Source: Streptomyces seoulensis
GTDB taxonomy: Bacteria; Actinomycetota; Actinomycetes; Streptomycetales; Streptomycetaceae
Assembly (NCBI RefSeq): GCF_022846655.1
Contig: NZ_AP025667.1
Span: forward strand, 5,679,001 to 5,743,000
Reading direction: 5' to 3'
Length of the DNA: 64,000 bases
Shown here: in pieces, positions 1 through 64,000 of the stretch
Layout of the letters: each line of letters opens with the position of its first letter
How positions within the stretch are numbered: position 1 is the stretch's first letter
The notes under the pieces: model-generated
Told to the model about the DNA's origin: nothing
Databases searched by the model: none
Seen by the model: the letters and a program-made list of their open reading frames with translations, nothing else
Position numbers and translations under genes: made by a program

Positions 1-1
1 C

Positions 2-247
2 CTGATCCAGGGCACCCTGCTGCTCCCGGCGATGGTCACGACGGAAGCGGGCCTCGCCTACCTCGGCGTCGGTATCCAGGACCCGACCCCGGACTGGGGC
101 ATCATGATCGGCTACGCCGCCCAGTTCTACCAGGACGACTTCACCTTCCTGCTGTTCCCCGGCGTGACGATGGTCGTCTTCGTCCTGGCCTTCAACCTCC
201 TCGGTGACTCGGTGCGCGACGCGCTCGACCCGAAGACCAACCGCTGA
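2..247 (+). CDS. Peptide ABC transporter permease (DppC/OppC type), C-terminal part
   Basis: Inner-membrane permease subunit of a peptide importer. The frame is already open at the left window edge, so only the last 81 or so codons are present. The segment reads TEAGLAYLGVGIQDPTPDWG, which is the conserved end of DppC/OppC permeases, followed by a hydrophobic segment and the usual NLLGDSVRDALDPKTNR tail. It is the first visible gene of a five-gene + strand operon (permease, binding lipoprotein, permease, two ATPases). The paralogous permease at 11672-12706 ends almost the same way (GDSVRDAFDPKSAR). The family assignment is secure. The true start lies outside the window. Confidence 0.9.
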   Translation: MIQGTLLLPAMVTTEAGLAYLGVGIQDPTPDWGIMIGYAAQFYQDDFTFLLFPGVTMVVFVLAFNLLGDSVRDALDPKTNR

Positions 248-327
248 CTCCGGCTCGACTCCAGGGCCTCGGCAAGGCTGCCGCGGTGCCGGTTCTCTCT
301 CATCAACCCACTTCAAGGCAGGATGCG

Positions 328-2088
328 ATGTCCTTCTCGCGCAGAAACTTCCTGATAGCCACTGGTGTTGCCGCTGCCTCGGGCTCGGTGCTGACCGCGT
401 GCAGCAGCGGTAACACGAGCAGCGCGGGGAAGGCCGGCAAGCAGGAAGCGGCCCAGGCCCACGCCAGCACGGTCAAGATCGGCACGGCGGAGGACTCCAA
501 GGGCCCGGCTCCGGAGGTCTCCGGTGCCAAGAAGGGCGGCAAGGTCTACCTGCTGAACGACGACGACTTCTCGCACCTCGACCCGCAGCGCGTCTACTAC
601 GCGTGGAACTCGCTCGCCGTCGTCGTCCTCTCCCGTTCGCTCACCGGCTACAAGATCGGTGACGACGGCTCGATGACCCTGGTCGGCGACCTCGCCACCG
701 ACACGGGCACCATGAAGGACGGCGGCAAGACCTGGACCTTCACCCTGAAGGACGGGATCAAGTGGGAGGACGGCTCCGACGTCACCGTCGACGACGTCCG
801 CCACGGCTTCGAGCGCGCCTTCGCCAACTTCATCACCGAGGGCGCCGTCTACGCCCAGACCTGGCTGACGGGCACCCAGGAGTACCGCAAGTCGTACTCG
901 GGCCCCTTCAAGGGCAAGCACCTGAAGTCGATCGAGATCAGCGGCAAGTCCATCACGTTCCACCTCTCCGAGGCGCGTCCGGACTTCAACTACGTCGTGG
1001 CGATGCAGTCGTACGCGCCGACCCCGGTGAAGCACGACAAGAAGCAGGACTACGACAAGAAGCCGTTCTCCAACGGCCCTTACATGATCAAGTCCCACGT
1101 CACGGACAAGTCGATGGTCCTGGTCCGCAACAAGCACTGGGACCCGGCCACCGACCCGATCCGCAACGCCTACCCGGACGAGTTCGACTTCACCTTCGGC
1201 ATCGAGCAGCAGACCGCCGCGGACCGTCTGATCGCCGACTCCGGCAACGACCAGTACGCCGTGTCCTGGCGCACCGTCCCGCAGGACCGCGTCCAGCAGG
1301 CCACCGCCAAGGCCAAGGACCGCCTGTTCGAGGACCTGAGCAGCGGCACCAGCGTCTACTGGATCAACCAGACCCGCGTCACCGACATCAAGGTCCGCGA
1401 GGCCATCATCCGCGCCTGGCCGACGGCCGGCATCCGCCAGCTCCAGGGCGGCACGCACCGCGGTGACTACGCGACCGGCATCATGAGCCCGCTCGTCGCC
1501 GGTTACGAGTCGCAGGACGTGTGGGGCAAGCTGAAGAACCCCGCGGGTGACCCGGCCGCCGCCAAGGCGATCCTGAAGAAGGCCGGCAAGACCGGCACCA
1601 AGGTCGTCTACGCGTACATGAACGACCCGGTCAACGCCAAGGTGAAGGTCGTCGTCGAGAACGCCCTGAAGGCGGCCGGCTTCGACGTCGTCTCCAAGGG
1701 CATCGACTCCACCACCTGGTACGACCAGATCGGCAAGCTCGACAACGGCTACGACATCTACTGGGGCGGCTGGTCCTCGGACTGGCCGACCGGTTACTCG
1801 GTCTTCCAGCCGCTGTTCGACAGCCACAACGTGGTGGATCAGGGCACCAACTACTGCCACCTGAAGAACCCCGACGTGGACGCCGCCATCAAGGCCGCCA
1901 CCGCGGAGCCGGACCAGACCAAGGCCAACGCCATGTGGGCCGCCCTGGACAAGCAGGTCACCGAGCTGGGTGCCTTCATCCCGGACGTCTACATGAAGCG
2001 CCTGTACATCCACGGCTCCAAGCTCGGCAACGTGAAGATGGACCCGCAGTTCGACGGCTGCATGCTCTACAAGATGTACGTCAAGTAG
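328..2088 (+). CDS. Peptide-binding lipoprotein of ABC transporter (SBP family 5)
   Basis: Extracellular solute-binding lipoprotein that would deliver peptides to the neighbouring permeases. From the ATG at 328 it has 586 residues. This start is preferred over the in-frame start at 286 because AGGCAGGA lies just upstream and it gives a clean signal peptide. The N terminus has a twin-arginine-like SRRNFLIA stretch, a hydrophobic core and a lipobox LTAC with the lipidated Cys near residue 25. The body carries family 5 features: GDLATDTGTMKDGGKTWTF, the KDGIKWEDG block, and a C-terminal YDIYWGGWSSDWP block. It is paralogous to the lipoprotein at 9754-11583. The ligand is not predictable from sequence. 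Confidence 0.92.
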   Translation: MSFSRRNFLIATGVAAASGSVLTACSSGNTSSAGKAGKQEAAQAHASTVKIGTAEDSKGPAPEVSGAKKGGKVYLLNDDDFSHLDPQRVYYAWNSLAVVVLSRSLTGYKIGDDGSMTLVGDLATDTGTMKDGGKTWTFTLKDGIKWEDGSDVTVDDVRHGFERAFANFITEGAVYAQTWLTGTQEYRKSYSGPFKGKHLKSIEISGKSITFHLSEARPDFNYVVAMQSYAPTPVKHDKKQDYDKKPFSNGPYMIKSHVTDKSMVLVRNKHWDPATDPIRNAYPDEFDFTFGIEQQTAADRLIADSGNDQYAVSWRTVPQDRVQQATAKAKDRLFEDLSSGTSVYWINQTRVTDIKVREAIIRAWPTAGIRQLQGGTHRGDYATGIMSPLVAGYESQDVWGKLKNPAGDPAAAKAILKKAGKTGTKVVYAYMNDPVNAKVKVVVENALKAAGFDVVSKGIDSTTWYDQIGKLDNGYDIYWGGWSSDWPTGYSVFQPLFDSHNVVDQGTNYCHLKNPDVDAAIKAATAEPDQTKANAMWAALDKQVTELGAFIPDVYMKRLYIHGSKLGNVKMDPQFDGCMLYKMYVK

Positions 2089-2104
2089 CGATCCGTCCCT
2101 GAGA

Positions 2105-2131
2105 GGTGGGGCGGCGGCCCGCCGCCCCACC
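2105..2131 (+). terminator. Strong hairpin between binding-protein and permease genes
   Basis: A perfect 12-bp GC-rich stem (2105-2116 with 2120-2131) closes on a three-base loop, 16 bases after the lipoprotein stop. No U-tract follows. It probably acts as a partial terminator or 3' stabiliser, keeping binding-protein mRNA more abundant than permease/ATPase mRNA. That role is inference. Confidence 0.6.
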
Positions 2132-2199
2132 CTCGGCTCGTCCACCGGGCCCGACCCGGCCCGATCCGCACGACGGCCCTCCCAGGAAAGCCAACCCCC

Positions 2200-3180
2200 A
2201 TGCTTCGCTTCCTCGTTCGCCGACTTCTCGGCGCCGTGATCACAGTGGTGATCATCAGCGCGGTCACGTTCATGCTCTTCTACGCGGTACCGCGCGATCC
2301 GGCCCGGCTGGCCTGCGGCAAGGTCTGCACGCCGGAGACCCTGGAGGTCATCCGGCACAACATGGGGATCTCGGACCCGATGCCGGTCCAGTACTGGCAC
2401 TGGCTGTCGGCCATCTTCGTGGGCCGCGACTACTCCGGCTTCGGCCACTGCGACGCCCCGTGCCTCGGCTACTCGTTCGTCAACCGCGAGCCGGTCCTCG
2501 CCACCATCCTGGACCGCTTCCCCACCACGGCCTCGCTGGCCATCGGTTCCTCGGTCGTCTTCCTGTTCTTCGGCATCGGCGCCGGCATGCTCGCCGCGGT
2601 GAAGCAGGGCCGGATGCTGGACAAGATCGCCAGCTCCGCCTCGCTGGTCGCCTCGTCCATGCAGATCTACTTCGTCGGCCCGGTCGCGCTGTACCTGCTC
2701 GTGTACCAGTCGCACATCCTGTCGCAGCCCTCGTACACGCCCTTCACCGACAACCCCGGCGCGTGGTTCACGGGACTGCTGGTTCCCTGGCTGGTGCTGG
2801 CGCTGATCTGGACGGCCAACTACACCCGTATGACCCGCTCCCAGCTCGTCGAGACGCTCAGCGAGGACTACGTCCGCACGGCCCGCGCCAAGGGCATGTC
2901 CCGCCGCAACGTCTTCTTCCGCTTCGCCTGGCGCGGCGCGATGGGCCCGATCGTCACCATCTTCGGCATCGACATGGGCGTGCTGCTCGGCGGCGCGATG
3001 ATCACCGAGAAGACCTTCAGCCTCCAGGGCCTCGGCATGCTGGCGGTGAAGTCCGTGTTCACCAACGACCTGCCGATGCTGCTCGGCGTCATGGTGATCA
3101 CCGCCTCCTTCGTGGTGGTCGCCAACATCATCGTCGACGCGGTCTACGCGATGATCGACCCGCGTATCCGGCTCGCCTGA
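2200..3180 (+). CDS. Peptide ABC transporter permease (DppB/OppB type)
   Basis: Inner-membrane permease subunit, 326 residues, a normal length for DppB/OppB. It begins with the typical MLRFLVRRLLGAVITVV membrane segment. The central FPTTASLAIGSSVVF region and the EAA-like loop RTARAKGMSRRNVFFRFAWR near residues 225-245 contact the ATPases. It ends MIDPRIRLA. A purine-rich AGGAAAG lies about 10 bases before the ATG. The paralogue at 8684-9664 has exactly the same length. It sits between the binding-protein and ATPase genes of the same operon. Confidence 0.93.
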   Translation: MLRFLVRRLLGAVITVVIISAVTFMLFYAVPRDPARLACGKVCTPETLEVIRHNMGISDPMPVQYWHWLSAIFVGRDYSGFGHCDAPCLGYSFVNREPVLATILDRFPTTASLAIGSSVVFLFFGIGAGMLAAVKQGRMLDKIASSASLVASSMQIYFVGPVALYLLVYQSHILSQPSYTPFTDNPGAWFTGLLVPWLVLALIWTANYTRMTRSQLVETLSEDYVRTARAKGMSRRNVFFRFAWRGAMGPIVTIFGIDMGVLLGGAMITEKTFSLQGLGMLAVKSVFTNDLPMLLGVMVITASFVVVANIIVDAVYAMIDPRIRLA

Positions 3181-3220
3181 ACCCGCCCGCCCCCCGCATC
3201 ACCCTTTCTGGAGCGTCCCC

Positions 3221-4258
3221 GTGACGAGCACCGATTCGCAGCCCTTCCTGTCCGTCAAGGACCTGAAGGTGCACTTCTCGACCGAGGACGGCACCGTCAA
3301 GGCCGTCGACGGCCTCTCCTTCGACCTCGCTCGCGGCAGGACGCTCGGCATCGTGGGCGAGTCGGGCTCCGGCAAGTCGGTCACCAACCTGACCATCCTG
3401 GGGCTGCACAACCCGGACACCACCAAGGTCGAGGGCTCCATCGAGCTGGACGGCGAGGAGCTGAACGGCGCCTCCGACCGCACGCTGGAGAAGCTCCGCG
3501 GCAACAAGATGGCGATGATCTTCCAGGACGCCCTGGCCTCGCTGTCGCCGTACCACACCATCGGCACCCAGATCGGCGAGGTCTACCGCAAGCACACCGG
3601 CGCCTCGAAGAAGGCCGCGCGGGAGCGGGCTATCGAGATGCTGCGCCGGGTCGGCATCCCGCAGCCGGACCGGCGGGTGGACAACTACCCGCACGAGTTC
3701 TCCGGCGGCATGCGCCAGCGCGCGATGATCGCCATGGCCCTGGTCTGCGACCCGAAGCTCCTGATCGCGGACGAGCCCACCACCGCGCTGGACGTCACCG
3801 TGCAGGCCCAGATCATGGACCTGCTCAAGGACCTCCAGCAGGAGTTCGGCACCTCGATCATCTTCATCACCCACGACCTGGGCGTCATCGCGGACATCGC
3901 CGACGACGTGCTGGTGATGTACGGCGGCCGCTGCGTCGAGCGCGGCCCCAAGGAGGAGGTGCTGCGCACCCCGCAGCACCCCTACACCTGGGGTCTGCTC
4001 GGCTCCATGCCGAGCCTGGACGGCCCGGTCGACGTGCCGCTCAACCCGATCCCGGGGTCCCCGCCCTCGCTGCTGAACCCGCCCACCGGCTGCCGCTTCC
4101 ACCCGCGCTGCGCCTTCGCGGAGAAGGTCGAGGGCAACCGGTGCGCCACCGAGCGCCCGCCGCTGCAGATCGAGGACGGCCGCGGCAACGCCTGCCACCT
4201 TTCCGACGGCCAGCGCCGTGAGTTCCTCGCCGACCTTGCCGCCAGCAAGGCCATCTGA
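3221..4258 (+). CDS. Peptide ABC transporter ATP-binding protein (DppD/OppD type)
   Basis: Cytoplasmic ATPase that powers peptide uptake, 345 residues from a GTG start. It shows Walker A GESGSGKS near residue 47, signature SGGMRQR, Walker [13 protein letters not shown] and the H-loop ITHDLGV. The C-terminal oligopeptide-transporter domain has [19 protein letters not shown], the cysteine cluster seen in OppD/DppD proteins. It pairs with the second ATPase immediately downstream and is close kin to the gene at 7615-8673. Confidence 0.94.
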
Positions 4259-4284
4259 CGTACACGAGACGGGATTTCACCACC

Positions 4285-5328
4285 ATGAGCAGCGACACTC
4301 CCCTCCTGGACGTCTCCGGGCTGACCAAGCACTTCCCGATCAAGGGCGGCTTCCCGATCCGGCGTACCGTCGGCGCGGTCCAGGCCGTGGACGGGCTGGA
4401 CTTCCAGGTGGCCGAGGGCGAGAGCCTGGGCCTGGTCGGCGAGTCCGGCTGCGGCAAGTCCACCACCGGGCGGCTGATCACCCGGCTGATGGAGCCCACC
4501 GCGGGCCGGATCGCGTACCGGGGCAAGGACATCACGCACGCCGGCCGCAAGGAACTCGCCCCGATCAGGTCCGAGATCCAGATGATCTTCCAGGACCCGT
4601 ACGCCTCGCTGAACCCGCGGCACACGGTCGGCAAGATCATCTCCGGTCCGATGGAGATCAACGGCATCGAGCCTCCCGGCGGCCGCGAGAAGCGGGTGCG
4701 GGAGCTGCTGGAGATCGTGGGTCTGAACCCCGAGCACTTCAACCGCTTCCCGCACGAGTTCTCCGGCGGCCAGCGCCAGCGCATCGGCGTCGCCCGCGCG
4801 CTCGCCCTGAACCCGAAGCTGATCGTGGCCGACGAACCGGTCTCCGCGCTGGACGTCTCCATCCAGGCCCAGGTCGTCAACCTGCTCCAGAAGGTGCAGC
4901 GGGAACTCGGCATCGCCTTCGTGTTCATCGCGCACGACCTGGCGATCGTCCGGCACTTCTCGCAGCGCGTCGCGGTGATGTACCTCGGCAAGATCGTGGA
5001 GATAGGCGACCGGGACGACCTCTACAACAACCCGCGCCACCCCTACACCCGCGCCCTGCTCTCCGCGGTCCCCGAGGCCACGGTGGACGAGACCCCGCGC
5101 GAGCGCATCCGCCTGGTCGGAGACGTGCCCTCCCCCATCGACCCGCCCTCCGGCTGCCGCTTCCGCACCCGCTGCTGGAAGGCGACGGAGAAGTGCGCGA
5201 CCGAGGCCCCGCCGCTCGCGGAGGCCGAGGGCAACAAGCCCGGCCACCTCACGGCTTGCCACTACCCGGAGTCACAGGAGATCATTCCGGTCGCCAGTCT
5301 CTCCAAGACCCCCCAGGAAGCGGTCTGA
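4285..5328 (+). CDS. Peptide ABC transporter ATP-binding protein (DppF/OppF type)
   Basis: Second ATPase of the importer, 347 residues. Walker A is GESGCGKST, signature SGGQRQR, Walker [13 protein letters not shown] and switch histidine IAHDLAIV. The C terminus carries the family zinc/iron-type cysteine block [15 protein letters not shown]. It is the last gene of the operon, followed by a strong terminator. Its central part is almost identical to the ATPase at 6470-7594, including a run of about 60 identical residues starting [12 protein letters not shown]. That points to recent duplication, gene conversion or very strong constraint. Confidence 0.94.
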   Translation: MSSDTPLLDVSGLTKHFPIKGGFPIRRTVGAVQAVDGLDFQVAEGESLGLVGESGCGKSTTGRLITRLMEPTAGRIAYRGKDITHAGRKELAPIRSEIQMIFQDPYASLNPRHTVGKIISGPMEINGIEPPGGREKRVRELLEIVGLNPEHFNRFPHEFSGGQRQRIGVARALALNPKLIVADEPVSALDVSIQAQVVNLLQKVQRELGIAFVFIAHDLAIVRHFSQRVAVMYLGKIVEIGDRDDLYNNPRHPYTRALLSAVPEATVDETPRERIRLVGDVPSPIDPPSGCRFRTRCWKATEKCATEAPPLAEAEGNKPGHLTACHYPESQEIIPVASLSKTPQEAV

Positions 5329-5414
5329 CACACCCCTTTCGTCGACCGCCACCTGCGGAACGGACTTTCACCGGCCCATTGACCCGAGCCCCGAATGTCC
5401 TGTTCCAGGGGACC

Positions 5415-5446
5415 GAAGGCCCGCGTCCACCCTGACGCGGGCCTTC
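5415..5446 (+). terminator. Intrinsic terminator of left peptide-transporter operon
   Basis: A perfect 13-bp stem (5415-5427 with 5434-5446) with a six-base loop lies 86 bases after the last ATPase stop. There is no T-run, as is common for Streptomyces terminators. Confidence 0.8.
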
Positions 5447-5513
5447 CGCCTGCTCTGGCCGGAACCTTTCGCCGGCCGTACGCGCGACCGGGCACCCGTG
5501 TGAGACTGCCCCG

Positions 5514-6248
5514 GTGGTAGCCCAACCGTTCAACGACTTCTCGCTAGCGCCGTTCTACGACGCCCTCAATCCCTGGGGTCCGGGCGACGACTTCCACCTC
5601 GGCCTGATCAGGGCGGCGGCCTCGGTGCTCGACATCGGCTGCGGCACCGGCCAGTTGCTCCGCAGGGCCCGCGCCGAGGGGCACCCCGGACGGCTGACCG
5701 GACTCGATCCGGCCGCCGCGATGCTGGTCCACGCCCGAGCGGGCGCCCCGGATGTCGAGTGGGTGCTCGGGGACACCCGGAGCCGCCAGTGGAAGGGCGA
5801 GTTCGCGCTCGCGGTGATGACCGGGCACGCCTTCCAGCAATTGGTCCGGGACGAGGAGATCCGGCAGTGCCTGGGCGCCGTACGGGAGGCGCTGACCGAG
5901 GGCGGGCGCTTCGTCTTCGAGACCCGTAACCCCGGCGCCCGCGCCTGGGAGCGCTGGACCCCGGACCGGGTGCACACGATCACCGGTGCCGACGGCGCCG
6001 AGATCCGGGTCCACCACGAGGTGACGCACGGACCGGAGAACGGCGTCGTCGGCTTCACCGAGACCTTCGCCTGCGCGAGCTGGCCGGCCCCGAGGACCGG
6101 CCGCAACACCCTCCGCTTCCTGGACCCCGGCGAACTGGACCACTTCCTCGCCGGGGCAGGGCTGAACATCGCGGCCCGCTACGGCGACTGGGACCGAAGC
6201 CCGCTGACCCCCGAGTCCCCGGAGATCATCACCGTCGCCGTTGCCTAG
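5514..6248 (+). CDS. SAM-dependent class I methyltransferase
   Basis: Soluble methyltransferase of 244 residues from a GTG start. Motif I is VLDIGCGTGQLL near residues 38-49, followed by an acidic end of strand 2 in TGLDPAAAM, so it should bind S-adenosylmethionine. The substrate is unknown. It resembles the broad Methyltransf_25/11 group. It lies alone between the two convergent peptide transporter operons. Its TAG stop at 6246-6248 falls inside the left terminal inverted repeat of the adjacent MITE-like element, so the element supplies its natural end. Confidence 0.8.
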   Translation: MVAQPFNDFSLAPFYDALNPWGPGDDFHLGLIRAAASVLDIGCGTGQLLRRARAEGHPGRLTGLDPAAAMLVHARAGAPDVEWVLGDTRSRQWKGEFALAVMTGHAFQQLVRDEEIRQCLGAVREALTEGGRFVFETRNPGARAWERWTPDRVHTITGADGAEIRVHHEVTHGPENGVVGFTETFACASWPAPRTGRNTLRFLDPGELDHFLAGAGLNIAARYGDWDRSPLTPESPEIITVAVA

Positions 6249-6473
6249 GGCCTGTCCGGCGGATCATGGCGCGGACGCGGGGTCTGGCACGCCCATCTGC
6301 GGCGTTGTCGTCACTCTCCCCCAAGCTCTCGCCTCCGCTCGAGCAGGGGGGACCCCCACCGCTCCGCGTCGACTCCCTCCTCCGCCTTGCATCTGGACGC
6401 ACCAGACCCCGCTCACCTGGGTCGATTCGGCACCGTTGCTCACCCGCACCCTGATCCGCCGGACAGGCCCTAG
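6245..6473. mobile_element. MITE-like element with perfect 22-bp terminal inverted repeats
   Basis: A non-coding 229-bp unit begins with CTAGGGCCTGTCCGGCGGAT at 6245. Its exact inverted complement ends at 6473, giving 22-bp perfect terminal repeats (6245-6266 and 6452-6473). The inside holds a C-run/G-run stretch around 6318-6362 of the kind recurrent in Streptomyces intergenic DNA, and no credible ORF. Both flanking convergent genes end inside the repeats (TAG at 6246-6248 on + and at 6472-6470 on -). The ends suggest insertion at a CTAG or TA target. I recall similar GGCCTGTCCGGCGGATCA repeats in other streptomycetes but cannot confirm this here. It may also act as a two-way terminator. Confidence 0.75.
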
Positions 6474-7594
6474 TCCTTGGCGATGTCCTCCTCCAGCGCC
6501 AGCAGCGCCGGGTCCAGGACGATGTCCTCCTCGCGGGCCTCGGTCGTGGGCTCCTCCGGGAAGTGGCAGGCGGTCAGGTGGCCGGCGCGGTTCCCCGTGA
6601 TCTGCACCAGCGGCGGTTCCTCCGTGGCGCACTTGTCCTGCGCCTTCCAGCACCGGGTGCGGAAGCGGCAGCCGGAGGGCGGGTCGATCGGGGACGGCAC
6701 GTCACCGGCGAGCCGGATGCGCTCGCGGGCCGGAGCCTGCTCGCCCGCCACGCTCACCTCCGGCACGGCGGAGAGCAGGGCGTGGGTGTAGGGGTGCCGG
6801 GGGCGGGTGTAGATGGAATCGCGGTCACCCACCTCGATGATCTTCCCGAGGTACATCACCGCCACCCGCTGCGAGAAGTGCCGGACGATCGCCAGGTCGT
6901 GCGCGATGAACAGGAACGCGATGCCGAGTTCCCGCTGCACCTTCTGGAGCAGGTTCACCACCTGCGCCTGGATGGAGACGTCCAGCGCGGACACCGGCTC
7001 GTCCGCCACGATCAGCTTGGGCTCCAGCGCGAGCGCCCGCGCCACACCGATGCGCTGGCGCTGGCCGCCGGAGAACTCGTGCGGGAAGCGGTTGAAGTGC
7101 TCGGGGTTGAGACCCACGATCTCCAGCAGCTCCCGCACCCGCTTCTCGCGGCCGCCGGGCGGCTCGATGCCGTTGATCTCCATAGGCCCCGAGATGATCT
7201 TGCCGACGGTCTGGCGGGGGTTGAGGGAGGAGTACGGGTCCTGGAAGATCATCTGGATCTCGGACCTGATCGGCGCCAGCTCCCGGCGCGAGGCATGGCT
7301 GATGTCCTTGCCCCGGTAGGAGATCGTGCCCGCGGTCGGCTCCATCAGCCGGGTGATCAGCCGGCCCGTGGTCGACTTGCCGCAGCCCGACTCACCCACC
7401 AGGCCGAAGCTCTCGCCGACCCGCACCGAGAGGTCGACCCCGTCCACCGCCTGGACCGCGCCGATGGTCCGCCGGATCGGGAAGCCCCCCTTGACCGGGA
7501 AGTGCTTGGTCAGCCCGGAGACCTCGAGCAGCGGTTCGCCGCCCGCGTCGGCGCCTTCGTCCCGCGGAGCGGGCAGCAACAGGTCCTTGGTCAT
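6470..7594 (-). CDS. bldKE: Peptide ABC transporter ATP-binding protein (DppF/OppF type; BldKE-like)
   Basis: Terminal ATPase of the right-hand peptide importer, 374 residues. The ATG at 7594 was chosen over upstream in-frame starts because AAAGGAGTAA precedes it and the upstream residues overlap the previous gene. Walker [10 protein letters not shown], signature SGGQRQR, Walker [13 protein letters not shown] and cysteine block [15 protein letters not shown] are present. An extra C-terminal tail of about 25 residues is acidic. Its stop codon is formed by the adjoining MITE repeat. The symbol rests on operon order plus synteny recalled from S. coelicolor SCO5112-5116, not on a search. Confidence 0.85.
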
Positions 7595-7614
7595 GACGGT
7601 TACTCCTTTGCGCC

Positions 7615-8673
7615 CTAGCCCAGCCGGGGCTTGATCTCGTCCACGAAGATGTCCCGCTTCTGCGCCGGGGTCAGATGGCACGCCGACTCCCCCTCGCCCA
7701 GCAGCGGGCGCTCGGTCACGCACCGGTTGCCCTCGACCCGGTCCTGGAAGGGGCAGCGGGGATGGAAGCGGCAGCCCGAGGGCGGGCTGAGCAGGGAGGG
7801 CGGTGCGCCGGGAATGGGGGTGAGCGCGATCGACGGGTCCGAGTCGAGCCGCGGCATCGAGTTCAACAGGCCCCAGGTGTAGGGGTGTTCGGGGGCGTGC
7901 AGCACGGTGTCGACCGAGCCGCGCTCCACCGCGCCGCCCGCGTACATCACCATGATGTCGTCGGCCATGTCCGCGATCACCCCCAGGTCGTGGGTGATGA
8001 AGATGATGCCCGAACCGAACTCCTGCTGGAGGTCCTTGAGCAGATCGAGGATCTGCGCCTGGACCGTCACGTCCAGCGCGGTGGTCGGCTCGTCGGCGAT
8101 CAGCAGGTCCGGGTCACAGACCAGGGCCATGGCGATCATCGCGCGCTGGCGCATGCCGCCCGAGAACTGGTGCGGGTAATCACCCGCCCGTGCCTTGGGG
8201 TTGGGGATGCCGACCTTGCCCAGCATCTCCACCGCGCGGCCCCACGCCTCCCGCTTGGAGGCGCCGGTGTGCTTCATGTACGGCTCGGCGATCTGCCGGC
8301 CGACCGTGTAATAAGGGGAGAGCGCGGTCAGCGGGTCCTGGAAGATCATGGCGACCTTGTTGCCGCGCAGCTTCTCCAGCTCCGACTCCCGCGCGGTCGT
8401 CAACTCCTGCCCGTCCAGCAGGATCTCGCCCTCGACGGTGGTGAACATCGGGTTGTGCAGGCCGAGGACGGTCAGGTTGGTGACCGACTTGCCCGACCCC
8501 GACTCCCCCACGATGCCGAGGGTTCTGCCGCGTTCCAGGTCGAAGGAGAGCCCGTCCACCGCCCGTACGATGCCGTCCTCGGTCTTGAAGCTGACGTGCA
8601 GATCGCGCACGGACAGCAGCGGACCGTCGCCCGCCGGGGCCGGGACACCGGCCTCCTTGGTCAAAGTGGTCAC
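7615..8673 (-). CDS. bldKD: Peptide ABC transporter ATP-binding protein (DppD/OppD type; BldKD-like)
   Basis: First ATPase of the right-hand importer, 352 residues, from a GTG with AGGAG about nine bases upstream. Walker A is GESGSGKS, signature SGGMRQR, Walker [13 protein letters not shown] and H-loop ITHDLGV. The C-terminal [19 protein letters not shown] block is typical of oligopeptide importers. It starts 10 bases after the permease gene stops and leads into the next ATPase after 20 bases, so the genes are co-transcribed. The BldK assignment comes from context. Confidence 0.87.
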
Positions 8674-8683
8674 GACAGTGCTC

Positions 8684-9664
8684 CTAGGACAGCCGCACGC
8701 GCGGGTCGATGAAGGCGTACGCGGCGTCGACGACGATGTTGAAGAGCAGGATCATCGCGGCGGCGAACAGCATCACGCCGAGCAGCAGCGGAAGATCGCT
8801 GAAGTAGACGGACTGCACGGACAGTTGGCCGAGCCCCGGCAGACCGAAGGTCCACTCGGTGATGATGGCGCCGCCGAGCAGGGAGCCCAGGTCGATGCCG
8901 AAGATGGTGACGATCGGGATCAGCGAGCCGCGCCAGGCGTACCGGAAGAAGACGTACCGCCGGGACATGCCCTTGGCGCGGGCGGTGCGGACGTGGTCCT
9001 CCTGCAACTGCTCGATCATCGAGGAGCGCGCCATACGGGTGTACTGCGCCGCGAAGATGGTGGAGAGGATCACCCAGGGGATGACCAGTCCTGCGAACCA
9101 GTCGATCGGGTTCGCGGTGAAGTCGTGGTAGTCGGGCTTCTCGAACCAGTGGGTCTGGTAGACGAGGAGCGCCAGGGCCAGCGGGCCGAGGAAGTAGATC
9201 TGCATCCCGCTGATGACCATCGCGCCGGCCGTGGCCAGCTTGTCGATCATGGTGCCGCGCCGCCAGGCGGCCAGCAGGCCGGCGCCGATACCGATGCCGA
9301 GGAAGAACACCGCACTGCCGATGGTCAGCGACACGGTGGTGGGCAGCCGGTCGATCAGCGTGCCCCAGACCTGCTCGTTGGTGTGGTACGAGTAGCCGAA
9401 GCAGGGTGCCGGGCACGGCCCTTGGGCGAAGCTGTCGCTGCCCATGGCGAGGTTGTGCAGGAAGATCATGTACTGCTCGGGGATGGACTTGTCGAGGCCG
9501 AGCACATGGTGGATGTTCTCGATGGCCTCCGCGTTGCAGGTCTTGCCGCACATCAGCAGCGCCGGGTCGCGGGGCACCCCGAAGAACAGGACGAACGTGA
9601 CGATGCTCAGCAGGAAGAGGATGACGACGGCACCGAGGGTCCGGCGGACGAGGAAGCGCAGCAT
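8684..9664 (-). CDS. bldKC: Peptide ABC transporter permease (DppB/OppB type; BldKC-like)
   Basis: Inner-membrane permease of 326 residues, beginning MLRFLVRRTLGAVVILF. The start is placed at the ATG 9664 because the longer frame upstream runs through the binding-protein gene and the intercistronic hairpin. It contains the EAA-type loop RTARAKGMSRRYVFFRYAWR and ends FIDPRVRLS. It has exactly the same length and architecture as the permease at 2200-3180. It is separated from the lipoprotein gene by 89 bases that hold a long hairpin. Confidence 0.9.
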   Translation of the reverse strand: MLRFLVRRTLGAVVILFLLSIVTFVLFFGVPRDPALLMCGKTCNAEAIENIHHVLGLDKSIPEQYMIFLHNLAMGSDSFAQGPCPAPCFGYSYHTNEQVWGTLIDRLPTTVSLTIGSAVFFLGIGIGAGLLAAWRRGTMIDKLATAGAMVISGMQIYFLGPLALALLVYQTHWFEKPDYHDFTANPIDWFAGLVIPWVILSTIFAAQYTRMARSSMIEQLQEDHVRTARAKGMSRRYVFFRYAWRGSLIPIVTIFGIDLGSLLGGAIITEWTFGLPGLGQLSVQSVYFSDLPLLLGVMLFAAAMILLFNIVVDAAYAFIDPRVRLS

Positions 9665-9699
9665 GACAGGGGCAGCTCTCTGACGTCGGCGGTCCGGGG

Positions 9700-9743
9700 C
9701 CCGGCGCCCGGCGCACCCCGAGCGGGGCGCGCCGGATGCCGGG
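9700..9743 (-). terminator. Long imperfect hairpin between binding-protein and permease genes
   Basis: CCCGGC (9700-9705) pairs with GCCGGG (9738-9743). Inner CCGGCGC/GCGCCGG and CCCC/GGGG pairs extend the stem. It lies just downstream of the lipoprotein stop, the same place as the hairpin in the left operon. It probably tunes read-through or mRNA stability (inference). Confidence 0.55.
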
Positions 9744-9753
9744 CGGGAGGCGG

Positions 9754-11583
9754 TTACTTGATGAAGAGGCGACGCGGGTCGATGCCGCTGAGCACGTCGT
9801 CGTAGACCAGTCCGCCGACCTTGGAACCGGCGATCTGCGTCTGCTTGTAGTACGCGGTCGGGACGACGTTGACGACGTCCTTCACGATGTACTGGTCGAG
9901 CTTCTCCCACTCGGACGCGGCCTTCGCCGGGTCGGTGATCTTGCCGATCCGGTCGATCTCGCTGTTGATCTTCGGGTCGTTGATCTGCGAGTAGTTCTGC
10001 GCGCCCTCGGCGATCACGCGGCCGTCGTACAGCGGCGGGATCACGGTCGAGGCGGACGGCCAGTCGGCACCCCACGCGGTGTGGAAGATGTCGTAGTTGT
10101 TGTCCAGCTTGGAGACCTGGTCGTAGAAGGTCTCGGCCGGGATCTCCTGGCGCTGGACGTCGAAGCCGGCCTTCTTCAGGCCCGCCGCCATGGCGGTGGA
10201 GTACTGCTGGCCCTCGGGGGTGTTGATGTAGCCGAAGGTCAGCTTCATGTTGAGCTTGCCGGCCTTCTTCAGCAGCTCCTTGGCCTTGGCCGCGTCACCG
10301 GCGGGCTTCTTCTTCTTGCCCCACGGGTCGAAGGTGGCGTCGTAGCCCGAGACGGTCGGGGAGATGAGACCGCCCGCGACCTCCATGGCGTCGGTGCCGC
10401 CGTAGGCACGGACGAACGGCGTGACCGGCAGGGCGTAGGCGATGGCCTCGCGGACCGTCTTGTCCTGCATCGGCTTGTGGCTCATGTTGATGTTCATCTG
10501 GCCGACGAACGACTGGTAGCCCGAGACCGTCCGGGACTTCAGCTTGGAGTCCTTGAGCACCGAGGACAGGTTGCCCGCGTCGACCTGGTTGTTGAAGCTG
10601 ATGCCCGTCTGGTCCGCGCCGCCGTCGGCGAGCAGGGCCTTGGTGGACGCCTCGTACTGCTGGTTGAAGCGGAAGTTGAGCCGGTCGATGTACTGGTGGC
10701 GGATCGGGTCCGTCTTCGGGTCCCAGTTGGTGTTCTTCACCAGCACCATCGACTTGCCGGACTTGAACGACTCGACCTTGTACGGGCCGGCCACCACGGG
10801 CGCCTTGTCGTAGCGCTCCTTGGTGTCACCCTTCTGGGAGACGACTCCGTAGCCCGCCATGGCCAGCGCGTACGGCAGGTCGGCGTGCGGGGTCTTGAAG
10901 TGGAAGACGATCGTCTTGTCGTCCGGGGTCTCCAGCACCGAGTCGGGCAGGTGCTTGCCCTTGTACGGGCCGTCCTTGAGCAGCTTGCGGTAGGTCGCGC
11001 CCGGCGCGTCGGCCAGCCACTGCTGGAGGAAGGTCGGGCCCTGGTTGATGAAGGGCGCGAAGAGGCGCTCGACGGTGTGCCGGATGTCCTTGGACGTGAT
11101 CGGCGTGCCGTCCTGGAACTTGATGCCGTCCTTGAGCGTGTACTTCCAGGTCTTGCCGCCGTCGGTGGTGGTGCCCGAGTCGGTGGCGAGGTCGCCGACG
11201 ACCTCGTGCTTGCTGCCGTCGTCGCTGGTCGCCTTGTACCCGGTCAGCCCGCGGTGCAGCAGGGTGGCCAGCGAACCCTCGTCGGCGACGTAGATCTGCG
11301 CCGGGTCGAGGTGCGCGTAGCTGTCGCGCTGGAGCACTTCCAGGGTGCCGCCGGGCTTGGCGCCGGGCACCTCGGCGGCCGGTCCGGTGGACGCCTTCGC
11401 GTCACCGAACTCGATCAGCGCCTGCTGGCGCTGGGCGTTCTGCTGCTGCTTCTTGTCGTCGTCGCCGCCCTTGTCGCTGCCGCCCTTGCTGCAACCGGTG
11501 AGCACAAGCGCTCCGGCCGCGAGCACGGAAAGTGCGCCGTATGCCTGGCGTCCGCCCCTACTCATCACGAGGTTCCCACCCAT
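9754..11583 (-). CDS. bldKB: Peptide-binding lipoprotein (SBP family 5; BldKB-like)
   Basis: Extracellular peptide-binding lipoprotein, 609 residues from ATG 11583. An alternative ATG at 11565 gives 603 residues and an equally good signal peptide. The hydrophobic core ends in lipobox VLTGC. The mature N terminus is low-complexity and charged (SKGGSDKGGDDDKK) before the family 5 fold. Typical blocks are VGDLATDSGTTTDGGKTWKY, KDGIKFQDGTPI and a YDIFHTAWGADWP segment. In S. coelicolor the BldK importer takes up a signalling oligopeptide needed for aerial growth. That role here is inferred from operon order and neighbourhood. Confidence 0.87.
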   Translation of the reverse strand: MGGNLVMSRGGRQAYGALSVLAAGALVLTGCSKGGSDKGGDDDKKQQQNAQRQQALIEFGDAKASTGPAAEVPGAKPGGTLEVLQRDSYAHLDPAQIYVADEGSLATLLHRGLTGYKATSDDGSKHEVVGDLATDSGTTTDGGKTWKYTLKDGIKFQDGTPITSKDIRHTVERLFAPFINQGPTFLQQWLADAPGATYRKLLKDGPYKGKHLPDSVLETPDDKTIVFHFKTPHADLPYALAMAGYGVVSQKGDTKERYDKAPVVAGPYKVESFKSGKSMVLVKNTNWDPKTDPIRHQYIDRLNFRFNQQYEASTKALLADGGADQTGISFNNQVDAGNLSSVLKDSKLKSRTVSGYQSFVGQMNINMSHKPMQDKTVREAIAYALPVTPFVRAYGGTDAMEVAGGLISPTVSGYDATFDPWGKKKKPAGDAAKAKELLKKAGKLNMKLTFGYINTPEGQQYSTAMAAGLKKAGFDVQRQEIPAETFYDQVSKLDNNYDIFHTAWGADWPSASTVIPPLYDGRVIAEGAQNYSQINDPKINSEIDRIGKITDPAKAASEWEKLDQYIVKDVVNVVPTAYYKQTQIAGSKVGGLVYDDVLSGIDPRRLFIK

Positions 11584-11671
11584 CTCTGTGTCACCAGTGC
11601 GTTCTGTGTCACCAGTGCGGAGAAACTGCTGGTAGTGCTGTGCGTGCGGTGCTGTGCTGTGAAGTGCCCGG

Positions 11672-12706
11672 TCAGCGAGCGGACTTGGGGTCGAACGCGT
11701 CTCTGACCGAATCCCCGAGCAGGTTGAAGGCCACGATGAAGATGATCATCGAGATGCCGGGGAAGAACATGTAGGTGATGTCGTTCTGCATCACCAGTTC
11801 CGTGGACGCCTTGGAGAACATCTGTCCCCAGTCCGGCGTCGGTTCGACGATGCCCACGCCCAGGAAGGACAGTCCCGCCTCGGCGGTGACGAACGAGGGC
11901 AGCAGGTAGGTGGACTGCACCAGCAGCGGGGTGACGACGTTGGGCAGGATCTCCTTGCTGATGATCCGCCACGGCGAGGCCCCGCTGACCCTGGCCGCCT
12001 CGATGAACTCCCGTTCGCGCAGGGCGAGCGAGGTGCCGCGCAGGATGCGGGCGAGACTCATCCAGCCCAGGAACCACTGGACGATGATCAGTGCCAGCAC
12101 CCGGACGTAGGTGGGGGTCTCGTCACGGGGGCTGACGAACAGCGAGACGACGACCGGCATGCTGGCGATGAAGAACAACTGCGCCGGGAAGGCGAGCAGG
12201 AAGTCGATGACCCGGCCGATGAAGAAGTCGGTCCGGCCGCCCAGGTATCCGGCCGCCACCCCGAGCAGGATGCCGGTGAGGACGACGGTGACGGTGACCG
12301 CGAGCGAGATCATCAGCGAGGTGCGGATACCGAAGATGAGCTTGGTGAAGACGTCGTACCCGTTGCCGGGTTCGAGGCCGAACCAGAACTCGCCGCTGAT
12401 ACCGCCGTTGGGCTGGATCGGGACGCCCGCGCTGTCGAACAGCTCGGGGCGCTCATCGGCGTACACCGTGTACGGGTCCTTGCCGTACAGCTTGGAGATC
12501 AGCGGGGAGAGCAGCCCGATGAGGAAGAAGAAGGCCACCACACAGGCCGAGATCACACCGGTGCGGTCACGCCTGAAGCGCAGCCACATCAGCCGGCCGG
12601 GAGAACGGCCTTCGAGCTGGACGGTCTCGGTCTTCGTCAGCGGCCCTGGTTCGCCGTCGACGACGACCGAAGTCCCGCCGCCCTCGATGTCGATAGGACT
12701 TGTCAC
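11672..12706 (-). CDS. bldKA: Peptide ABC transporter permease (DppC/OppC type; BldKA-like)
   Basis: First gene of the right-hand importer operon, 344 residues from a GTG start. An N-terminal cytoplasmic stretch precedes a membrane segment near residues 45-65 (VISACVVAFFFLIGLL). The EAA-like loop is AARVSGASPWRIISKEILPN near residue 235, and the tail is NLLGDSVRDAFDPKSAR. A long non-coding leader precedes it. The order permease, lipoprotein, permease, ATPase, ATPase is the bldKABCDE order. The adjacent typA gene and the rest of the window fit the same chromosomal region of S. coelicolor from memory. Confidence 0.86.
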   Translation of the reverse strand: MTSPIDIEGGGTSVVVDGEPGPLTKTETVQLEGRSPGRLMWLRFRRDRTGVISACVVAFFFLIGLLSPLISKLYGKDPYTVYADERPELFDSAGVPIQPNGGISGEFWFGLEPGNGYDVFTKLIFGIRTSLMISLAVTVTVVLTGILLGVAAGYLGGRTDFFIGRVIDFLLAFPAQLFFIASMPVVVSLFVSPRDETPTYVRVLALIIVQWFLGWMSLARILRGTSLALREREFIEAARVSGASPWRIISKEILPNVVTPLLVQSTYLLPSFVTAEAGLSFLGVGIVEPTPDWGQMFSKASTELVMQNDITYMFFPGISMIIFIVAFNLLGDSVRDAFDPKSAR

Positions 12707-13207
12707 GGTTCGTCCGTTTCACAGATATGAGTGCGGGAGGTTCCGGGAAAGCTGGACAGCGCGCGAAACCGCAGCCGGACGCGCGTAGTACTAGGGCCGG
12801 ATCACACCACTGGAAGCGACGAACGACTCCGACTGACGCCTGTGACACCGCGCATGGGGGTTCCTCCTCATGACTCCACGTGTTCACCAACAGGAGAGGG
12901 TTCCCGTCTTCCTCCCGACACCCCTGACGGAAGGGCAGACACCCCCTGGTGCTCGTGAGCCGGCACTGTCCCCACAGTGCGAGACCCATTGACCCGAGCG
13001 CTACGCGGCTAACTATCTGCCATGAGCCACATGGCGACCACCGTCTTTAAATCTCAATTCAGTCACGGCTGACGTGTCGAACTTCCAAAAACCGGACAAA
13101 CAAGTCCCCTACTGAAGGCCACGAAACGGACGTGTTACATGGCTATCGGTCCGGGATCTCCGCGTTCCGGACACCCCACGGTGGGCGGCCGCGCGAAAAC
13201 GGGTTGC
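12707..13207 (-). promoter_or_regulatory. Leader/promoter region upstream of bldKA-like operon
   Basis: About 500 bases carry no credible ORF. The stretch 13040-13140 is clearly more AT-rich than its surroundings (for example TTTAAATCTCAATTC at 13047-13061), as expected for promoters driving the minus-strand bldKA-like operon. I could not assign a confident -35/-10 pair. Nothing else was recognised. Confidence 0.4.
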
Positions 13208-13246
13208 AAAAAGCCCGGCCGCCCCCGAGACGGGGACGGCCGGGCT
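13208..13246 (-). terminator. Rho-independent terminator of typA
   Basis: A GC-rich stem pairs 13213-13226 with 13232-13245 with one internal mismatch. On the minus strand it is followed by five T (13212-13208). It lies 36 bases past the typA stop and is a textbook intrinsic terminator. Confidence 0.9.
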
Positions 13247-13281
13247 CAACTACCCGGCACCAAGGCCGGGTTGTTCAGTAC

Positions 13282-15189
13282 TCAGCTGTGCTTGGCACGG
13301 CTCGCGCTGCGACCGCGCTCCTTCTGGTCGAGCACGACCTTGCGGATGCGAACGGCCTCCGGGGTGACCTCGACGCACTCGTCGTCGCGGCAGAACTCCA
13401 GCGACTGCTCCAGGGAGAGCTTGCGCGGCGGGACGATCGCCTCGAACGAGTCGGCCGACGCGGACCGCATGTTCGTGAGCTTCTTCTCCTTGGTGATGTT
13501 CACGTCCATGTCGTCGGAGCGCGAGTTCTCGCCGACGATCATGCCCTCGTACACCTCGGTGCCCGGGTCGGTGAACAGCACGCCGCGCTCCTGGAGGTTC
13601 GTCATCGCGAACGCGGTGACGGCGCCGGAGCGGTCGGCGACGAGCGAGCCGTTGTTACGGGTCGTCAGGGTGCCGAACCACGGCTCGTGGCCCTCGTGGA
13701 TGGAGTGGGCGATGCCCGTGCCGCGCGTACCGGTCAGGAACTCCGTACGGAAGCCGATGAGGCCGCGGGACGGGACGACGAACTCCAGGCGGACCCAGCC
13801 GGAGCCGTGGTTCGACATGTTGTCCATCCGGCCCTTGCGGACGCCCATGAGCTGCGTGACCGCGCCCATGTGCTCCTCGGGGACGTCGATCGTCATGCGC
13901 TCGACGGGCTCGTAGGTCTTGCCGTCGATCTGCTGGGTGACGACCTGCGGCTTGCCGATGGTCAGCTCGAAGCCCTCGCGGCGCATCTGCTCGACCAGGA
14001 TGGCGAGCGCCAGCTCACCACGGCCCTGGACCTCCCACGCGTCCGGGCGCTCGGTGTCGAGCACGCGGAGGGAGACGTTACCGATCAGCTCGCGGTCGAG
14101 GCGGTCCTTGACCTGGCGGGCGGTGACCTTGCGGTCCTTGACCGCGGACTTGGCGTCCGCGCCCTTGCCCGTGCCACCGCGGCCGACCAGCGGCGAGGTG
14201 TTCGTGCCGATGGTCATGGAGATCGCGGGCTCGTCGACCGTGATCAGCGGCAGCGCGACCGGGTTCTCGGGGTCGGCGAGGGTCTCACCGATCATGATGT
14301 CCGGGATACCGGCGACGGCGCAGATGTCACCGGGGCCCGCCACCTCGGCCGGCTTGCGGGTGAGCGCCTCGGTCATCATCAGCTCGGTGATGCGGACGTT
14401 CTGGACCGTGCCGTCGCGCTTGATCCAGGCGACCGTCTGGCCCTTGCGCAGCTCGCCCTGCTCGACGCGGAGCAGCGCGATACGGCCGAGGAAGTTGTCC
14501 GCGTCGAGGTTGGTGACGTGGGCCTGGAGCGGCGCGTCCTCCTCGTACGTCGGGGCCGGGACGTGCTCCAGGATCGTGGAGAAGAACGGCTCCAGGCTGG
14601 TGGAGTCCGCCGGGACCGTGCCGTTCTCCGGCTTGGTCAGCGAGGCGACGCCGTCACGGCCGCAGGCGTAGACGATCGGGAACTCGATCTGCTCCTCGTC
14701 CGCGTCCAGGTCGAGGAAGAGGTCGTACGTCTCGTTGACGACCTCGTCGATGCGCGAGTCCGGGCGGTCCGTCTTGTTGATGCACAGGATGACGGGCAGC
14801 CGCTGCTGGAGCGCCTTGCGCAGCACGAAGCGGGTCTGCGGCAGCGGACCCTCGGAGGCGTCGACCAGCAGGACGACCGCGTCGACCATCGACAGACCAC
14901 GCTCGACCTCGCCACCGAAGTCGGCGTGGCCGGGGGTGTCGATGATGTTGATCGTGATCGGGTCCCCACCGTCCTTGGGGTGGTACTTCACCGCCGTGTT
15001 CTTGGCGAGGATCGTGATGCCCTTCTCACGCTCCAGGTCGTTCGAGTCCATCATGCGGTCGTCGACGGAGTCGAGCTGGTGGGCGGCGAACGCGCCGGCC
15101 TGCTTCAGCATGCCGTCGACGATGGTGGTCTTGCCATGGTCGACGTGGGCGACGATGGCGACGTTACGGATGTCGTGGCGCGTGGCCAT
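13282..15189 (-). CDS. typA: Translational GTPase TypA/BipA
   Basis: Ribosome-associated GTPase of 635 residues, the usual streptomycete length. The start MATRHDIRN at 15189 is chosen because a GGGAG site precedes it and the family starts here. G1 is AHVDHGKT (residues 14-21), G3 DTPGHADFGG, G4 NKTDRPD. EF-G-like domains follow, including the RGELALAILVEQMRREGFE block and the BipA-specific C-terminal domain with PSRGLIGFRTEF. It acts in stress and low-temperature ribosome function in other bacteria. Its own strong terminator separates it from the bldKA-like leader. Confidence 0.96.
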   Translation of the reverse strand: MATRHDIRNVAIVAHVDHGKTTIVDGMLKQAGAFAAHQLDSVDDRMMDSNDLEREKGITILAKNTAVKYHPKDGGDPITINIIDTPGHADFGGEVERGLSMVDAVVLLVDASEGPLPQTRFVLRKALQQRLPVILCINKTDRPDSRIDEVVNETYDLFLDLDADEEQIEFPIVYACGRDGVASLTKPENGTVPADSTSLEPFFSTILEHVPAPTYEEDAPLQAHVTNLDADNFLGRIALLRVEQGELRKGQTVAWIKRDGTVQNVRITELMMTEALTRKPAEVAGPGDICAVAGIPDIMIGETLADPENPVALPLITVDEPAISMTIGTNTSPLVGRGGTGKGADAKSAVKDRKVTARQVKDRLDRELIGNVSLRVLDTERPDAWEVQGRGELALAILVEQMRREGFELTIGKPQVVTQQIDGKTYEPVERMTIDVPEEHMGAVTQLMGVRKGRMDNMSNHGSGWVRLEFVVPSRGLIGFRTEFLTGTRGTGIAHSIHEGHEPWFGTLTTRNNGSLVADRSGAVTAFAMTNLQERGVLFTDPGTEVYEGMIVGENSRSDDMDVNITKEKKLTNMRSASADSFEAIVPPRKLSLEQSLEFCRDDECVEVTPEAVRIRKVVLDQKERGRSASRAKHS

Positions 15190-15287
15190 ATTGCGGCGTT
15201 CTCCCGGAGTGTGCGGACTGCCCTGCGCGGGACTCTGCTGCGCGGGACCTGCCGGGCTGGACACGCCACGGCCTCACCCCATGGTAC

Positions 15288-15321
15288 GTGGCCCTGCGGG
15301 GGACGGCCTCCGCAGGGCCAC
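15288..15321 (-). terminator. Hairpin terminator of orphan binding-protein gene
   Basis: A perfect 12-bp stem (15288-15299 with 15310-15321) with a 10-base loop lies 16 bases past the stop of the minus-strand lipoprotein gene and before typA. Confidence 0.75.
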
Positions 15322-15336
15322 GAGGGCCGATTCCGG

Positions 15337-17511
15337 TCAGCTCTTGGACGGGCTCGGCACGGCCTTGGCGCCCTTCTTCAGGAAGCCCATGTCCTCGTAG
15401 ACGGGGGTCTGGAAGCCGAAGGCTCCGGCGTTGACCAGGGTCTTCCGCACGCCGACGAGCTGGGGGCGCTGGTAGAGCGGGATGGAGCCGGCGGCCGCCC
15501 AGATCCGGGTGTCGGCCTTGCGGATCAGGTCGCGCGACTCGTCCTCGTCCAGCGTCGAGGCGGCCTGGTCGAAGAGCTGGTCCACCTGGTCGGTGCCGAC
15601 GCGGGTGTAGTTCTGCTCGACGTTCACCGAGCCGTCGGCGGCGGGGGCGGGCTTGGCGAAGATCGGGCGCGCGTCGGTGGCCGGGAAGGCGGAGGCGGGC
15701 CAGGAGTACAGGGCGAGGTCGAAGTCGCCGGCCGCGATGTGGTCCTTGAAGTAGCTCTCGTCCGGGACCTTGACGACGGTGGTGCGGATGCCGACCTTCT
15801 CCAGCATCGCGGAGATACGCCCGGCGACGGTGTTCAGGGTCTCCGAGCCCGCGCCGGTGGGGAGCACGAAGCGGAGGTTGAGCGCCTGGCCGTCCTTGGC
15901 GAGCGGACCGTTGACCGCGCCGGCGGGGGCGGCGGTGCCCTTGGGGGCGTACGCGCCGGGGGCGCCGCCCTGGCCGGAGTACTGCTTGCCGTCCTGGGCG
16001 AGGTGGCGGCCGCCGCCGTCGCCGCGCTCGTTCTTGTCGTCGCTCCCGTCGTGGTTCTTGTCGTCCTCGCCGACGATGTACTCGCCGTCCTTGCCGCCCT
16101 CGGAGCGGTCCTCGTCGTCCTTGGCGCTCTCGGGACCGGCGGCCTTGTCGGCCTTCTTCTCCGTCTTGACCGGGCCGCCCGGCACCCAGCCCGCGTCCGC
16201 GAGCAGGGCCTGCGCCTCCTTGGTGTCCTGGCCGCCGAGGGCGCCGCTGTTGTCGGCGTAGGCCGGCTGGCCGGACAGCGCGAGGTGGCTGCCGACCGGC
16301 TCGGCGGGCAGGCCGAGCGGGGTCAGCACGAGCTTGGCCAGCTCCTTGCGGTCCAGCGCGCGGGCCACGGCCCGGCGCACCCGCTCGTCGGCGAGCAGAC
16401 CGCCGGCACCGTTCAGGGCGAGCTGGGTGTAGGCGGGCTCCAGCGACTTGCGCACGTCGAAGGAGCGCAGCGCCTCCTGCTCCTCCAGGTACCGGGTGAT
16501 GGCCTTGCGCAGCTTCTTCTGCCCGGCGTGCGCCACCTTCTTCGACTCCATGCCGTGGGCGAGCGCCCAGGAGCGGAGCTTCTTGGCGGAGGTCTTGCCA
16601 CCGCCCACGAGCGGGCTGCCCGCACCGGCGCCACCGGTGGCGGCCCTGATCCGCCCGGCCTCGGCCGCGTCGATGTCGGCGATGTCCACGGTCCCGTCGG
16701 CGAGCGCGGCGGCCCGGTTCTCGCGGGAGACGGTGTGCAGCGTGATCTGGTCGAGCTTGGCGGGCTGCCCCCACCAGCGCGGGTTGCGGGTGAGGACGAC
16801 GTCCTTGGCGGCGGTGTCGACCTTCTCCACCTTGAAGGGGCCCGCGGTGGTCCTGAGCTTGCGCCGGGCGCCGTCGTTGAAGGCGTCCGGGGTGCCCATG
16901 ACGTCCTTCGGGTACAGCGGGGAGAACAGGGACTTCCAGTCGGCGTAGGGGCGGGAGAAGGTGACCCGGACCTGGAGGTCGCTGGCGCCGCGCTCGATCT
17001 TGGCGATGCGGTCGTACCCGGCGTTGCGGGCGGTCCAGTAGGCGCTGTCCTTGCCGGACAGGGCGCGCCACTGGGCGACGAAGTCGGCGGCGCCGATCTC
17101 GCGGCCGTCGCTCCAGACGGCCTGCTGGTTCAGCTTGTACAGGACCACCTGGCGCGGCTCGGTCTCGATGACCTTGGCGGACTCCAGGTAGGCGGGGTTC
17201 ACCGCCGGGCGTCCGTTCGCGTCGAGCTGGAACATCGAGGGGAGGGTGGCCTGGGCGACCCGGGTGGTGCCCGCGTCGGCATCCGCCTGGTAGGCGTTCA
17301 GGGTCTCCGGCAGCGCGTCCACGGCCCATTTGACGGTGCCGCCCTGGGCGACCTTGTCGCGGGTGGCCTGGGCGATGTCCTGTCCGGCCAGGGGGCGGCT
17401 GGCCTTCTCGTCCGAACCGCACCCGGCGAGGAGGGGCACCGCGAGGGCGCCCGCGGTGAGGAAGGCGGTCGCGCGCAGGACCGCGCGTGAGCCGACGCCG
17501 TCGTGGGACAT
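15337..17511 (-). CDS. Orphan peptide-binding lipoprotein (SBP family 5) with acidic insert
   Basis: Secreted lipoprotein of 724 residues, well above the 550-620 usual for the family. The signal peptide ends in lipobox LLAGC (Cys 31). Family 5 blocks include KLNQQAVWSDGREI and a late FDLALYSWPASAFPATD region. The extra length lies between about residues 450 and 560, in a low-complexity acidic stretch containing SAKDDEDRSEGGKDGEY and DDKNHDGSDDKNERGDGGG. No permease or ATPase genes are adjacent, so it either feeds another transporter (the bldK-like one is about 3 kb away) or acts as a sensor. Its ligand is unknown. Confidence 0.87.
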   Translation of the reverse strand: MSHDGVGSRAVLRATAFLTAGALAVPLLAGCGSDEKASRPLAGQDIAQATRDKVAQGGTVKWAVDALPETLNAYQADADAGTTRVAQATLPSMFQLDANGRPAVNPAYLESAKVIETEPRQVVLYKLNQQAVWSDGREIGAADFVAQWRALSGKDSAYWTARNAGYDRIAKIERGASDLQVRVTFSRPYADWKSLFSPLYPKDVMGTPDAFNDGARRKLRTTAGPFKVEKVDTAAKDVVLTRNPRWWGQPAKLDQITLHTVSRENRAAALADGTVDIADIDAAEAGRIRAATGGAGAGSPLVGGGKTSAKKLRSWALAHGMESKKVAHAGQKKLRKAITRYLEEQEALRSFDVRKSLEPAYTQLALNGAGGLLADERVRRAVARALDRKELAKLVLTPLGLPAEPVGSHLALSGQPAYADNSGALGGQDTKEAQALLADAGWVPGGPVKTEKKADKAAGPESAKDDEDRSEGGKDGEYIVGEDDKNHDGSDDKNERGDGGGRHLAQDGKQYSGQGGAPGAYAPKGTAAPAGAVNGPLAKDGQALNLRFVLPTGAGSETLNTVAGRISAMLEKVGIRTTVVKVPDESYFKDHIAAGDFDLALYSWPASAFPATDARPIFAKPAPAADGSVNVEQNYTRVGTDQVDQLFDQAASTLDEDESRDLIRKADTRIWAAAGSIPLYQRPQLVGVRKTLVNAGAFGFQTPVYEDMGFLKKGAKAVPSPSKS

Positions 17512-17649
17512 CTCTGCTACCTCCGGAAAGCCGCGGGCATGTTGATCACTTTTGGCGGTATATGGAGCTGATCAGATCTATGCACCCACTGAAAACGACC
17601 GCACCGGGGAAACGGGGCGACACGACCACGCCACGCGGCAACCCCACCC

Positions 17650-19212
17650 GTGCGGCGCAACCCCGCCCGCTCGCGGAGGCACGTACCCGCCCATACGCTC
17701 CCAAAGGTGACGTCCTCCCTGGTCCGGGGCCGCCCCCGGCACGCCACGGCGCACATACGGGTGCGGATCGCGCACGCGCTGGTGGGCGCGGTCGCCGGGA
17801 CGGGCTGGCTGGCGCTCCCGGTGCCGGCGGCCCAGGAACCGGCGACGGCGGCTCCGCCCCGGCACACCTCCCCCGCCGCTCCCGCCCCTCCCCGTGACGA
17901 CGAGTCTTCCGCCGTCGACCTGATCCTCCCGGTCGCCGTCCTCGGCGCGGCCGGCGTCCTGGTCGCGTACACCTACGTACGCCGCACCCGCCGCTCCCCC
18001 GGCACCGTCTCCCCGGCACCGGCCGCCCCCACCCCGGCCGAGTCCGACCGCCAGGCCCGCGCCGCCCTCGTCCAGGCGGACGACAGCGTCCGGGCGAGCG
18101 AGGAGGAGCTGCCCTTCGCGGCCGCGCTCACGGACGAGCGGACCCTCGCCCCGTTCCGCCGGGCGGTCCATGCCGCCCGCACGGAACTCTCCGCCGCCTT
18201 CGCCCTGTGGCACCGGTACGAGGAGGGCGAACCGCAGGACCCCGGCGACCGTCGGCAGGCCCTGGTGGGGATCATCGGGCGGTGCGCGGAGGCGGGGCGG
18301 GTGCTGGACGCGCGGGCCGGGGAGCTGGACCGGCTGCGCTGGACGGAGACGGGTCCGGCGCTGGGGGTGGCGGAGGGGGCGTTCCGCCGGCTGGCCGGAC
18401 GTACTGCGGGCGCGCGGGCCACGGCCTCGGAACTGCGCGAGCGGTACGGGCCCTCGGTCGGCGCGCGGGCTGCCGGGTGCGTCGAAGAGGCCATGGACCG
18501 GCTGGTGTTCGCCACCGCCCGGCTCAACGAGGCCCGCCGCGCGGCCGACCTGGGTGAGGACGGGCGCGCGGTACGTCAGCTCCGGGCCGCCGAGGGCTCC
18601 GTGGCGCAGGCCGGGATCCTGGTGGCCGGGGTGGACCGCACGGCCCGTCGGCTGCGTGAGGCGGCGGCGCTGGTACCGGCCGCGCTGACCGGGGCGGAGG
18701 CGGTGCTGGCGCGGGCGCGGGACGCGGGCACACCGGTGCCGTCCGGGGCCGACGACGCCCTGGCCGCCGTACGCGGGGAACTGACGGCGGGCCCGCACGA
18801 CCCGCTCGCCGCCCTGCGGCGGATCACCCGCGCCCTGGTGCGACTGCCGGACGCCCGGACCGGGGTGCTGGACACCGCCGCCGACCTGGTGGCGCGGGCC
18901 ACGGCCGGCGAGGCCGAGGACTTCGTCGCGGTGCACCGGGGCGCGGTCGGCGCGGAGGCCCGCTCCCTGCTCGCGGCGGCGGTACGGACCCTCGCCGCAC
19001 CGCACCCCGTCGAGGCGGCCGTCCTCGCGCGCCGCGCGCTGGAACTGGCCGAACGGGACGTCCGGGCGCACGGCGTGCCGGAGTCCGGCACCGAGGGGAC
19101 CGCCGGGGCGGTCCAGGGCGGCGTGCTGCTCGCCCGGGACCCGGACGGGGGCCCGCCGGTGGCCTTCGGCGGGCCGGAGACCCGCGGCCGTCTCCGGCCC
19201 GGAACGGACTGA
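17650..19212 (+). CDS. Secreted/membrane helical protein resembling the C-terminal half of TPM-domain proteins
   Basis: Up to 520 residues. The GTG at 17707 (V of VTSSLVRGR) is an alternative start. A signal or membrane segment lies near residues 40-60 (IAHALVGAVAGTGWLALPVP), then a low-complexity linker and a second hydrophobic stretch (LILPVAVLGAAGVLVAYTY). The rest is Ala/Arg/Glu-rich and helical. The block beginning ALVQADDSVRASEEELPFA looks like the helical C-terminal part of Streptomyces TPM-domain membrane proteins, but the TPM domain is missing. This likeness is from memory. It is divergent from the orphan lipoprotein gene. Function unknown. Confidence 0.75.
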   Translation: MRRNPARSRRHVPAHTLPKVTSSLVRGRPRHATAHIRVRIAHALVGAVAGTGWLALPVPAAQEPATAAPPRHTSPAAPAPPRDDESSAVDLILPVAVLGAAGVLVAYTYVRRTRRSPGTVSPAPAAPTPAESDRQARAALVQADDSVRASEEELPFAAALTDERTLAPFRRAVHAARTELSAAFALWHRYEEGEPQDPGDRRQALVGIIGRCAEAGRVLDARAGELDRLRWTETGPALGVAEGAFRRLAGRTAGARATASELRERYGPSVGARAAGCVEEAMDRLVFATARLNEARRAADLGEDGRAVRQLRAAEGSVAQAGILVAGVDRTARRLREAAALVPAALTGAEAVLARARDAGTPVPSGADDALAAVRGELTAGPHDPLAALRRITRALVRLPDARTGVLDTAADLVARATAGEAEDFVAVHRGAVGAEARSLLAAAVRTLAAPHPVEAAVLARRALELAERDVRAHGVPESGTEGTAGAVQGGVLLARDPDGGPPVAFGGPETRGRLRPGTD

Positions 19213-19245
19213 GCCATGCCTGCGCCGGCTCGGGCTCCGCAGGGG

Positions 19246-21828
19246 TCAGAACAGGCTGAGCAGGGCCTCCGCCGGGTCGGTCAGGGGGCTGTCGGCGCCG
19301 GGCAGCGGCAGCTCGAACCAGACCGTCTTGCCGCGCGGGGTACGCCGGGAGCCCCAGGCCGCGCTGAGCAGCCCGACCAGTTGCAGCCCGCGCCCGCCCT
19401 CGTCGGTGTCCCGTGCGCGCCGCCTGCGGGGCTGGACCAGACCGGCGTCCCAGACCTCGCAGACCAGGGTGCGGTCCAGCAGCAGCCGGAGCCTGATCTC
19501 GCCCTCGCCGTACCGCAGCGCGTTGGTCACCAGCTCGCTGACCAGGAGTTCCGTGGTGTCGACCAGGGGTTCCAGGTCCCAGCTCAGCAGTTGCGTGCGC
19601 GCGTACTCGCGGGCCCGGCCCACGCTGCGCGGCTCGCGCGGCAGGGTCCAGTCGCCGACCGACTCGGCGGGCAGTCCCTGGACGCGGGCCATGAGCAGGG
19701 CGATGTCGTCCTCGCCGTGCCGGGTGTCGAGGCTGTTCAGAACGTGATCACAGACGTCCTCCAGCGGCCGGGAGGGGTCGGTCAGCGCCTGCACGAACGC
19801 CTGGAGCCCTTCGTCCAGCGGATGGTCGCGGGACTCGACCAGGCCGTCGGTGTAGAGGGCGAGCAGGGCGCCCTCGGGCAGCTCCACCTCCACCTCCTCG
19901 AACGGCTCGCCGCCCACGCCCAGCGGCATCCCCGGCGGCACGTCGAGCATCAGCGCGGGCTCGCCGGGCTCCACCAGCACCGGCGGCAGATGCCCGGCGT
20001 TGGCGAAGGTGCAGCGCCGGGTGACGGAGTCGTACACCGCGTACACACAGGTGGCGAGGTAGACCTCGCTGAGGTCGGCGTCGCGTGGCTGGCGGGCCGC
20101 GCGGGTGGCCTGCTGCACCCCGCCGGGGGTGCCGAGGCCGCGTGCGATCTCGTCCAACGCGGAGAGCACCTCGGCCGGTTCGAGGTCGAGCAGGGCCAGG
20201 GTGCGGACCGCTGTGCGGAGTTCACCCATCGCCACGGCCGCGCGCAGGCCGCGTCCCATCACGTCGCCGACCACCAAGGCGGTTCGGTGGCCCGGCAGTT
20301 CGATGACGTCGAACCAGTCACCGCCGACCTCGGTGGCCGCGTTGCCGGGCAGGTAGCGGCAGGCGATGTCCAGGCCGGACGCCTCGGGGTCGCCGGGCGG
20401 CAGCAGGGACCGCTGCAGTATCAACGCGCGTTCGTGCTCGCGCCGGTAGAGCCGGGCGTTGTCGATGCAGACGGCGGCCCGCGCGGCCAGCTCCACCGCG
20501 AGGTCGCGGTCGCGGTCCCCGAAAGGCTCGCTGCCCTTGGTGCGGGCGAACTGCACGATGCCCACCACCGTGTCGTGCGCGACCATCGGCACGGCCAGCG
20601 TGGACTGCACCAGCCCGCCCTCCTCGGCGGGCACCCGCTGCGGCCGGGCGGTGCGCAGGGCGTCCGCACAGGGCGAGTTGAAGGGGAAGCGGTGCACCGC
20701 GCCCAGCTCCACCCGCTCCCCGGAGCCGCCCAGGGGCGCGTCGGAGACGGCGCTCGCGAAGGCGACCCGGCGCAGTTCCGCGCTGCCGTCGGCCAGCTTG
20801 GGCGGGGCCTCGTCGCCGGTCAGCAGGGCCTGGTAGAGGTCGACGGTGGCCAGGTCGCAGAAGCCGGGGACGACCACGTCGAGGAGTTCGCGGGCGGTCG
20901 TCTCCAGGTCGAGGGAGTTCCCTATGCGGGCGCCGGCCTCGTTGAGCAGGGCGAGGTTGCGCCGCGCCGAGGCGGCCTCGCGGGCGGCCTCCCGGCGGGC
21001 GGTGATGTCGGTGCCGAGCCAGGCCACGCCGATGGGACGCCCGCTGCCGCTGTGCACGCGGTAGAGGTTGATGGACCAGTGCCTGCGCTCGTCGGAGTCC
21101 GGTACGAAGCCGGTGACATGCATGTCCGTGATGGAGTCGCCGGTCTCCAGCACCCGGCGCATGGTGGCCGAGACCCGGTCGGCCTCGGCGCGCGGCAGAT
21201 AGTCGTGCACGCCCTTGCCCCGGTGGTCGTCCGGGGTGCCGCCGAAGATCGAGGCGAACCGCATGTTGGCCCGCCGCACCCGCAGATCGTTGTCGATCAG
21301 CAGGAACCCGAACGGAGATTGGCCGAATATCGCCTGCGAGGCGGCGAGGTCGGTCTCGATGCTGCGCAGGGTCCGCACGTCCACGACGATGCAGACGGCG
21401 GCCTTGTCGCCCTCGGCGGTACGGGTCGGCATGACGTAGACCTCGGCCATGCCCTCCTCGCCCCGCGAGCCGTCCCGTCCGTCCGGCATCCGGAAGGGGA
21501 CCACACCGGTCCACTCCCGCCCGTCCAGGATCTCCGCCATCTTGCGCTGGCCACGGCTGCGCAGGTCGGGGTCGACGAACGCCTCGATCGGGTCGAGCCC
21601 CACGGCCCGGTCGGCGGAGACGCCGAAGAGCTGTTCGGCGCGCAGGCTCCACTGCTCGATCAGCCCGCCGGGGCTGAGGGAGAAGGACGCGACCTTTATG
21701 TAGTCGTACATCGAGCCGGGCGGACTGCTCTGCCACATGTCAGCGGGGGCCGCCTCCTCGGCGGCCCGGCCCCTCGCGCCGCCCGACGGGTCCTCGGACT
21801 CCGTGGCCTTCGCTGGTATCTCGCTCAC
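19246..21828 (-). CDS. PAS-PAS-GAF-PP2C (SpoIIE)-HATPase signalling protein
   Basis: Multidomain regulator of 860 residues from the GTG at 21828, chosen because GGAGGGG sits about nine bases upstream. Two PAS-like sensors (about 35-150 and 155-275) are followed by a GAF domain (about 300-440). A SpoIIE-type PP2C phosphatase follows, with metal-binding motifs GGDWFDVIELPG and VVGDVMGRG. The C-terminal histidine-kinase-like ATPase has LVSELVTNALRYGEG and GGRGLQLV. Such proteins control anti-anti-sigma factors by phosphorylation and dephosphorylation. The partner is unknown. The nearby RsbW-like gene at 22179-22607 supports a sigma-regulatory context. Confidence 0.92.
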   Translation of the reverse strand: MSEIPAKATESEDPSGGARGRAAEEAAPADMWQSSPPGSMYDYIKVASFSLSPGGLIEQWSLRAEQLFGVSADRAVGLDPIEAFVDPDLRSRGQRKMAEILDGREWTGVVPFRMPDGRDGSRGEEGMAEVYVMPTRTAEGDKAAVCIVVDVRTLRSIETDLAASQAIFGQSPFGFLLIDNDLRVRRANMRFASIFGGTPDDHRGKGVHDYLPRAEADRVSATMRRVLETGDSITDMHVTGFVPDSDERRHWSINLYRVHSGSGRPIGVAWLGTDITARREAAREAASARRNLALLNEAGARIGNSLDLETTARELLDVVVPGFCDLATVDLYQALLTGDEAPPKLADGSAELRRVAFASAVSDAPLGGSGERVELGAVHRFPFNSPCADALRTARPQRVPAEEGGLVQSTLAVPMVAHDTVVGIVQFARTKGSEPFGDRDRDLAVELAARAAVCIDNARLYRREHERALILQRSLLPPGDPEASGLDIACRYLPGNAATEVGGDWFDVIELPGHRTALVVGDVMGRGLRAAVAMGELRTAVRTLALLDLEPAEVLSALDEIARGLGTPGGVQQATRAARQPRDADLSEVYLATCVYAVYDSVTRRCTFANAGHLPPVLVEPGEPALMLDVPPGMPLGVGGEPFEEVEVELPEGALLALYTDGLVESRDHPLDEGLQAFVQALTDPSRPLEDVCDHVLNSLDTRHGEDDIALLMARVQGLPAESVGDWTLPREPRSVGRAREYARTQLLSWDLEPLVDTTELLVSELVTNALRYGEGEIRLRLLLDRTLVCEVWDAGLVQPRRRRARDTDEGGRGLQLVGLLSAAWGSRRTPRGKTVWFELPLPGADSPLTDPAEALLSLF

Positions 21829-22178
21829 GCGAACCGTCCCCTCCAGCTCACCGCGTCCGGCACCGGTCACCGGGGGCGGCTGCCCGCAGTATCCAGCACT
21901 ACGGCGCCGCACAACACGGTGTTCACGATCACAGCTCGGTACGGGTGCCTTCCGGACCGGGCCGCGACAACACTTCCAGTCTTCTAACCAGGGAACACGA
22001 CCTCGAACCACGCGCCCGGCAACGCGCTTGCGCACCGGGGCACGAGCCGACCCACGCGGGGGCGCGCGCAACCCCTCCGTACCCCCGGCTCACCCCGCCG
22101 TGCACCTGATGCACCCGCCCGCGCTCCGGGTCACAGGGGGGCCGTACGCATCATTGCCGGACCGTCACTCCGGGACCG
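21829..22178. other. Intergenic region upstream of PAS/PP2C gene
   Basis: Around 350 bases between the start of the PAS/PP2C gene and the stop of the RsbW-like gene. No convincing ORF, RNA or repeat was seen. It presumably holds the promoter of the downstream minus-strand gene. Confidence 0.3.
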
Positions 22179-22607
22179 TCACTCCGGGACCGCCAGCTCG
22201 AACCAGACGATCTTGCCGCTGCCGCCGGGCCGGGTACCCCAGCGGTGGGAGGAGCCGGCGACGAGCTGAAGCCCGCGCCCGCTCTCGTCCTCGGGACGCG
22301 CGACCCGCTCGCGCGGCAGGTCGGGCAACTGGTCGGAGACCTCCACCAGCAGCGTGCCGTCGAGGCCGTCGGGGCGCACCAGGCGCAGGCCGATGGGGCC
22401 GTCCGCGTGCCGCAGGGAGTTGGTCACCAGCTCGCTGACCAGCAACGCCGTCAGATCGGCGAGGGATTCGAGGTGCCAGCCGCCCAACTGTCCCCGGACG
22501 GCGACACGAGCCGCGCGCACCGCACCGGGTTCCGAAGGGAACGTCCACTCGGCGCAGTCGCCCTCGGTGTCGAACACGCCGATCACTTCCCAGGCCAGCA
22601 AGCCCAC
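22179..22607 (-). CDS. RsbW-like anti-sigma factor / ATP-binding regulatory protein
   Basis: Single-domain GHKL ATPase of 142 residues from a GTG start. The N box is LLVSELVTNSLRHADGP and the G box ESGRGLQLV, ending KIVWFELAVPE. Stand-alone proteins of this type act as anti-sigma or anti-anti-sigma kinases in Streptomyces. A GGGTAT hexamer on the minus strand (22644-22639), 32 bases before the start, resembles the -10 of SigB-family promoters, but no matching -35 was found. It lies upstream of, and in the same direction as, the large PP2C protein gene. Confidence 0.85.
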   Translation of the reverse strand: MGLLAWEVIGVFDTEGDCAEWTFPSEPGAVRAARVAVRGQLGGWHLESLADLTALLVSELVTNSLRHADGPIGLRLVRPDGLDGTLLVEVSDQLPDLPRERVARPEDESGRGLQLVAGSSHRWGTRPGGSGKIVWFELAVPE

Positions 22608-22821
22608 CCATGTCCGAATTCATGGGGTTAATGGGCACATACCCGGTATCCCATGGGCAGTACCGCGTGGGCCGGGGCACTGTGGCACGAACGGCGTACT
22701 TGTTCCCGGGTCCGGGCCGCAGTCGTCCCGGGGGCCGGACGGGGGCCGGGTGAGGGGCGCGGCGGACCGTACCGGCACGCCGGCCCGCGCCCTGCGCCGG
22801 TCGACGCATCCCGTACGCCGG

Positions 22822-23232
22822 TCAGCGCGCCCGGGCGCCGAGGCGTGCGGCGATCTCCCGGACGGCCGGCACGTCCTGGTCGAGCCAGGGGACCTCCCAG
22901 AGGCGGTCGGGGGTGAGCCAGCGCAGCTCGTCGTGGTCCTGGAGGGCCTCGGGGCCCGGGGAACCCGGACGGAGCCGGGCCGTCCACACCCACAGCACGT
23001 AAGGGGGCCTCAGGGGCCATTCCCCCGGCACGCGTTCGACCGCCTCGGCGTCCACGCCGAGTTCCTCGCGCAGCTCGCGCACGAGTGCGTCGTCGGGCCG
23101 CTCGCCGGGCTCGACCTTACCGCCGGGCAGCTCCCAGCGCCCGGCCAGCTCCGGCGGCGCACTGCGCCGCGCGGCGAGCAGTCGGTCCCCGTCGAGCAGC
23201 GCGGCTCCCACCACCACGATCCGTTCGGTCAT
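22822..23232 (-). CDS. NUDIX hydrolase (MutT-like)
   Basis: Nucleoside diphosphate-X hydrolase of 136 residues. The Nudix box GGKVEPGERPDDALVRELRE continues into ELGV (near residues 37-59), matching GX5EX7REUXEEXGU with all catalytic acids. The short single-domain form and the preceding LAARRSAPPELAGRWELPGG suit an 8-oxo-dGTP-type sanitising enzyme, though substrate cannot be fixed from sequence. Confidence 0.9.
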   Translation of the reverse strand: MTERIVVVGAALLDGDRLLAARRSAPPELAGRWELPGGKVEPGERPDDALVRELREELGVDAEAVERVPGEWPLRPPYVLWVWTARLRPGSPGPEALQDHDELRWLTPDRLWEVPWLDQDVPAVREIAARLGARAR

Positions 23233-23262
23233 GGTCCGGAGCCTACGGGAGCGCGCCCGTGG

Positions 23263-23454
23263 TCAGTTGCGCGTGCTCTCGCCGTGCTGTCCGACGCGCT
23301 CGACGCTGTAGAGCTGCCTGTGCCCGTGCCCGTCGAGACTGTCGGCCATCTTCTGGGCCTCGGCCCGCGTCGCGTACCGGCCGACCCGGTAGCGATTGCC
23401 GTTGTCGTCCTGACGTATGACGAGCCAGGGCAGAACGACCGCACCCTCGTTCAT
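23263..23454 (-). CDS. Small SPOR-like protein
   Basis: Short protein of 63 residues starting MNEGAVVLPWLVI, with GGTGGGGGCG before the ATG. The GRYATRAEAQKMADSLDG segment matches the sporulation-related repeat pattern (SPOR, peptidoglycan-binding in larger proteins), but there is no signal peptide or membrane segment. Near-identical small proteins are, as I recall, widespread in Streptomyces. The frame continues upstream, but only this part has family-like composition. Confidence 0.8.
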   Translation of the reverse strand: MNEGAVVLPWLVIRQDDNGNRYRVGRYATRAEAQKMADSLDGHGHRQLYSVERVGQHGESTRN

Positions 23455-23769
23455 CGCCCCCACCGTTTCCCTTCCCGTGCCACTTCGCACCGGCCCCACC
23501 CGCTTCCCGCTCCGGGGTTCCAAGGTGTCCCGCCCGAGGAAACCGCAATACGCATATGCCCGAGCGTACGCCCAACCTTCACACAGCGAATACGGCTTTT
23601 CACGAAGAGGTACGCAACCGGCCAGAACGCAGGGGGGCGCACGGAATCGGACGCGCCGCGTCGGGCGAGGGTAAGGGAAAAGACGTGCGATCCGGGCCGA
23701 CCCGCGGCCACCAGGGAGAACGGCCGGATCACGGCGGGTCGCCGAAAGCTCGGCGCGCGTTCGCACGCC
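23455..23769. other. Intergenic region between SPOR-like and gntR genes
   Basis: Roughly 315 bases without a supported gene. The stretch 23530-23650 is less GC-rich than the surroundings and could hold the promoter of the minus-strand SPOR-like gene. No operator or RNA was recognised. Confidence 0.3.
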
Positions 23770-23796
23770 GGGGCGCGCTCCAGGGGAGCGCGTCCC
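23770..23796 (-). terminator. Hairpin terminator of gntR gene
   Basis: A 10-bp stem with one wobble pair (23770-23779 with 23787-23796) and a seven-base loop lies 26 bases past the minus-strand gntR stop. Confidence 0.6.
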
Positions 23797-23821
23797 GTGT
23801 GCGCTACCTCACCAAGGGGCG

Positions 23822-24574
23822 CTAACGCACGGAGAGGTGATAGGCGACCTGATAGCGGTCGGCGGGGATCACCACGTCCGCGGTCTCCACCGGGCGGCCC
23901 GAGGCGTAGTACGTGCGCTGGATGACCAGGACCACATGGCCGGGGACACCGCCGAGGAGGATCAGCTCCTCGGCGAGGCCGGGGCGGGCGCCGACCTCCT
24001 CGGTGACGTTGTCCACGATGACGTCGATGGCGCGCATCCGCTCGACGACGCCCATCCCGCCGAGCGGGCCCTCCTCCGGCAGCATGACCGGGGTGCGCCC
24101 GGTCACGGCCAGCGGCTCCCAGGAGGTGGAGAGCATCATCGGCTCCCCGGCCTCCCGGAACAGGTACTTGGTGCGCATCACGCGCTCCCCCGGCTTGATG
24201 CCGAGCCGCTCGGCCACCCCCGTCCCGGCCTCAGCCCGCTCGCTGCTGGACTCCCAGGTGCCACGCGCGTTCGCGTCGGCCTGCTCCTGCCGGAAGGGGG
24301 TGGCACCGCCCGAGGGGCGGTACCCCGAGCGCGCCACGCTGCGGGGCACCGGCCGCTCGCGGACGTACGTCCCCGAGCCGGACCGCCCCTCGACCAGCCC
24401 CTCGGCCATCAGCACCTTGCGGGCCTCCAGCGCGACCGTGTCCGAGACGCCGTACTCCTCGCGGATGCGGGCCTGCGACGGGAGGCGCGTATGGGGCGGC
24501 AGTGAACCGTCGACGATCTTCTGGCGGAGATCACCCGCCACACGCAGGTACGCCGGCTGTTCACCGAATGTCAC
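23822..24574 (-). CDS. GntR-family transcriptional regulator (UTRA type)
   Basis: DNA-binding regulator of 250 residues. The N-terminal winged helix-turn-helix includes LPSQARIREEYGVSDTVAL and the wing VEGRSGSGTYV (residues 30-70). The C-terminal UTRA-like ligand-binding domain has GIKPGERVMRTKYLF and VTEEVGARPGLAEEL. Just upstream, 24590-24601 reads AGGTTGTACAGA with a TGTACA core, a possible autoregulatory operator. The effector and targets are unknown. Confidence 0.9.
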   Translation of the reverse strand: MTFGEQPAYLRVAGDLRQKIVDGSLPPHTRLPSQARIREEYGVSDTVALEARKVLMAEGLVEGRSGSGTYVRERPVPRSVARSGYRPSGGATPFRQEQADANARGTWESSSERAEAGTGVAERLGIKPGERVMRTKYLFREAGEPMMLSTSWEPLAVTGRTPVMLPEEGPLGGMGVVERMRAIDVIVDNVTEEVGARPGLAEELILLGGVPGHVVLVIQRTYYASGRPVETADVVIPADRYQVAYHLSVR

Positions 24575-24733
24575 GGGCCGCTCCCATCAGGTTGTACAGA
24601 CAGCGACAGCGTGGCAACCGTGGGTTGTGCCACGCAAGCGAAGGCCAGAGAATCACCCGATGTGATGACGAGGGTCCGCGCACACCTGCGTCCAGCGACT
24701 TTCTCCGCCCATCACTCCCCCGCCCCGCCGTGA

Positions 24734-25915
24734 TCACACCTGGGCGCCACCGTCCGCCGGGTCGTCACCGACGTCCTCGCCGCCCGGGTCCGGCGGTGTG
24801 GTCGCCAGCTTCAGCGCCTCGCGGACGGCGAGGGTGGTGCGAGGCTCGATCAGGGTGGCACCGGCGTCGTAGGGCACGTAGAAGGCGTCGGCGTCCTCGG
24901 CGCGGGCGGCCTCGGCCCACAGGGCGCGGGCCTTGTCCAGGCGCTCGGTGAGGCCGGCCATGGGCTCGGCGGCGGTGGCGGGCCAGGGGCGGGCGCGCAG
25001 GGTCCGCGAGCACTCGCCCAGGGCGGTGGAGACCCGGCGGGCCCACGCCTTGTGTCCCGGCAGGTCGTCCTCGGCGTAGGCGGCCTCGGGCGCGGTGTCC
25101 ATGGCCGCGTCCAGCACGCGAACGGCCTTCAGATAGGCGACCTGGTCGGCGTCGAGGACCGACTCGTCCGCGCGGAGCGAGCCGGTGAGGGTGCCGCCCT
25201 CGGTGACGCTGCCGAGGACGCAGGTGACCGTGCGGTCGCCGAACACCCACGTCTCCTTCGAGGGCGCCAGATAGTAGACGTCGACGTCGTGGGGCACCGC
25301 CCAGGAGTCCATCGCGTACGTGTCCCGCAGGCCGGTGCAGCGCTCGGCGGCCTCGACCACGGCGGCTTCACCGGGGTAGGGGCCGCCCTCGATCCCGAAG
25401 GTGGCGAAGACCTCGCCCTCGTGCTCGCCCGCGCAGGCCACCGGGACGATGCCGTCGACGACGCCCTCCAGGTCGCCGGCGGCGTCGAAGCAGTCGCCCT
25501 TGGCCAGTGAGACGCTCGCGCCCTCGCGCATGCCGTCCTTGACGTCCTGCCAGGTCCGGGTCGCGGCGCCCGTGGTGAGCAGCAGTACGGCGAGCCCTAG
25601 GCCGGCCCCGGAGAGCGCGCTGCCGACGACGGCCGCGGCCCGGCCGCGCTGGCCGCGCACGTGGATCTGGCGGAGCGCGATCAGGCCGAGGAGGAGACCG
25701 ACGCCGGGCAGGCAGCAGAGGATGCCGGTGACGAGGGAGGCGATGGCGAAGGGGTTCGTGGGGGCGAGGGTGCCGTAGGGGGCGTAGGGGGCCTGAGGGA
25801 CGTAGGGGGCCTGGGGGGCGCAGGGGGCGGGGCTCACCGCCTCGGCGCCGTCGGGCGCTCTGTACGGGTTCCGGCCTTCGGGCTCGCGGGGTTCAGGGGC
25901 AGGGGATATGGACAC
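24734..25915 (-). CDS. DUF4190-like membrane protein with septum-formation-type domain
   Basis: Membrane-anchored protein of 393 residues from the GTG at 25915 (VSISPAPEP). The ribosome-binding site is weak, so the start is moderately certain. A Pro/Ala/Tyr-rich N terminus with repeated PQAPY-like units precedes two membrane segments (FAIASLVTGILCCLPGVGLL and AAAVVGSALSGAGLGLAVLL). The extracytoplasmic part contains KGDCFDA, VPVACAGEHEGEVFATF and PGEAAVVEAAERC, which match the septum-formation family pattern. A second similar unit ends the protein. Its role is unknown. Related mycobacterial proteins affect septation. Confidence 0.78.
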   Translation of the reverse strand: MSISPAPEPREPEGRNPYRAPDGAEAVSPAPCAPQAPYVPQAPYAPYGTLAPTNPFAIASLVTGILCCLPGVGLLLGLIALRQIHVRGQRGRAAAVVGSALSGAGLGLAVLLLTTGAATRTWQDVKDGMREGASVSLAKGDCFDAAGDLEGVVDGIVPVACAGEHEGEVFATFGIEGGPYPGEAAVVEAAERCTGLRDTYAMDSWAVPHDVDVYYLAPSKETWVFGDRTVTCVLGSVTEGGTLTGSLRADESVLDADQVAYLKAVRVLDAAMDTAPEAAYAEDDLPGHKAWARRVSTALGECSRTLRARPWPATAAEPMAGLTERLDKARALWAEAARAEDADAFYVPYDAGATLIEPRTTLAVREALKLATTPPDPGGEDVGDDPADGGAQV

Positions 25916-26089
25916 CGGTACCGTTTCTGGGACGAGTTGCGGCAGCGGGGGCGAGCGAGGACTCTCGGTCGGGCTACCGTACGAATGCGCGCATGGTAAG
26001 CGGGTCCGGACAAGACCGGAAAACGACCTGGGCCCCGAACGGGCGCCGCGCGGAACGGACATGGGGGCGGACGGAGCGTGGGGGACGGA

Positions 26090-27316
26090 ATGAGCGGCGA
26101 CGCGGTCGCGGGCAGCGCGGGCGTACGGGCGATCAACGCCCTCACCACGAGGTGGGCGCGGACGGTCGCGGCGGACGACGGGACGGTCTTCTCGGCGGCC
26201 GCGGTGTGGCCGTTGCTGGCCTTCCTCGCGGACGGCGCGGGCGGCCAGGCCCGGGCGGAACTGTCGGACGCGCTCGGCGTCCCCGCGGACCTGGCGGCCA
26301 CGGCCGCCCGTCAACTCCTCGCCGAACTGGCCTCGGTGACCGGCCTGGACGCGGCACTCGGCCTCTGGACCCAGCAGTCGCTACGGCTCCGGGACGACTG
26401 GCGGGCCGGGCTGCCCGCCGGCACCCGGGGCACGTTCGGGGACGACCTGCTCACCGCGCAGGAACGCCTCGACGCGTGGGCGGCCGAGCGTACCGGCGGC
26501 ATGGTCGAGCGGATGCCGCTGAAGCTGACGCGGGACGCCCAGGTGGTGCTGGCCAGCGCGCTGTCCCTGCGTACGACGTGGCGCCAGCCGTTCACCGAGA
26601 TCCCGCTGCGCCCGGAGCACGGGCCGTGGCAGGGCCGTACCCTGCTCGGCCTCTTCCGCAGGTCGGTACGGCCGGACCGGGTGGGCGTCGCGGCGACACC
26701 GGACGGCCATGTCACCTCCCTGACGATCCCCGGGGACAACGGCATCGACATCCACCTGGTGCTCGGCCAGGAGGGCATGACACCGGGTCAGGTCATCACG
26801 GCCGGGGTGGGCCTGGTGGAGCGCACGATCCCGGTCACCGAGGGCGGCCGCCTGCCCCTGGGCCACGTGGGTCCAGGCCTGTACGTGGAGCAGCGCCCGT
26901 CCGCGACGCCGGAGCCGATAGCCCTGGACGTCCGCACGGTGGCGTACGAGGTGCGCGCCGACCACGACCTCCTGGCCGACCCGGCCCTCTTCGGCCTTGC
27001 CACGGCCCAGTACACCCCCGGCGCCCACTTCCCCGGCATCACGGACACGCCCCTGGCGATCGGCGCGGCCCGCCAGTCGGCGGTGGCCCAGTTCAGCGCG
27101 AAGGGCTTCCGGGCGGGAGCGGTGACGGCGGTCGCGGCGCGCCCGGGAGGCGCCCCGCAGCAGACCCACACCACGACGGTCCTCAGCCTCACCTACGACC
27201 GCCCCTTCGCCTTCCTCACCACCACCCGCTCCCCCCGCCTCCTCCTCACCACCGGCTGGGTCACGAGCCCGACCCCGTACCCGGCGATGCACCTCACACC
27301 CCCGAGGACCTCATGA
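26090..27316 (+). CDS. Serpin-family protein
   Basis: Serine-protease-inhibitor fold protein of 408 residues, close to the serpin norm. The ATG at 26090 is preferred because GGGGGACGGA lies just before it. The serpin hinge and reactive-centre region reads FSAKGFRAGAVTAVAA followed by a Gly/Pro/Gln stretch. The distal signature reads YDRPFAFLTTT. Small residues in the hinge are compatible with an inhibitory serpin. No signal peptide is visible, so it would act inside the cell unless exported another way. It overlaps the next gene by four bases (ATGA), so the two are translationally coupled. Confidence 0.85.
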   Translation: MSGDAVAGSAGVRAINALTTRWARTVAADDGTVFSAAAVWPLLAFLADGAGGQARAELSDALGVPADLAATAARQLLAELASVTGLDAALGLWTQQSLRLRDDWRAGLPAGTRGTFGDDLLTAQERLDAWAAERTGGMVERMPLKLTRDAQVVLASALSLRTTWRQPFTEIPLRPEHGPWQGRTLLGLFRRSVRPDRVGVAATPDGHVTSLTIPGDNGIDIHLVLGQEGMTPGQVITAGVGLVERTIPVTEGGRLPLGHVGPGLYVEQRPSATPEPIALDVRTVAYEVRADHDLLADPALFGLATAQYTPGAHFPGITDTPLAIGAARQSAVAQFSAKGFRAGAVTAVAARPGGAPQQTHTTTVLSLTYDRPFAFLTTTRSPRLLLTTGWVTSPTPYPAMHLTPPRTS

Positions 27317-27627
27317 GCACGCGCCTGATCTCCCTGTACGCGGCTGCACTGGTCGCCCTGAGCATCGCCACAGCCGTCCCCGTGGACGCGGTCAGCCACG
27401 CGGCGCTGACGATGTGGAGCCTGGCGGCCATGCCGTCCTCGGTCCTGATGGCCGTCGCCTGGATGGCGCTTTCCCCGGCGGCCTTCGAACCGGGCCCGAC
27501 CCTCGCCACCCTCCTCACCCTGACCCTCCACCTGACGGCGAGCGCCCTCAACGTCGCGGGGCTGGTGGGCCTGAGGAAGGCGGGCGTGAAGTGCCGCGTC
27601 CTGTCGGCGCGGGCGTTCCGCACATGA
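27313..27627 (+). CDS. Small integral membrane protein coupled to serpin gene
   Basis: 104 residues with about three hydrophobic segments (ISLYAAALVALSIATAV, ALTMWSLAAMPSSVLMAVAW, TLATLLTLTLHLTASALNVA) and a basic C terminus. Its ATG overlaps the TGA of the serpin gene. The family is unassigned, though small membrane proteins of this shape recur in Streptomyces. Its coupling suggests a role connected with the serpin. Confidence 0.7.
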   Translation: MSTRLISLYAAALVALSIATAVPVDAVSHAALTMWSLAAMPSSVLMAVAWMALSPAAFEPGPTLATLLTLTLHLTASALNVAGLVGLRKAGVKCRVLSARAFRT

Positions 27628-27740
27628 CGGCATGACGGCCTCGCGGTCCACCTTTCACCAGTAGGTACGCGTGACCTGCTCAGGCCGCCGTCCTTGCCGC
27701 TGCCGTCCCTGGAGGATGACGGACGCGGCGAGAGCCGACA

Positions 27741-28580
27741 TCACGAGCCACCGTCCTCAAGGGACTCAAGGAACTCGCGGGCGCCACGGAGCCTCGTGCT
27801 CAGTCGTCGCTGGGTGGCGCGGCTGTCGAGGCGCACGTCGAGAGGACCCGGTACCCGCGTGTCCGCCCGGCGGCCGGCCGGCAGGCGGGACACGTCGAGG
27901 CCGTCGCGCCGGGCGATGCGTACGCCGAGGTCGTAGCGGCTGAGGGCGTCGGGGCCCGCGAGGTGGAAGAGTCCGGCCGCGTCGGAGCGGGTGAGTTCCC
28001 ACAGGGCGGCGGCCAGGTCCGCGACGTGCACGGGGCAGCGGACGTCGTCGGTGAAGAGAACGCCTTGCCGTGTTCCGGCGATCAGCGCGTGCGCGAGGCG
28101 TTCGTGGTCGGAGCGGCCGCGGCCGACGATCAGTGAGGTGCGGGCGACGGCCGCGTCCGGACACAGGAGCCGCACGGCCGTCTCGGCGGCGGCCTTCGCC
28201 GCACCGTAGGGCGTGATCGGGTCGGGGTCGCAGGTCTCGTCGTAGTGGACCCGGCTGCCCGAGAAGACAGCGTCGCTGGACACGTGCACCAGGCGGATCC
28301 CGAGCTTCGCGGTGGCCATGGCGATGTGGACGGACCCGTCCGCGGTGACCTTCCAGTCCGCCCCGCCGCTGGTCACGTCCACCACCGCACGCGGCGCGAC
28401 CGCCTTCAGCAGCGCCTCGACCCGGGCGGGATCACGGACGTCGAGCCGATGCCAGGCGGCGAGCGCGGGCTCGCCGGGACGGGAGTGGAACGTCGCGGCC
28501 GCGTCCCACCCCTCAGCACGCGCCTGGCGCAGCAGCTCCGTCCCCAGGAAACCGCTGCCCCCGATGATCAGCACCGTCAT
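27741..28580 (-). CDS. RmlD-like NAD(P)-dependent sugar-nucleotide reductase/epimerase
   Basis: Extended short-chain dehydrogenase of 279 residues. The nucleotide-binding motif is IIGGSGFLGTELL at the N terminus. The serine and YxxxK pair appear as VHVSSDAVFSG and YGAAK. The closest broad match is dTDP-4-dehydrorhamnose reductase (RmlD). It has no sugar-cluster neighbours here, so the substrate is uncertain. It lies next to the left end of the integrated element, so it is probably the core gene that originally followed ychF. Confidence 0.82.
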   Translation of the reverse strand: MTVLIIGGSGFLGTELLRQARAEGWDAAATFHSRPGEPALAAWHRLDVRDPARVEALLKAVAPRAVVDVTSGGADWKVTADGSVHIAMATAKLGIRLVHVSSDAVFSGSRVHYDETCDPDPITPYGAAKAAAETAVRLLCPDAAVARTSLIVGRGRSDHERLAHALIAGTRQGVLFTDDVRCPVHVADLAAALWELTRSDAAGLFHLAGPDALSRYDLGVRIARRDGLDVSRLPAGRRADTRVPGPLDVRLDSRATQRRLSTRLRGAREFLESLEDGGS

Positions 28581-28639
28581 GTACCGACACGCTAGGGGCC
28601 GTCGCCCTGCCCTGGCAGCGAATCGAGGGAAGGAACAGC

Positions 28640-28669
28640 AAAAGGGCCCGACTCCGGAGAATCGGGCCC
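28640..28669 (-). terminator. Displaced ychF-type terminator outside the left element end
   Basis: GGGCCCGA (28644-28651) pairs with TCGGGCCC (28662-28669) around a loop containing CTCCGGAG. On the minus strand TTTT follows (28643-28640). It sits 26 bases beyond the duplicated ychF tail at 28695-28722, just as another terminator follows the real ychF end at 35055. Confidence 0.75.
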
Positions 28670-28694
28670 CTTCTCACCTACGAGCTTGCCGGAG

Positions 28695-28722
28695 CAGCAC
28701 CGGCTAGACGTTGAAGCGGAAC
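28695..28722 (-). repeat. Left att-like repeat: duplicate of ychF 3' end
   Basis: 28 bases matching 35046-35073 at 26 positions. Read on the minus strand it encodes FRFNV then TAG, exactly as the end of ychF does. Both differences (CGC for CGG, GTC for GTG) are at third codon positions, so the copy still looks like coding sequence. Expected for an attachment site formed inside a conserved gene end. Confidence 0.75.
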
Positions 28723-28774
28723 CTATAGCGCGGAGCTCCCACCTGCGGAAACGCGGGTTCTCCAGTGGGCGTCC

Positions 28775-28794
28775 CAGCACCATCCCAGCACGGG
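28775..28794 (+). repeat. Arm-type repeat, left copy
   Basis: CAGCACCA-TCC-CAGCACGGG, identical outside the middle three bases to two copies at the right end of the element, in the same orientation. It lies 52 bases inside the left att-like repeat. A further CCCAGCACC lies at 28803-28811. Confidence 0.65.
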
Positions 28795-28869
28795 CGTTCT
28801 ATCCCAGCACCGTGCATCTGGACGGCTCTCGCCACTCTCACCCACCTTGCATGTCGGCGCTCCGGCTCG

Positions 28870-29070
28870 TCTCCATGGACAGGGGGACATCGCGTGCGTG
28901 GATGCAGGCTGCGGCACACTGCAGAACTTCCCGAAAGCGATGACATGTGCGAGTAGCCGACGGCTGTAGACCTCGACCGATCGTTGCCCCAGCCAACCCG
29001 AGACCGCACGGAGATCGACACCCCATTGACCAAGGCTACGGAGGCTAAGAAGTCCCGCATACTGCCGGGC
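28870..29070 (-). pseudogene. Remnant of tyrosine recombinase/integrase C terminus
   Basis: No continuous frame, but two minus-strand frames together read like the end of a Streptomyces integrase. One frame gives MRDFLASVALVNGV and later YSHMSSLSGSSAVCRSLH. The other gives VDLRAVSGWLGQRSVEV and LLAHVIA. These correspond to the LRHxYASxAL, WLGHxSxxVT and Y-x-H-V-I blocks. The catalytic histidine and tyrosine environment is disrupted by shifts. Similar debris may extend to about 29300. Its place beside the att-like repeat is where an integrase gene is expected. Confidence 0.6.
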
Positions 29071-29454
29071 GGGCACTTGACGGTGCTGTCCACTCCCACC
29101 AGGCTGACCGACCGCCATGCCAACCTCCATGGCGCGATCCCAAAGGCGCCCAGTGGGGTACTGCGCCAAACTTGCAGCCCGCTCGCTGGCCGTGGCGGAG
29201 AACGCGATGATCGACTGTACGACTGAGCTTCGGCGATCAACACACCTCACAAAGCGCTGCGTCGCACTTCTGGGCAACAGGGTGCGCCACGCACAGACCT
29301 ACCAGAATGATCACGTCGAACTGCTTCATCATCGGGAGATTCTTGTGGCGTCCGTCGCGCTGGTCCACTGCACTACTCTCATGCTGCAGCCCCTCCCGGA
29401 ACCCCCACCACGCTGGCTTCAGGGAGCAGCTGCCCCAGGCGCTACTAGGACTAA

Positions 29455-29718
29455 TGCTCTTCCTTCGGCGGCAGTACGACCGAGGCGGTATGGGGAAGGT
29501 TCGACCCGCGGATCTTCCTGCGGGACTCCCCGCCGGCCACGAGAGTCCAGGCGGCGTTCCGCTCCGCCTACGGCCTGACCAAGGTCGGCGCAGTCGCCGT
29601 CGGTACGGACGACGTCGACCACCTGCGGGAGCTGGTCGGCGCCCTGGCGTATGAGGTCGACGACCAGGTGGTCCGGGAGTACCGACAGCTCCTCCTGGCC
29701 TGCCGTCAGCCCGCCTGA
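29455..29718 (+). pseudogene. C-terminal gene fragment, possibly an oxidoreductase
   Basis: A + strand frame with no usable start (stop at 29452) has clear coding character: RFDPRIFLRDSPPATR, then KVGAVAVGTDDVDHLRELVG, ending at TGA 29716-29718. The VGTDDVDHLRELV portion resembles the C-terminal end of aldo/keto reductases, a weak memory-based match. It collides tail-to-tail with the phosphotransferase pseudogene, overlapping it by 13 bases. Likely a truncated leftover. Confidence 0.5.
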
Positions 29719-30508
29719 AGTTCCTTCGCCACTCGCTCCGCCGTCTCCCGGGCGGCCCCCAGTCGGGGGTCGTCCGGGTCGGCGTAGGGGCCGAGGATCT
29801 TCGCGGCGACGAACAACGTCATCATCCTGCCGTCCCGGCTCTCCAGATCGTCACGCCGCTCGCCGCGGACGCGATCGGCCAGAGTCGGGACAGCGAGGGA
29901 GGCACCCCACAGATTCGCCGCGTCCAGGCCGCGCGGGGCCATGCCCCAGTCCTCCCAGTCGAACACACAGAGCGCCGGCGCCGTCACATCCACGTGGGCC
30001 GGACGCCAGTCGGCCACGGCCGTATCGACGCCGGGGAAGACGCTGTGAATCGTCGCCGTGACCAGCTCCTGTGTGAGGGTTTCGGTGTCCGGTGTCGCGA
30101 TCCGGTTCGTGAGCTGCGCGGCGAGGGCGTCCAGGGAGGCATTCAGCGCGACCCACATTCCTCGGTCATCCCCGGGTCCTCCGCCACCACGGCGCTGCCT
30201 ACCGGCGCCCCGGGCAGCAACTCCGTCTCGTCCGCCCGCCACATCACCGGCTCCGTCTCGTCCCGCCACGCGACGCCGGCAAGCCAGGCCGGTTTCGCGA
30301 TCCCGCGCAGGGCCTCGGCGGACGCGGTGCCGTCCCCACCCTGAACCCCGATCCGGTCGAGCCCACGCCGCTCGATACGCACCCACGTATCGCGGTCCGT
30401 ACGCACGCCAATCGAGCGGCGCTTGCGTACGACGGTGTCCCGACTCAGGCGCGTCTGAAGCGACCGCTCCACACGATTGAGAACCTCATCAGCAGGTTCA
30501 ACCCGCAA
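29706..30508 (-). pseudogene. Frameshifted aminoglycoside-phosphotransferase-like gene
   Basis: Two minus-strand frames join to one product. The first (30508 to about 30170) begins RVEPADEVLNRVERSLQTRL and includes IAKPAWLAGVAWRDE. The second (about 30180 to 29706) has MWVALNASLDALAAQLTNR, then ALCVFDWEDWGMAPRGLDAA and a helical end. DWE-DWG after a hydrophobic strand matches the metal-binding end of APH-type kinases. The expected catalytic HGD-x4-N is degraded to VADWRPAH. A frameshift lies near 30170-30180 and no good start codon exists (TTG at 30508 only), so it is dead. Confidence 0.7.
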
Positions 30509-30660
30509 ATCGACGGAACGGGCCGCAGGTACCGAGAGCGTGATACGTGCGACCGTAGCAGCGGGCCATCACGTGCAGGCCCATCTCGGCCAAGTAGCCA
30601 TGCGCCTCGTACGGAGGAATCCAGCCGTCGAACTGGAGTCCTCCGCAGTGATCCGAGCAT

Positions 30661-33138
30661 CTATCCGCGGGCACCCGTGATCGTCAGCAGGGTGTCCCAA
30701 CTGCTCGCCTGACTCAGGTGGTCCTCAGTGGCGAACAGGTGCTTCCACGCACCGAAGTCTCCACGATCGGTCACCTCCTTGGCCCAAGCCAATGCGGCGA
30801 CCTTCTTCGCAACGACCGACTCACTGGACGCCTCCGCGTTGGACTTGCCCTCGACGAGCCAGTGCACACCGTCCGTGTCTATGGCGATGAAGTCCGGGAA
30901 GTACCGGGAGCCGTTGTCGAGTTGGATGTACGTTCCGCTCTGCGACTCAAGCCGAAGCCACCAGTCGACCTTAGGACTGACATCCATCAGCCTCGCCAGC
31001 TTGACTTCGGTAGACAGGGCATCGAAGTGAACAACAGGAAGAATCGAGCTGCCCCAGCCCGTGTACCCCATGCCGCGGATTACCTTGTCGGTCATCTGCA
31101 TCTGAGGCATCGTCTGTCCGGGCCACGGCCGGGCAGGCGGCGGGACCGTCACCTTCACGATCTCGTGTTCGACTACCGCAAGTTTCTGCTTGAAACTGGA
31201 GACCACAAGCCTCTCCAGCTGCGTCAACGCAAGCTCCGCCCGAGCTTCCTCCCAGGGCGTGCTGTCCTCCGCGTCAACTTCGATCGCCGCTCCGAGGAAG
31301 GTATGCACGATCTCCTGCGCGGCCTCCACCTCGTCAGCCGTGAGCTTCAACTGCGGCAGATTGAGGATCTTCTCTTCGAGGTCTTCCCTGACCTTCGAGA
31401 TCGGCCAGCTGCGCTGAGTCGCGACGGCGGACTTCTGGTCCTCCGCCTGCACCGTTACGGTTCCGTCCAGTCCACGCGAGGCGTTCAGTGCCTTGCGCTT
31501 CAGCTCCACCTCAATTTCGTGCTTGAACTGCTTCCCCTTCTCCGCGACGGCCTCGGTGCTGACGAAGGACAAGCTGTAGGTGTCCGGCTTCTCCAACAGG
31601 CGCTTGCTGGGGAACTTGATGGCCGGCGCCCCATCAGCAGGCTTCATAACCTGCTGGATCTCCTTCTTCTCCACCCCCGCTTCGGCAAGCCGGTGTTCCA
31701 TGTCGGCCAGACCGAGATAGACAGCCTCGGACGTCTCAGTGCCGAACCCGCCGTCCCTGACAGGTGCCTCGGCGGTGAACGCCAACATCCCTTGCGTCTG
31801 GGATTCGTGGTAGGCGGGCAGAGGGCTTGCGCCACCAGACTTGGCCGCGGCACTCGCTCCAGCTCCTGGCGTGCCGCCGTTCTCCGACCGCTGCGGAAGA
31901 GTGTGTTCGAGGAGGGCTTCCTTCGAGTCCAGAAGCTTCCGGTATGACTCATGAGCAATGATGTCGACGCAGTCGACCATCGAGAACCCGACTCGTTCAC
32001 CGTAGGGAAGGCGCAGGCCGCGGCCGAGGATCTGCTCGGTGAGGGTCTGAGAGGCGAGAGCACGCCGCGCAACAATCACGCTGATGTTTTTGACATCCCA
32101 TCCCTCCTTCAACATGTCGACGGAGACCACGGCCCGCACCGGGGAGTCCGGCTCCTCGATGCCGGCGAGAGCTTCGAGCGCGTCGTCCTTGCTGCCGGAG
32201 GTGATCTGCAACACCGCGCCCGGTTCGTCGATGAATCCTGGGCCAGCCAAGATCGAGGCGCTCTCGGTGGCTTCCTCAATGCTCTGACAGACCACGAAGA
32301 GGACGGGATTGACCATGGGCCGCCCATTCCTCTCAGCCCACTCCCGGGTGGTCTCCTCCTTCACCTTGCGCAGATGGCAGGCGTCAGCCAGTTGAGTACG
32401 AACGTCGTTGTGCCCGTCTTCGCGGTAGACGATGACAGGAATCTTGACGAGCTGGTCTGCGATGGCCTCGGCAAGGGAGTACTGGAAGACGATCCTGCCG
32501 GGCACCTTGCGGTCAGTCTCGTCAGGGGTTGCCGTCAAGCCCACTAGCGCACGGGGCTGAAGATCCCGGACCGCCTCATGGAACTTCCTCGCGTCACTCC
32601 GGTACACGTGATGCTCATCGGCGATGACGACCAAGTCATCTACCGTCCGCAAGTGGTCGTACAGAGCCGTCCCGATGAACTCATCGGTGATGTACGTGCT
32701 GCGCGAGGTCTTCACAGTCGGCTTGGTCAGCAGCTGGACGTTGAAGATGAAGACCTTCAACGCGTCTGGGTCGTGCAGCGCATCGCCGACGCGGCCACCC
32801 GCATAGTTCTCCGGTGTGATGACGATCGGCTCGTAGTTGGCGCCCGGAACGAACTTCGGGTGGCCGGGTGTGAAGTTGGCGAGCGTCTTCCTCTGGATGG
32901 TCCGGCCAGGAGTAACGATCAGGATGTTGCGAACACCCTGTTCGGCGAGGTAGTCGATCAGGCCCCGGCAGATGTACGTCTTACCCACACCGGTTGCCAA
33001 GTCACAGACGACTTCCCGCCCGTCCCCCGACTGGATCTCCTCAACGACCTTGGCCACGGCGCGACGGTTAGGGTCCCGGAGCTCCATGCGAGTAGCCAGG
33101 TCCTCGATCGCTGCCTGGTCGTATGTGATCCAGCTCAA
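30661..33138 (-). CDS. Type III restriction enzyme, Res subunit (DEAD/DEAH helicase-nuclease)
   Basis: ATP-dependent restriction subunit of 825 residues, somewhat shorter than typical Res. Motif I is ATGVGKTY (near residue 49), motif [10 protein letters not shown], and motif [14 protein letters not shown], so it is a superfamily 2 helicase. Near the C terminus [19 protein letters not shown] has the PD-(D/E)xK nuclease pattern (D...ExK). It starts at TTG 33138 within the TGA of the methyltransferase gene (TTGA overlap), so translation is coupled. With its partner Mod it would cut unmethylated DNA between head-to-head sites. The recognition sequence is unknown. Confidence 0.87.
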
Positions 33139-34748
33139 CGCAGCACACGTCCCTTCATGTCCAACAGATCCTGAGGAGCCTTCTTAATACGCGAGCCGGG
33201 GCTGAGATTCTCCAGAAGGCTTGCTGCCTCGCGCAGGTAACTCTTTGCCACGATGAGAACCCTCTCGTCCTCGCCCAAGGCCTCAACAATCGACTGAACT
33301 GTGCTCTCGGAAACGAGCCCATCGACAACCGCCAAACGCTGTCGCCCCTTGCGACCGACGAACGGCGGCTCGGCCCCGGGCTCCAACTCGAAGCCAGGAA
33401 GCTGCGCACAGGCGGCTTCAGCGAACGCGTCGCCGATCACCCACGAAGCGAGGAGAACCCGGTGGCCCAGGCACTCATACATAGACGGCGCGACTTCCAG
33501 ATGCCGGAAACCTCCGCCCTTCTCCCAGCCCGCCGATCCAGAGATGCCCCCCGGATCCTCACCGTTGACGATCTTTTCCAGGCGCGGGCGAATGAACGAC
33601 TTAACACTCTCCAGTTCACGTTCAACTGTCACCCAGCGCCGACCCATCTTGTGCGCCACAGCAGCTGTCGTGCCGGATCCAGCAAAGCAATCGAGAACGA
33701 TATCGCCAGGGTTAGATGAAATGGTGATGATCCGTTGCAGCAATCGCTCCGGCTTGGGGGTGCTGAAAGTGGCGGTTCGGCCGAACAATGCAGCACTCTC
33801 CTTGGCCGCCTCTTCCGTATGACCGGTTTCTTGATGAGGCCACCAAGTGTTTGGGACAATCCCCGGCGCTTCGGAAAGAAACTGCTTTACCCGAGGCACA
33901 CCGAGCCCGTTGGATCCGAAATAGATCCGATCATCCTCCAACAGTTTATCGAAGGCTTCGCGAGTCGTTCTCCAACAGCGCCCACTCGGCGGAAGATGCA
34001 CCTTACCCGAGGGCGCCATGATCTCGTACGTGAGATTTGGTCGAAGATTGGGCGCACTGAAAGAGATGGAGCGCCATGGCCCTCGCGGGTCTTCATCGGG
34101 ATTGACGTAGTCGCTTGCCTGCTCAGGCACCAGCGGCAGCTTGTTACGCACCGTCCGGAATTTGGCAGAATTCTTCGCATACACCAAGATGTAGTCATGA
34201 GACGTAGAGAAAGTCGCATCATTCGATCGAGAATGACGTCGCTGCCACAAAATCGTGGACATGAAGTTGGCCCTGCCGAAGATCTCGTCCAGTAGCACTT
34301 TACAGTAGGCCATCTCCGTGTCGTCGAGTTCCAGCCACAGGCTTCCTTCGTCCGACAGCAATTCGCGAATCAGCAACAGCCGGTCGCGCATCATGGTGAG
34401 CCAGATCGAATGCTCAAGTCCATCATCGTAGTGCTCGAAGGCCAGCCCCGTATTGAACGGCGGGTCGATGTATACGAGCTTGACCTTGCCTCGGTACTTG
34501 TCCGCGAACTCGGGAAGCCTCGCCAGCGCCCTCAGCGCGTCTCCACTATCCCCCGCGATCAGCAGATTTTCCTCAGCTCGCTTGAGGTCGTCATGTACCT
34601 CTCCAACAGTCGCAACATCCCGGAGGAGACGCGTCTCGGTCACCCGGAAGTCGTCCCGGTCGACCCACGCGTAGCCGCCGTCCTGGGTGCTGATGAGCGA
34701 CCTGTCCTTGTTGATCCAAGACAGACTGAGACGCCCCGAGGTGCCCAT
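33135..34748 (-). CDS. Type III DNA N6-adenine methyltransferase, Mod subunit
   Basis: Site-specific DNA methyltransferase of 537 residues. The ATG at 34748 is preceded by GGAGGAAAGAC, which overrides the longer frame. The catalytic motif DPPFNTG (near residue 100) comes before the SAM-binding motif DCFAGSGTT (near residue 360), the beta-class order used by type III Mod proteins. The stretch between them would hold the target-recognition domain. It overlaps the Res gene by four bases. Composition is less GC-rich than the flanking core genes, in keeping with transfer. Confidence 0.88.
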
Positions 34749-34892
34749 GTCTTTCCTCCAACTGTCGTGACTTTTGAAGCGTACCGGCGGGGACCGACAA
34801 CGAGGGCCAGTCGGCGTGCAACCTGCTTCGTCGGCTGCTCGGTTACTGCGGGAGACGCGCCAGCACCTCCGCCTTCGCCGGCAGTCGAGAGT

Positions 34893-34912
34893 CAGCACCA
34901 AACCAGCACGGG
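34893..34912 (+). repeat. Arm-type repeat, right copy 1
   Basis: CAGCACCA-AAC-CAGCACGGG. The same 17 fixed bases as at 34949-34968 and 28775-28794, same orientation. It lies in the 306-base gap (34749-35054) between the mod start and the ychF stop. That gap holds no gene, only these repeats, further CAGCAC units and the ychF terminator. Confidence 0.65.
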
Positions 34913-34948
34913 AGGGGTGCAGAGGGGTGCTGAGCGGTGCCCACAGGT

Positions 34949-34968
34949 CAGCACCAAGTCAGCACGGG
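34949..34968 (+). repeat. Arm-type repeat, right copy 2
   Basis: CAGCACCA-AGT-CAGCACGGG, 77 bases inside the right att-like repeat and 56 bases from the first right copy. Confidence 0.65.
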
Positions 34969-34972
34969 CGTG

Positions 34973-35005
34973 AAAAGGGGGCCTGCCTCCGAAGAGCCAG
35001 ACCCC
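34973..35005 (-). terminator. Intrinsic terminator of ychF
   Basis: On the minus strand a stem with GGGG/CCCC, CTG/CAG and CTC/GAG pairs closes on a TTCG tetraloop and is followed by CTTTT. One internal mismatch and one wobble. It lies 50 bases past the ychF stop, inside the element. Confidence 0.8.
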
Positions 35006-35054
35006 ATTTGGCCTGCGCGTTTGCCAGGTCATGAGTGTCGTGCTACAGCACCGG

Positions 35055-36143
<1,089 letters not shown>

Positions 36144-36336
36144 GTTTGCGACTTCCCGTAGATGAGTGGGCCAGGGGCTGCCAGAGGCCAGGGGACACCG
36201 GCCGATCCACCAGTTTACGGCGTCCGCGCCGGGCAATTAGCGGGAGCGTCCCCCGTCCGGCCGGACTCACCCCGCGGACACGTCTTCGGCGTGTCTGAAG
36301 GGCGATTCGGCACATAAACAGACCTAAGTTGGTCCA

Positions 36337-36915
36337 GTGGAGCAACACAGAACGCGACCTCCGAAAGACGGGCCGCCACGCGGCACACCCACGCCCGCGC
36401 ACCTTCCGCCCCAGGCCCGCCGGGGCCTGGACGCCGTGCGCGGCGTCGCCGAGGCGCCCGTGGCGGCCCGCCGCGGCCCCGCCCCCGCCGCGCGGCCCCT
36501 CGCCGAGCCGCGCCCCGCGCCGACCGGGAGGCGCTTCCCGAACCCCCGGCTCACCGGGCTCGGCGGCGGCCTGTTCTGCGTGGCCTCGATGCTGCTGCTC
36601 GGCGGCCTGGACGCCCTGCTGTTCGGCTCGTCGCTCATCACCTACGGCGTGCTGTTCCTGCCCGTCTGTGTGCTCACCGCGCTCTGGGTACGGGCCGGTG
36701 ACGTACTCACCGCCCCCGTGTCCCTGCCGATCGCCTTCGTCGCCGGGCTCTTCCCCGTCGCCGACGGCGGCGCGGGCTTCCTCGGCTCCCTGATGGGCGT
36801 CTTCACCGGCCTCGCCACCCAGGCGGGCTGGCTCTACGGCGGCACGCTGGTCGCCGGGGTGATGGTCCTCGTACGCCGGGTGCGCTGGGTCCGGAGCAGA
36901 CGGCGCCGTCCTTAG
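36337..36915 (+). CDS. DUF6542-like integral membrane protein
   Basis: 192 residues from GTG. A Pro/Arg-rich cytoplasmic N terminus of about 70 residues is followed by four hydrophobic segments (LFCVASMLLLGGLDALLF, YGVLFLPVCVLTALWV, LPIAFVAGLFPV, GGTLVAGVMVLVRRV) and a basic tail. It is divergent from ychF. Similar proteins next to ychF or ispH are, as I recall, common in Streptomyces. No function is known. Confidence 0.75.
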   Translation: MEQHRTRPPKDGPPRGTPTPAHLPPQARRGLDAVRGVAEAPVAARRGPAPAARPLAEPRPAPTGRRFPNPRLTGLGGGLFCVASMLLLGGLDALLFGSSLITYGVLFLPVCVLTALWVRAGDVLTAPVSLPIAFVAGLFPVADGGAGFLGSLMGVFTGLATQAGWLYGGTLVAGVMVLVRRVRWVRSRRRRP

Positions 36916-36943
36916 CGCCACGCAGGCCGGGGAGGGACCGGCC

Positions 36944-37471
36944 CTACAACTGGTCCCCCCTGCTGGGGCTCTTTGGAGGGTGCATTCCGCCGCCGTCCTT
37001 GACGTCCACCGCGCAGGTGCGTCGGTCGTAGGACTGGTCGTTGGGGATGAACAGCACTCCGGCGACCCGCTCGGGATGCTCGACGGCGAGCCAGGCATCG
37101 CCGGTGCGGGGATCGGCGGCCGGCCCGAACGCCTGGGACGACTCGACCGTGCCGCACCCCAACGCCACCCGCTCCCTGTCGACCGCGCAGGCGTCCACCG
37201 CGGAGTCGGCATGATCGCCGGCGCCGTCGAAGCGGAAGCGGAAGTGGACCTGGTCACCTTCGGCGGGCACCTGCGGGTGGGGCTCGAGGCGCCAGTCGAC
37301 GACCACGGCGGTGACACCGAGCGGCCGCCCGTCGGTGTCCACGACCCGCACCCTGGCACCGGGCGTGCCGCGCTCCGCCGTCGTGTCGGTGCAGCCCCAG
37401 GAGGAGCAGCCGGACAGGGCGAGCGCCACCAGAGCCAGCGGGGCGACGGCGAACACGCGGGCGGGTAACAC
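36944..37471 (-). CDS. Putative lipoprotein
   Basis: 175 residues with a signal peptide and lipobox ALSGC (Cys 22). The mature part has several cysteines (SSWGC, DACAVD, LGCGTV, RTCAVD) and a beta-rich look (ARVRVVDTDGRPLGVTAVVV). It ends in a Pro/Ser/Arg-rich tail. No family was recognised. It is probably anchored to the outer face of the membrane. Confidence 0.7.
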   Translation of the reverse strand: MLPARVFAVAPLALVALALSGCSSWGCTDTTAERGTPGARVRVVDTDGRPLGVTAVVVDWRLEPHPQVPAEGDQVHFRFRFDGAGDHADSAVDACAVDRERVALGCGTVESSQAFGPAADPRTGDAWLAVEHPERVAGVLFIPNDQSYDRRTCAVDVKDGGGMHPPKSPSRGDQL

Positions 37472-37544
37472 TGGGACGACCTCCTGATCGGAGCCACGGA
37501 CGGGGCAGCCTATCCCCGCGCGTCCGGCGGCTGCCCCGGCCCCG

Positions 37545-38300
37545 CTACTCCGCGGAAGCCCGCTGCTCCGCCCGCATCGCCGCGCCCACGATCCCCGCGT
37601 TGTTCTGGAGCTGGGCCGGGACGATCTCGGACTTGATGCCCTTGATGTGCGGGAGGAACTTCTCGGCCTTGCGGCTCACCCCGCCGCCGATGATGAACAG
37701 CTCGGGCGAGAACAGCATCTCCAGGTGCGCCAGGTACTTCTGGACGCGCCGGGCCCAGTGCTCCCAGGTCAGGTCGCCGTCCTCCTTGGCCTTGCTCGAC
37801 GCCTTCTTCTCCGCGTCGTGGCCGTTCAGCTCGAGGTGGCCCAGCTCGGTGTTGGCGACCAGCACGCCGTCGGTGAAGACCGCGCTGCCGATGCCGGTGC
37901 CGAAGGTGAGCACGATGACCGTGCCCCGCCGCCCGCGCCCGGCACCGAACTGCATCTCGGCGATGCCGGCCGCGTCCGCGTCGTTGACCAGTGTCACCGG
38001 CAGCCCGCCCAGCCGTTCGCTGAACAGCGCGCGGGCGTCCGTGCCGACCCAGCTCTTGTCGACGTTCGCCGCGGTGAGGATCGTGGCGCCGTCCTGGACC
38101 ACTCCGGGGAAGGTCAGCCCGACCGGGCCGGTCCAGCCGAAGTGGTCGATCACTTCCTTCACACCGTCGGCGACGCCCTCGGGCGTCGCCGGGTGCGGGG
38201 TGAGCACCTTGCAGCGCTCCTGGGCGAGATCGCCCTTGTCCAGGTCCACCGGGGCACCCTTGATCCCGGATCCGCCGATGTCCACGCCGAAGATCTGCAT
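37545..38300 (-). CDS. ppgK: Polyphosphate glucokinase
   Basis: ROK-type sugar kinase of 251 residues that phosphorylates glucose using polyphosphate or ATP. The N-terminal phosphate loop is [14 protein letters not shown], the catalytic and sugar-binding region [14 protein letters not shown], and a second phosphate motif [21 protein letters not shown] supplies another sugar-contacting segment. Length and motifs match PpgK of other actinomycetes. It lies just downstream of ispH, in the same direction. Confidence 0.92.
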
Positions 38301-38329
38301 GGCCCCACGTTACGACGTACGACTGAGGG

Positions 38330-39346
38330 TCACGCCTCGGGCGTACCGGTTCCGCCACGCTGGGCCGCCAGGGCCGCCGCCTCCTCGCGCAGGTCGCGGC
38401 GGAGCTCCTTGGGCAGGGAGAAGGTGATGGACTCCTCGGCCGCCTTGACCAGCTCCACGTCGCCGTAGCCGCGCTGGGTCAGCCACTCGAGGACCTCCTC
38501 GACCAGGACCTCGGGCACGGAGGCACCGGAGGTGACACCGACCGTGGTGACGCCTTCCAGCCAGGTCTCGTCGATCTCGCTCGCGTAGTCCACCAGGTAC
38601 GCCTCACGGGCACCGGCGAGCTTGGCGACTTCGACGAGGCGCACGGAGTTGGAGGAGTTGCGCGAGCCGACCACGATGACCAGCTCGGCCTCGGCGCCCA
38701 TCTGCTTGACCGCGAGCTGGCGGTTCTGGGTGGCGTAGCAGATGTCGTCGCTGGGCGGGGAGACCAGGCCGGGGAACTTCGCCTTGAGGGCGTCCACGGT
38801 CTCCATGGTCTCGTCCACGGACAGGGTGGTCTGGGAGAGCCAGACGACCTTGGAGGGGTCGCGGATCTCGACCTTGGCGACGTCCTCGGGGCCGTCGACG
38901 AGCTGGATGTGCTCGGGGGCCTCGCCGGAGGTGCCGATGACCTCCTCGTGGCCCTCGTGACCGATCAGGAGGATGTCGTAGTCGTCGTTGGCGTAGCGGA
39001 CGGCTTCCTTGTGGACCTTGGTGACCAGGGGGCAGGTGGCGTCGATGGTGGCGAGCTGTCCGCGCTTCGCCTCCTCGTGCACGGTCGGGGCGACGCCGTG
39101 CGCGGAGAACATCACGATGTGCCCCGGCGGCACCTCCTCCGTCTGCTCGACGAAGATCGCGCCCTTCTTCTCCAGGGTCTGCACGACGTACTTGTTGTGG
39201 ACGATCTCGTGCCGGACGTAGATCGGGGCCCCGTACTGCTCGAGGGCCTTCTCGACGGCGATCACGGCGCGGTCCACACCGGCGCAGTAGCCACGGGGGG
39301 CGGCGAGCAGGACACGGCGGCCAGGCGAAGCGGTCATGCGATCCAT
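38330..39346 (-). CDS. ispH: 4-hydroxy-3-methylbut-2-enyl diphosphate reductase
   Basis: Last enzyme of the MEP isoprenoid pathway, an iron-sulfur protein of 338 residues making IPP and DMAPP. The three cluster cysteines are visible in [23 protein letters not shown] and [11 protein letters not shown]. The catalytic glutamate lies in the [15 protein letters not shown] neighbourhood. M4 (39337) is a possible alternative start. It is divergent from xseA with 89 bases between. Confidence 0.96.
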
Positions 39347-39435
39347 CGTAAGGCCGGGCGGGCAACCTCGTAGATCCCCCCGGGGGGTGCTCCCGGCGCA
39401 CCCCCTTTGTCGGCGGCGGCCGTTACGCTCGCGGC

Positions 39436-40656
39436 ATGGCTGTGAACACGTCGCCCGAGGCCCCGCTCCCGGTCGGAGAGGTCTCCCGGCTGATCGGACG
39501 CTGGATCGACCGGCTGGGCGCGGTGTGGGTCGAGGGACAGATCACCCAGTTGTCGCGCCGGCCGGGTGCCGGGGTGGTCTTCCTGACGCTGCGCGACCCC
39601 TCGCACGACATCTCGGTGAGCGTGACCTGCTACCGGCAGGTGTTCGACACCGTCGCGGACGTGGTCGGCGAGGGCGCCCGGGTCGTGGTGCTGGCCAAGC
39701 CGGAGTGGTACGCGCCGCGCGGGCAGCTCTCGCTGCGGGCGGCGGAGATACGGCCGGTGGGCGTGGGCGAGCTGCTGGCCCGCCTGGAGCAGCTCAAGAA
39801 GTCGCTCGCGGCGGAGGGGCTGTTCGCCGCCGACCGCAAGAAGCCGCTGCCGTTCCTGCCGCAGCTCATCGGGCTGGTGTGCGGCCGGGCGTCGGCGGCC
39901 GAGCGCGACGTGCTGGAGAACGCCCGGCACCGCTGGCCCGCCGTCCGTTTCGAGGTGCGCAACGTGCCGGTGCAGGGGGTGCACGCGGTGCCGCAGGTGG
40001 TCCAGGCGGTCAAGGAGCTGGACGCGCGGGACGACGTGGACGTGATCGTGGTGGCCCGCGGCGGCGGCAGCGTGGAGGACCTCCTGCCGTTCTCCGACGA
40101 GGAGCTGGTACGGACGGTGGCCGCGTGCCGTACGCCGGTGGTCTCGGCGATCGGGCACGAGCCGGACACCCCGCTGCTGGACCTGGTGGCCGACCTGCGG
40201 GCCTCCACCCCGACCGACGCGGCCAAGAAGGTCGTACCGGACGTGGGTGAGGAGCTGGCGCGGGTACAGATGCTGCGCGACCGCGGCCGGCGCTGCGCGA
40301 GCGCGCTGCTGGAGCGGGAGGAGCGGGGGCTCGCGCACGCCCTGGCCCGGCCCGTGATGGAGCGCCCGCACCGGATGCTGGACGAGCGGGCCGAGCAGGT
40401 GGACGCGCTGCTGGGCCGCGCCCGGCGCACACTGGGGCATCTGCTGGACCGGGCGGAGTCGGAGCTGACCCACACGCACGCGCGCGTGGTCGCCCTCTCC
40501 CCCGCGGCCACCCTCCGGCGGGGCTACGCGGTGCTCCAGAAGGAGGACGGCCACGTGGTCCGCGACCCGGCCGAGGTGACGGAGGGCGAGCCGCTGCGGG
40601 CACGGGTGGCGGCGGGCGAGTTCGCGGTCCGGGTGGATGTCGGCGGCGATGAATAG
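39436..40656 (+). CDS. xseA: Exodeoxyribonuclease VII large subunit
   Basis: 406 residues. The N-terminal OB-fold ([16 protein letters not shown], then [10 protein letters not shown]) is followed by the catalytic domain with [34 protein letters not shown] and [17 protein letters not shown] coiled-coil helical tail follows. With XseB it degrades single-stranded DNA. The small subunit gene begins nine bases after its stop. Confidence 0.96.
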
Positions 40657-40665
40657 GGTGGGCGG

Positions 40666-40890
40666 ATGAGCAGCAAGGTGGACGAGGCGCTGTCGTACGA
40701 GCAGGCGCGGGACGAGTTGATCGAGGTCGTGCGGCGGCTGGAGGCGGGCGGTACGACGCTGGAGGAGTCCCTCGCGCTGTGGGAGCGCGGCGAGGAGCTG
40801 GCCAAGGTGTGCCGTCGCTGGCTGGAGGGGGCGCGGGAGCGGCTGGACGCGGCGCTCGCCGAGGAGGCGGAGGAAGACGGGGACGAGTAG
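40666..40890 (+). CDS. xseB: Exodeoxyribonuclease VII small subunit
   Basis: 74 residues, all-helical, with [20 protein letters not shown] and [22 protein letters not shown], the XseB signature. The acidic C terminus (EEAEEDGDE) is common in actinomycetes. Co-transcribed with xseA. Confidence 0.95.
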
Positions 40891-40993
40891 CGCCCCGCGC
40901 GCCTTTGTTAAAACTTGAACTTCCCTGGCGTAGGGTCGGGTCCGTCAGCCGGTCCCGCGCCGCGGACCGTACGCGCACCCCAGGAAGTCACGC

Positions 40994-41584
40994 ATGTCTC
41001 TCGTTCTCGACCCGGCCGCCCAGGACCTGCTGTTCCGCGAGGCCCACACCGCCAACTCCTTCACCGACGAGCCGGTGACCGACGAGCAGGTCCGCGCGAT
41101 CTACGACCTGGTGAAGTACGGCCCCACCGCCTTCAACCAGACCCCGCTGCGCATCACCCTGGTCCGCTCCCCCGAGGCCCGCGAGCGCCTGCTCGGGCAC
41201 ATGGCGGAGGGCAACCGCGCCAAGACGGCCGCGGCCCCGCTGGTCGCGATCCTCTCGGCGGACAACGAGTTCCACGAGGAGCTGCCGGCCCTGTTCCCGG
41301 CGTTCCCGCAGGCCAAGGACGCCTTCTTCGCCGAGCGCCCGGTCCGTGAGCGCTCCGCCGCGCTGAACGCCGCGCTCCAGGCCGCCTACTTCGTCGTCGG
41401 CGTCCGCGCCGCCGGACTGGCCGCGGGCCCGATGACCGGCTTCGACCCCGAGGGTGTCCGCAAGGAGTTCCTGGACGACGACCACGCCCCGCTGATGATC
41501 GTCAACATCGGCCGCCCGGCCGCGGACGCCTCGTACCCGCGCAGCCCGCGCCTGGCGTACGACGACGTGATCACGACCGTCTGA
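40994..41584 (+). CDS. Nitroreductase-family reductase (malonic semialdehyde reductase-like)
   Basis: FMN-dependent oxidoreductase fold, 196 residues. Features include FREAHTANSFTDEPVTDEQV, the FMN-binding KYGPTAFNQTPLRI and GLAAGPMTGFDPEGV. It is closest to the RutE/HadB group, which reduces malonic semialdehyde, but no other rut genes are present so the substrate is uncertain. It ends before a strong two-way terminator. Confidence 0.87.
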   Translation: MSLVLDPAAQDLLFREAHTANSFTDEPVTDEQVRAIYDLVKYGPTAFNQTPLRITLVRSPEARERLLGHMAEGNRAKTAAAPLVAILSADNEFHEELPALFPAFPQAKDAFFAERPVRERSAALNAALQAAYFVVGVRAAGLAAGPMTGFDPEGVRKEFLDDDHAPLMIVNIGRPAADASYPRSPRLAYDDVITTV

Positions 41585-41613
41585 GCCGGCTCTTTCAGCA
41601 GGTCACCGCACGC

Positions 41614-41650
41614 GCGAAGGCCCCCGGAATGCGATTCCGGGGGCCTTCGC
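41614..41650. terminator. Bidirectional terminator between reductase and DUF4245 genes
   Basis: A perfect 17-bp stem (41614-41630 with 41634-41650) with a three-base loop lies between two convergent stops. Confidence 0.85.
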
Positions 41651-41669
41651 GCATCGTGAGAGGGGGCCG

Positions 41670-42194
41670 CTACGCCATCTTGAGCGCCGTCGCCATGGTG
41701 GTCAGGCGGTCGAAGGACGCGGTGCCCGACACCACCGTGGTGGAGCCGGGGGTGCCCTCCAGCACGAGGGCGTCGTAGCGGCCGCCGGTGTAGCGGGTCC
41801 AGGTTCGGCCGTCGATCTTCTCGGTCTTCCCGGTCGCCGAGGAACCCTGGGTGGCCTGCTCGATGAAGTCGGAGCGCTTCTGGGCGGACTGCTCGACCTG
41901 CACGTACTCGCCCTCGGGGTCCTGGAAGCCGAGGTGCCAGCGGTCGGACTCCTCGCCACGGAAGCGGACGGAGGTCGCCTTCCAGGTGTCCGGCAGCCCC
42001 TCGGGGGCCGCCACCGGGTAGCTCACGGCCCTGCGTGCCGTGGTCGTCTCGACCGTGTAGTCGACCCGGGGGAGGTCGGGCGCATGGTCGTCGTGCGGGA
42101 CGAAGACGTAGACGACCGCCGCCGCGATACCGATGAGGGCCAGGGAGAGGATCATGTCCCGGACCGTCTTCTGCTTGCCGTTCGAACCTGCCAC
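41670..42194 (-). CDS. DUF4245-family membrane-anchored protein
   Basis: 174 residues: a short basic N terminus, one membrane segment ([19 protein letters not shown]) and an extracytoplasmic domain with [18 protein letters not shown] and [14 protein letters not shown], typical of DUF4245. It is divergent from glpX, the usual arrangement in actinomycetes. Function unknown. Confidence 0.88.
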
Positions 42195-42319
42195 GCCCCC
42201 TATGGTCGCAGGTGCCCTCCGCGCTCATCCGTGGGGCCCCCTGCTCATTTTTTCAGTCCGGGGATAGAGTCACCCCACACCCTCATCCGGCCGTCGTCGT
42301 ATCAGAAAGGTGCGCTCCG

Positions 42320-43354
42320 ATGACCGAGCATCATCTTCTTCCGTCCGAACTCGATGTTCCCTCCGAGGCTCCCGACCGGAACCTCGCCCTGGAACTGGTC
42401 CGAGTCACCGAAGCCGCGGCCATGGCCGCGGGCCGCTGGGTAGGCCGCGGCGACAAGAACGGCGCCGACGGTGCCGCCGTGCGCGCCATGCGGACCCTCG
42501 TCTCGACCGTGTCCATGAACGGCGTCGTCGTCATCGGCGAGGGCGAGAAGGACGAAGCGCCGATGCTCTTCAACGGAGAGCGGGTCGGCGACGGCACCGG
42601 ACCCGAGGTCGACATCGCGGTCGACCCGATCGACGGCACCACGCTGACGGCCAAGGGCATGCCGAACGCGATCGCCGTGCTGGCCGCCGCCGAGCGCGGC
42701 GCCATGTTCGACCCGTCCGCCGTGTTCTACATGGACAAGCTGGTCACCGGGCCCGAGGCGGCCGACTTCGTCGACATCGACGCCCCCGTGTCGGTCAACA
42801 TCCGCCGGGTCGCCAAGGCCAAGCGGCGCACGCCCGAGGACGTCACCGTCGTCATCCTGGACCGGCCCCGGCACGAGGGGGTCATCAAGGAGATCCGGGA
42901 CACCGGCGCGCGGATCAAGCTGATCTCGGACGGAGACGTGGCGGGCTCCATCCTGGCGCTGCGGGAGGGCACCGGTATCGACCTGCTGCTCGGCGTCGGC
43001 GGCACCCCCGAGGGGATCATCTCGGCCTGCGCGGTGAAGTGCCTGGGCGGGACGATCCAGGGGAAGCTGTGGCCCAAGGACGACGAGGAGCGGGAGCGCG
43101 CGATCGCCGCCGGGCACGACCTGGACCGGGTGCTGACCACGGACGATCTGGTGAGCGGGGAGAACGTGTTCTTCGTGGCCACCGGGATCACCGACGGCGA
43201 GCTGATGCGGGGAGTGCGGTACCGGTCCGAGACCGCGACGACCGATTCCATCGTGATGCGGTCCAAGTCGGGCACCGTGCGGAAGATCGACTCCGAGCAC
43301 CGGCTGAGCAAGCTGCGGGCCTACAGCGCGGTCGACTTCGACCGGGCGAAGTAG
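42320..43354 (+). CDS. glpX: Class II fructose-1,6-bisphosphatase
   Basis: Gluconeogenic phosphatase of 344 residues. The ATG at 42320 follows GAAAGG and matches the family start ([13 protein letters not shown]). Metal-binding motifs are [14 protein letters not shown] and [13 protein letters not shown]. Later blocks include [10 protein letters not shown] and [14 protein letters not shown], characteristic of GlpX rather than class I enzymes. Confidence 0.96.
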
Positions 43355-43438
43355 CGCCTGAGGGGGCGGGGGGTTCCTGCGGTTGCCGGTCCGCCGAGAC
43401 CGGTCGCGTGGTTCCCCGCGCCCCTGAGAACTTCCGGC
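43355..43438. repeat. REP-like GC-rich intergenic sequence
   Basis: Between the glpX and wblI stops, a G-run GAGGGGGCGGGGGGTTCC (43360-43377) faces GTTCCCCGCGCCCC near 43411-43424, forming an imperfect long stem. The GGTTCCCCGCGCCCCTGA wording is, from memory, a frequent intergenic repeat in streptomycetes and may serve as a two-way terminator. Confidence 0.45.
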
Positions 43439-43804
43439 TCAGCCCGCTATGCGGGCCGCCGTCGTCTTCTGCAGCTCCACCTCGCGCCTGCGCCTGCGGG
43501 CCAGGACCACCCGGCGCTCGGCCGCGGTCAGGCCGCCCCAGACGCCGTAGGGCTCGGGCTGGAGCAGGGCGTGTTCACGGCACTCGATCATCACCGGACA
43601 GCGGGCGCACACCCGCTTCGCCGCCTCCTCGCGGGACAGGCGGGCGGCGGTCGGCTCCTTCGACGGGGCGAAGAACAGACCGGCCTCGTCGCGGCGGCAC
43701 ACCGCCTCGGTGTGCCAGGGCGCGTCCTGATCCCTGTCTCGCGCCGGCCCCCGCTGGGCCGGAACGGCGGCTACCTGCAGGGACGAATGCGGCGGTTGCA
43801 GCAC
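43439..43804 (-). CDS. wblI: WhiB-like iron-sulfur regulator
   Basis: 121 residues from GTG. Four cysteines, at positions 36, 66, 69 and 75 (C-x29-C-x2-C-x5-C), bind a 4Fe-4S cluster. GVWGG near residue 88 and the basic RRRRREVEL tail follow, as in Wbl proteins that act with sigma factors on DNA. The symbol wblI rests on position next to glpX as I recall from S. coelicolor (SCO5046). The family itself is certain. Confidence 0.9.
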
Positions 43805-43941
43805 GGTCTACTCCTGACGACGGATTCGCTAGCGAGAGACGATGCAGCAAGCCCTACCCGTTGTACGCGCGCCTATGCACTGCGTTCCCAACCACCGGCG
43901 CGCGACGGCTTGTTCGCACCCTTCACACGAGCGTCCGCCGG

Positions 43942-43963
43942 GGTTCCGCCTCCGCGCGGAACC
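43942..43963 (-). terminator. Hairpin terminator of DUF1707 gene
   Basis: GGTTCCGC (43942-43949) pairs perfectly with GCGGAACC (43956-43963) around a six-base loop, 18 bases past the minus-strand stop. Confidence 0.6.
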
Positions 43964-43981
43964 GGGACGAATTCACGACCG

Positions 43982-44683
43982 TCAACGGTCCAGGTGTTTG
44001 CGCAGCTTCCGGTCGACCCGATCCTGGACCCGGTCGAGGATGTCCGCCACGATCCGGCCTCGCTTGGGCCGCGCCTCCACGTTCCCGAGCACCGACCAGC
44101 CGTCGACGTAGATCACGGGGGCGTCGGACTGGACCGAGTCCAGCGTGCTGACCTCGAAGTTGCCCAGCACGCTGCCGCCCGTGCCGCGCAGCGACACGTT
44201 CTCCGGGACCCGGATCTGGACGTCCCCGAAGACCGAGACCGCCTTGATCACCACCTGTTGGTACTCGAAGAGCGCCTCGCTGAGGTCTATCTCGACGCTG
44301 CCGAAGACCGCGAACGCGTGCAGCCGGCGGCCCGCACGCCAGCGGCCCCGGCGCACGGCGCTGCTGAAGACGGCGACCACACTGGTGTCGGCCTCGGCCG
44401 GGAGCGCGCCGGGCAGCGGACGGTTCGGCACGGAGCTGTACGCGGGCGCTGCGGGGCGGTCGTGGGCGGCCGGGAGGTCACGTATGAAGACGTCCAGCTC
44501 GCCGACGGTCTTGGTGTGCAGCACCCCCTCCACCCGCTCGGCGTGCTCCTCGGCGGTCAGCCGGCCCTCGGCCAGGGCCTCGCGGAGGATGTCGGCGACG
44601 CGGTCGCGGTCCGCGTCGGAGGCGCGCAGGTCGGCCGGGCGCGGGGCGGTGTCCGCGGGCTGGGCGTGCTTGTGAAGGTCCAC
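43982..44683 (-). CDS. DUF1707 / LiaF-like cell-wall-active regulatory protein
   Basis: 233 residues. The N-terminal DUF1707 unit reads [20 protein letters not shown] then [20 protein letters not shown]. The C-terminal half has the beta-rich repeat style of the LiaF/DUF2154 group ([29 protein letters not shown]). No membrane helix is evident. Related proteins sense or modulate envelope stress. The partner is unknown. Confidence 0.85.
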
Positions 44684-44872
44684 GACAGCAGAGTACCGAA
44701 ACGCGATAGATCGCGACTAGGGGCTGTGGACAACTGCCCCGACAACGTTGCCCGGCGCCGGCTCCCGCCAAGTGAGTCTTACCTCACCGGCGCGATGTCC
44801 GAGGGGGGTTCTACGCTGGACAGGCTCGCCAGCGTCGGCGGGCGCCGTCCGTCGAGTGAGGAATGGGCTGAG

Positions 44873-46543
<1,671 letters not shown>

Positions 46544-46590
46544 CCACTCCCGCCCTGGGGGCCGTTCCGGACGGCCCCTAGGGTGCGGGC

Positions 46591-47370
46591 ATGACTTCTC
46601 AGGCTTATCTCTCCGGGCTGTTCTCGCTGGACGGGCGGGTCGCCGTGGTGACCGGGGGCAGCTCCGGGATCGGGCGGGCCATCGCCGAGGCACTGGCGCG
46701 GGCCGGTGCCTCCGTGGTGGTCGTGGCGCGCGGCAAGGAGGCGCTGGAGGCCACCTGTGCCCAGCTCGGCGAACTCGGCTGCCGGGCGGGGTGGGTGAGC
46801 GCCGACCTGAGCACCCGTGAGGGGGTCCGGGCCGCCGGGGAAGAGGCGGCCGGGGTGTTCGGGGAGCCCGACATCCTCGTCAACTGCGCCGGGATCAATC
46901 TGCGGCCGCCCTTCAGCGAGTTGAGCGAGGAGGAGTGGGACCTCACCCTCGCCGTGAACCTCCATGCACCCCACCTGCTGAGCCGGCGGTTCGGGCCGGG
47001 GATGGCCGAGCGCGGGTTCGGGCGGATCATCCACATCTCCTCCCAGCAGGCGCACCGCGCGTTCGTCCGCTCGGGGGCCTACGGGGTGTCCAAGGGCGCG
47101 CTGGAGTCGCTCGCGCGCTCCCAGGCCGAGGAATGGTCGCCGTACGGCGTCACCTGCAACACGCTGGTGCCGGGCTTCGTGATGACGCCGCTCAACAGCC
47201 GGCTGTCGTCCGACCCGGAGAAGGTGGCGGCGCTGGCCGCGCGGACGATGGTGGGCCGTAACGGGCTCGCCGAGGACTTCGCGGGCGCGGCCGTCTTCCT
47301 GGCGAGCCGGTCCTCCGCCTACGTCACCGGCCAGTCCCTCTTCGTGGACGGCGGCTTCTCGGTCCACTGA
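46591..47370 (+). CDS. Short-chain dehydrogenase/reductase
   Basis: Classical SDR of 259 residues. Cofactor motif [15 protein letters not shown] near residue 20, structural VNCAGIN and catalytic YGVSK with the upstream Ser pair IHISSQQAH. It is closest in look to gluconate 5-dehydrogenase-type SDRs, but the substrate is unknown. It lies between the two fumarase genes in the same direction. Confidence 0.9.
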
Positions 47371-47480
47371 ACGGCGTCCACCGAACGGCGTCCGCCGAGC
47401 CCCGTCCGCCGAAGGCGCCCGCCGGACCCCGTCCGGCTCAGCCGAGGAACATCACGGCGCCCCCGTTCGCTGTACCGGGT

Positions 47481-48869
47481 ATGACCGACGAGTACCGCAC
47501 CGAGCACGACTCCATGGGCGAGGTCCGCGTCCCCGCCCACGCCAAGTGGCGCGCGCAGACCCAGCGCGCCGTCGAGAACTTCCCGGTCTCCGGCCAGCGC
47601 CTGGAGCGCGCGCACATCGAGGCGCTGGCCCGGATCAAGGGGGCGGCGGCGAAGGTGAACGCCGACCTGGGGGTGCTGGATCGGGACGTGGCCGACGCGA
47701 TCCAGGAGGCCGCCGAGGAGGTCGCGTCGGGCCGGTGGGACGAGCACTTCCCGGTGGACGTCTTCCAGACCGGCTCCGGCACCTCCTCCAACATGAACGC
47801 CAACGAGGTGATCGCCACCCTCGCCGGTGAGCGGCTGGGCCGGGACGTGCACCCCAACGACCAGGTCAACGCCTCCCAGTCGTCCAACGACGTCTTCCCC
47901 TCCTCCCTCCACGTGGCGGCCACCGCGGCCTTGGTCCACGACCTGATCCCGGCGCTGGAGCACCTGGCCGCCGCCCTCACCCGCAAGGCGGCGGAGTTCG
48001 CCGACGTGGTCAAGGCGGGGCGCACCCATCTGATGGACGCGACCCCCGTGACCCTGGGTCAGGAGTTCGGCGGCTACGCGGCACAGGTGACGTACGGCGT
48101 GGAACGGCTGCGTTCCTCGCTGCCCCGGCTGGCCGAACTCCCGCTCGGCGGAACGGCGGTGGGCACCGGCATCAACACCCCGCCCGGCTTCTCGGCGGCG
48201 GTGATCGAGGAGGTGGCGCGGGCGACCGGGCTGCCGTTCACCGAGGCCCGCGACCACTTCGAGGCCCAGGGGGCGCGCGACGCGGTCGTGGAGACCAGCG
48301 GGCAACTGCGGACCGTCGCGGTCGGCCTGACGAAGATCGCCAACGATCTGCGCTGGATGTCCTCCGGCCCGCGCACCGGTCTGGCCGAGATCCGGCTGCC
48401 CGACCTCCAGCCGGGCTCCTCGATCATGCCGGGCAAGGTCAATCCGGTCGTCCCGGAGGCGGTGCTGATGGTCGCGGCGCAGGTCGTCGGCAACGACGCC
48501 ACCATCGCCACCGCCGGGGCCGCCGGGAACTTCGAGCTGAACGTGATGCTCCCGGTCATGGCGAAGAACGTGCTGGAGTCGGTCCGGCTGCTGGCCAACG
48601 CCTCCCGCCTGCTGGCCGACCGCACGATCGACGGCATCACCGCCGACCGGGAACGCGCCCGCGAGTACGCCGAGTCCTCCCCCTCCGTGGTGACCCCGCT
48701 CAACCGCTACGTCGGCTACGAGGAGGCCGCGAGGATCGCCAAGAAGTCGCTCGCGGAACGCAAGACGATCCGCGAGGTGGTCCTGGAGGGCGGCTACGTG
48801 GAGCGCGGTGACCTCACCCTGGAGCAGTTGGACGAGGCGCTGGATGTCCTGCGGATGACGCGCCCGTGA
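47481..48869 (+). CDS. fumC: Fumarate hydratase, class II
   Basis: 462 residues, oxygen-stable fumarase. Signature [12 protein letters not shown], active-site blocks [26 protein letters not shown] and [17 protein letters not shown]. It starts 110 bases after the SDR gene. Together with the class I enzyme it gives the TCA cycle an iron-dependent and an iron-independent route. Confidence 0.96.
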
Positions 48870-48963
48870 CGGGCCGCGAACAGCTCCGTCGATTTCCCGC
48901 CACCTGTCCGGAAGGGTGACGCGCACCGCAGCAGCGGGTGCTTCCGGCACCTAATATCTGCCC

Positions 48964-49653
48964 ATGACGGACGACGAAGCGGTGAGACGAGCGGAAGCGG
49001 CCCCTACGGCGTACTGGACGCCCGGCACCCCGATCCTGTGGCGGTACCGGGAGAACGCGGGCGACGCGTTCCACATCGCGCGTCCCGTCACCGTCGTCCG
49101 GGACGACGCGGATCTGCTCGCGGTCTGGCTGGCCCCCGGCACCGAGTGCGTCAAGCCGGTGCTCGCCGACGGCACGCCGGTGCATCTGGAACCGCTGGAG
49201 TCCCGCTACACCAAGCCGCGCGTGGTGCGGCGGGACCGCTGGTTCGGCACCGGGGTGCTGAAGCTGGCCCGGCCCGGCGAGCCCTGGTCGGTGTGGCTGT
49301 TCTGGGAACCGGGCTGGCGCTTCAAGAACTGGTACGTCAACCTGGAGCAACCACTGGCCCGTTGGGCCGGCGGGGTCGACTCCGAGGACCACTTCCTGGA
49401 CATCTCCGTCCACCCGGACCGCACCTGGCACTGGCGGGACGAGGACGAGTTCGCCCAGGCGCAGCGGGACGGCCTGATGGACGCGGAGACCGCCGGGCGG
49501 GTCCGGGCGGCGGGACGGCGGGCGGTGGAGGTGATCCGGGCATGGGGGGCGCCGTTCACGGACGGCTGGCAGCACTGGCGGCCCGATCCGGCGTGGTCGG
49601 TTCCGGCACTTCCGGAGGACTGGGACCGTACGCCCGCGCACATGTCCTCATGA
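48964..49653 (+). CDS. DUF402-domain protein
   Basis: 229 residues. The DUF402 core is visible in FWEPGWRFKNWYVNLEQP and EDHFLDISVHPDRTWHWRDE, the barrel with conserved acids seen in nucleoside-di/triphosphate phosphatases such as Ntdp. Activity here is inferred only. It lies upstream of the PP2C regulator gene in the same direction. Confidence 0.88.
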   Translation: MTDDEAVRRAEAAPTAYWTPGTPILWRYRENAGDAFHIARPVTVVRDDADLLAVWLAPGTECVKPVLADGTPVHLEPLESRYTKPRVVRRDRWFGTGVLKLARPGEPWSVWLFWEPGWRFKNWYVNLEQPLARWAGGVDSEDHFLDISVHPDRTWHWRDEDEFAQAQRDGLMDAETAGRVRAAGRRAVEVIRAWGAPFTDGWQHWRPDPAWSVPALPEDWDRTPAHMSS

Positions 49654-49769
49654 GACCCTTGATGCGCCCCCGGACCACAACCGTAGGATCGTCCTCCGCA
49701 AGGGCACCGAGGTACAACTGCCGGAGTCTGCGCAGAGCCTGACCATATGTCACCGAGGGGCGGCAGCAC

Positions 49770-49952
49770 GTGAGCGAGGGGTACGAGGGCAACGGCGGCG
49801 CGAGGACCGCGGGGTTCCCCCCGGCGGTGGAAACTGCCTCCGACCACGCGGGAATTCCGTTCCTGGGGCATGTATTCCGGGTATCGGGACTTCGGCGGCA
49901 TCTCCCGCGCGCCCTGCGCGCAGCCCCGGACGGACGGATTCGACACGCGTGA
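49770..49952 (+). CDS. Small ORF overlapping the PP2C gene start
   Basis: 60 codons from a GTG with GAGGGG about nine bases upstream, ending at TGA 49950-49952, which overlaps the GTG of the next gene (GTGA). Composition is plausible coding (MSEGYEGNGGARTAGF at the start) but no family is known. It could be a translationally coupled leader peptide or a decayed N-terminal extension of the phosphatase. Confidence 0.4.
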   Translation: MSEGYEGNGGARTAGFPPAVETASDHAGIPFLGHVFRVSGLRRHLPRALRAAPDGRIRHA

Positions 49953-52027
49953 CGGAGCAGCCCACTTCCTCCTGCGGACGCCCCCAGCCGGGCGTCGACC
50001 CCGCCGTGCGCGGGGCGCTGCTGGGTGCCCCGGCCCAGGCACGGGGCGGCGCGGGCACGGGGAAGAACAAGAAGAAGGAGCGCCCAGTCAACGGCCCTGA
50101 GCACTCGCAGCCGGCCGCCGCCGAGCCCATGGGGGAACCTCCCGCGCGCGCGAAGTCCAGCGTGGGGGAACACCGTCCGAGGCCGGCGCCGGAGTCCATT
50201 CCCGCCCAGCCGGGCGCCGAGCAGGAGCGCGCGGCGGGCGGCCAGGAGCGACGCACCGGGCGCGGTGGCCCGCCGGGCCGCCCCATGCCCATGCGCCGTG
50301 ACGGCGACCGGCTGCGGTTCGTCGGCGCGGCCACCCGGCGCATCGCGCGCGGTCTCGACCTGGACGAGATCGTGATGGGCCTGTGCCGCGCCACCGTGCC
50401 CACGTTCTCCGACGCGATCCTCGTCTACCTGCGCGACCCGCTGCCGGTCGGCGACGAGCGGCCCACCGGGCCGGTGGTGCTGCGGCTGCGCCGCACCGAC
50501 CGGATCCCGGACGAGCGGGAGACCGAGGGCCTGCTGCTGCCTCCGTCGTTCCCGGAGCCGGACGCCGAGTCCTCGGCGCTGGCCGCGCTCTCCGGGCCGG
50601 CCGCGCTGACCGCCGAGCTGTGCGAGGTGCGTCCTGGCGGCGCGCTGAACGAGGTGCTGCGCGGGGTGCGCCCGGTGTTCGCGGACACCCCCGCCGCCCG
50701 CGCCGCGCTGCCCGAACTGCTCGGCGAGGACGGCGAGGCGGTCGTACCGTCCGGGCAGCGGGCGATCCTCGCGCCGCTGCGCGGGCGGCGCCGGGTGATC
50801 GGCGCGGCGGTGTTCCTGCGCCGCCCGGACCGGCTGGCCTTCGAGGCGGAGGACCTGCTGGTGGCGGCGCAGCTCGCCACGCACAGCGCGCTCGGCATCG
50901 ACAAGGCGGTGCTGTACGGCCGCGAGGCGTACATCGCGGACGAGTTGCAGCGCACCATGCTGCCCGAGACGCTGCCGCATCCCACCGGGGTGCGGCTGGC
51001 CTCGCGCTACCTGCCCGCGGCGGAGACGGCCCGGGTGGGCGGCGACTGGTACGACGCGATCCCGCTGCCGGGCAGCCGGGTGGCGCTGGTGGTCGGCGAC
51101 GTGATGGGCCACTCCATGACCTCGGCGGCGATCATGGGCCAACTGCGCACCACCGCGCAGACCCTGGCCGGTCTCGACCTGCCGCCCGAGGAGGTGCTGC
51201 ACCACCTGGACGAACAGGCGCAGCGCCTGGGCACGGACCGCATGGCGACCTGCATGTACGCGGTCTACGACCCGGTCACGCACCGCATCACGATCGCCAA
51301 CGCCGGTCATCCGCCGCCGGTGCTGCTGCACCTGGGCGGGACCGCGGAGGTGCTGCGGGTGCCGCCGGGCGCGCCGATCGGCGTGGGCGGGGTGGACTTC
51401 GAGGCGGTCGAGCTGGACGCGCCCGCCGGAGCCACGCTGCTGCTGTACACCGACGGCCTGGTGGAGTCCCGGCTGCGGGACGTGTGGACGGGCATAGAGC
51501 AGTTGCGGGAGCGGTTGACCGCGACCGCGCAACTGACCGGCCCGGACCACCCGCCGCCGCTGGAAGCCCTGTGCGACGAGGTGCTGGACATGCTCGGCCC
51601 GGGCGACCGGGACGACGACATCGCCCTGCTCGCGGCCCGCTTCGAGGGGATCGCGTCCAGCGATGTGAAGTGCTGGTCGCTGGACGCGGAGGACGCGGCG
51701 CCGGGCAAGGCACGCCGGCTGGCCCGTGCGGCGCTGGCCGACTGGGGCCTGGAGGAGCTGACGGACTCGGTGGAGCTGCTGGTCAGCGAGGTGGTCACCA
51801 ACGCGGTGCGCTACACCACGCGTCCGGTGACGCTGCGGCTGCTGCGCACGGACGTGCTGCGCTGCGAGGTCGGTGACGACGTGCCGCAGTTGCCCCGGCT
51901 GTGCCAGGCGAGAGCCACCGACGAGGGCGGCCGCGGCCTGTACCTGGTCAACAAGCTGGCCCGGCGCTGGGGCGCGACCCGGCTGAGTGTCGGCAAGGTC
52001 GTCTGGTTCGAGCTGCACGGGGGCTGA
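49949..52027 (+). CDS. GAF-PP2C (SpoIIE)-HATPase signalling protein
   Basis: 692 residues from GTG. An N-terminal disordered Pro/Ala/Arg-rich region of about 110 residues precedes a GAF-like domain (about 115-320) with VGAATRRIARGLDLDEIV. The SpoIIE-type phosphatase has GGDWYDAIPLPG and VVGDVMGHSM with TDGLVESRL. The C-terminal ATPase has LVSEVVTNAVRYTT and GGRGLYLVNKLA. It would reset or act on anti-sigma antagonists. It shares architecture, minus the PAS pair, with the protein at 19246-21828. Confidence 0.9.
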   Translation: MTEQPTSSCGRPQPGVDPAVRGALLGAPAQARGGAGTGKNKKKERPVNGPEHSQPAAAEPMGEPPARAKSSVGEHRPRPAPESIPAQPGAEQERAAGGQERRTGRGGPPGRPMPMRRDGDRLRFVGAATRRIARGLDLDEIVMGLCRATVPTFSDAILVYLRDPLPVGDERPTGPVVLRLRRTDRIPDERETEGLLLPPSFPEPDAESSALAALSGPAALTAELCEVRPGGALNEVLRGVRPVFADTPAARAALPELLGEDGEAVVPSGQRAILAPLRGRRRVIGAAVFLRRPDRLAFEAEDLLVAAQLATHSALGIDKAVLYGREAYIADELQRTMLPETLPHPTGVRLASRYLPAAETARVGGDWYDAIPLPGSRVALVVGDVMGHSMTSAAIMGQLRTTAQTLAGLDLPPEEVLHHLDEQAQRLGTDRMATCMYAVYDPVTHRITIANAGHPPPVLLHLGGTAEVLRVPPGAPIGVGGVDFEAVELDAPAGATLLLYTDGLVESRLRDVWTGIEQLRERLTATAQLTGPDHPPPLEALCDEVLDMLGPGDRDDDIALLAARFEGIASSDVKCWSLDAEDAAPGKARRLARAALADWGLEELTDSVELLVSEVVTNAVRYTTRPVTLRLLRTDVLRCEVGDDVPQLPRLCQARATDEGGRGLYLVNKLARRWGATRLSVGKVVWFELHGG

Positions 52028-52043
52028 TCCCGTCCGGTACGAC

Positions 52044-52080
52044 GCGAAGGGCGCCCGGCATGTCGCCGGGCGCCCTTCGC
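52044..52080. terminator. Bidirectional terminator between PP2C and PBP genes
   Basis: A perfect 16-bp stem (52044-52059 with 52065-52080) with a five-base loop lies between two convergent stops. Confidence 0.85.
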
Positions 52081-52092
52081 GCGTGCGGGGTC

Positions 52093-54435
52093 CTACTGGC
52101 CGTCGTCCCGCTGGCGGGGGTCGAACGGGTTGCGCGGGGTGATGCCCCCGGTCGGCGGCTGCGTGGTCGGCGGCGTGGTCGGGCTCTGGGTGGGAGGCGT
52201 CGGGGTCCCGGTGTCGCTCGGGGTCTCGCTCGGCGTCTCGGACGGGCTCTCGGAGGTCGGCGGTTCGCTGCTAGGTGTCTCGGACGGCGTCCGGGACGGG
52301 GTCTCGCTGGGGGTCGGCGGCGGGGTCGGGGCGATGGCGGCACCCTGGGTGGTGTCGAGGTCGAACTCGGCCTGCCGGGTCACGCCGAAGGTGTAGGCCG
52401 CCCAGATCCGGGCCGGGGGACCGCCGCCGTTGACGCGGCCGCCGCCCATCGCGCCCTTGAGCGAGACATGGGCGTTGCGCTTGACCTTCTCGCCCTCGCA
52501 GCCGGTGCCGCCGTCCTTGGCCGCCTCGCCGAACAGGCCGACGGAGGTGACGAGATCGGGGGTGTACCCGGTGAACCAGGCCGAGCGGTTGCAGTCGGAG
52601 GTGCCGGTCTTGCCCGCCACCTGCTGCCCGGCGCGCAGCGCGTCGTTCGCCACGGACTGCCGGGCGGTGCCGTCGTCGACGACGCCGGTGAGCACGGAGG
52701 TCACGGTGTCGGCGGTGGTGCGGTCCAGCACCCGCTCGCCGACCGGGTCCGGCATCTGGACCGTACGGCCGCCCTGCTCGGCCGACTTGACGATGCTCGG
52801 GGTGACCTTGCGGCCGTGGTTGTCGAGGGTGGCGTACATGCCCGCCATCTCCAGCGGGCTGGCGCCCATGGAGCCGAGGGTCTGCGCCGGGACCGCCTGC
52901 ATGCCCTCGGTGTCCATGCCGAGCTGCTTCGCGGTGTCCATGACCTTGTCCATGCCGACGTCCACGCCCATCTGCGCGAACACGGAGTTGACGGACTTGT
53001 TCATGGCCTGCTGGACGGTGACCGGGCCGTAGTCCGCGTCGTCCTCGTTGGGCGGGGCGAAGCCGACGCGGGAGCCGTGGTCGAGGACCTGGCGGCGGCT
53101 GGTGCCGTCGTAGACGGTGCTCGCCCCGATGAGCGTCCCGCTCTGGGTGGTGGCGCCGTGCTCCAGCGCCGCGGCGAGGATGACCGGCTTGAAGGTGGAG
53201 GCCGGCTGGTAGTCGCGGCGGGTGGCGTTGTCGAACCAGTGGCTGTAGTAGTCCTTGCCGCCGTAGAGGGCGACGATCCCGCCGGTCCTGGGGTCGACGG
53301 AGACCGCGCCGGCCTGGACGTCGGCGTCGACCGGGCGCCGCTTCGGGTCGAGCTTGCTGGTGAGCTGGGTCTTGACCGACTTCTCCAGCGCGGCCTGCTT
53401 CTTGCGGTCGACGTGGAGGGTGATGTTCCAGCCCTGGCCCTCGACCTTGGCCTCGGCCTCCGAGCGGGAGATGCCCTCCTGCTCCATCAGCCGCCTCTCG
53501 AGCTGGGAGTTGGCCAGCGAGACCAGGTAGCCCTTCTGACCCGTCATGCCGGGGGCGCCCTTGGGCTCCTTGGGCACCGGGAACTTCAGGGCGGCGCGCT
53601 TGCCCGGGTCGAGCCAGTGCTCCTTGACCATGTTGTTCAGGACGTAGTTCCAGCGCTCGGTGACCAACCGCTTGCCGGTGGGCGAGGCGGCGGCCCAGTC
53701 GTACTGGCTGGGGGCCTGGAGGAGGGCGGCGAGGTAGGCGCCCTGTTCGACGGTGAGGTCCTGGGCGTCGACGCGGTAGTACGCCTGGGCGGCGGCCTGG
53801 ATGCCGTAGGCGCCGCGGCCGTAGTAGCTGGTGTTGATGTACCCGGCGAGGATGTCGTCCTTGGACTTCTCGCGCTCCACCTTCAGCGAGATGACCATCT
53901 CCTTGAGCTTGCGGGAGACGGTCTGGTCCTGGCTGAGGTAGTAGTTCTTGACGTACTGCTGGGTGATGGTCGAACCACCCTGCTTGCCGCGCCCCGCGAG
54001 GGTGTTGAGCATGCCGCGCGCGGTGCCCTTCAGGTCGACGCCGGGGTCGGTGTAGAAGGACTTGTTCTCGGCGGCGACGAAGGTGAGCTGGACCTTGCGG
54101 GGCACCTTGGACAGGCCGACTATCTCGCGGTTGACCTTGCCGTCGCGGGCGAGGACGGTGCCGTCGTCGTACTTGTAGACGTTGCTCTGGCGCTGGGCGG
54201 CGACGTTGCCGGCCGGCACGTCGACCGACATGTACAGCGCGGCGAAGCCGGCCATGCACAGCAGGCACAGGCCGAAGACCGTGCCGACGATCTTCTTCCA
54301 GGTGAAGAGCCGGCGTATTCGGCCCTTGGCGGGCTTGCCGCCGGACGGCTCGGACGCCGGGGCTGGTGAACGGCGTCCGGGTGCCGCGCGGTGGCCGCCG
54401 CGCTGTCGCGCTCGTCTCTCGTCCGCTCGTCCCAT
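52093..54435 (-). CDS. Class A penicillin-binding protein (transglycosylase/transpeptidase)
   Basis: Bifunctional peptidoglycan synthase of 780 residues. A basic cytoplasmic tail and one membrane anchor (about 48-70) are followed by a GT51 glycosyltransferase domain (AAENKSFYTDPGVDLKG with the catalytic Glu, GGSTITQQYVKN). The transpeptidase domain has STFKP (nucleophile Ser), SVNS and KTGTSD. The last 80 or so residues are a Thr/Pro/Ser/Glu-rich extracellular tail with repeated PSETPS units. It polymerises and cross-links the wall. It is divergent from the padR operon. Confidence 0.95.
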   Translation of the reverse strand: MGRADERRARQRGGHRAAPGRRSPAPASEPSGGKPAKGRIRRLFTWKKIVGTVFGLCLLCMAGFAALYMSVDVPAGNVAAQRQSNVYKYDDGTVLARDGKVNREIVGLSKVPRKVQLTFVAAENKSFYTDPGVDLKGTARGMLNTLAGRGKQGGSTITQQYVKNYYLSQDQTVSRKLKEMVISLKVEREKSKDDILAGYINTSYYGRGAYGIQAAAQAYYRVDAQDLTVEQGAYLAALLQAPSQYDWAAASPTGKRLVTERWNYVLNNMVKEHWLDPGKRAALKFPVPKEPKGAPGMTGQKGYLVSLANSQLERRLMEQEGISRSEAEAKVEGQGWNITLHVDRKKQAALEKSVKTQLTSKLDPKRRPVDADVQAGAVSVDPRTGGIVALYGGKDYYSHWFDNATRRDYQPASTFKPVILAAALEHGATTQSGTLIGASTVYDGTSRRQVLDHGSRVGFAPPNEDDADYGPVTVQQAMNKSVNSVFAQMGVDVGMDKVMDTAKQLGMDTEGMQAVPAQTLGSMGASPLEMAGMYATLDNHGRKVTPSIVKSAEQGGRTVQMPDPVGERVLDRTTADTVTSVLTGVVDDGTARQSVANDALRAGQQVAGKTGTSDCNRSAWFTGYTPDLVTSVGLFGEAAKDGGTGCEGEKVKRNAHVSLKGAMGGGRVNGGGPPARIWAAYTFGVTRQAEFDLDTTQGAAIAPTPPPTPSETPSRTPSETPSSEPPTSESPSETPSETPSDTGTPTPPTQSPTTPPTTQPPTGGITPRNPFDPRQRDDGQ

Positions 54436-54645
54436 GGGTCCCTTGGCTCCGCTTCCGTCTCGGGGTCAGCTCCGAAAGCTAACACCCCTCTATGTGACAA
54501 AGAGCGTCCGATCCACACTTTTACGGACGTGAGAATCAGCACCCACCCCAAAGGAACCGACGGGCAGGAAGGGGGAGAGGTTGCCCTCGGGAACGCCCGG
54601 AAAAGCGGACTTGCCCGTTCCGCACCCCGCTATACACGCGAGGTA

Positions 54646-54658
54646 TACACCGTGTGTA
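54646..54658. promoter_or_regulatory. Candidate PadR operator
   Basis: TACAC-CGT-GTGTA is a perfect inverted repeat 11 bases before the padR start. TATACAC is also directly repeated at 54631-54637 and 54644-54650. The position suggests autoregulation of the padR-ABC operon. Confidence 0.55.
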
Positions 54659-54669
54659 GAGTGCTCGCC

Positions 54670-55194
54670 ATGTCCATCGGTCACACCCTTCTAGGGCTCC
54701 TGGAGTCCGGCCCCCGGCACGGTTACGACCTCAAGCGGGCCTTCGACGACACCTTCGGCCACGACCGGCCGCTGCACTACGGGCAGGTCTACGCGACCAT
54801 GTCCCGGCTGCTGAAGAACGGCCTCGTGGAGGTCGAGGGCATCGAGGCGGGCGACGGACCCGACCGAAAACGGTACGCCATCACCGACGCCGGCATCACG
54901 GACGTCGAGCGCTGGCTCTCCAGCCCCGAGAAGCCGGAGGACTACCTCCGCTCGACCCTCTACACCAAGGTCGTCCTCGCCCTGCTGACCCGGCGCGACG
55001 CCGCCGACATCCTCGACACCCAGCGCGCCGAGCACCTGCGCAGCATGCGCGTGCTCACCGACCGCAAGCGCAAGGGCGACCTCGCCGACCAGTTGATCTG
55101 CGACCACGCCCTGTTCCATCTCGAAGCCGACCTGCGCTGGCTGGAACTGACCGCAGCGCGCCTCGACAGGCTCCGCACGGAGGTGGTCGCATGA
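54670..55194 (+). CDS. PadR-family transcriptional regulator
   Basis: 174 residues. Winged helix with MSIGHTLLGLLESGPRHGYD, HYGQVYATMSRLLKNGLVEV and KRYAITDAG, the PadR pattern, followed by a helical dimerisation domain. The start at ATG 54670 matches the family. It overlaps the ABC ATPase gene by four bases, so it very likely represses this transporter operon in response to a transported compound. Confidence 0.93.
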   Translation: MSIGHTLLGLLESGPRHGYDLKRAFDDTFGHDRPLHYGQVYATMSRLLKNGLVEVEGIEAGDGPDRKRYAITDAGITDVERWLSSPEKPEDYLRSTLYTKVVLALLTRRDAADILDTQRAEHLRSMRVLTDRKRKGDLADQLICDHALFHLEADLRWLELTAARLDRLRTEVVA

Positions 55195-55880
55195 CCCCGC
55201 CCGACGGCTCCCTGCTCGTCGCCCGCGACCTGCGCAAGTCCTACGGACCGACGGCCGCCCTCGACGGCGCCGCGTTCTCCGTCCACCCCGGCGAGGTCGT
55301 CGCCGTGATGGGCCCCTCCGGCTCCGGCAAGTCCACGCTGCTGCACTGCCTCGCCGGGATCGTCCGGCCCGACTCGGGCTCGATCACCTACGCCGGACGC
55401 GAGCTGACCGCGATGGGCGACGCCGAACGCAGCGCCCTCAGGCGCGGCGAGTTCGGCTTCGTCTTCCAGTTCGGGCAACTGGTGCCGGAGCTGACCTGCG
55501 TGGAGAACGTGGCGCTGCCCCTGCGGCTGAACGGCACCCCGCGCAAGGAGGCCGAGCGGGCCGCGCTCACCTGGATGGAGCGGCTGGAGGTGGACGACCT
55601 CGCGCGCAAGCGGCCCGGCGAGGTCTCCGGCGGCCAGGGACAGCGGGTGGCGGTGGCGCGGGCGCTGGTCACCGGGCCCCGGGTGCTGTTCGCCGACGAG
55701 CCGACCGGCGCGCTGGACTCGCTCAACGGCGAGCGCGTGATGGAACTGCTCACCGACGCGGCCCGCTCGGCCGGCGCGGCCGTCGTGCTCGTCACCCACG
55801 AGGCGCGGGTGGCGGCCTGGTCCGACCGCGAGGTCGTCGTGCGTGACGGGCGGTCACGGGACATGGAGCGCAGCGTATGA
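55191..55880 (+). CDS. ABC transporter ATP-binding protein (LolD/MacB type)
   Basis: 229 residues. Walker A GPSGSGKST, Q-loop QFGQLVPELT, signature VSGGQGQRVAVARAL, Walker B VLFADEPTGALD and H-loop VTHEARVAA. This family pairs with FtsX-like permeases, encoded immediately downstream with a four-base overlap. Typical of antibiotic or peptide export or mechanotransmission systems. Confidence 0.94.
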   Translation: MTPPDGSLLVARDLRKSYGPTAALDGAAFSVHPGEVVAVMGPSGSGKSTLLHCLAGIVRPDSGSITYAGRELTAMGDAERSALRRGEFGFVFQFGQLVPELTCVENVALPLRLNGTPRKEAERAALTWMERLEVDDLARKRPGEVSGGQGQRVAVARALVTGPRVLFADEPTGALDSLNGERVMELLTDAARSAGAAVVLVTHEARVAAWSDREVVVRDGRSRDMERSV

Positions 55881-58222
55881 GCGTGCGGCAGTACGCCCGC
55901 GACCTGGGGATGGGGGCCCGGTTCGCCGTGACCGGGGGGCGCGAGGGGTGGGTCCGTACGGCGCTGACCGCGGTCGGCGTCGGTATGGGCGTGGCGTTGC
56001 TGCTGCTCACCACCGCGCTGCCCGGCGTGATCTCCGCGCGCCACGCCCGCGAGGACGCCCGCCAGGACTACTCCTTCGCCACGACCGTGCGGCCCAGGGC
56101 CGACGACACGGTGCTGCTGTCCGCCACCGACACCTACTGGCGCAGCAAGCCGGTCCGGGGCCGGCTGCTCGAACCCGAAGGGCCCAAGGCCCCGTTGCCG
56201 CCGGGGCTGAGCGGCTTCCCGGCCCGGGGCGAGATGGTGGTCTCGCCCGAGCTGCGCCGGCTGCTCGCCTCGGACGAGGGGCGGCTGCTGCGCGAGCGGC
56301 TGCCGTACCGGATCACGGGGACCATCGGCGCGAGCGGTCTGCTGGGTTCGCGTGAACTCGCCTACTACGCGGGCGCCGAGGGCCTGGAGCCGAGGTCGGG
56401 CGGGGCCCGCACCGAGCGGCTGGCCTCCTTCGGCAGCCAGGAGCGCGGCGACGGCGAGACCGACCCGGTGCTGCTGATGATGGTGCTGGTCGTGTTCGTG
56501 GCGCTGCTGCTCCCGGTCGCCGTGTTCATCGCGGCGGCGGTGCGGTTCGGCGGCGAGCGGCGCGACCGCAGACTGGCCGCGCTCAGGCTGGTGGGCGCCG
56601 ACAGCCGGACCACCCGGCGGATCGCGGCGGGCGAGGCGCTGGCCGGATCGGTGCTGGGGCTGGTGATCGGTACCGGGCTCTTCCTGCTCGGACGGCAGGC
56701 GGCCGGGTCGGTGGAGATCATGGGCGAGAGCTTCTTCCCCGACTTCGTCGACCCCTCCCCCGCCCTCGCCGTGCTGGTCGCGGTGGCCGTCCCGGCCTGC
56801 GCGGTGCTGGTGACGCTGTTCGCCATGCGCTCGGTGGTGATCGAGCCGCTGGGCGTGGTCCGTACCGCCACCCCTGCCCGGCGCCGACTGTGGTGGCGGC
56901 TGCTGGTGCCGCTGGCGGGCCTCGCGATGCTCGCGCCGATGCTCGGACAGGGCCGCTCCGACGGCGAGTTCAACCAGTACCTGGTGACCGGCGGTGTCCT
57001 GCTGCTGCTGGTCGGCGTGACCGCGCTGCTGCCCTGGCTGGTGGAACGCGTCGTCGCCCGCCTCGGCTCCGGCCCGCTCTCCTGGCAACTCGCCGTGCGA
57101 AGGCTCCAGTTGAGCAGCGGTACGGCCGCCCGCACGGTCAACGGCGTCGCGGTCGCGGTCGCCGGGGCCATCGCGCTCCAGATGCTCTTCGCGGGCGTCG
57201 AGAGCCAGTACGTGTCGGACACCGGCCACGATCCGGCCCGCGCGCAGTTGCAGATCACCCTGCCCGACCGCGCCCGTGTGGCCCCGGCGGCGGAAGCGAT
57301 CGCCCGGACGAAGGGCGTACGGGCCTCGGTGGGGCTGGCCACCGGCGAGATCGCGAACCGGTCCCGCGATCCGGAAGCCAGTGTCGACATGGTGGTCGGC
57401 GACTGCGCCGCCCTGCGGGAGCTGGCCCGCCTGCCGTCCTGCCACGACGGCGACGCGTTCCTCCTGAGGGGCCCCGCCTGGGACTCCCGGTTCGACAACA
57501 GCATGCGCTCGGAGGTGCTGCGGCCGGGCCACCGCGCCTACATCGACCCGGCGTTCGCCGACATCCCCGGCCTCTCCGTCCCGTTCACCGTCCCGTCCCC
57601 GCTGCCCGAGGCGTCCTTCCGCGCCGACTCGCTGATGCCGGACGCCAACGGGCTGCTGCTCACCCCGGCCGCGCTGCCCGAGCGGGCCGCGCCCTCGCTG
57701 TCCGGTGAGATCTTCGTCCGGGCGGACGGCTCGCTGCCGGACTTCCAGGAGTACGTGCGCAACACGGCCGCGAAGGCCGACCCGGTCGCGGAGGTGATGA
57801 CGATGTCCGCGTCCGAGACCTCGGGCAAGTACGCCTCCCTGCGCACCGGCCTGTTCATCGGCGCCGCCTTCGTGCTGATGCTGGTCGGCGCGAGCCTGCT
57901 GGTGTCCCAGTTGGAGCAGTTGCGCGAGCGGCGCAAGCTGCTGTCCACCCTGGTCGCCGTCGGCACCCGCCGCCGCACCCTCGGCCTGTCGGTGCTGTGG
58001 CAGGCGTCGGTGCCGATCGCCCTGGGCCTGGTCCTGGCCGCGGTGGTGGGGGTGATCCTGGGCGCCGTGCTCCTGAAGATGACGGCGACCCCCGTGGCCG
58101 TGGACTGGGCCGGCGTCCTGTCCATGACGGCGGTGGCCACCGCGGTGATCGTGGGGGTGACCCTCCTCAGCCTGCCCCCGCTGCTCCGCATGGTCCGCCC
58201 CGAGGGGCTGCGCACGGAGTAG
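55877..58222 (+). CDS. ABC transporter permease (FtsX/MacB-like)
   Basis: 781 residues, a large FtsX-domain permease. An N-terminal membrane segment (ALTAVGVGMGVALLLLTTAL), an extracellular domain, then repeated core blocks of several helices (MMVLVVFVALLLPVAVFIA and later GLFIGAAFVLMLVGASLLV, PIALGLVLAAVVGVILGAVL). Two FtsX-like halves are evident. The substrate is unknown. The last gene of the padR operon. Its stop is only four bases from the convergent oxyR stop, with no terminator between. Confidence 0.9.
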   Translation: MSVRQYARDLGMGARFAVTGGREGWVRTALTAVGVGMGVALLLLTTALPGVISARHAREDARQDYSFATTVRPRADDTVLLSATDTYWRSKPVRGRLLEPEGPKAPLPPGLSGFPARGEMVVSPELRRLLASDEGRLLRERLPYRITGTIGASGLLGSRELAYYAGAEGLEPRSGGARTERLASFGSQERGDGETDPVLLMMVLVVFVALLLPVAVFIAAAVRFGGERRDRRLAALRLVGADSRTTRRIAAGEALAGSVLGLVIGTGLFLLGRQAAGSVEIMGESFFPDFVDPSPALAVLVAVAVPACAVLVTLFAMRSVVIEPLGVVRTATPARRRLWWRLLVPLAGLAMLAPMLGQGRSDGEFNQYLVTGGVLLLLVGVTALLPWLVERVVARLGSGPLSWQLAVRRLQLSSGTAARTVNGVAVAVAGAIALQMLFAGVESQYVSDTGHDPARAQLQITLPDRARVAPAAEAIARTKGVRASVGLATGEIANRSRDPEASVDMVVGDCAALRELARLPSCHDGDAFLLRGPAWDSRFDNSMRSEVLRPGHRAYIDPAFADIPGLSVPFTVPSPLPEASFRADSLMPDANGLLLTPAALPERAAPSLSGEIFVRADGSLPDFQEYVRNTAAKADPVAEVMTMSASETSGKYASLRTGLFIGAAFVLMLVGASLLVSQLEQLRERRKLLSTLVAVGTRRRTLGLSVLWQASVPIALGLVLAAVVGVILGAVLLKMTATPVAVDWAGVLSMTAVATAVIVGVTLLSLPPLLRMVRPEGLRTE

Positions 58223-58226
58223 CCGG

Positions 58227-59216
58227 TCAGCCCGCCGCCCGCACGATGCGCACCGGCAGCGGGCACATCGCCTCGCGCAGCGCCGCGGCCAGCTCCTCGT
58301 ACTCGGCGGAGCGGGCCGCGGCCGTGCGCATGGCGAGGGCGATACGGCGGCTCGGGGCGGGTGCGGCGAAGGACCCGGTGAGGACCTTGCTGCCACGGGT
58401 CGCCTCCAGCCGGATGGCGGTACGCGGCAGCAGGGTGCAGCCGAGCCCGCCGGCTACCAACTGGACCAGGGTGGACAGTCCGGCGGCCGTGGTGGTGACC
58501 GGGGCCGGGTCCCGCCGTCCGGCCGCTGCCCCGGCTCCCCGGATCTCCCGCCCGGCGTCCCGGCAGATCTCCAGTGCCTGGTCGCGCAGGCAGTGCCCCT
58601 CGTCCAGCAGCAGCAGGTTCAGTTCGCGCAGCGCCTCGCGCGGGATGCCGCTGCGGCAGCCCAGTTCGTGTCCGAGCGGGGTGACGAGCACGAAGTCCTC
58701 GTCGAACAGAGGGAGTTCGGTCACCCCGGGCACGCCGAGGGGGACGGCGAGCAGCAGCAGGTCGAGCCGCCCGGAGTGCAGCCCGTCCAGCAGGCTGGCG
58801 GTCTGCTCCTCGTGCACCTGGAGGTCGAGCTGCGGATAGCGCTCGTGCACCAGGCGCAGCACGGTGGGCAGCAGGTAGGGGGCGACGGTCGGGATGACGC
58901 CGAGCCGCAGCACACCGGTGAACGGCGCCCGGACGGCCTCCGCCTCCTCCAGCAGCGCCGCCATCTCGACGAGCACCGCCTTCGCCCGCACCGCGAGCCG
59001 CTCCCCCTCGGGCGAGAGCAGCACCCTGCGGGTCGTACGCTCCACCAGGGCCACCCCGAGGGTCTCCTCCAGCGCGGCGACCGCTCCGGACAGCGCGGGC
59101 TGGCTCATCCCGATGGCGGCGGCCGCGTCCCGGAAGTGCAGGTGCTCGGCGACCGCGGCGAAGGCACGCAACTGCGCCAGGGTCGGCTGTTTCCGCTTGC
59201 CGCTACTGATGGTCAC
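58227..59216 (-). CDS. oxyR: Peroxide-sensing LysR-family regulator OxyR
   Basis: 329 residues. The GTG at 59216 has GGAGGT eight bases upstream. The N-terminal helix-turn-helix is LAQLRAFAAVAEHLHFRDAA and AIGMSQPALSGAVAALEETL. The C-terminal sensor has the redox cysteine pair in EGHCLRDQALEIC. Divergent from ahpCD, which it activates under peroxide in streptomycetes. Confidence 0.94.
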   Translation of the reverse strand: MTISSGKRKQPTLAQLRAFAAVAEHLHFRDAAAAIGMSQPALSGAVAALEETLGVALVERTTRRVLLSPEGERLAVRAKAVLVEMAALLEEAEAVRAPFTGVLRLGVIPTVAPYLLPTVLRLVHERYPQLDLQVHEEQTASLLDGLHSGRLDLLLLAVPLGVPGVTELPLFDEDFVLVTPLGHELGCRSGIPREALRELNLLLLDEGHCLRDQALEICRDAGREIRGAGAAAGRRDPAPVTTTAAGLSTLVQLVAGGLGCTLLPRTAIRLEATRGSKVLTGSFAAPAPSRRIALAMRTAAARSAEYEELAAALREAMCPLPVRIVRAAG

Positions 59217-59351
59217 TGATAGCCACCTCCGATCAACCGGACCGAGTGTAGCTATTTCACTAATCAATCCACCCTGTGCCAACATCGGCCGAGTCCAACC
59301 CAAGGGAGACATCCCGTGACCTGGGGTGTCCCCGCGCTGCAAGGAGAGCAC
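59217..59351. promoter_or_regulatory. oxyR-ahpC divergent promoter region
   Basis: 135 bases between divergent starts. The stretch 59250-59272 (GTAGCTATTTCACTAATCAA and following bases) is distinctly AT-rich with LysR-like T-N11-A character and is the likely OxyR site and ahpC promoter. Exact boxes were not assigned. Confidence 0.55.
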
Positions 59352-59906
59352 GTGCTCACTGTCGGTGACAAGTTCCCCGAGTTCGAACTGACCGCCTGCG
59401 TCTCGCTGGAGAAGGGCAAGGAGTTCGAGACGATCGACCACAAGACCTACGAGGGCAAGTGGAAGATCGTCTTCGCGTGGCCGAAGGACTTCACCTTCGT
59501 GTGCCCGACCGAGATCGCGGCCTTCGGCAAGCTGAACGACGAGTTCGCCGACCGTGACGCGCAGGTCCTCGGCTTCTCCGGTGACTCCGAGTTCGTCCAC
59601 CACGCCTGGCGCAAGGACCACCCGGACCTCACCGACCTGCCGTTCCCGATGATGGCGGACTCCAAGCACGAGCTGATGCGCGACCTGGGCATCGAGGGCG
59701 AGGACGGCTTCGCCAAGCGCGCCGTCTTCATCGTCGACCAGAACAACGAGATCCAGTTCACCATGGTGACCGCCGGTTCCGTCGGCCGTAACCCCAAGGA
59801 GGTCCTGCGGGTCCTCGACGCCCTCCAGACGGACGAGCTGTGCCCGTGCAACTGGAGCAAGGGCGAGGACACCCTCGACCCGGTCGCGCTGCTGGCTGGT
59901 GAGTGA
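59352..59906 (+). CDS. ahpC: Alkyl hydroperoxide reductase subunit AhpC (peroxiredoxin)
   Basis: 184 residues from the GTG at 59352, preceded by AAGGAG. The in-frame start at 59316 is rejected. The peroxidatic cysteine is Cys 51 in FTFVCPTEIAAFG. The C-terminal LCPCNW (Cys 164 and 166) carries the resolving cysteine. It reduces organic and hydrogen peroxides. Electrons come via AhpD, encoded next. Confidence 0.96.
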   Translation: MLTVGDKFPEFELTACVSLEKGKEFETIDHKTYEGKWKIVFAWPKDFTFVCPTEIAAFGKLNDEFADRDAQVLGFSGDSEFVHHAWRKDHPDLTDLPFPMMADSKHELMRDLGIEGEDGFAKRAVFIVDQNNEIQFTMVTAGSVGRNPKEVLRVLDALQTDELCPCNWSKGEDTLDPVALLAGE

Positions 59907-59909
59907 CCC

Positions 59910-60443
59910 ATGTCCCTCGACTCGCTGAAGTCCCGTGTCCCGGACTACGCCAAGGACCTGAAGCTCAACCTGGGCTCGGTCATCGGCAACTCCGACCTCC
60001 CGGCCCAGCAGCTCTGGGGCGCCGTGCTGGCGACCGCGATCGCCTCGCGCTCCCCCATCGTGCTGCGTGAGCTGGAGCCGGAGGCGAAGGCCAACCTCTC
60101 GCCCGAGGCGTACGACGCGGCCAAGGCCGCCGCCGCCATCATGGCGATGAACAACGTCTTCTACCGCACCCGGCACCTGCTGTCGGACCACGAGTACGGC
60201 ACCCTGCGCGCCGGTCTGCGGATGAACGTCATCGGCAACCCCGGCGTCGACAAGGTCGACTTCGAGCTGTGGTCGTTCGCGGTCTCCGCGATCAACGGCT
60301 GCGGTCTGTGCCTGGACTCGCACGAGCAGGTCCTGCGCAAGGCCGGTGTCGAGCGCGACGTGATCCAGGAGGCGTTCAAGATCGCCTCCGTGGTCCAGGC
60401 GGTCGGCGTCACGCTCGACGCGGAGGCCGTCCTCGCCGAGTAG
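59910..60443 (+). CDS. ahpD: Alkyl hydroperoxidase AhpD
   Basis: 177 residues, all-helical. The active CxxC is CGLCLDSHE (Cys 131 and 134), with upstream Glu/His neighbours of the AhpD core. It starts three bases after ahpC ends, so it is co-translated, and serves as the thiol adaptor that regenerates AhpC in actinobacteria. Confidence 0.96.
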
Positions 60444-60457
60444 TCCCGCTGTACCGG

Positions 60458-60486
60458 GGCCTCGCTCACTCCTGGTGGGCGAGGCC
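60458..60486. terminator. Terminator between ahpD and AI-2E gene
   Basis: GGCCTCGC (60458-60465) pairs with GCGAGGCC (60479-60486). It overlaps the last codons of the minus-strand gene and serves both convergent genes. Confidence 0.65.
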
Positions 60487-61785
60487 TTCGGTGTTCTCCG
60501 GGGCGTCCTCGGACGGCTCCGGAGTCCCGGCGGCATCGGGCCGTCCGGGCTCCTGCACGTCATGCACCTGCTGGGAGTACTGCCGCAGGTACCCCACCAC
60601 CGTGTTCGTCACCGCCACCAGCGGTACGGCCACCACCGCGCCGCCGATGCCGGCCACCATGCCGCCGGCCGCGACCGTGAGGACCACCGCGAGCGGATGG
60701 ACCCGCACCGCCCGGCCCAGGATGAACGGCTGGAGGACGTGGCCCTCGATCTGCTGGACCGCGAGCACCACCACCAGCGTCATCAGAGCGGTGAACACGC
60801 CCTGCGTCACCAGCGCGACGACCACCGCGAGCGCGCCGGAGGCGACCGCGCCGACCAGCGGGATGAACGAGAACAGGAAGATGAAGACGGCCAGCGGAAC
60901 GGCCATCGGCACGTCGAGGAAGTAGATGCCGAGCCCGATGAATATGGCGTCGATCAGCGCGACCAGGACCGTGCCGCGTACGTACGCGGTCAGGGTGGCC
61001 CAGGCCCGCGGACCGGCACCGGCCACGCCCGGCCGGGCGGCGGCGGGCACCAGCTTCAGGAACCACTCCCAGATCCGCCTGCCGTCGTAGAGCAGGAAGA
61101 GCGTCGAGAAGAAGACCAGCAGGATGCCGGTCAGCGCTTCGACGACGACCTGGACTCCCTCCAGACCGACGGAAGTTATCTGGTCGGTGTTGGCTCCGAC
61201 GGCCTCGCGGAGGTTCTTGGCGATCTGGTTGATCTGCTTGTCGGTGACATGGAACGGGCTCTTCAGCAGCCAGTTGCGCAGATCGTCGATGCCGTTCTGG
61301 AGCTGGCTGGAGAGGGTGTCGATGTTCTCCATGACCTGCCAGGTCACGAACCAGCCGAGCAGCCCGATGACCAGGAATCCCGATATGGCCGTGAGCGCCG
61401 TCGACGGGCCGCGCGGCATTCCGTACCGCATCAGCCGGGCCACGGTGGGCTGGAGCAGCGCGGTGACCAGCAGGGCGACCACGAACGCGAACACCACGAG
61501 CTGGACCGCGCTGATGACCCGCATCAGCACCCAGACCGTGCCCGCGAGGACCAGCAGCCGCCAGCCCGCCTCGGCCGCGACACGCACGCCCCACGGCACG
61601 GCGTGCGCGGGGTCGGGGCGCGGGGTGGGCGGAGCGGGGCGTGGGGCGGGGACCGCCGCGGCCTCGACGGGCACGTCGGCTGCGGCGTGCTCCTTCTCGG
61701 CCTCGGCGCGGCGCTCGTCCAGGCGCTCACTCATCTCGGTCAGACCGGCACCCAGCCGGCCGAGCCATCCTGGCATTCGCGTCAT
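60466..61785 (-). CDS. AI-2E family (PerM/UPF0118) membrane protein
   Basis: 439 residues from ATG 61785 with GGGAAGGG upstream. A charged cytoplasmic N terminus (DERRAEAEKEHAAAD) is followed by about eight membrane helices, including VQLVVFAFVVALLVTALLQP, GFLVIGLLGWFVTWQV and MAVPLAVFIFLFSFIPLVGA. The PLVGA and late GGMVAGIGGAVVAVPL segments are typical of the family. Some members export AI-2, others act as Na+(Li+)/H+ antiporters. The role here is undetermined. Confidence 0.9.
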   Translation of the reverse strand: MTRMPGWLGRLGAGLTEMSERLDERRAEAEKEHAAADVPVEAAAVPAPRPAPPTPRPDPAHAVPWGVRVAAEAGWRLLVLAGTVWVLMRVISAVQLVVFAFVVALLVTALLQPTVARLMRYGMPRGPSTALTAISGFLVIGLLGWFVTWQVMENIDTLSSQLQNGIDDLRNWLLKSPFHVTDKQINQIAKNLREAVGANTDQITSVGLEGVQVVVEALTGILLVFFSTLFLLYDGRRIWEWFLKLVPAAARPGVAGAGPRAWATLTAYVRGTVLVALIDAIFIGLGIYFLDVPMAVPLAVFIFLFSFIPLVGAVASGALAVVVALVTQGVFTALMTLVVVLAVQQIEGHVLQPFILGRAVRVHPLAVVLTVAAGGMVAGIGGAVVAVPLVAVTNTVVGYLRQYSQQVHDVQEPGRPDAAGTPEPSEDAPENTEGLAHQE

Positions 61786-61860
61786 GTCCGTACCCTTCCC
61801 CCGCGTCCCGGGCCCACTCCGTCCCGCCGGGGAGCCGTCCGAGGACGACCGTACAGTGCG

Positions 61861-61891
61861 AAAGCCCCTCACCCCAGGAGGGGGAGGGGCT
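61861..61891 (-). terminator. Intrinsic terminator of transglycosylase gene
   Basis: AGCCCCTC (61863-61870) pairs with GAGGGGCT (61884-61891). CCCC/GGGG extends the stem, and on the minus strand it leads into TTT. It lies 28 bases past the stop. Confidence 0.75.
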
Positions 61892-61918
61892 GCGCCGGGT
61901 CGAGCGTCAGGAAGGCGC

Positions 61919-62617
61919 TCAGTACCAGTGGTTGGCCTGCCAGAAGGTCCATGCCTCGCACGGGCTGCCGTAGCGGCTGTCCATGTAGTTGAGGCCCCAC
62001 TTGATCTGGGTCGCCGGGTTGGTCTGCCAGTCGGCGCCCACCGAGGACATCTTGGAGCCGGGCAGGGCCTGGAAGAGGCCGTAGGCGCCGGAAGAGGCGT
62101 TGACCGCGCGGTAGTTCCAGCTCGACTCGTGGTTCACGATGTTGCTGAAGCACTGGAACTGGCCGGCGCCCACCATCTGCCGGGCCATGGCCTGGATCTG
62201 GGCGACGGAGTAGCTGCTCTGGGGGGCGAAGCTGGAGACGTCGCGGACATCGTCGCGGCTGGCGGCGGCGGCCTTGGTCTCGGCACGCTCCTTGGCCAGC
62301 TCGGCCGCCTTCTCGGCGTCCTTCTTCTTGGCGATGGCCGTCTCGGCGGCGGCCTTGCGGGCCGCTGCCTCCGCGTCCTTCTTGGCGCTCGCGTCGGCCG
62401 CGATGGCCTGCGCGTCGGCCTGCTGCGTCAGGGACGCGGTCTGGACCTGCGCCTGCTGATCCGCGGGGAGCTCAGCGAGGAGCGTGGTGTCGGCGGCCGT
62501 CGGCTCGGCGTCGTTGTTCTGCGCGACGCTGCCCGAGGCAACTCCGACGACGCTTCCTACGGCGGTGACCGCGGTGGCGGAGGCCACTGCGAATCCCCGG
62601 ACCGAAATCCGGCTCAC
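61919..62617 (-). CDS. Secreted transglycosylase (SLT/resuscitation-type)
   Basis: 232 residues. The GTG at 62617 (VSRISVRGF) has GGAAGG upstream and is preferred over ATG 62635. A signal peptide runs to about residue 32. An Ala/Glu/Lys-rich coiled-coil linker follows (about 70-125). The catalytic domain begins VAQIQAMARQMVGAGQ, with the lytic Glu in NIVNHESSWN and SGAYGLFQALPGSKM. It should cleave peptidoglycan glycan strands during growth or spore germination. Confidence 0.9.
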   Translation of the reverse strand: MSRISVRGFAVASATAVTAVGSVVGVASGSVAQNNDAEPTAADTTLLAELPADQQAQVQTASLTQQADAQAIAADASAKKDAEAAARKAAAETAIAKKKDAEKAAELAKERAETKAAAASRDDVRDVSSFAPQSSYSVAQIQAMARQMVGAGQFQCFSNIVNHESSWNYRAVNASSGAYGLFQALPGSKMSSVGADWQTNPATQIKWGLNYMDSRYGSPCEAWTFWQANHWY

Positions 62618-62977
62618 ACGGTTTCCTTCCAGCATCGCCCGCTTCGGTGACCCTGGCGGACGCAATCGTGCCCCCTGACACTGGCCTCCCAATTCAAGGG
62701 TCACGGGAGACACGGGCCCGGTGGGAACTCCCGCACAGGGAGCGCCGCGTGGTGCTCGGGCGGCATACGACGACGCTATGGAGTTGGCGACTTGCTCCGT
62801 CGGATCGCGCCTGCCGGGGGGCTGGAGCGTGCCTCGGGGTACAGGTGTGTCGTATGCGGGGCCTGACAGGAGTGAGACTCTGCCGTAACCCGGCGGCGAG
62901 TGGCAATTCCGGGTTGCGTGTGAAAGCTCACACCTCGTTTGGCCCAAGGGAATTCAGGAAACCCCCACACGCGAAGA
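62618..62977 (-). promoter_or_regulatory. Long leader/promoter region of transglycosylase gene
   Basis: About 360 bases without an ORF. It includes a perfect palindrome GTGTGA-AAGC-TCACAC at 62918-62933 and several GC-rich stems. Leaders of cell-wall hydrolase genes in streptomycetes often hold ydaO-type c-di-AMP riboswitches. I could not confirm the conserved core here. Confidence 0.4.
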
Positions 62978-63015
62978 CGCCGCCCGGCTAAGCTCTTCGG
63001 CTTGTCCGGGCGGCG
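62978..63015 (-). terminator. Hairpin terminator of PhoH-family gene
   Basis: CGCCGCCCGG (62978-62987) pairs with CCGGGCGGCG (63006-63015). An inner AAGC/GCTT stem lies in the loop. It is 22 bases past the PhoH stop. No T-run. Confidence 0.65.
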
Positions 63016-63037
63016 CCTGTGGTTGTCCGAGGACGGG

Positions 63038-64000
63038 TCAGATGTGGCCGTCTTCCAGCATTTCGGTCACCAGCGCCGCGATCTGGGACCTTTCGGACCG
63101 GGTCAGCGTGACGTGCGCGAAGAGCGGATGCCCCTTCAGCTTCTCCACGACGGCCACCACGCCGTCGTAGCGGCCGACACGCAGGTTGTCCCGCTGCGCC
63201 ACGTCATGGGTGAGCACCACCCGCGAGTTGGCGCCGATCCGGGAGAGCACCGTCAGGAGCACGTTGCGCTCCAGCGACTGCGCCTCGTCCACGATCACGA
63301 AGGCGTCGTGCAGCGAGCGGCCGCGGATGTGGGTGAGCGGGAGGACCTCCAGCATCCCGCGCGCCGTGATCTCCTCGATGACCTCCCGGCCGGCGACCGC
63401 CCCGAGCGTGTCGAAGACGGCCTGGGCCCAGGGGCCCATCTTCTCCGCCTCGCTGCCCGGGAGATACCCCAGCTCCTGCCCGCCGACCGCGTACAGCGGC
63501 CGGAACACCATCACCTTCTGGTGCTGACGGCGTTCCAGGACCGCCTCCAGGCCCGCGCACAGCGCCAGCGCCGACTTGCCGGTGCCCGCGCGGCCGCCCA
63601 TGGAGAGGATGCCGACGTCCGGATCGAGCAGCAGGTCGAGCGCGATGCGCTGCTCGGCGCTGCGGCCCTTGATGCCGAACGCCTCCCGGTCGCCGCGCAC
63701 CAGCCTGACGTTGCCGTCCGGGGTGACGCGGCCGAGCGCCTTGCCGCGCTCGGACTGGATGGTCAGTCCGGTGTGCACGGGCAGCTCGGCCGCCTCGGGG
63801 ACGAACACGTGGCCCTCCTCGAAGAGGATGTCCACCTGTTCACCGGGGAGCGTCAGCTCGGACATGCCGGTCCAGCCGGAGGAGTCCGTGATGGCGAGTT
63901 CGGCGCGGTACTCCTCGGCCAGCAGACCGACCGAGGACGCCTTGATCCTGAGCGGCAGGTCCTTCGACACGACGGTGACGTCGAACCCCTCGGCCTGGAG
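63038..64000 (-). CDS. PhoH-family protein, start truncated by window end
   Basis: At least 321 residues. The frame stays open to the right edge ([18 protein letters not shown]), so the start and most of an N-terminal PIN-like nuclease domain lie outside. Visible are a linker with [14 protein letters not shown] and the PhoH ATPase with Walker [14 protein letters not shown], Walker [12 protein letters not shown] and sensor-like [16 protein letters not shown]-PhoH fusions (PhoH2 type) act as RNA helicase/ribonucleases in studied actinobacteria. Confidence 0.92.

What the first reader, a model, noticed from the sequence alone, without database searches (positions are those of the whole stretch)
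28695..35073. Integrated element bounded by a duplicated ychF 3' end
The last codons of ychF (FRFNV-stop) plus nine following bases occur twice in direct orientation, at 28695-28722 and 35046-35073. They agree at 26 of 28 positions, and both differences fall on third codon positions. Each copy is followed by its own terminator. Between them lie recombinase debris and a type III restriction-modification pair. This is what site-specific insertion into the 3' end of ychF would leave: the gene stays intact and its old tail is displaced. I do not recall ychF being described as an attachment site.
Basis: partly seen in the sequence, partly recalled or inferred. Interest (0 to 1): 0.8.

Follow-up and report, generated by a model that had tools for sequence, protein, structure and literature searches.

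The report
Restriction cassette parked behind ychF
A 6.4-kb DNA segment carrying a restriction-modification system has inserted into the very end of the ychF gene and replaced the few bases it displaced; the same gene end turns out to be a much-used docking site for mobile DNA in Streptomyces.

Summary
The repeat is real (26 of 28) and marks a site-specific insertion at the 3' end of ychF. The near copy is the living gene end. The far copy is the displaced old end, 123 bp before the rmlD-like gene. MAG Streptomyces sp. Bin2.31 has ychF joined to that gene with one tail. Relative L127 carries the same type III R-M pair (66/80%), an intact 426-aa tyrosine integrase and a second tail; the window keeps only an integrase remnant.

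The site is widely used. Of 295 genomes of the genus, 93 hold two or more matches to the tail pattern; the reversed pattern gave none. Integrase lineage A: 12 of 18 full-length members at 54% identity or more have an exact tail behind the gene, 0 of 5 more distant ones. Lineage B: 8 of 9 at 81% or more, 0 of 21 others. A third lineage abuts ychF in two genomes of other families. Cargo is rich in restriction-modification genes.

The window element is an integrase-dead, perhaps cis-mobilisable cassette. No held paper that I searched describes this site; the pneumococcal one lies upstream of ychF. Known mechanism, new site.

The parts
27741..28580 (-). RmlD-like gene, flank beyond the element
   Evidence: RmlD_sub_bind 7.7e-40; orthologue follows ychF directly in Bin2.31
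28640..28673 (-). terminator-like hairpin behind the displaced tail
28704..28721 (-). far tail copy (attachment core at the far end; displaced old ychF end)
28732..28746 (-). GCAGGTGGGAGC motif beside the far core, shared with relatives
28775..28791 (-). arm-type repeat GTGCTGGGATGGTGCTG at the far end
28905..29129 (-). remnant of the C-terminal part of a tyrosine integrase of lineage A
30661..33138 (-). Res, type III restriction subunit (825 aa)
   Evidence: ResIII 5.6e-18; REase_III 7.8e-48; 80% to L127
33135..34748 (-). Mod, type III methyltransferase (537 aa from ATG)
   Evidence: N6_N4_Mtase 4.3e-46; MTase_III 1.5e-137; 66-69% to L127
34893..34909 (-). second arm-type repeat at the near end (GTGCTGGTTTGGTGCTG)
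34949..34965 (-). arm-type repeat GTGCTGACTTGGTGCTG at the near end
34974..35014 (-). hairpin behind the near copy, carried by the element
   Evidence: not accepted by the terminator scan
35055..35072 (-). near tail copy: end of the living ychF (attachment core at the near end)
35055..36152 (-). ychF, intact
   Evidence: YchF-GTPase_C 2.9e-38

Best explanation
A circular mobile element once recombined, by its own tyrosine integrase, with a short core (TTCCGSTTCAAYGT, codons F-R-F-N-V) at the 3' end of ychF. The element brought its own copy of that core with a stop codon, a hairpin and arm-type sites, so ychF was resealed and the old tail with its terminator moved to the far end. The cargo is a type III restriction-modification system. 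The integrase has since decayed to a C-terminal remnant, so the element is stuck unless an integrase of the same lineage arrives (a cis-mobilisable element). Shown: both cores, both sets of arms, a joined empty site, an intact relative with integrase, and the integrase-to-tail association with its absence in more distant integrases. Inferred: strand exchange within CCGSTTC, integrase binding to the arms, excision, mobilisation in trans, and that the restriction system works.
For: Tail pattern twice in the window, none in shuffles. Joined flanks align to Bin2.31 over their whole length. L127 has the same R-M pair, an intact integrase and two tails. The window's two ends are themselves hits of the arm-plus-tail patterns, which occur in 61 and 34 of 295 genomes; reversed control none. 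Lineage A: exact tail behind 12 of 18 full-length members at 54% or more, 0 of 5 at 46% or less. Lineage B: 8 of 9 against 0 of 21. G+C 0.60-0.62 over the R-M genes against 0.73-0.75 on the rmlD side.
Against: The window's own integrase match is short and weak (E 5e-6 and 1.1e-4). Six of the 18 lineage A members lack an exact tail directly behind them: L063 and L068 lie near a contig end, L064 has a decayed tail, L075, L079 and L082 only have tails farther off. Just behind the stop, Bin2.31 resembles the element's near end more than the window's far flank, so it may be a scar and not a virgin site. Excision was not seen; no experiment.
Confidence: 0.92

Rival explanations
1. Tandem duplication of the ychF end, with unrelated genes gained between the copies later by ordinary recombination.
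For: Two copies of a gene end in direct orientation; 26 of 28 bases alike.
Against: Over 27 pairs the likeness stops at about 14 bp: most positions upstream are at 0.04-0.4 identity. A duplicated gene end would carry longer homology. Arm repeats and integrases at the ends are unexplained.
Confidence: 0.03
2. The window segment is a deletion remnant of a larger prophage or conjugative element that used the same site.
For: Tyrosine integrases are shared by phages and conjugative elements; nearest named phage hit is Streptomyces phage Success, 31.5%. A lineage B element (L046) has ORFs that resemble mobilisation genes (recalled resemblance, not scanned one by one). The 28.7-30.6 kb stretch is decayed.
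Against: No phage structural or transfer family was found in the ten window ORFs scanned. The intact relative L127 is itself only 7.1 kb between tails with the R-M pair, one unidentified ORF and the integrase.
Confidence: 0.1
3. A small non-autonomous cassette that never needed its own integrase and was always moved by others' enzymes.
For: Short elements bounded by two tails without a hit to lineage A or B exist (L109 0.87 kb, L116 0.83 kb, L044 1.67 kb).
Against: The window has an integrase remnant in the right place and orientation, and its relative L127 has the whole gene.
Confidence: 0.06

Closest known systems
PAISt of Streptomyces turgidiscabies at the 3' end of bacA (PMC4057263; passages)
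   Same: Streptomyces; tyrosine integrase; insertion at the 3' end of a protein-coding gene; duplicated gene ends, internal copies and tandem arrays.
   Different: Other gene (bacA), an 8-bp palindrome as core, an island of hundreds of kb with virulence cargo; here ychF, a core of about 14 bp and mostly small cassettes.
Cis-mobilisable elements (CIMEs) and accretion in Streptococcus (PMC7563491; passages)
   Same: Elements that keep both attachment sites but have lost recombination and transfer genes; tandem stacking with complete elements.
   Different: Described there for Streptococcus and other target genes; cis-mobilisation was not tested here.
Actinomycete integrative and conjugative elements, AICEs (PMC3218068; passages)
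   Same: Actinobacterial, tyrosine integrase, 3'-end integration.
   Different: AICEs with tyrosine integrases sit mostly in tRNA genes and carry transfer and replication genes; none was recognised in the window element.
Pneumococcal prophages and satellites beside ychF (PMC6375853, PMC8637289, PMC10383233; passages)
   Same: ychF is a neighbour of the attachment site.
   Different: The site lies upstream of ychF, between genes, and changes its promoter; here it lies in the 3' end of the coding sequence.
SGI1 at the 3' end of trmE and islands in dusA (PMC8409611, PMC4482086; abstracts in the search listing only)
   Same: A conserved housekeeping gene end used by island integrases.
   Different: Other genes, other integrases, mainly Gammaproteobacteria for SGI1.

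Membership tests
Integrative element of the tyrosine-integrase type | direct repeats at both ends that reseal the target gene | tested here: met
Integrative element of the tyrosine-integrase type | empty site in a relative with a single copy | tested here: met
   Bin2.31; possible scar noted
Integrative element of the tyrosine-integrase type | arm-type integrase sites inside both ends | tested here: met
   sequence pattern only; binding not tested
Integrative element of the tyrosine-integrase type | intact integrase gene in the element | tested here: not met
   window: remnant only; relative L127: intact
Integrative element of the tyrosine-integrase type | excision as a circle | not testable with these tools
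   needs PCR or reads
CIME (cis-mobilisable element) | both attachment sites kept, no working recombination or transfer genes | tested here: met
CIME (cis-mobilisable element) | moved by a related element that docks beside it | not testable with these tools
   no relative of lineage A at E 1e-20 or lineage B at E 1e-60 in the window's own genome
AICE | FtsK-like transfer and replication genes | tested here: not met
   none among ten window ORFs scanned
Prophage | phage structural genes | tested here: not met
   none among ten window ORFs scanned
Type III restriction-modification | adjacent Mod methyltransferase and Res helicase subunits | tested here: met
   enzymatic activity not tested

The most novel reading that the evidence does not exclude
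The 3' end of ychF, through a core of about 14 bp that spells the gene's last residues (FRFNV), is a genus-wide docking site in Streptomyces and is also used in other actinobacterial families. At least two, perhaps three, distantly related tyrosine-integrase lineages came to use it separately. It hosts stacked small cassettes, many with restriction or other defence genes and some with no integrase, and so works as a modular defence bay served by shared integrases.
Probability: 0.62. Interest if true: 0.68.

Novelty: new member of a known kind. Interest (0 to 1): 0.58.

Why it matters
It adds an attachment site that the papers I could search do not describe, with a tail pattern present in 270 of 295 sampled genomes of the genus and integrases that could be tested as integration tools. 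It gives a marked place to look for unknown defence genes, since cargo between tails is rich in restriction systems. It offers a reason why the DNA behind ychF differs so much between species.

Tried and rejected
A serine recombinase origin: rejected, since the remnant and the intact relatives are tyrosine integrases. A 28-bp core: rejected for about 14 bp. An integrase in the short elements: L096, L099, L100, L101, L109, L110, L113 and L116 gave no hit to lineage A or B; their ORFs were listed but not each identified. Lineage A outside the genus: in 216 genomes of the class 13 hold relatives, 28-35% identical. I first labelled these 'other site' in the tree without looking; on checking, L217 and L222 do abut ychF, so the first tree count (6 changes, which also mislabelled L084 and the unresolved L068, L071, L074) is replaced by 3 changes, of which well-supported branches force 2. 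Plasmids: 192 records, all under 60% identity to lineage A. rmlD as a guide to empty sites: only 4 of 82 loci (two genomes) have ychF beside it. Papers: one search found none, none, two listings without relevance that I did not open. Of the 11 papers I looked at the ychF passages of six (PMC10383233, PMC13046425, PMC8460829, PMC6951406, PMC4289293, PMC1796617): apart from the pneumococcal one ychF is there a marker gene or, in PMC8460829, one of many genes listed with a staphylococcal island group. Two papers that might list ychF as a target (Mageeney 2020, Botelho 2023) are not held, and the TIGER/Islander data table named in PMC12424338 (whole text read) could not be opened, so an unpublicised entry cannot be excluded.

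Full report
OBSERVATION. The two stretches exist as described. The tail pattern TTCCGSTTCAAYGTNTRR is found only at these two places in the window, with none in 100 shuffles. The near copy is the end of an intact ychF. Between the copies lie a type III Mod and Res, a decayed stretch at about 28.7-30.6 kb whose ORFs have no Pfam match above cut-off, and a C-terminal integrase remnant at about 28905-29129. In the remnant the histidines of the HxxR and LGH motifs are replaced and the frame is broken (translations, alignment; motif names recalled). G+C is 0.60-0.62 at 31-35 kb, 0.73-0.75 at 24-28 kb and 0.70-0.73 at 36-40 kb.

EMPTY SITE. In the MAG contig of Streptomyces sp. Bin2.31 (L132; the contig of G001:C468) the rmlD-like gene begins 109 bp behind the ychF stop, with one tail and no restriction genes; in the window the far copy's stop lies 123 bp before rmlD. 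The window's flanks, joined at the core, align to Bin2.31 along their whole length, 84% over 922 columns. In S. virginiae ISP-5094 (L133, G058) ychF lies about 0.8 kb before rmlD, without the R-M genes. Against: just behind the stop Bin2.31 resembles the element's near end more than the window's far flank. The element may have captured a ychF 3' region with its terminator, or Bin2.31 may be a scar.

INTACT RELATIVE. L127 (G279) reads ychF, tail, two arm repeats, mod (66-69%), res (80%), an unidentified 300-aa ORF, an intact 426-aa tyrosine integrase, second tail. Nucleotide similarity to the window covers the ychF end to early mod (80%) and late mod to the end of res (77%), and no more was found beyond res.

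ATT ANATOMY. In 27 pairs whose first copy belongs to ychF (of 36 pairs found), near and far copies agree over TTCCGSTTCAAYGT and fall to 0.33 at the next free position. Fixed positions were part of the search pattern, so the informative ones are the free positions inside (0.89 and 0.78) and those outside. Arm-type repeats GTGCTGNNNNGGTGCTG lie inside the ends: 61 of 295 genomes have them behind a tail and 34 of 295 in front of one; the reversed pattern gave none. The window's two ends are among these hits. A 7-bp overlap CCGSTTC between AACGT-like arms is my inference from the sequences.

LINEAGE A (410-aa query from G002). Of 295 genomes 117 have some match at 1e-20. Of 30 loci returned, 18 are full-length at 54% or more. 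Eleven have an exact tail within 1.5 kb behind the match (ten at 177-211 bp, one at 798 bp) and one at 2.15 kb (L065 = L097). L064 has a decayed tail. L063 ends 13 bp behind the gene but lies 9.4 kb behind ychF. L068 has 0.9 kb of contig and no tail on it. L075, L079 and L082 have none within 1.5 kb; their nearest same-strand tails are 28.6, 16.1 and 1.5 kb away. The five full-length loci at 38-46% have none; best 16 of 18, inside a gene. Seven fragments or broken copies (L071, L074, L083, L084, L086, L091, L092) were left out of the count; L083 and L084 do have a tail (17 and 18 of 18). L063 and L070 were seen before through ychF and so are not independent.

LINEAGE B (372-aa query from G024). 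Of 189 genomes 58 match at 1e-60. Of 30 loci, nine are at 81% or more: eight have a tail 111-112 bp from the C-terminus on the opposite strand, and the ninth, L251, is a fragment without one in 1.5 kb. The 21 at 61% or less have none. Four of the eight (G024, G171, G188, G096) had been met before through ychF; G145, G101, G080 and G062 had not.

LINEAGE C. Among 13 distant loci from 216 genomes of the class, L217 and L222, from two other families, abut ychF itself (80-81% tail identity), convergent like lineage B, at 35% identity to lineage B. In the tree of 47 rows with corrected labels the ychF habit needs 3 changes; well-supported branches force 2 (midpoint root, long branches present). So at least two origins are likely and three possible.

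HOW COMMON. Of 295 genomes, 270 hold the tail pattern and 93 hold two or more matches (tallied). A match was not checked in each genome to be part of an element; the pattern also lets TGG pass. Of the 93, 84 have all matches on one strand. The place list is cut; of the 32 multi-copy genomes in it, 27 have copies on one contig and strand, four only on different contigs, and one (G112) has an opposite-strand match without a stop codon. Of 37 listed spacings 34 are under 30 kb, median 8.4 kb. Arrays of three or more tails occur, mixing lineages A and B in G096. Some short elements have no hit to either integrase (L109, L116, L044).

CARGO. From 30 loci, 142 of 211 ORFs between tails were compared with 142 of 407 ORFs from rmlD-flanking loci. 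PADLOC families at 1e-10: 233 against 31; many models are redundant, and the control too hits some defence models (PprPIWI, SoFic, PD-T4-6). Pfam at 1e-5: HsdM_N 5, HSDR_N 3, Methylase_S 3, ResIII 4 and Phage_integrase 8 among element ORFs; none of these is in the 25 control families listed, of 137. ORFs were picked by codon G+C, elements are partly related, and the control is one kind of region, so this is enrichment without a clean statistic.

WHAT IS KNOWN. Searches for ychF with attB and integrase, integration site, Streptomyces and integrase, genomic island, for EngD, and for the RefSeq name turned up only pneumococcal elements upstream of ychF (passages). A 2026 paper that compares characterised Streptomyces att-int systems does not mention ychF in its main text (PMC12924846; passages). 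The mechanism is that of PAISt at bacA (PMC4057263; passages) and of CIMEs (PMC7563491; passages). Hence a known kind at a new site.

Noticed in passing
G000:C1:4809694-4809711 (L093, L122), same genome, 904 kb from ychF: A third tail copy flanked by arm repeats on both sides, like an attP or a middle tail of an array. Beside it lies an ORF matching the PADLOC candidate PDC-S18 (2.9e-140); farther off, ORFs with type II methyltransferase hits and one resembling a transfer coupling protein (recalled). How it came there is open.
   Followed up: partly
29490-30500: Pieces that look like an aldo/keto reductase end and a phosphotransferase-like gene (recalled resemblance; no Pfam match above cut-off), between Res and the integrase remnant.
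   Followed up: no
L057 (G034, another family of the order): ychF stop followed by the same GTGCTG-GGTGCTG arm repeat, so the near-end module may reach beyond Streptomyces; one of five loci of that family looked at.
   Followed up: no
G264:C60:135236-321549; G306:C1:1282904-1412734; G246:C1:2577512-2665627: Same-strand tails 84-186 kb apart: either very large arrays or islands, or rearrangements.
   Followed up: no
L116 (0.83 kb), L109 (0.87 kb), L044 (1.67 kb): Very small elements between two tails with no integrase hit; L116 has arms at both ends and a small ORF that looks like an antitoxin (recalled resemblance).
   Followed up: partly
L127:11761-12663: 300-aa ORF between res and integrase in the intact relative, without NCBIfam or PADLOC match at 1e-5.
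   Followed up: partly
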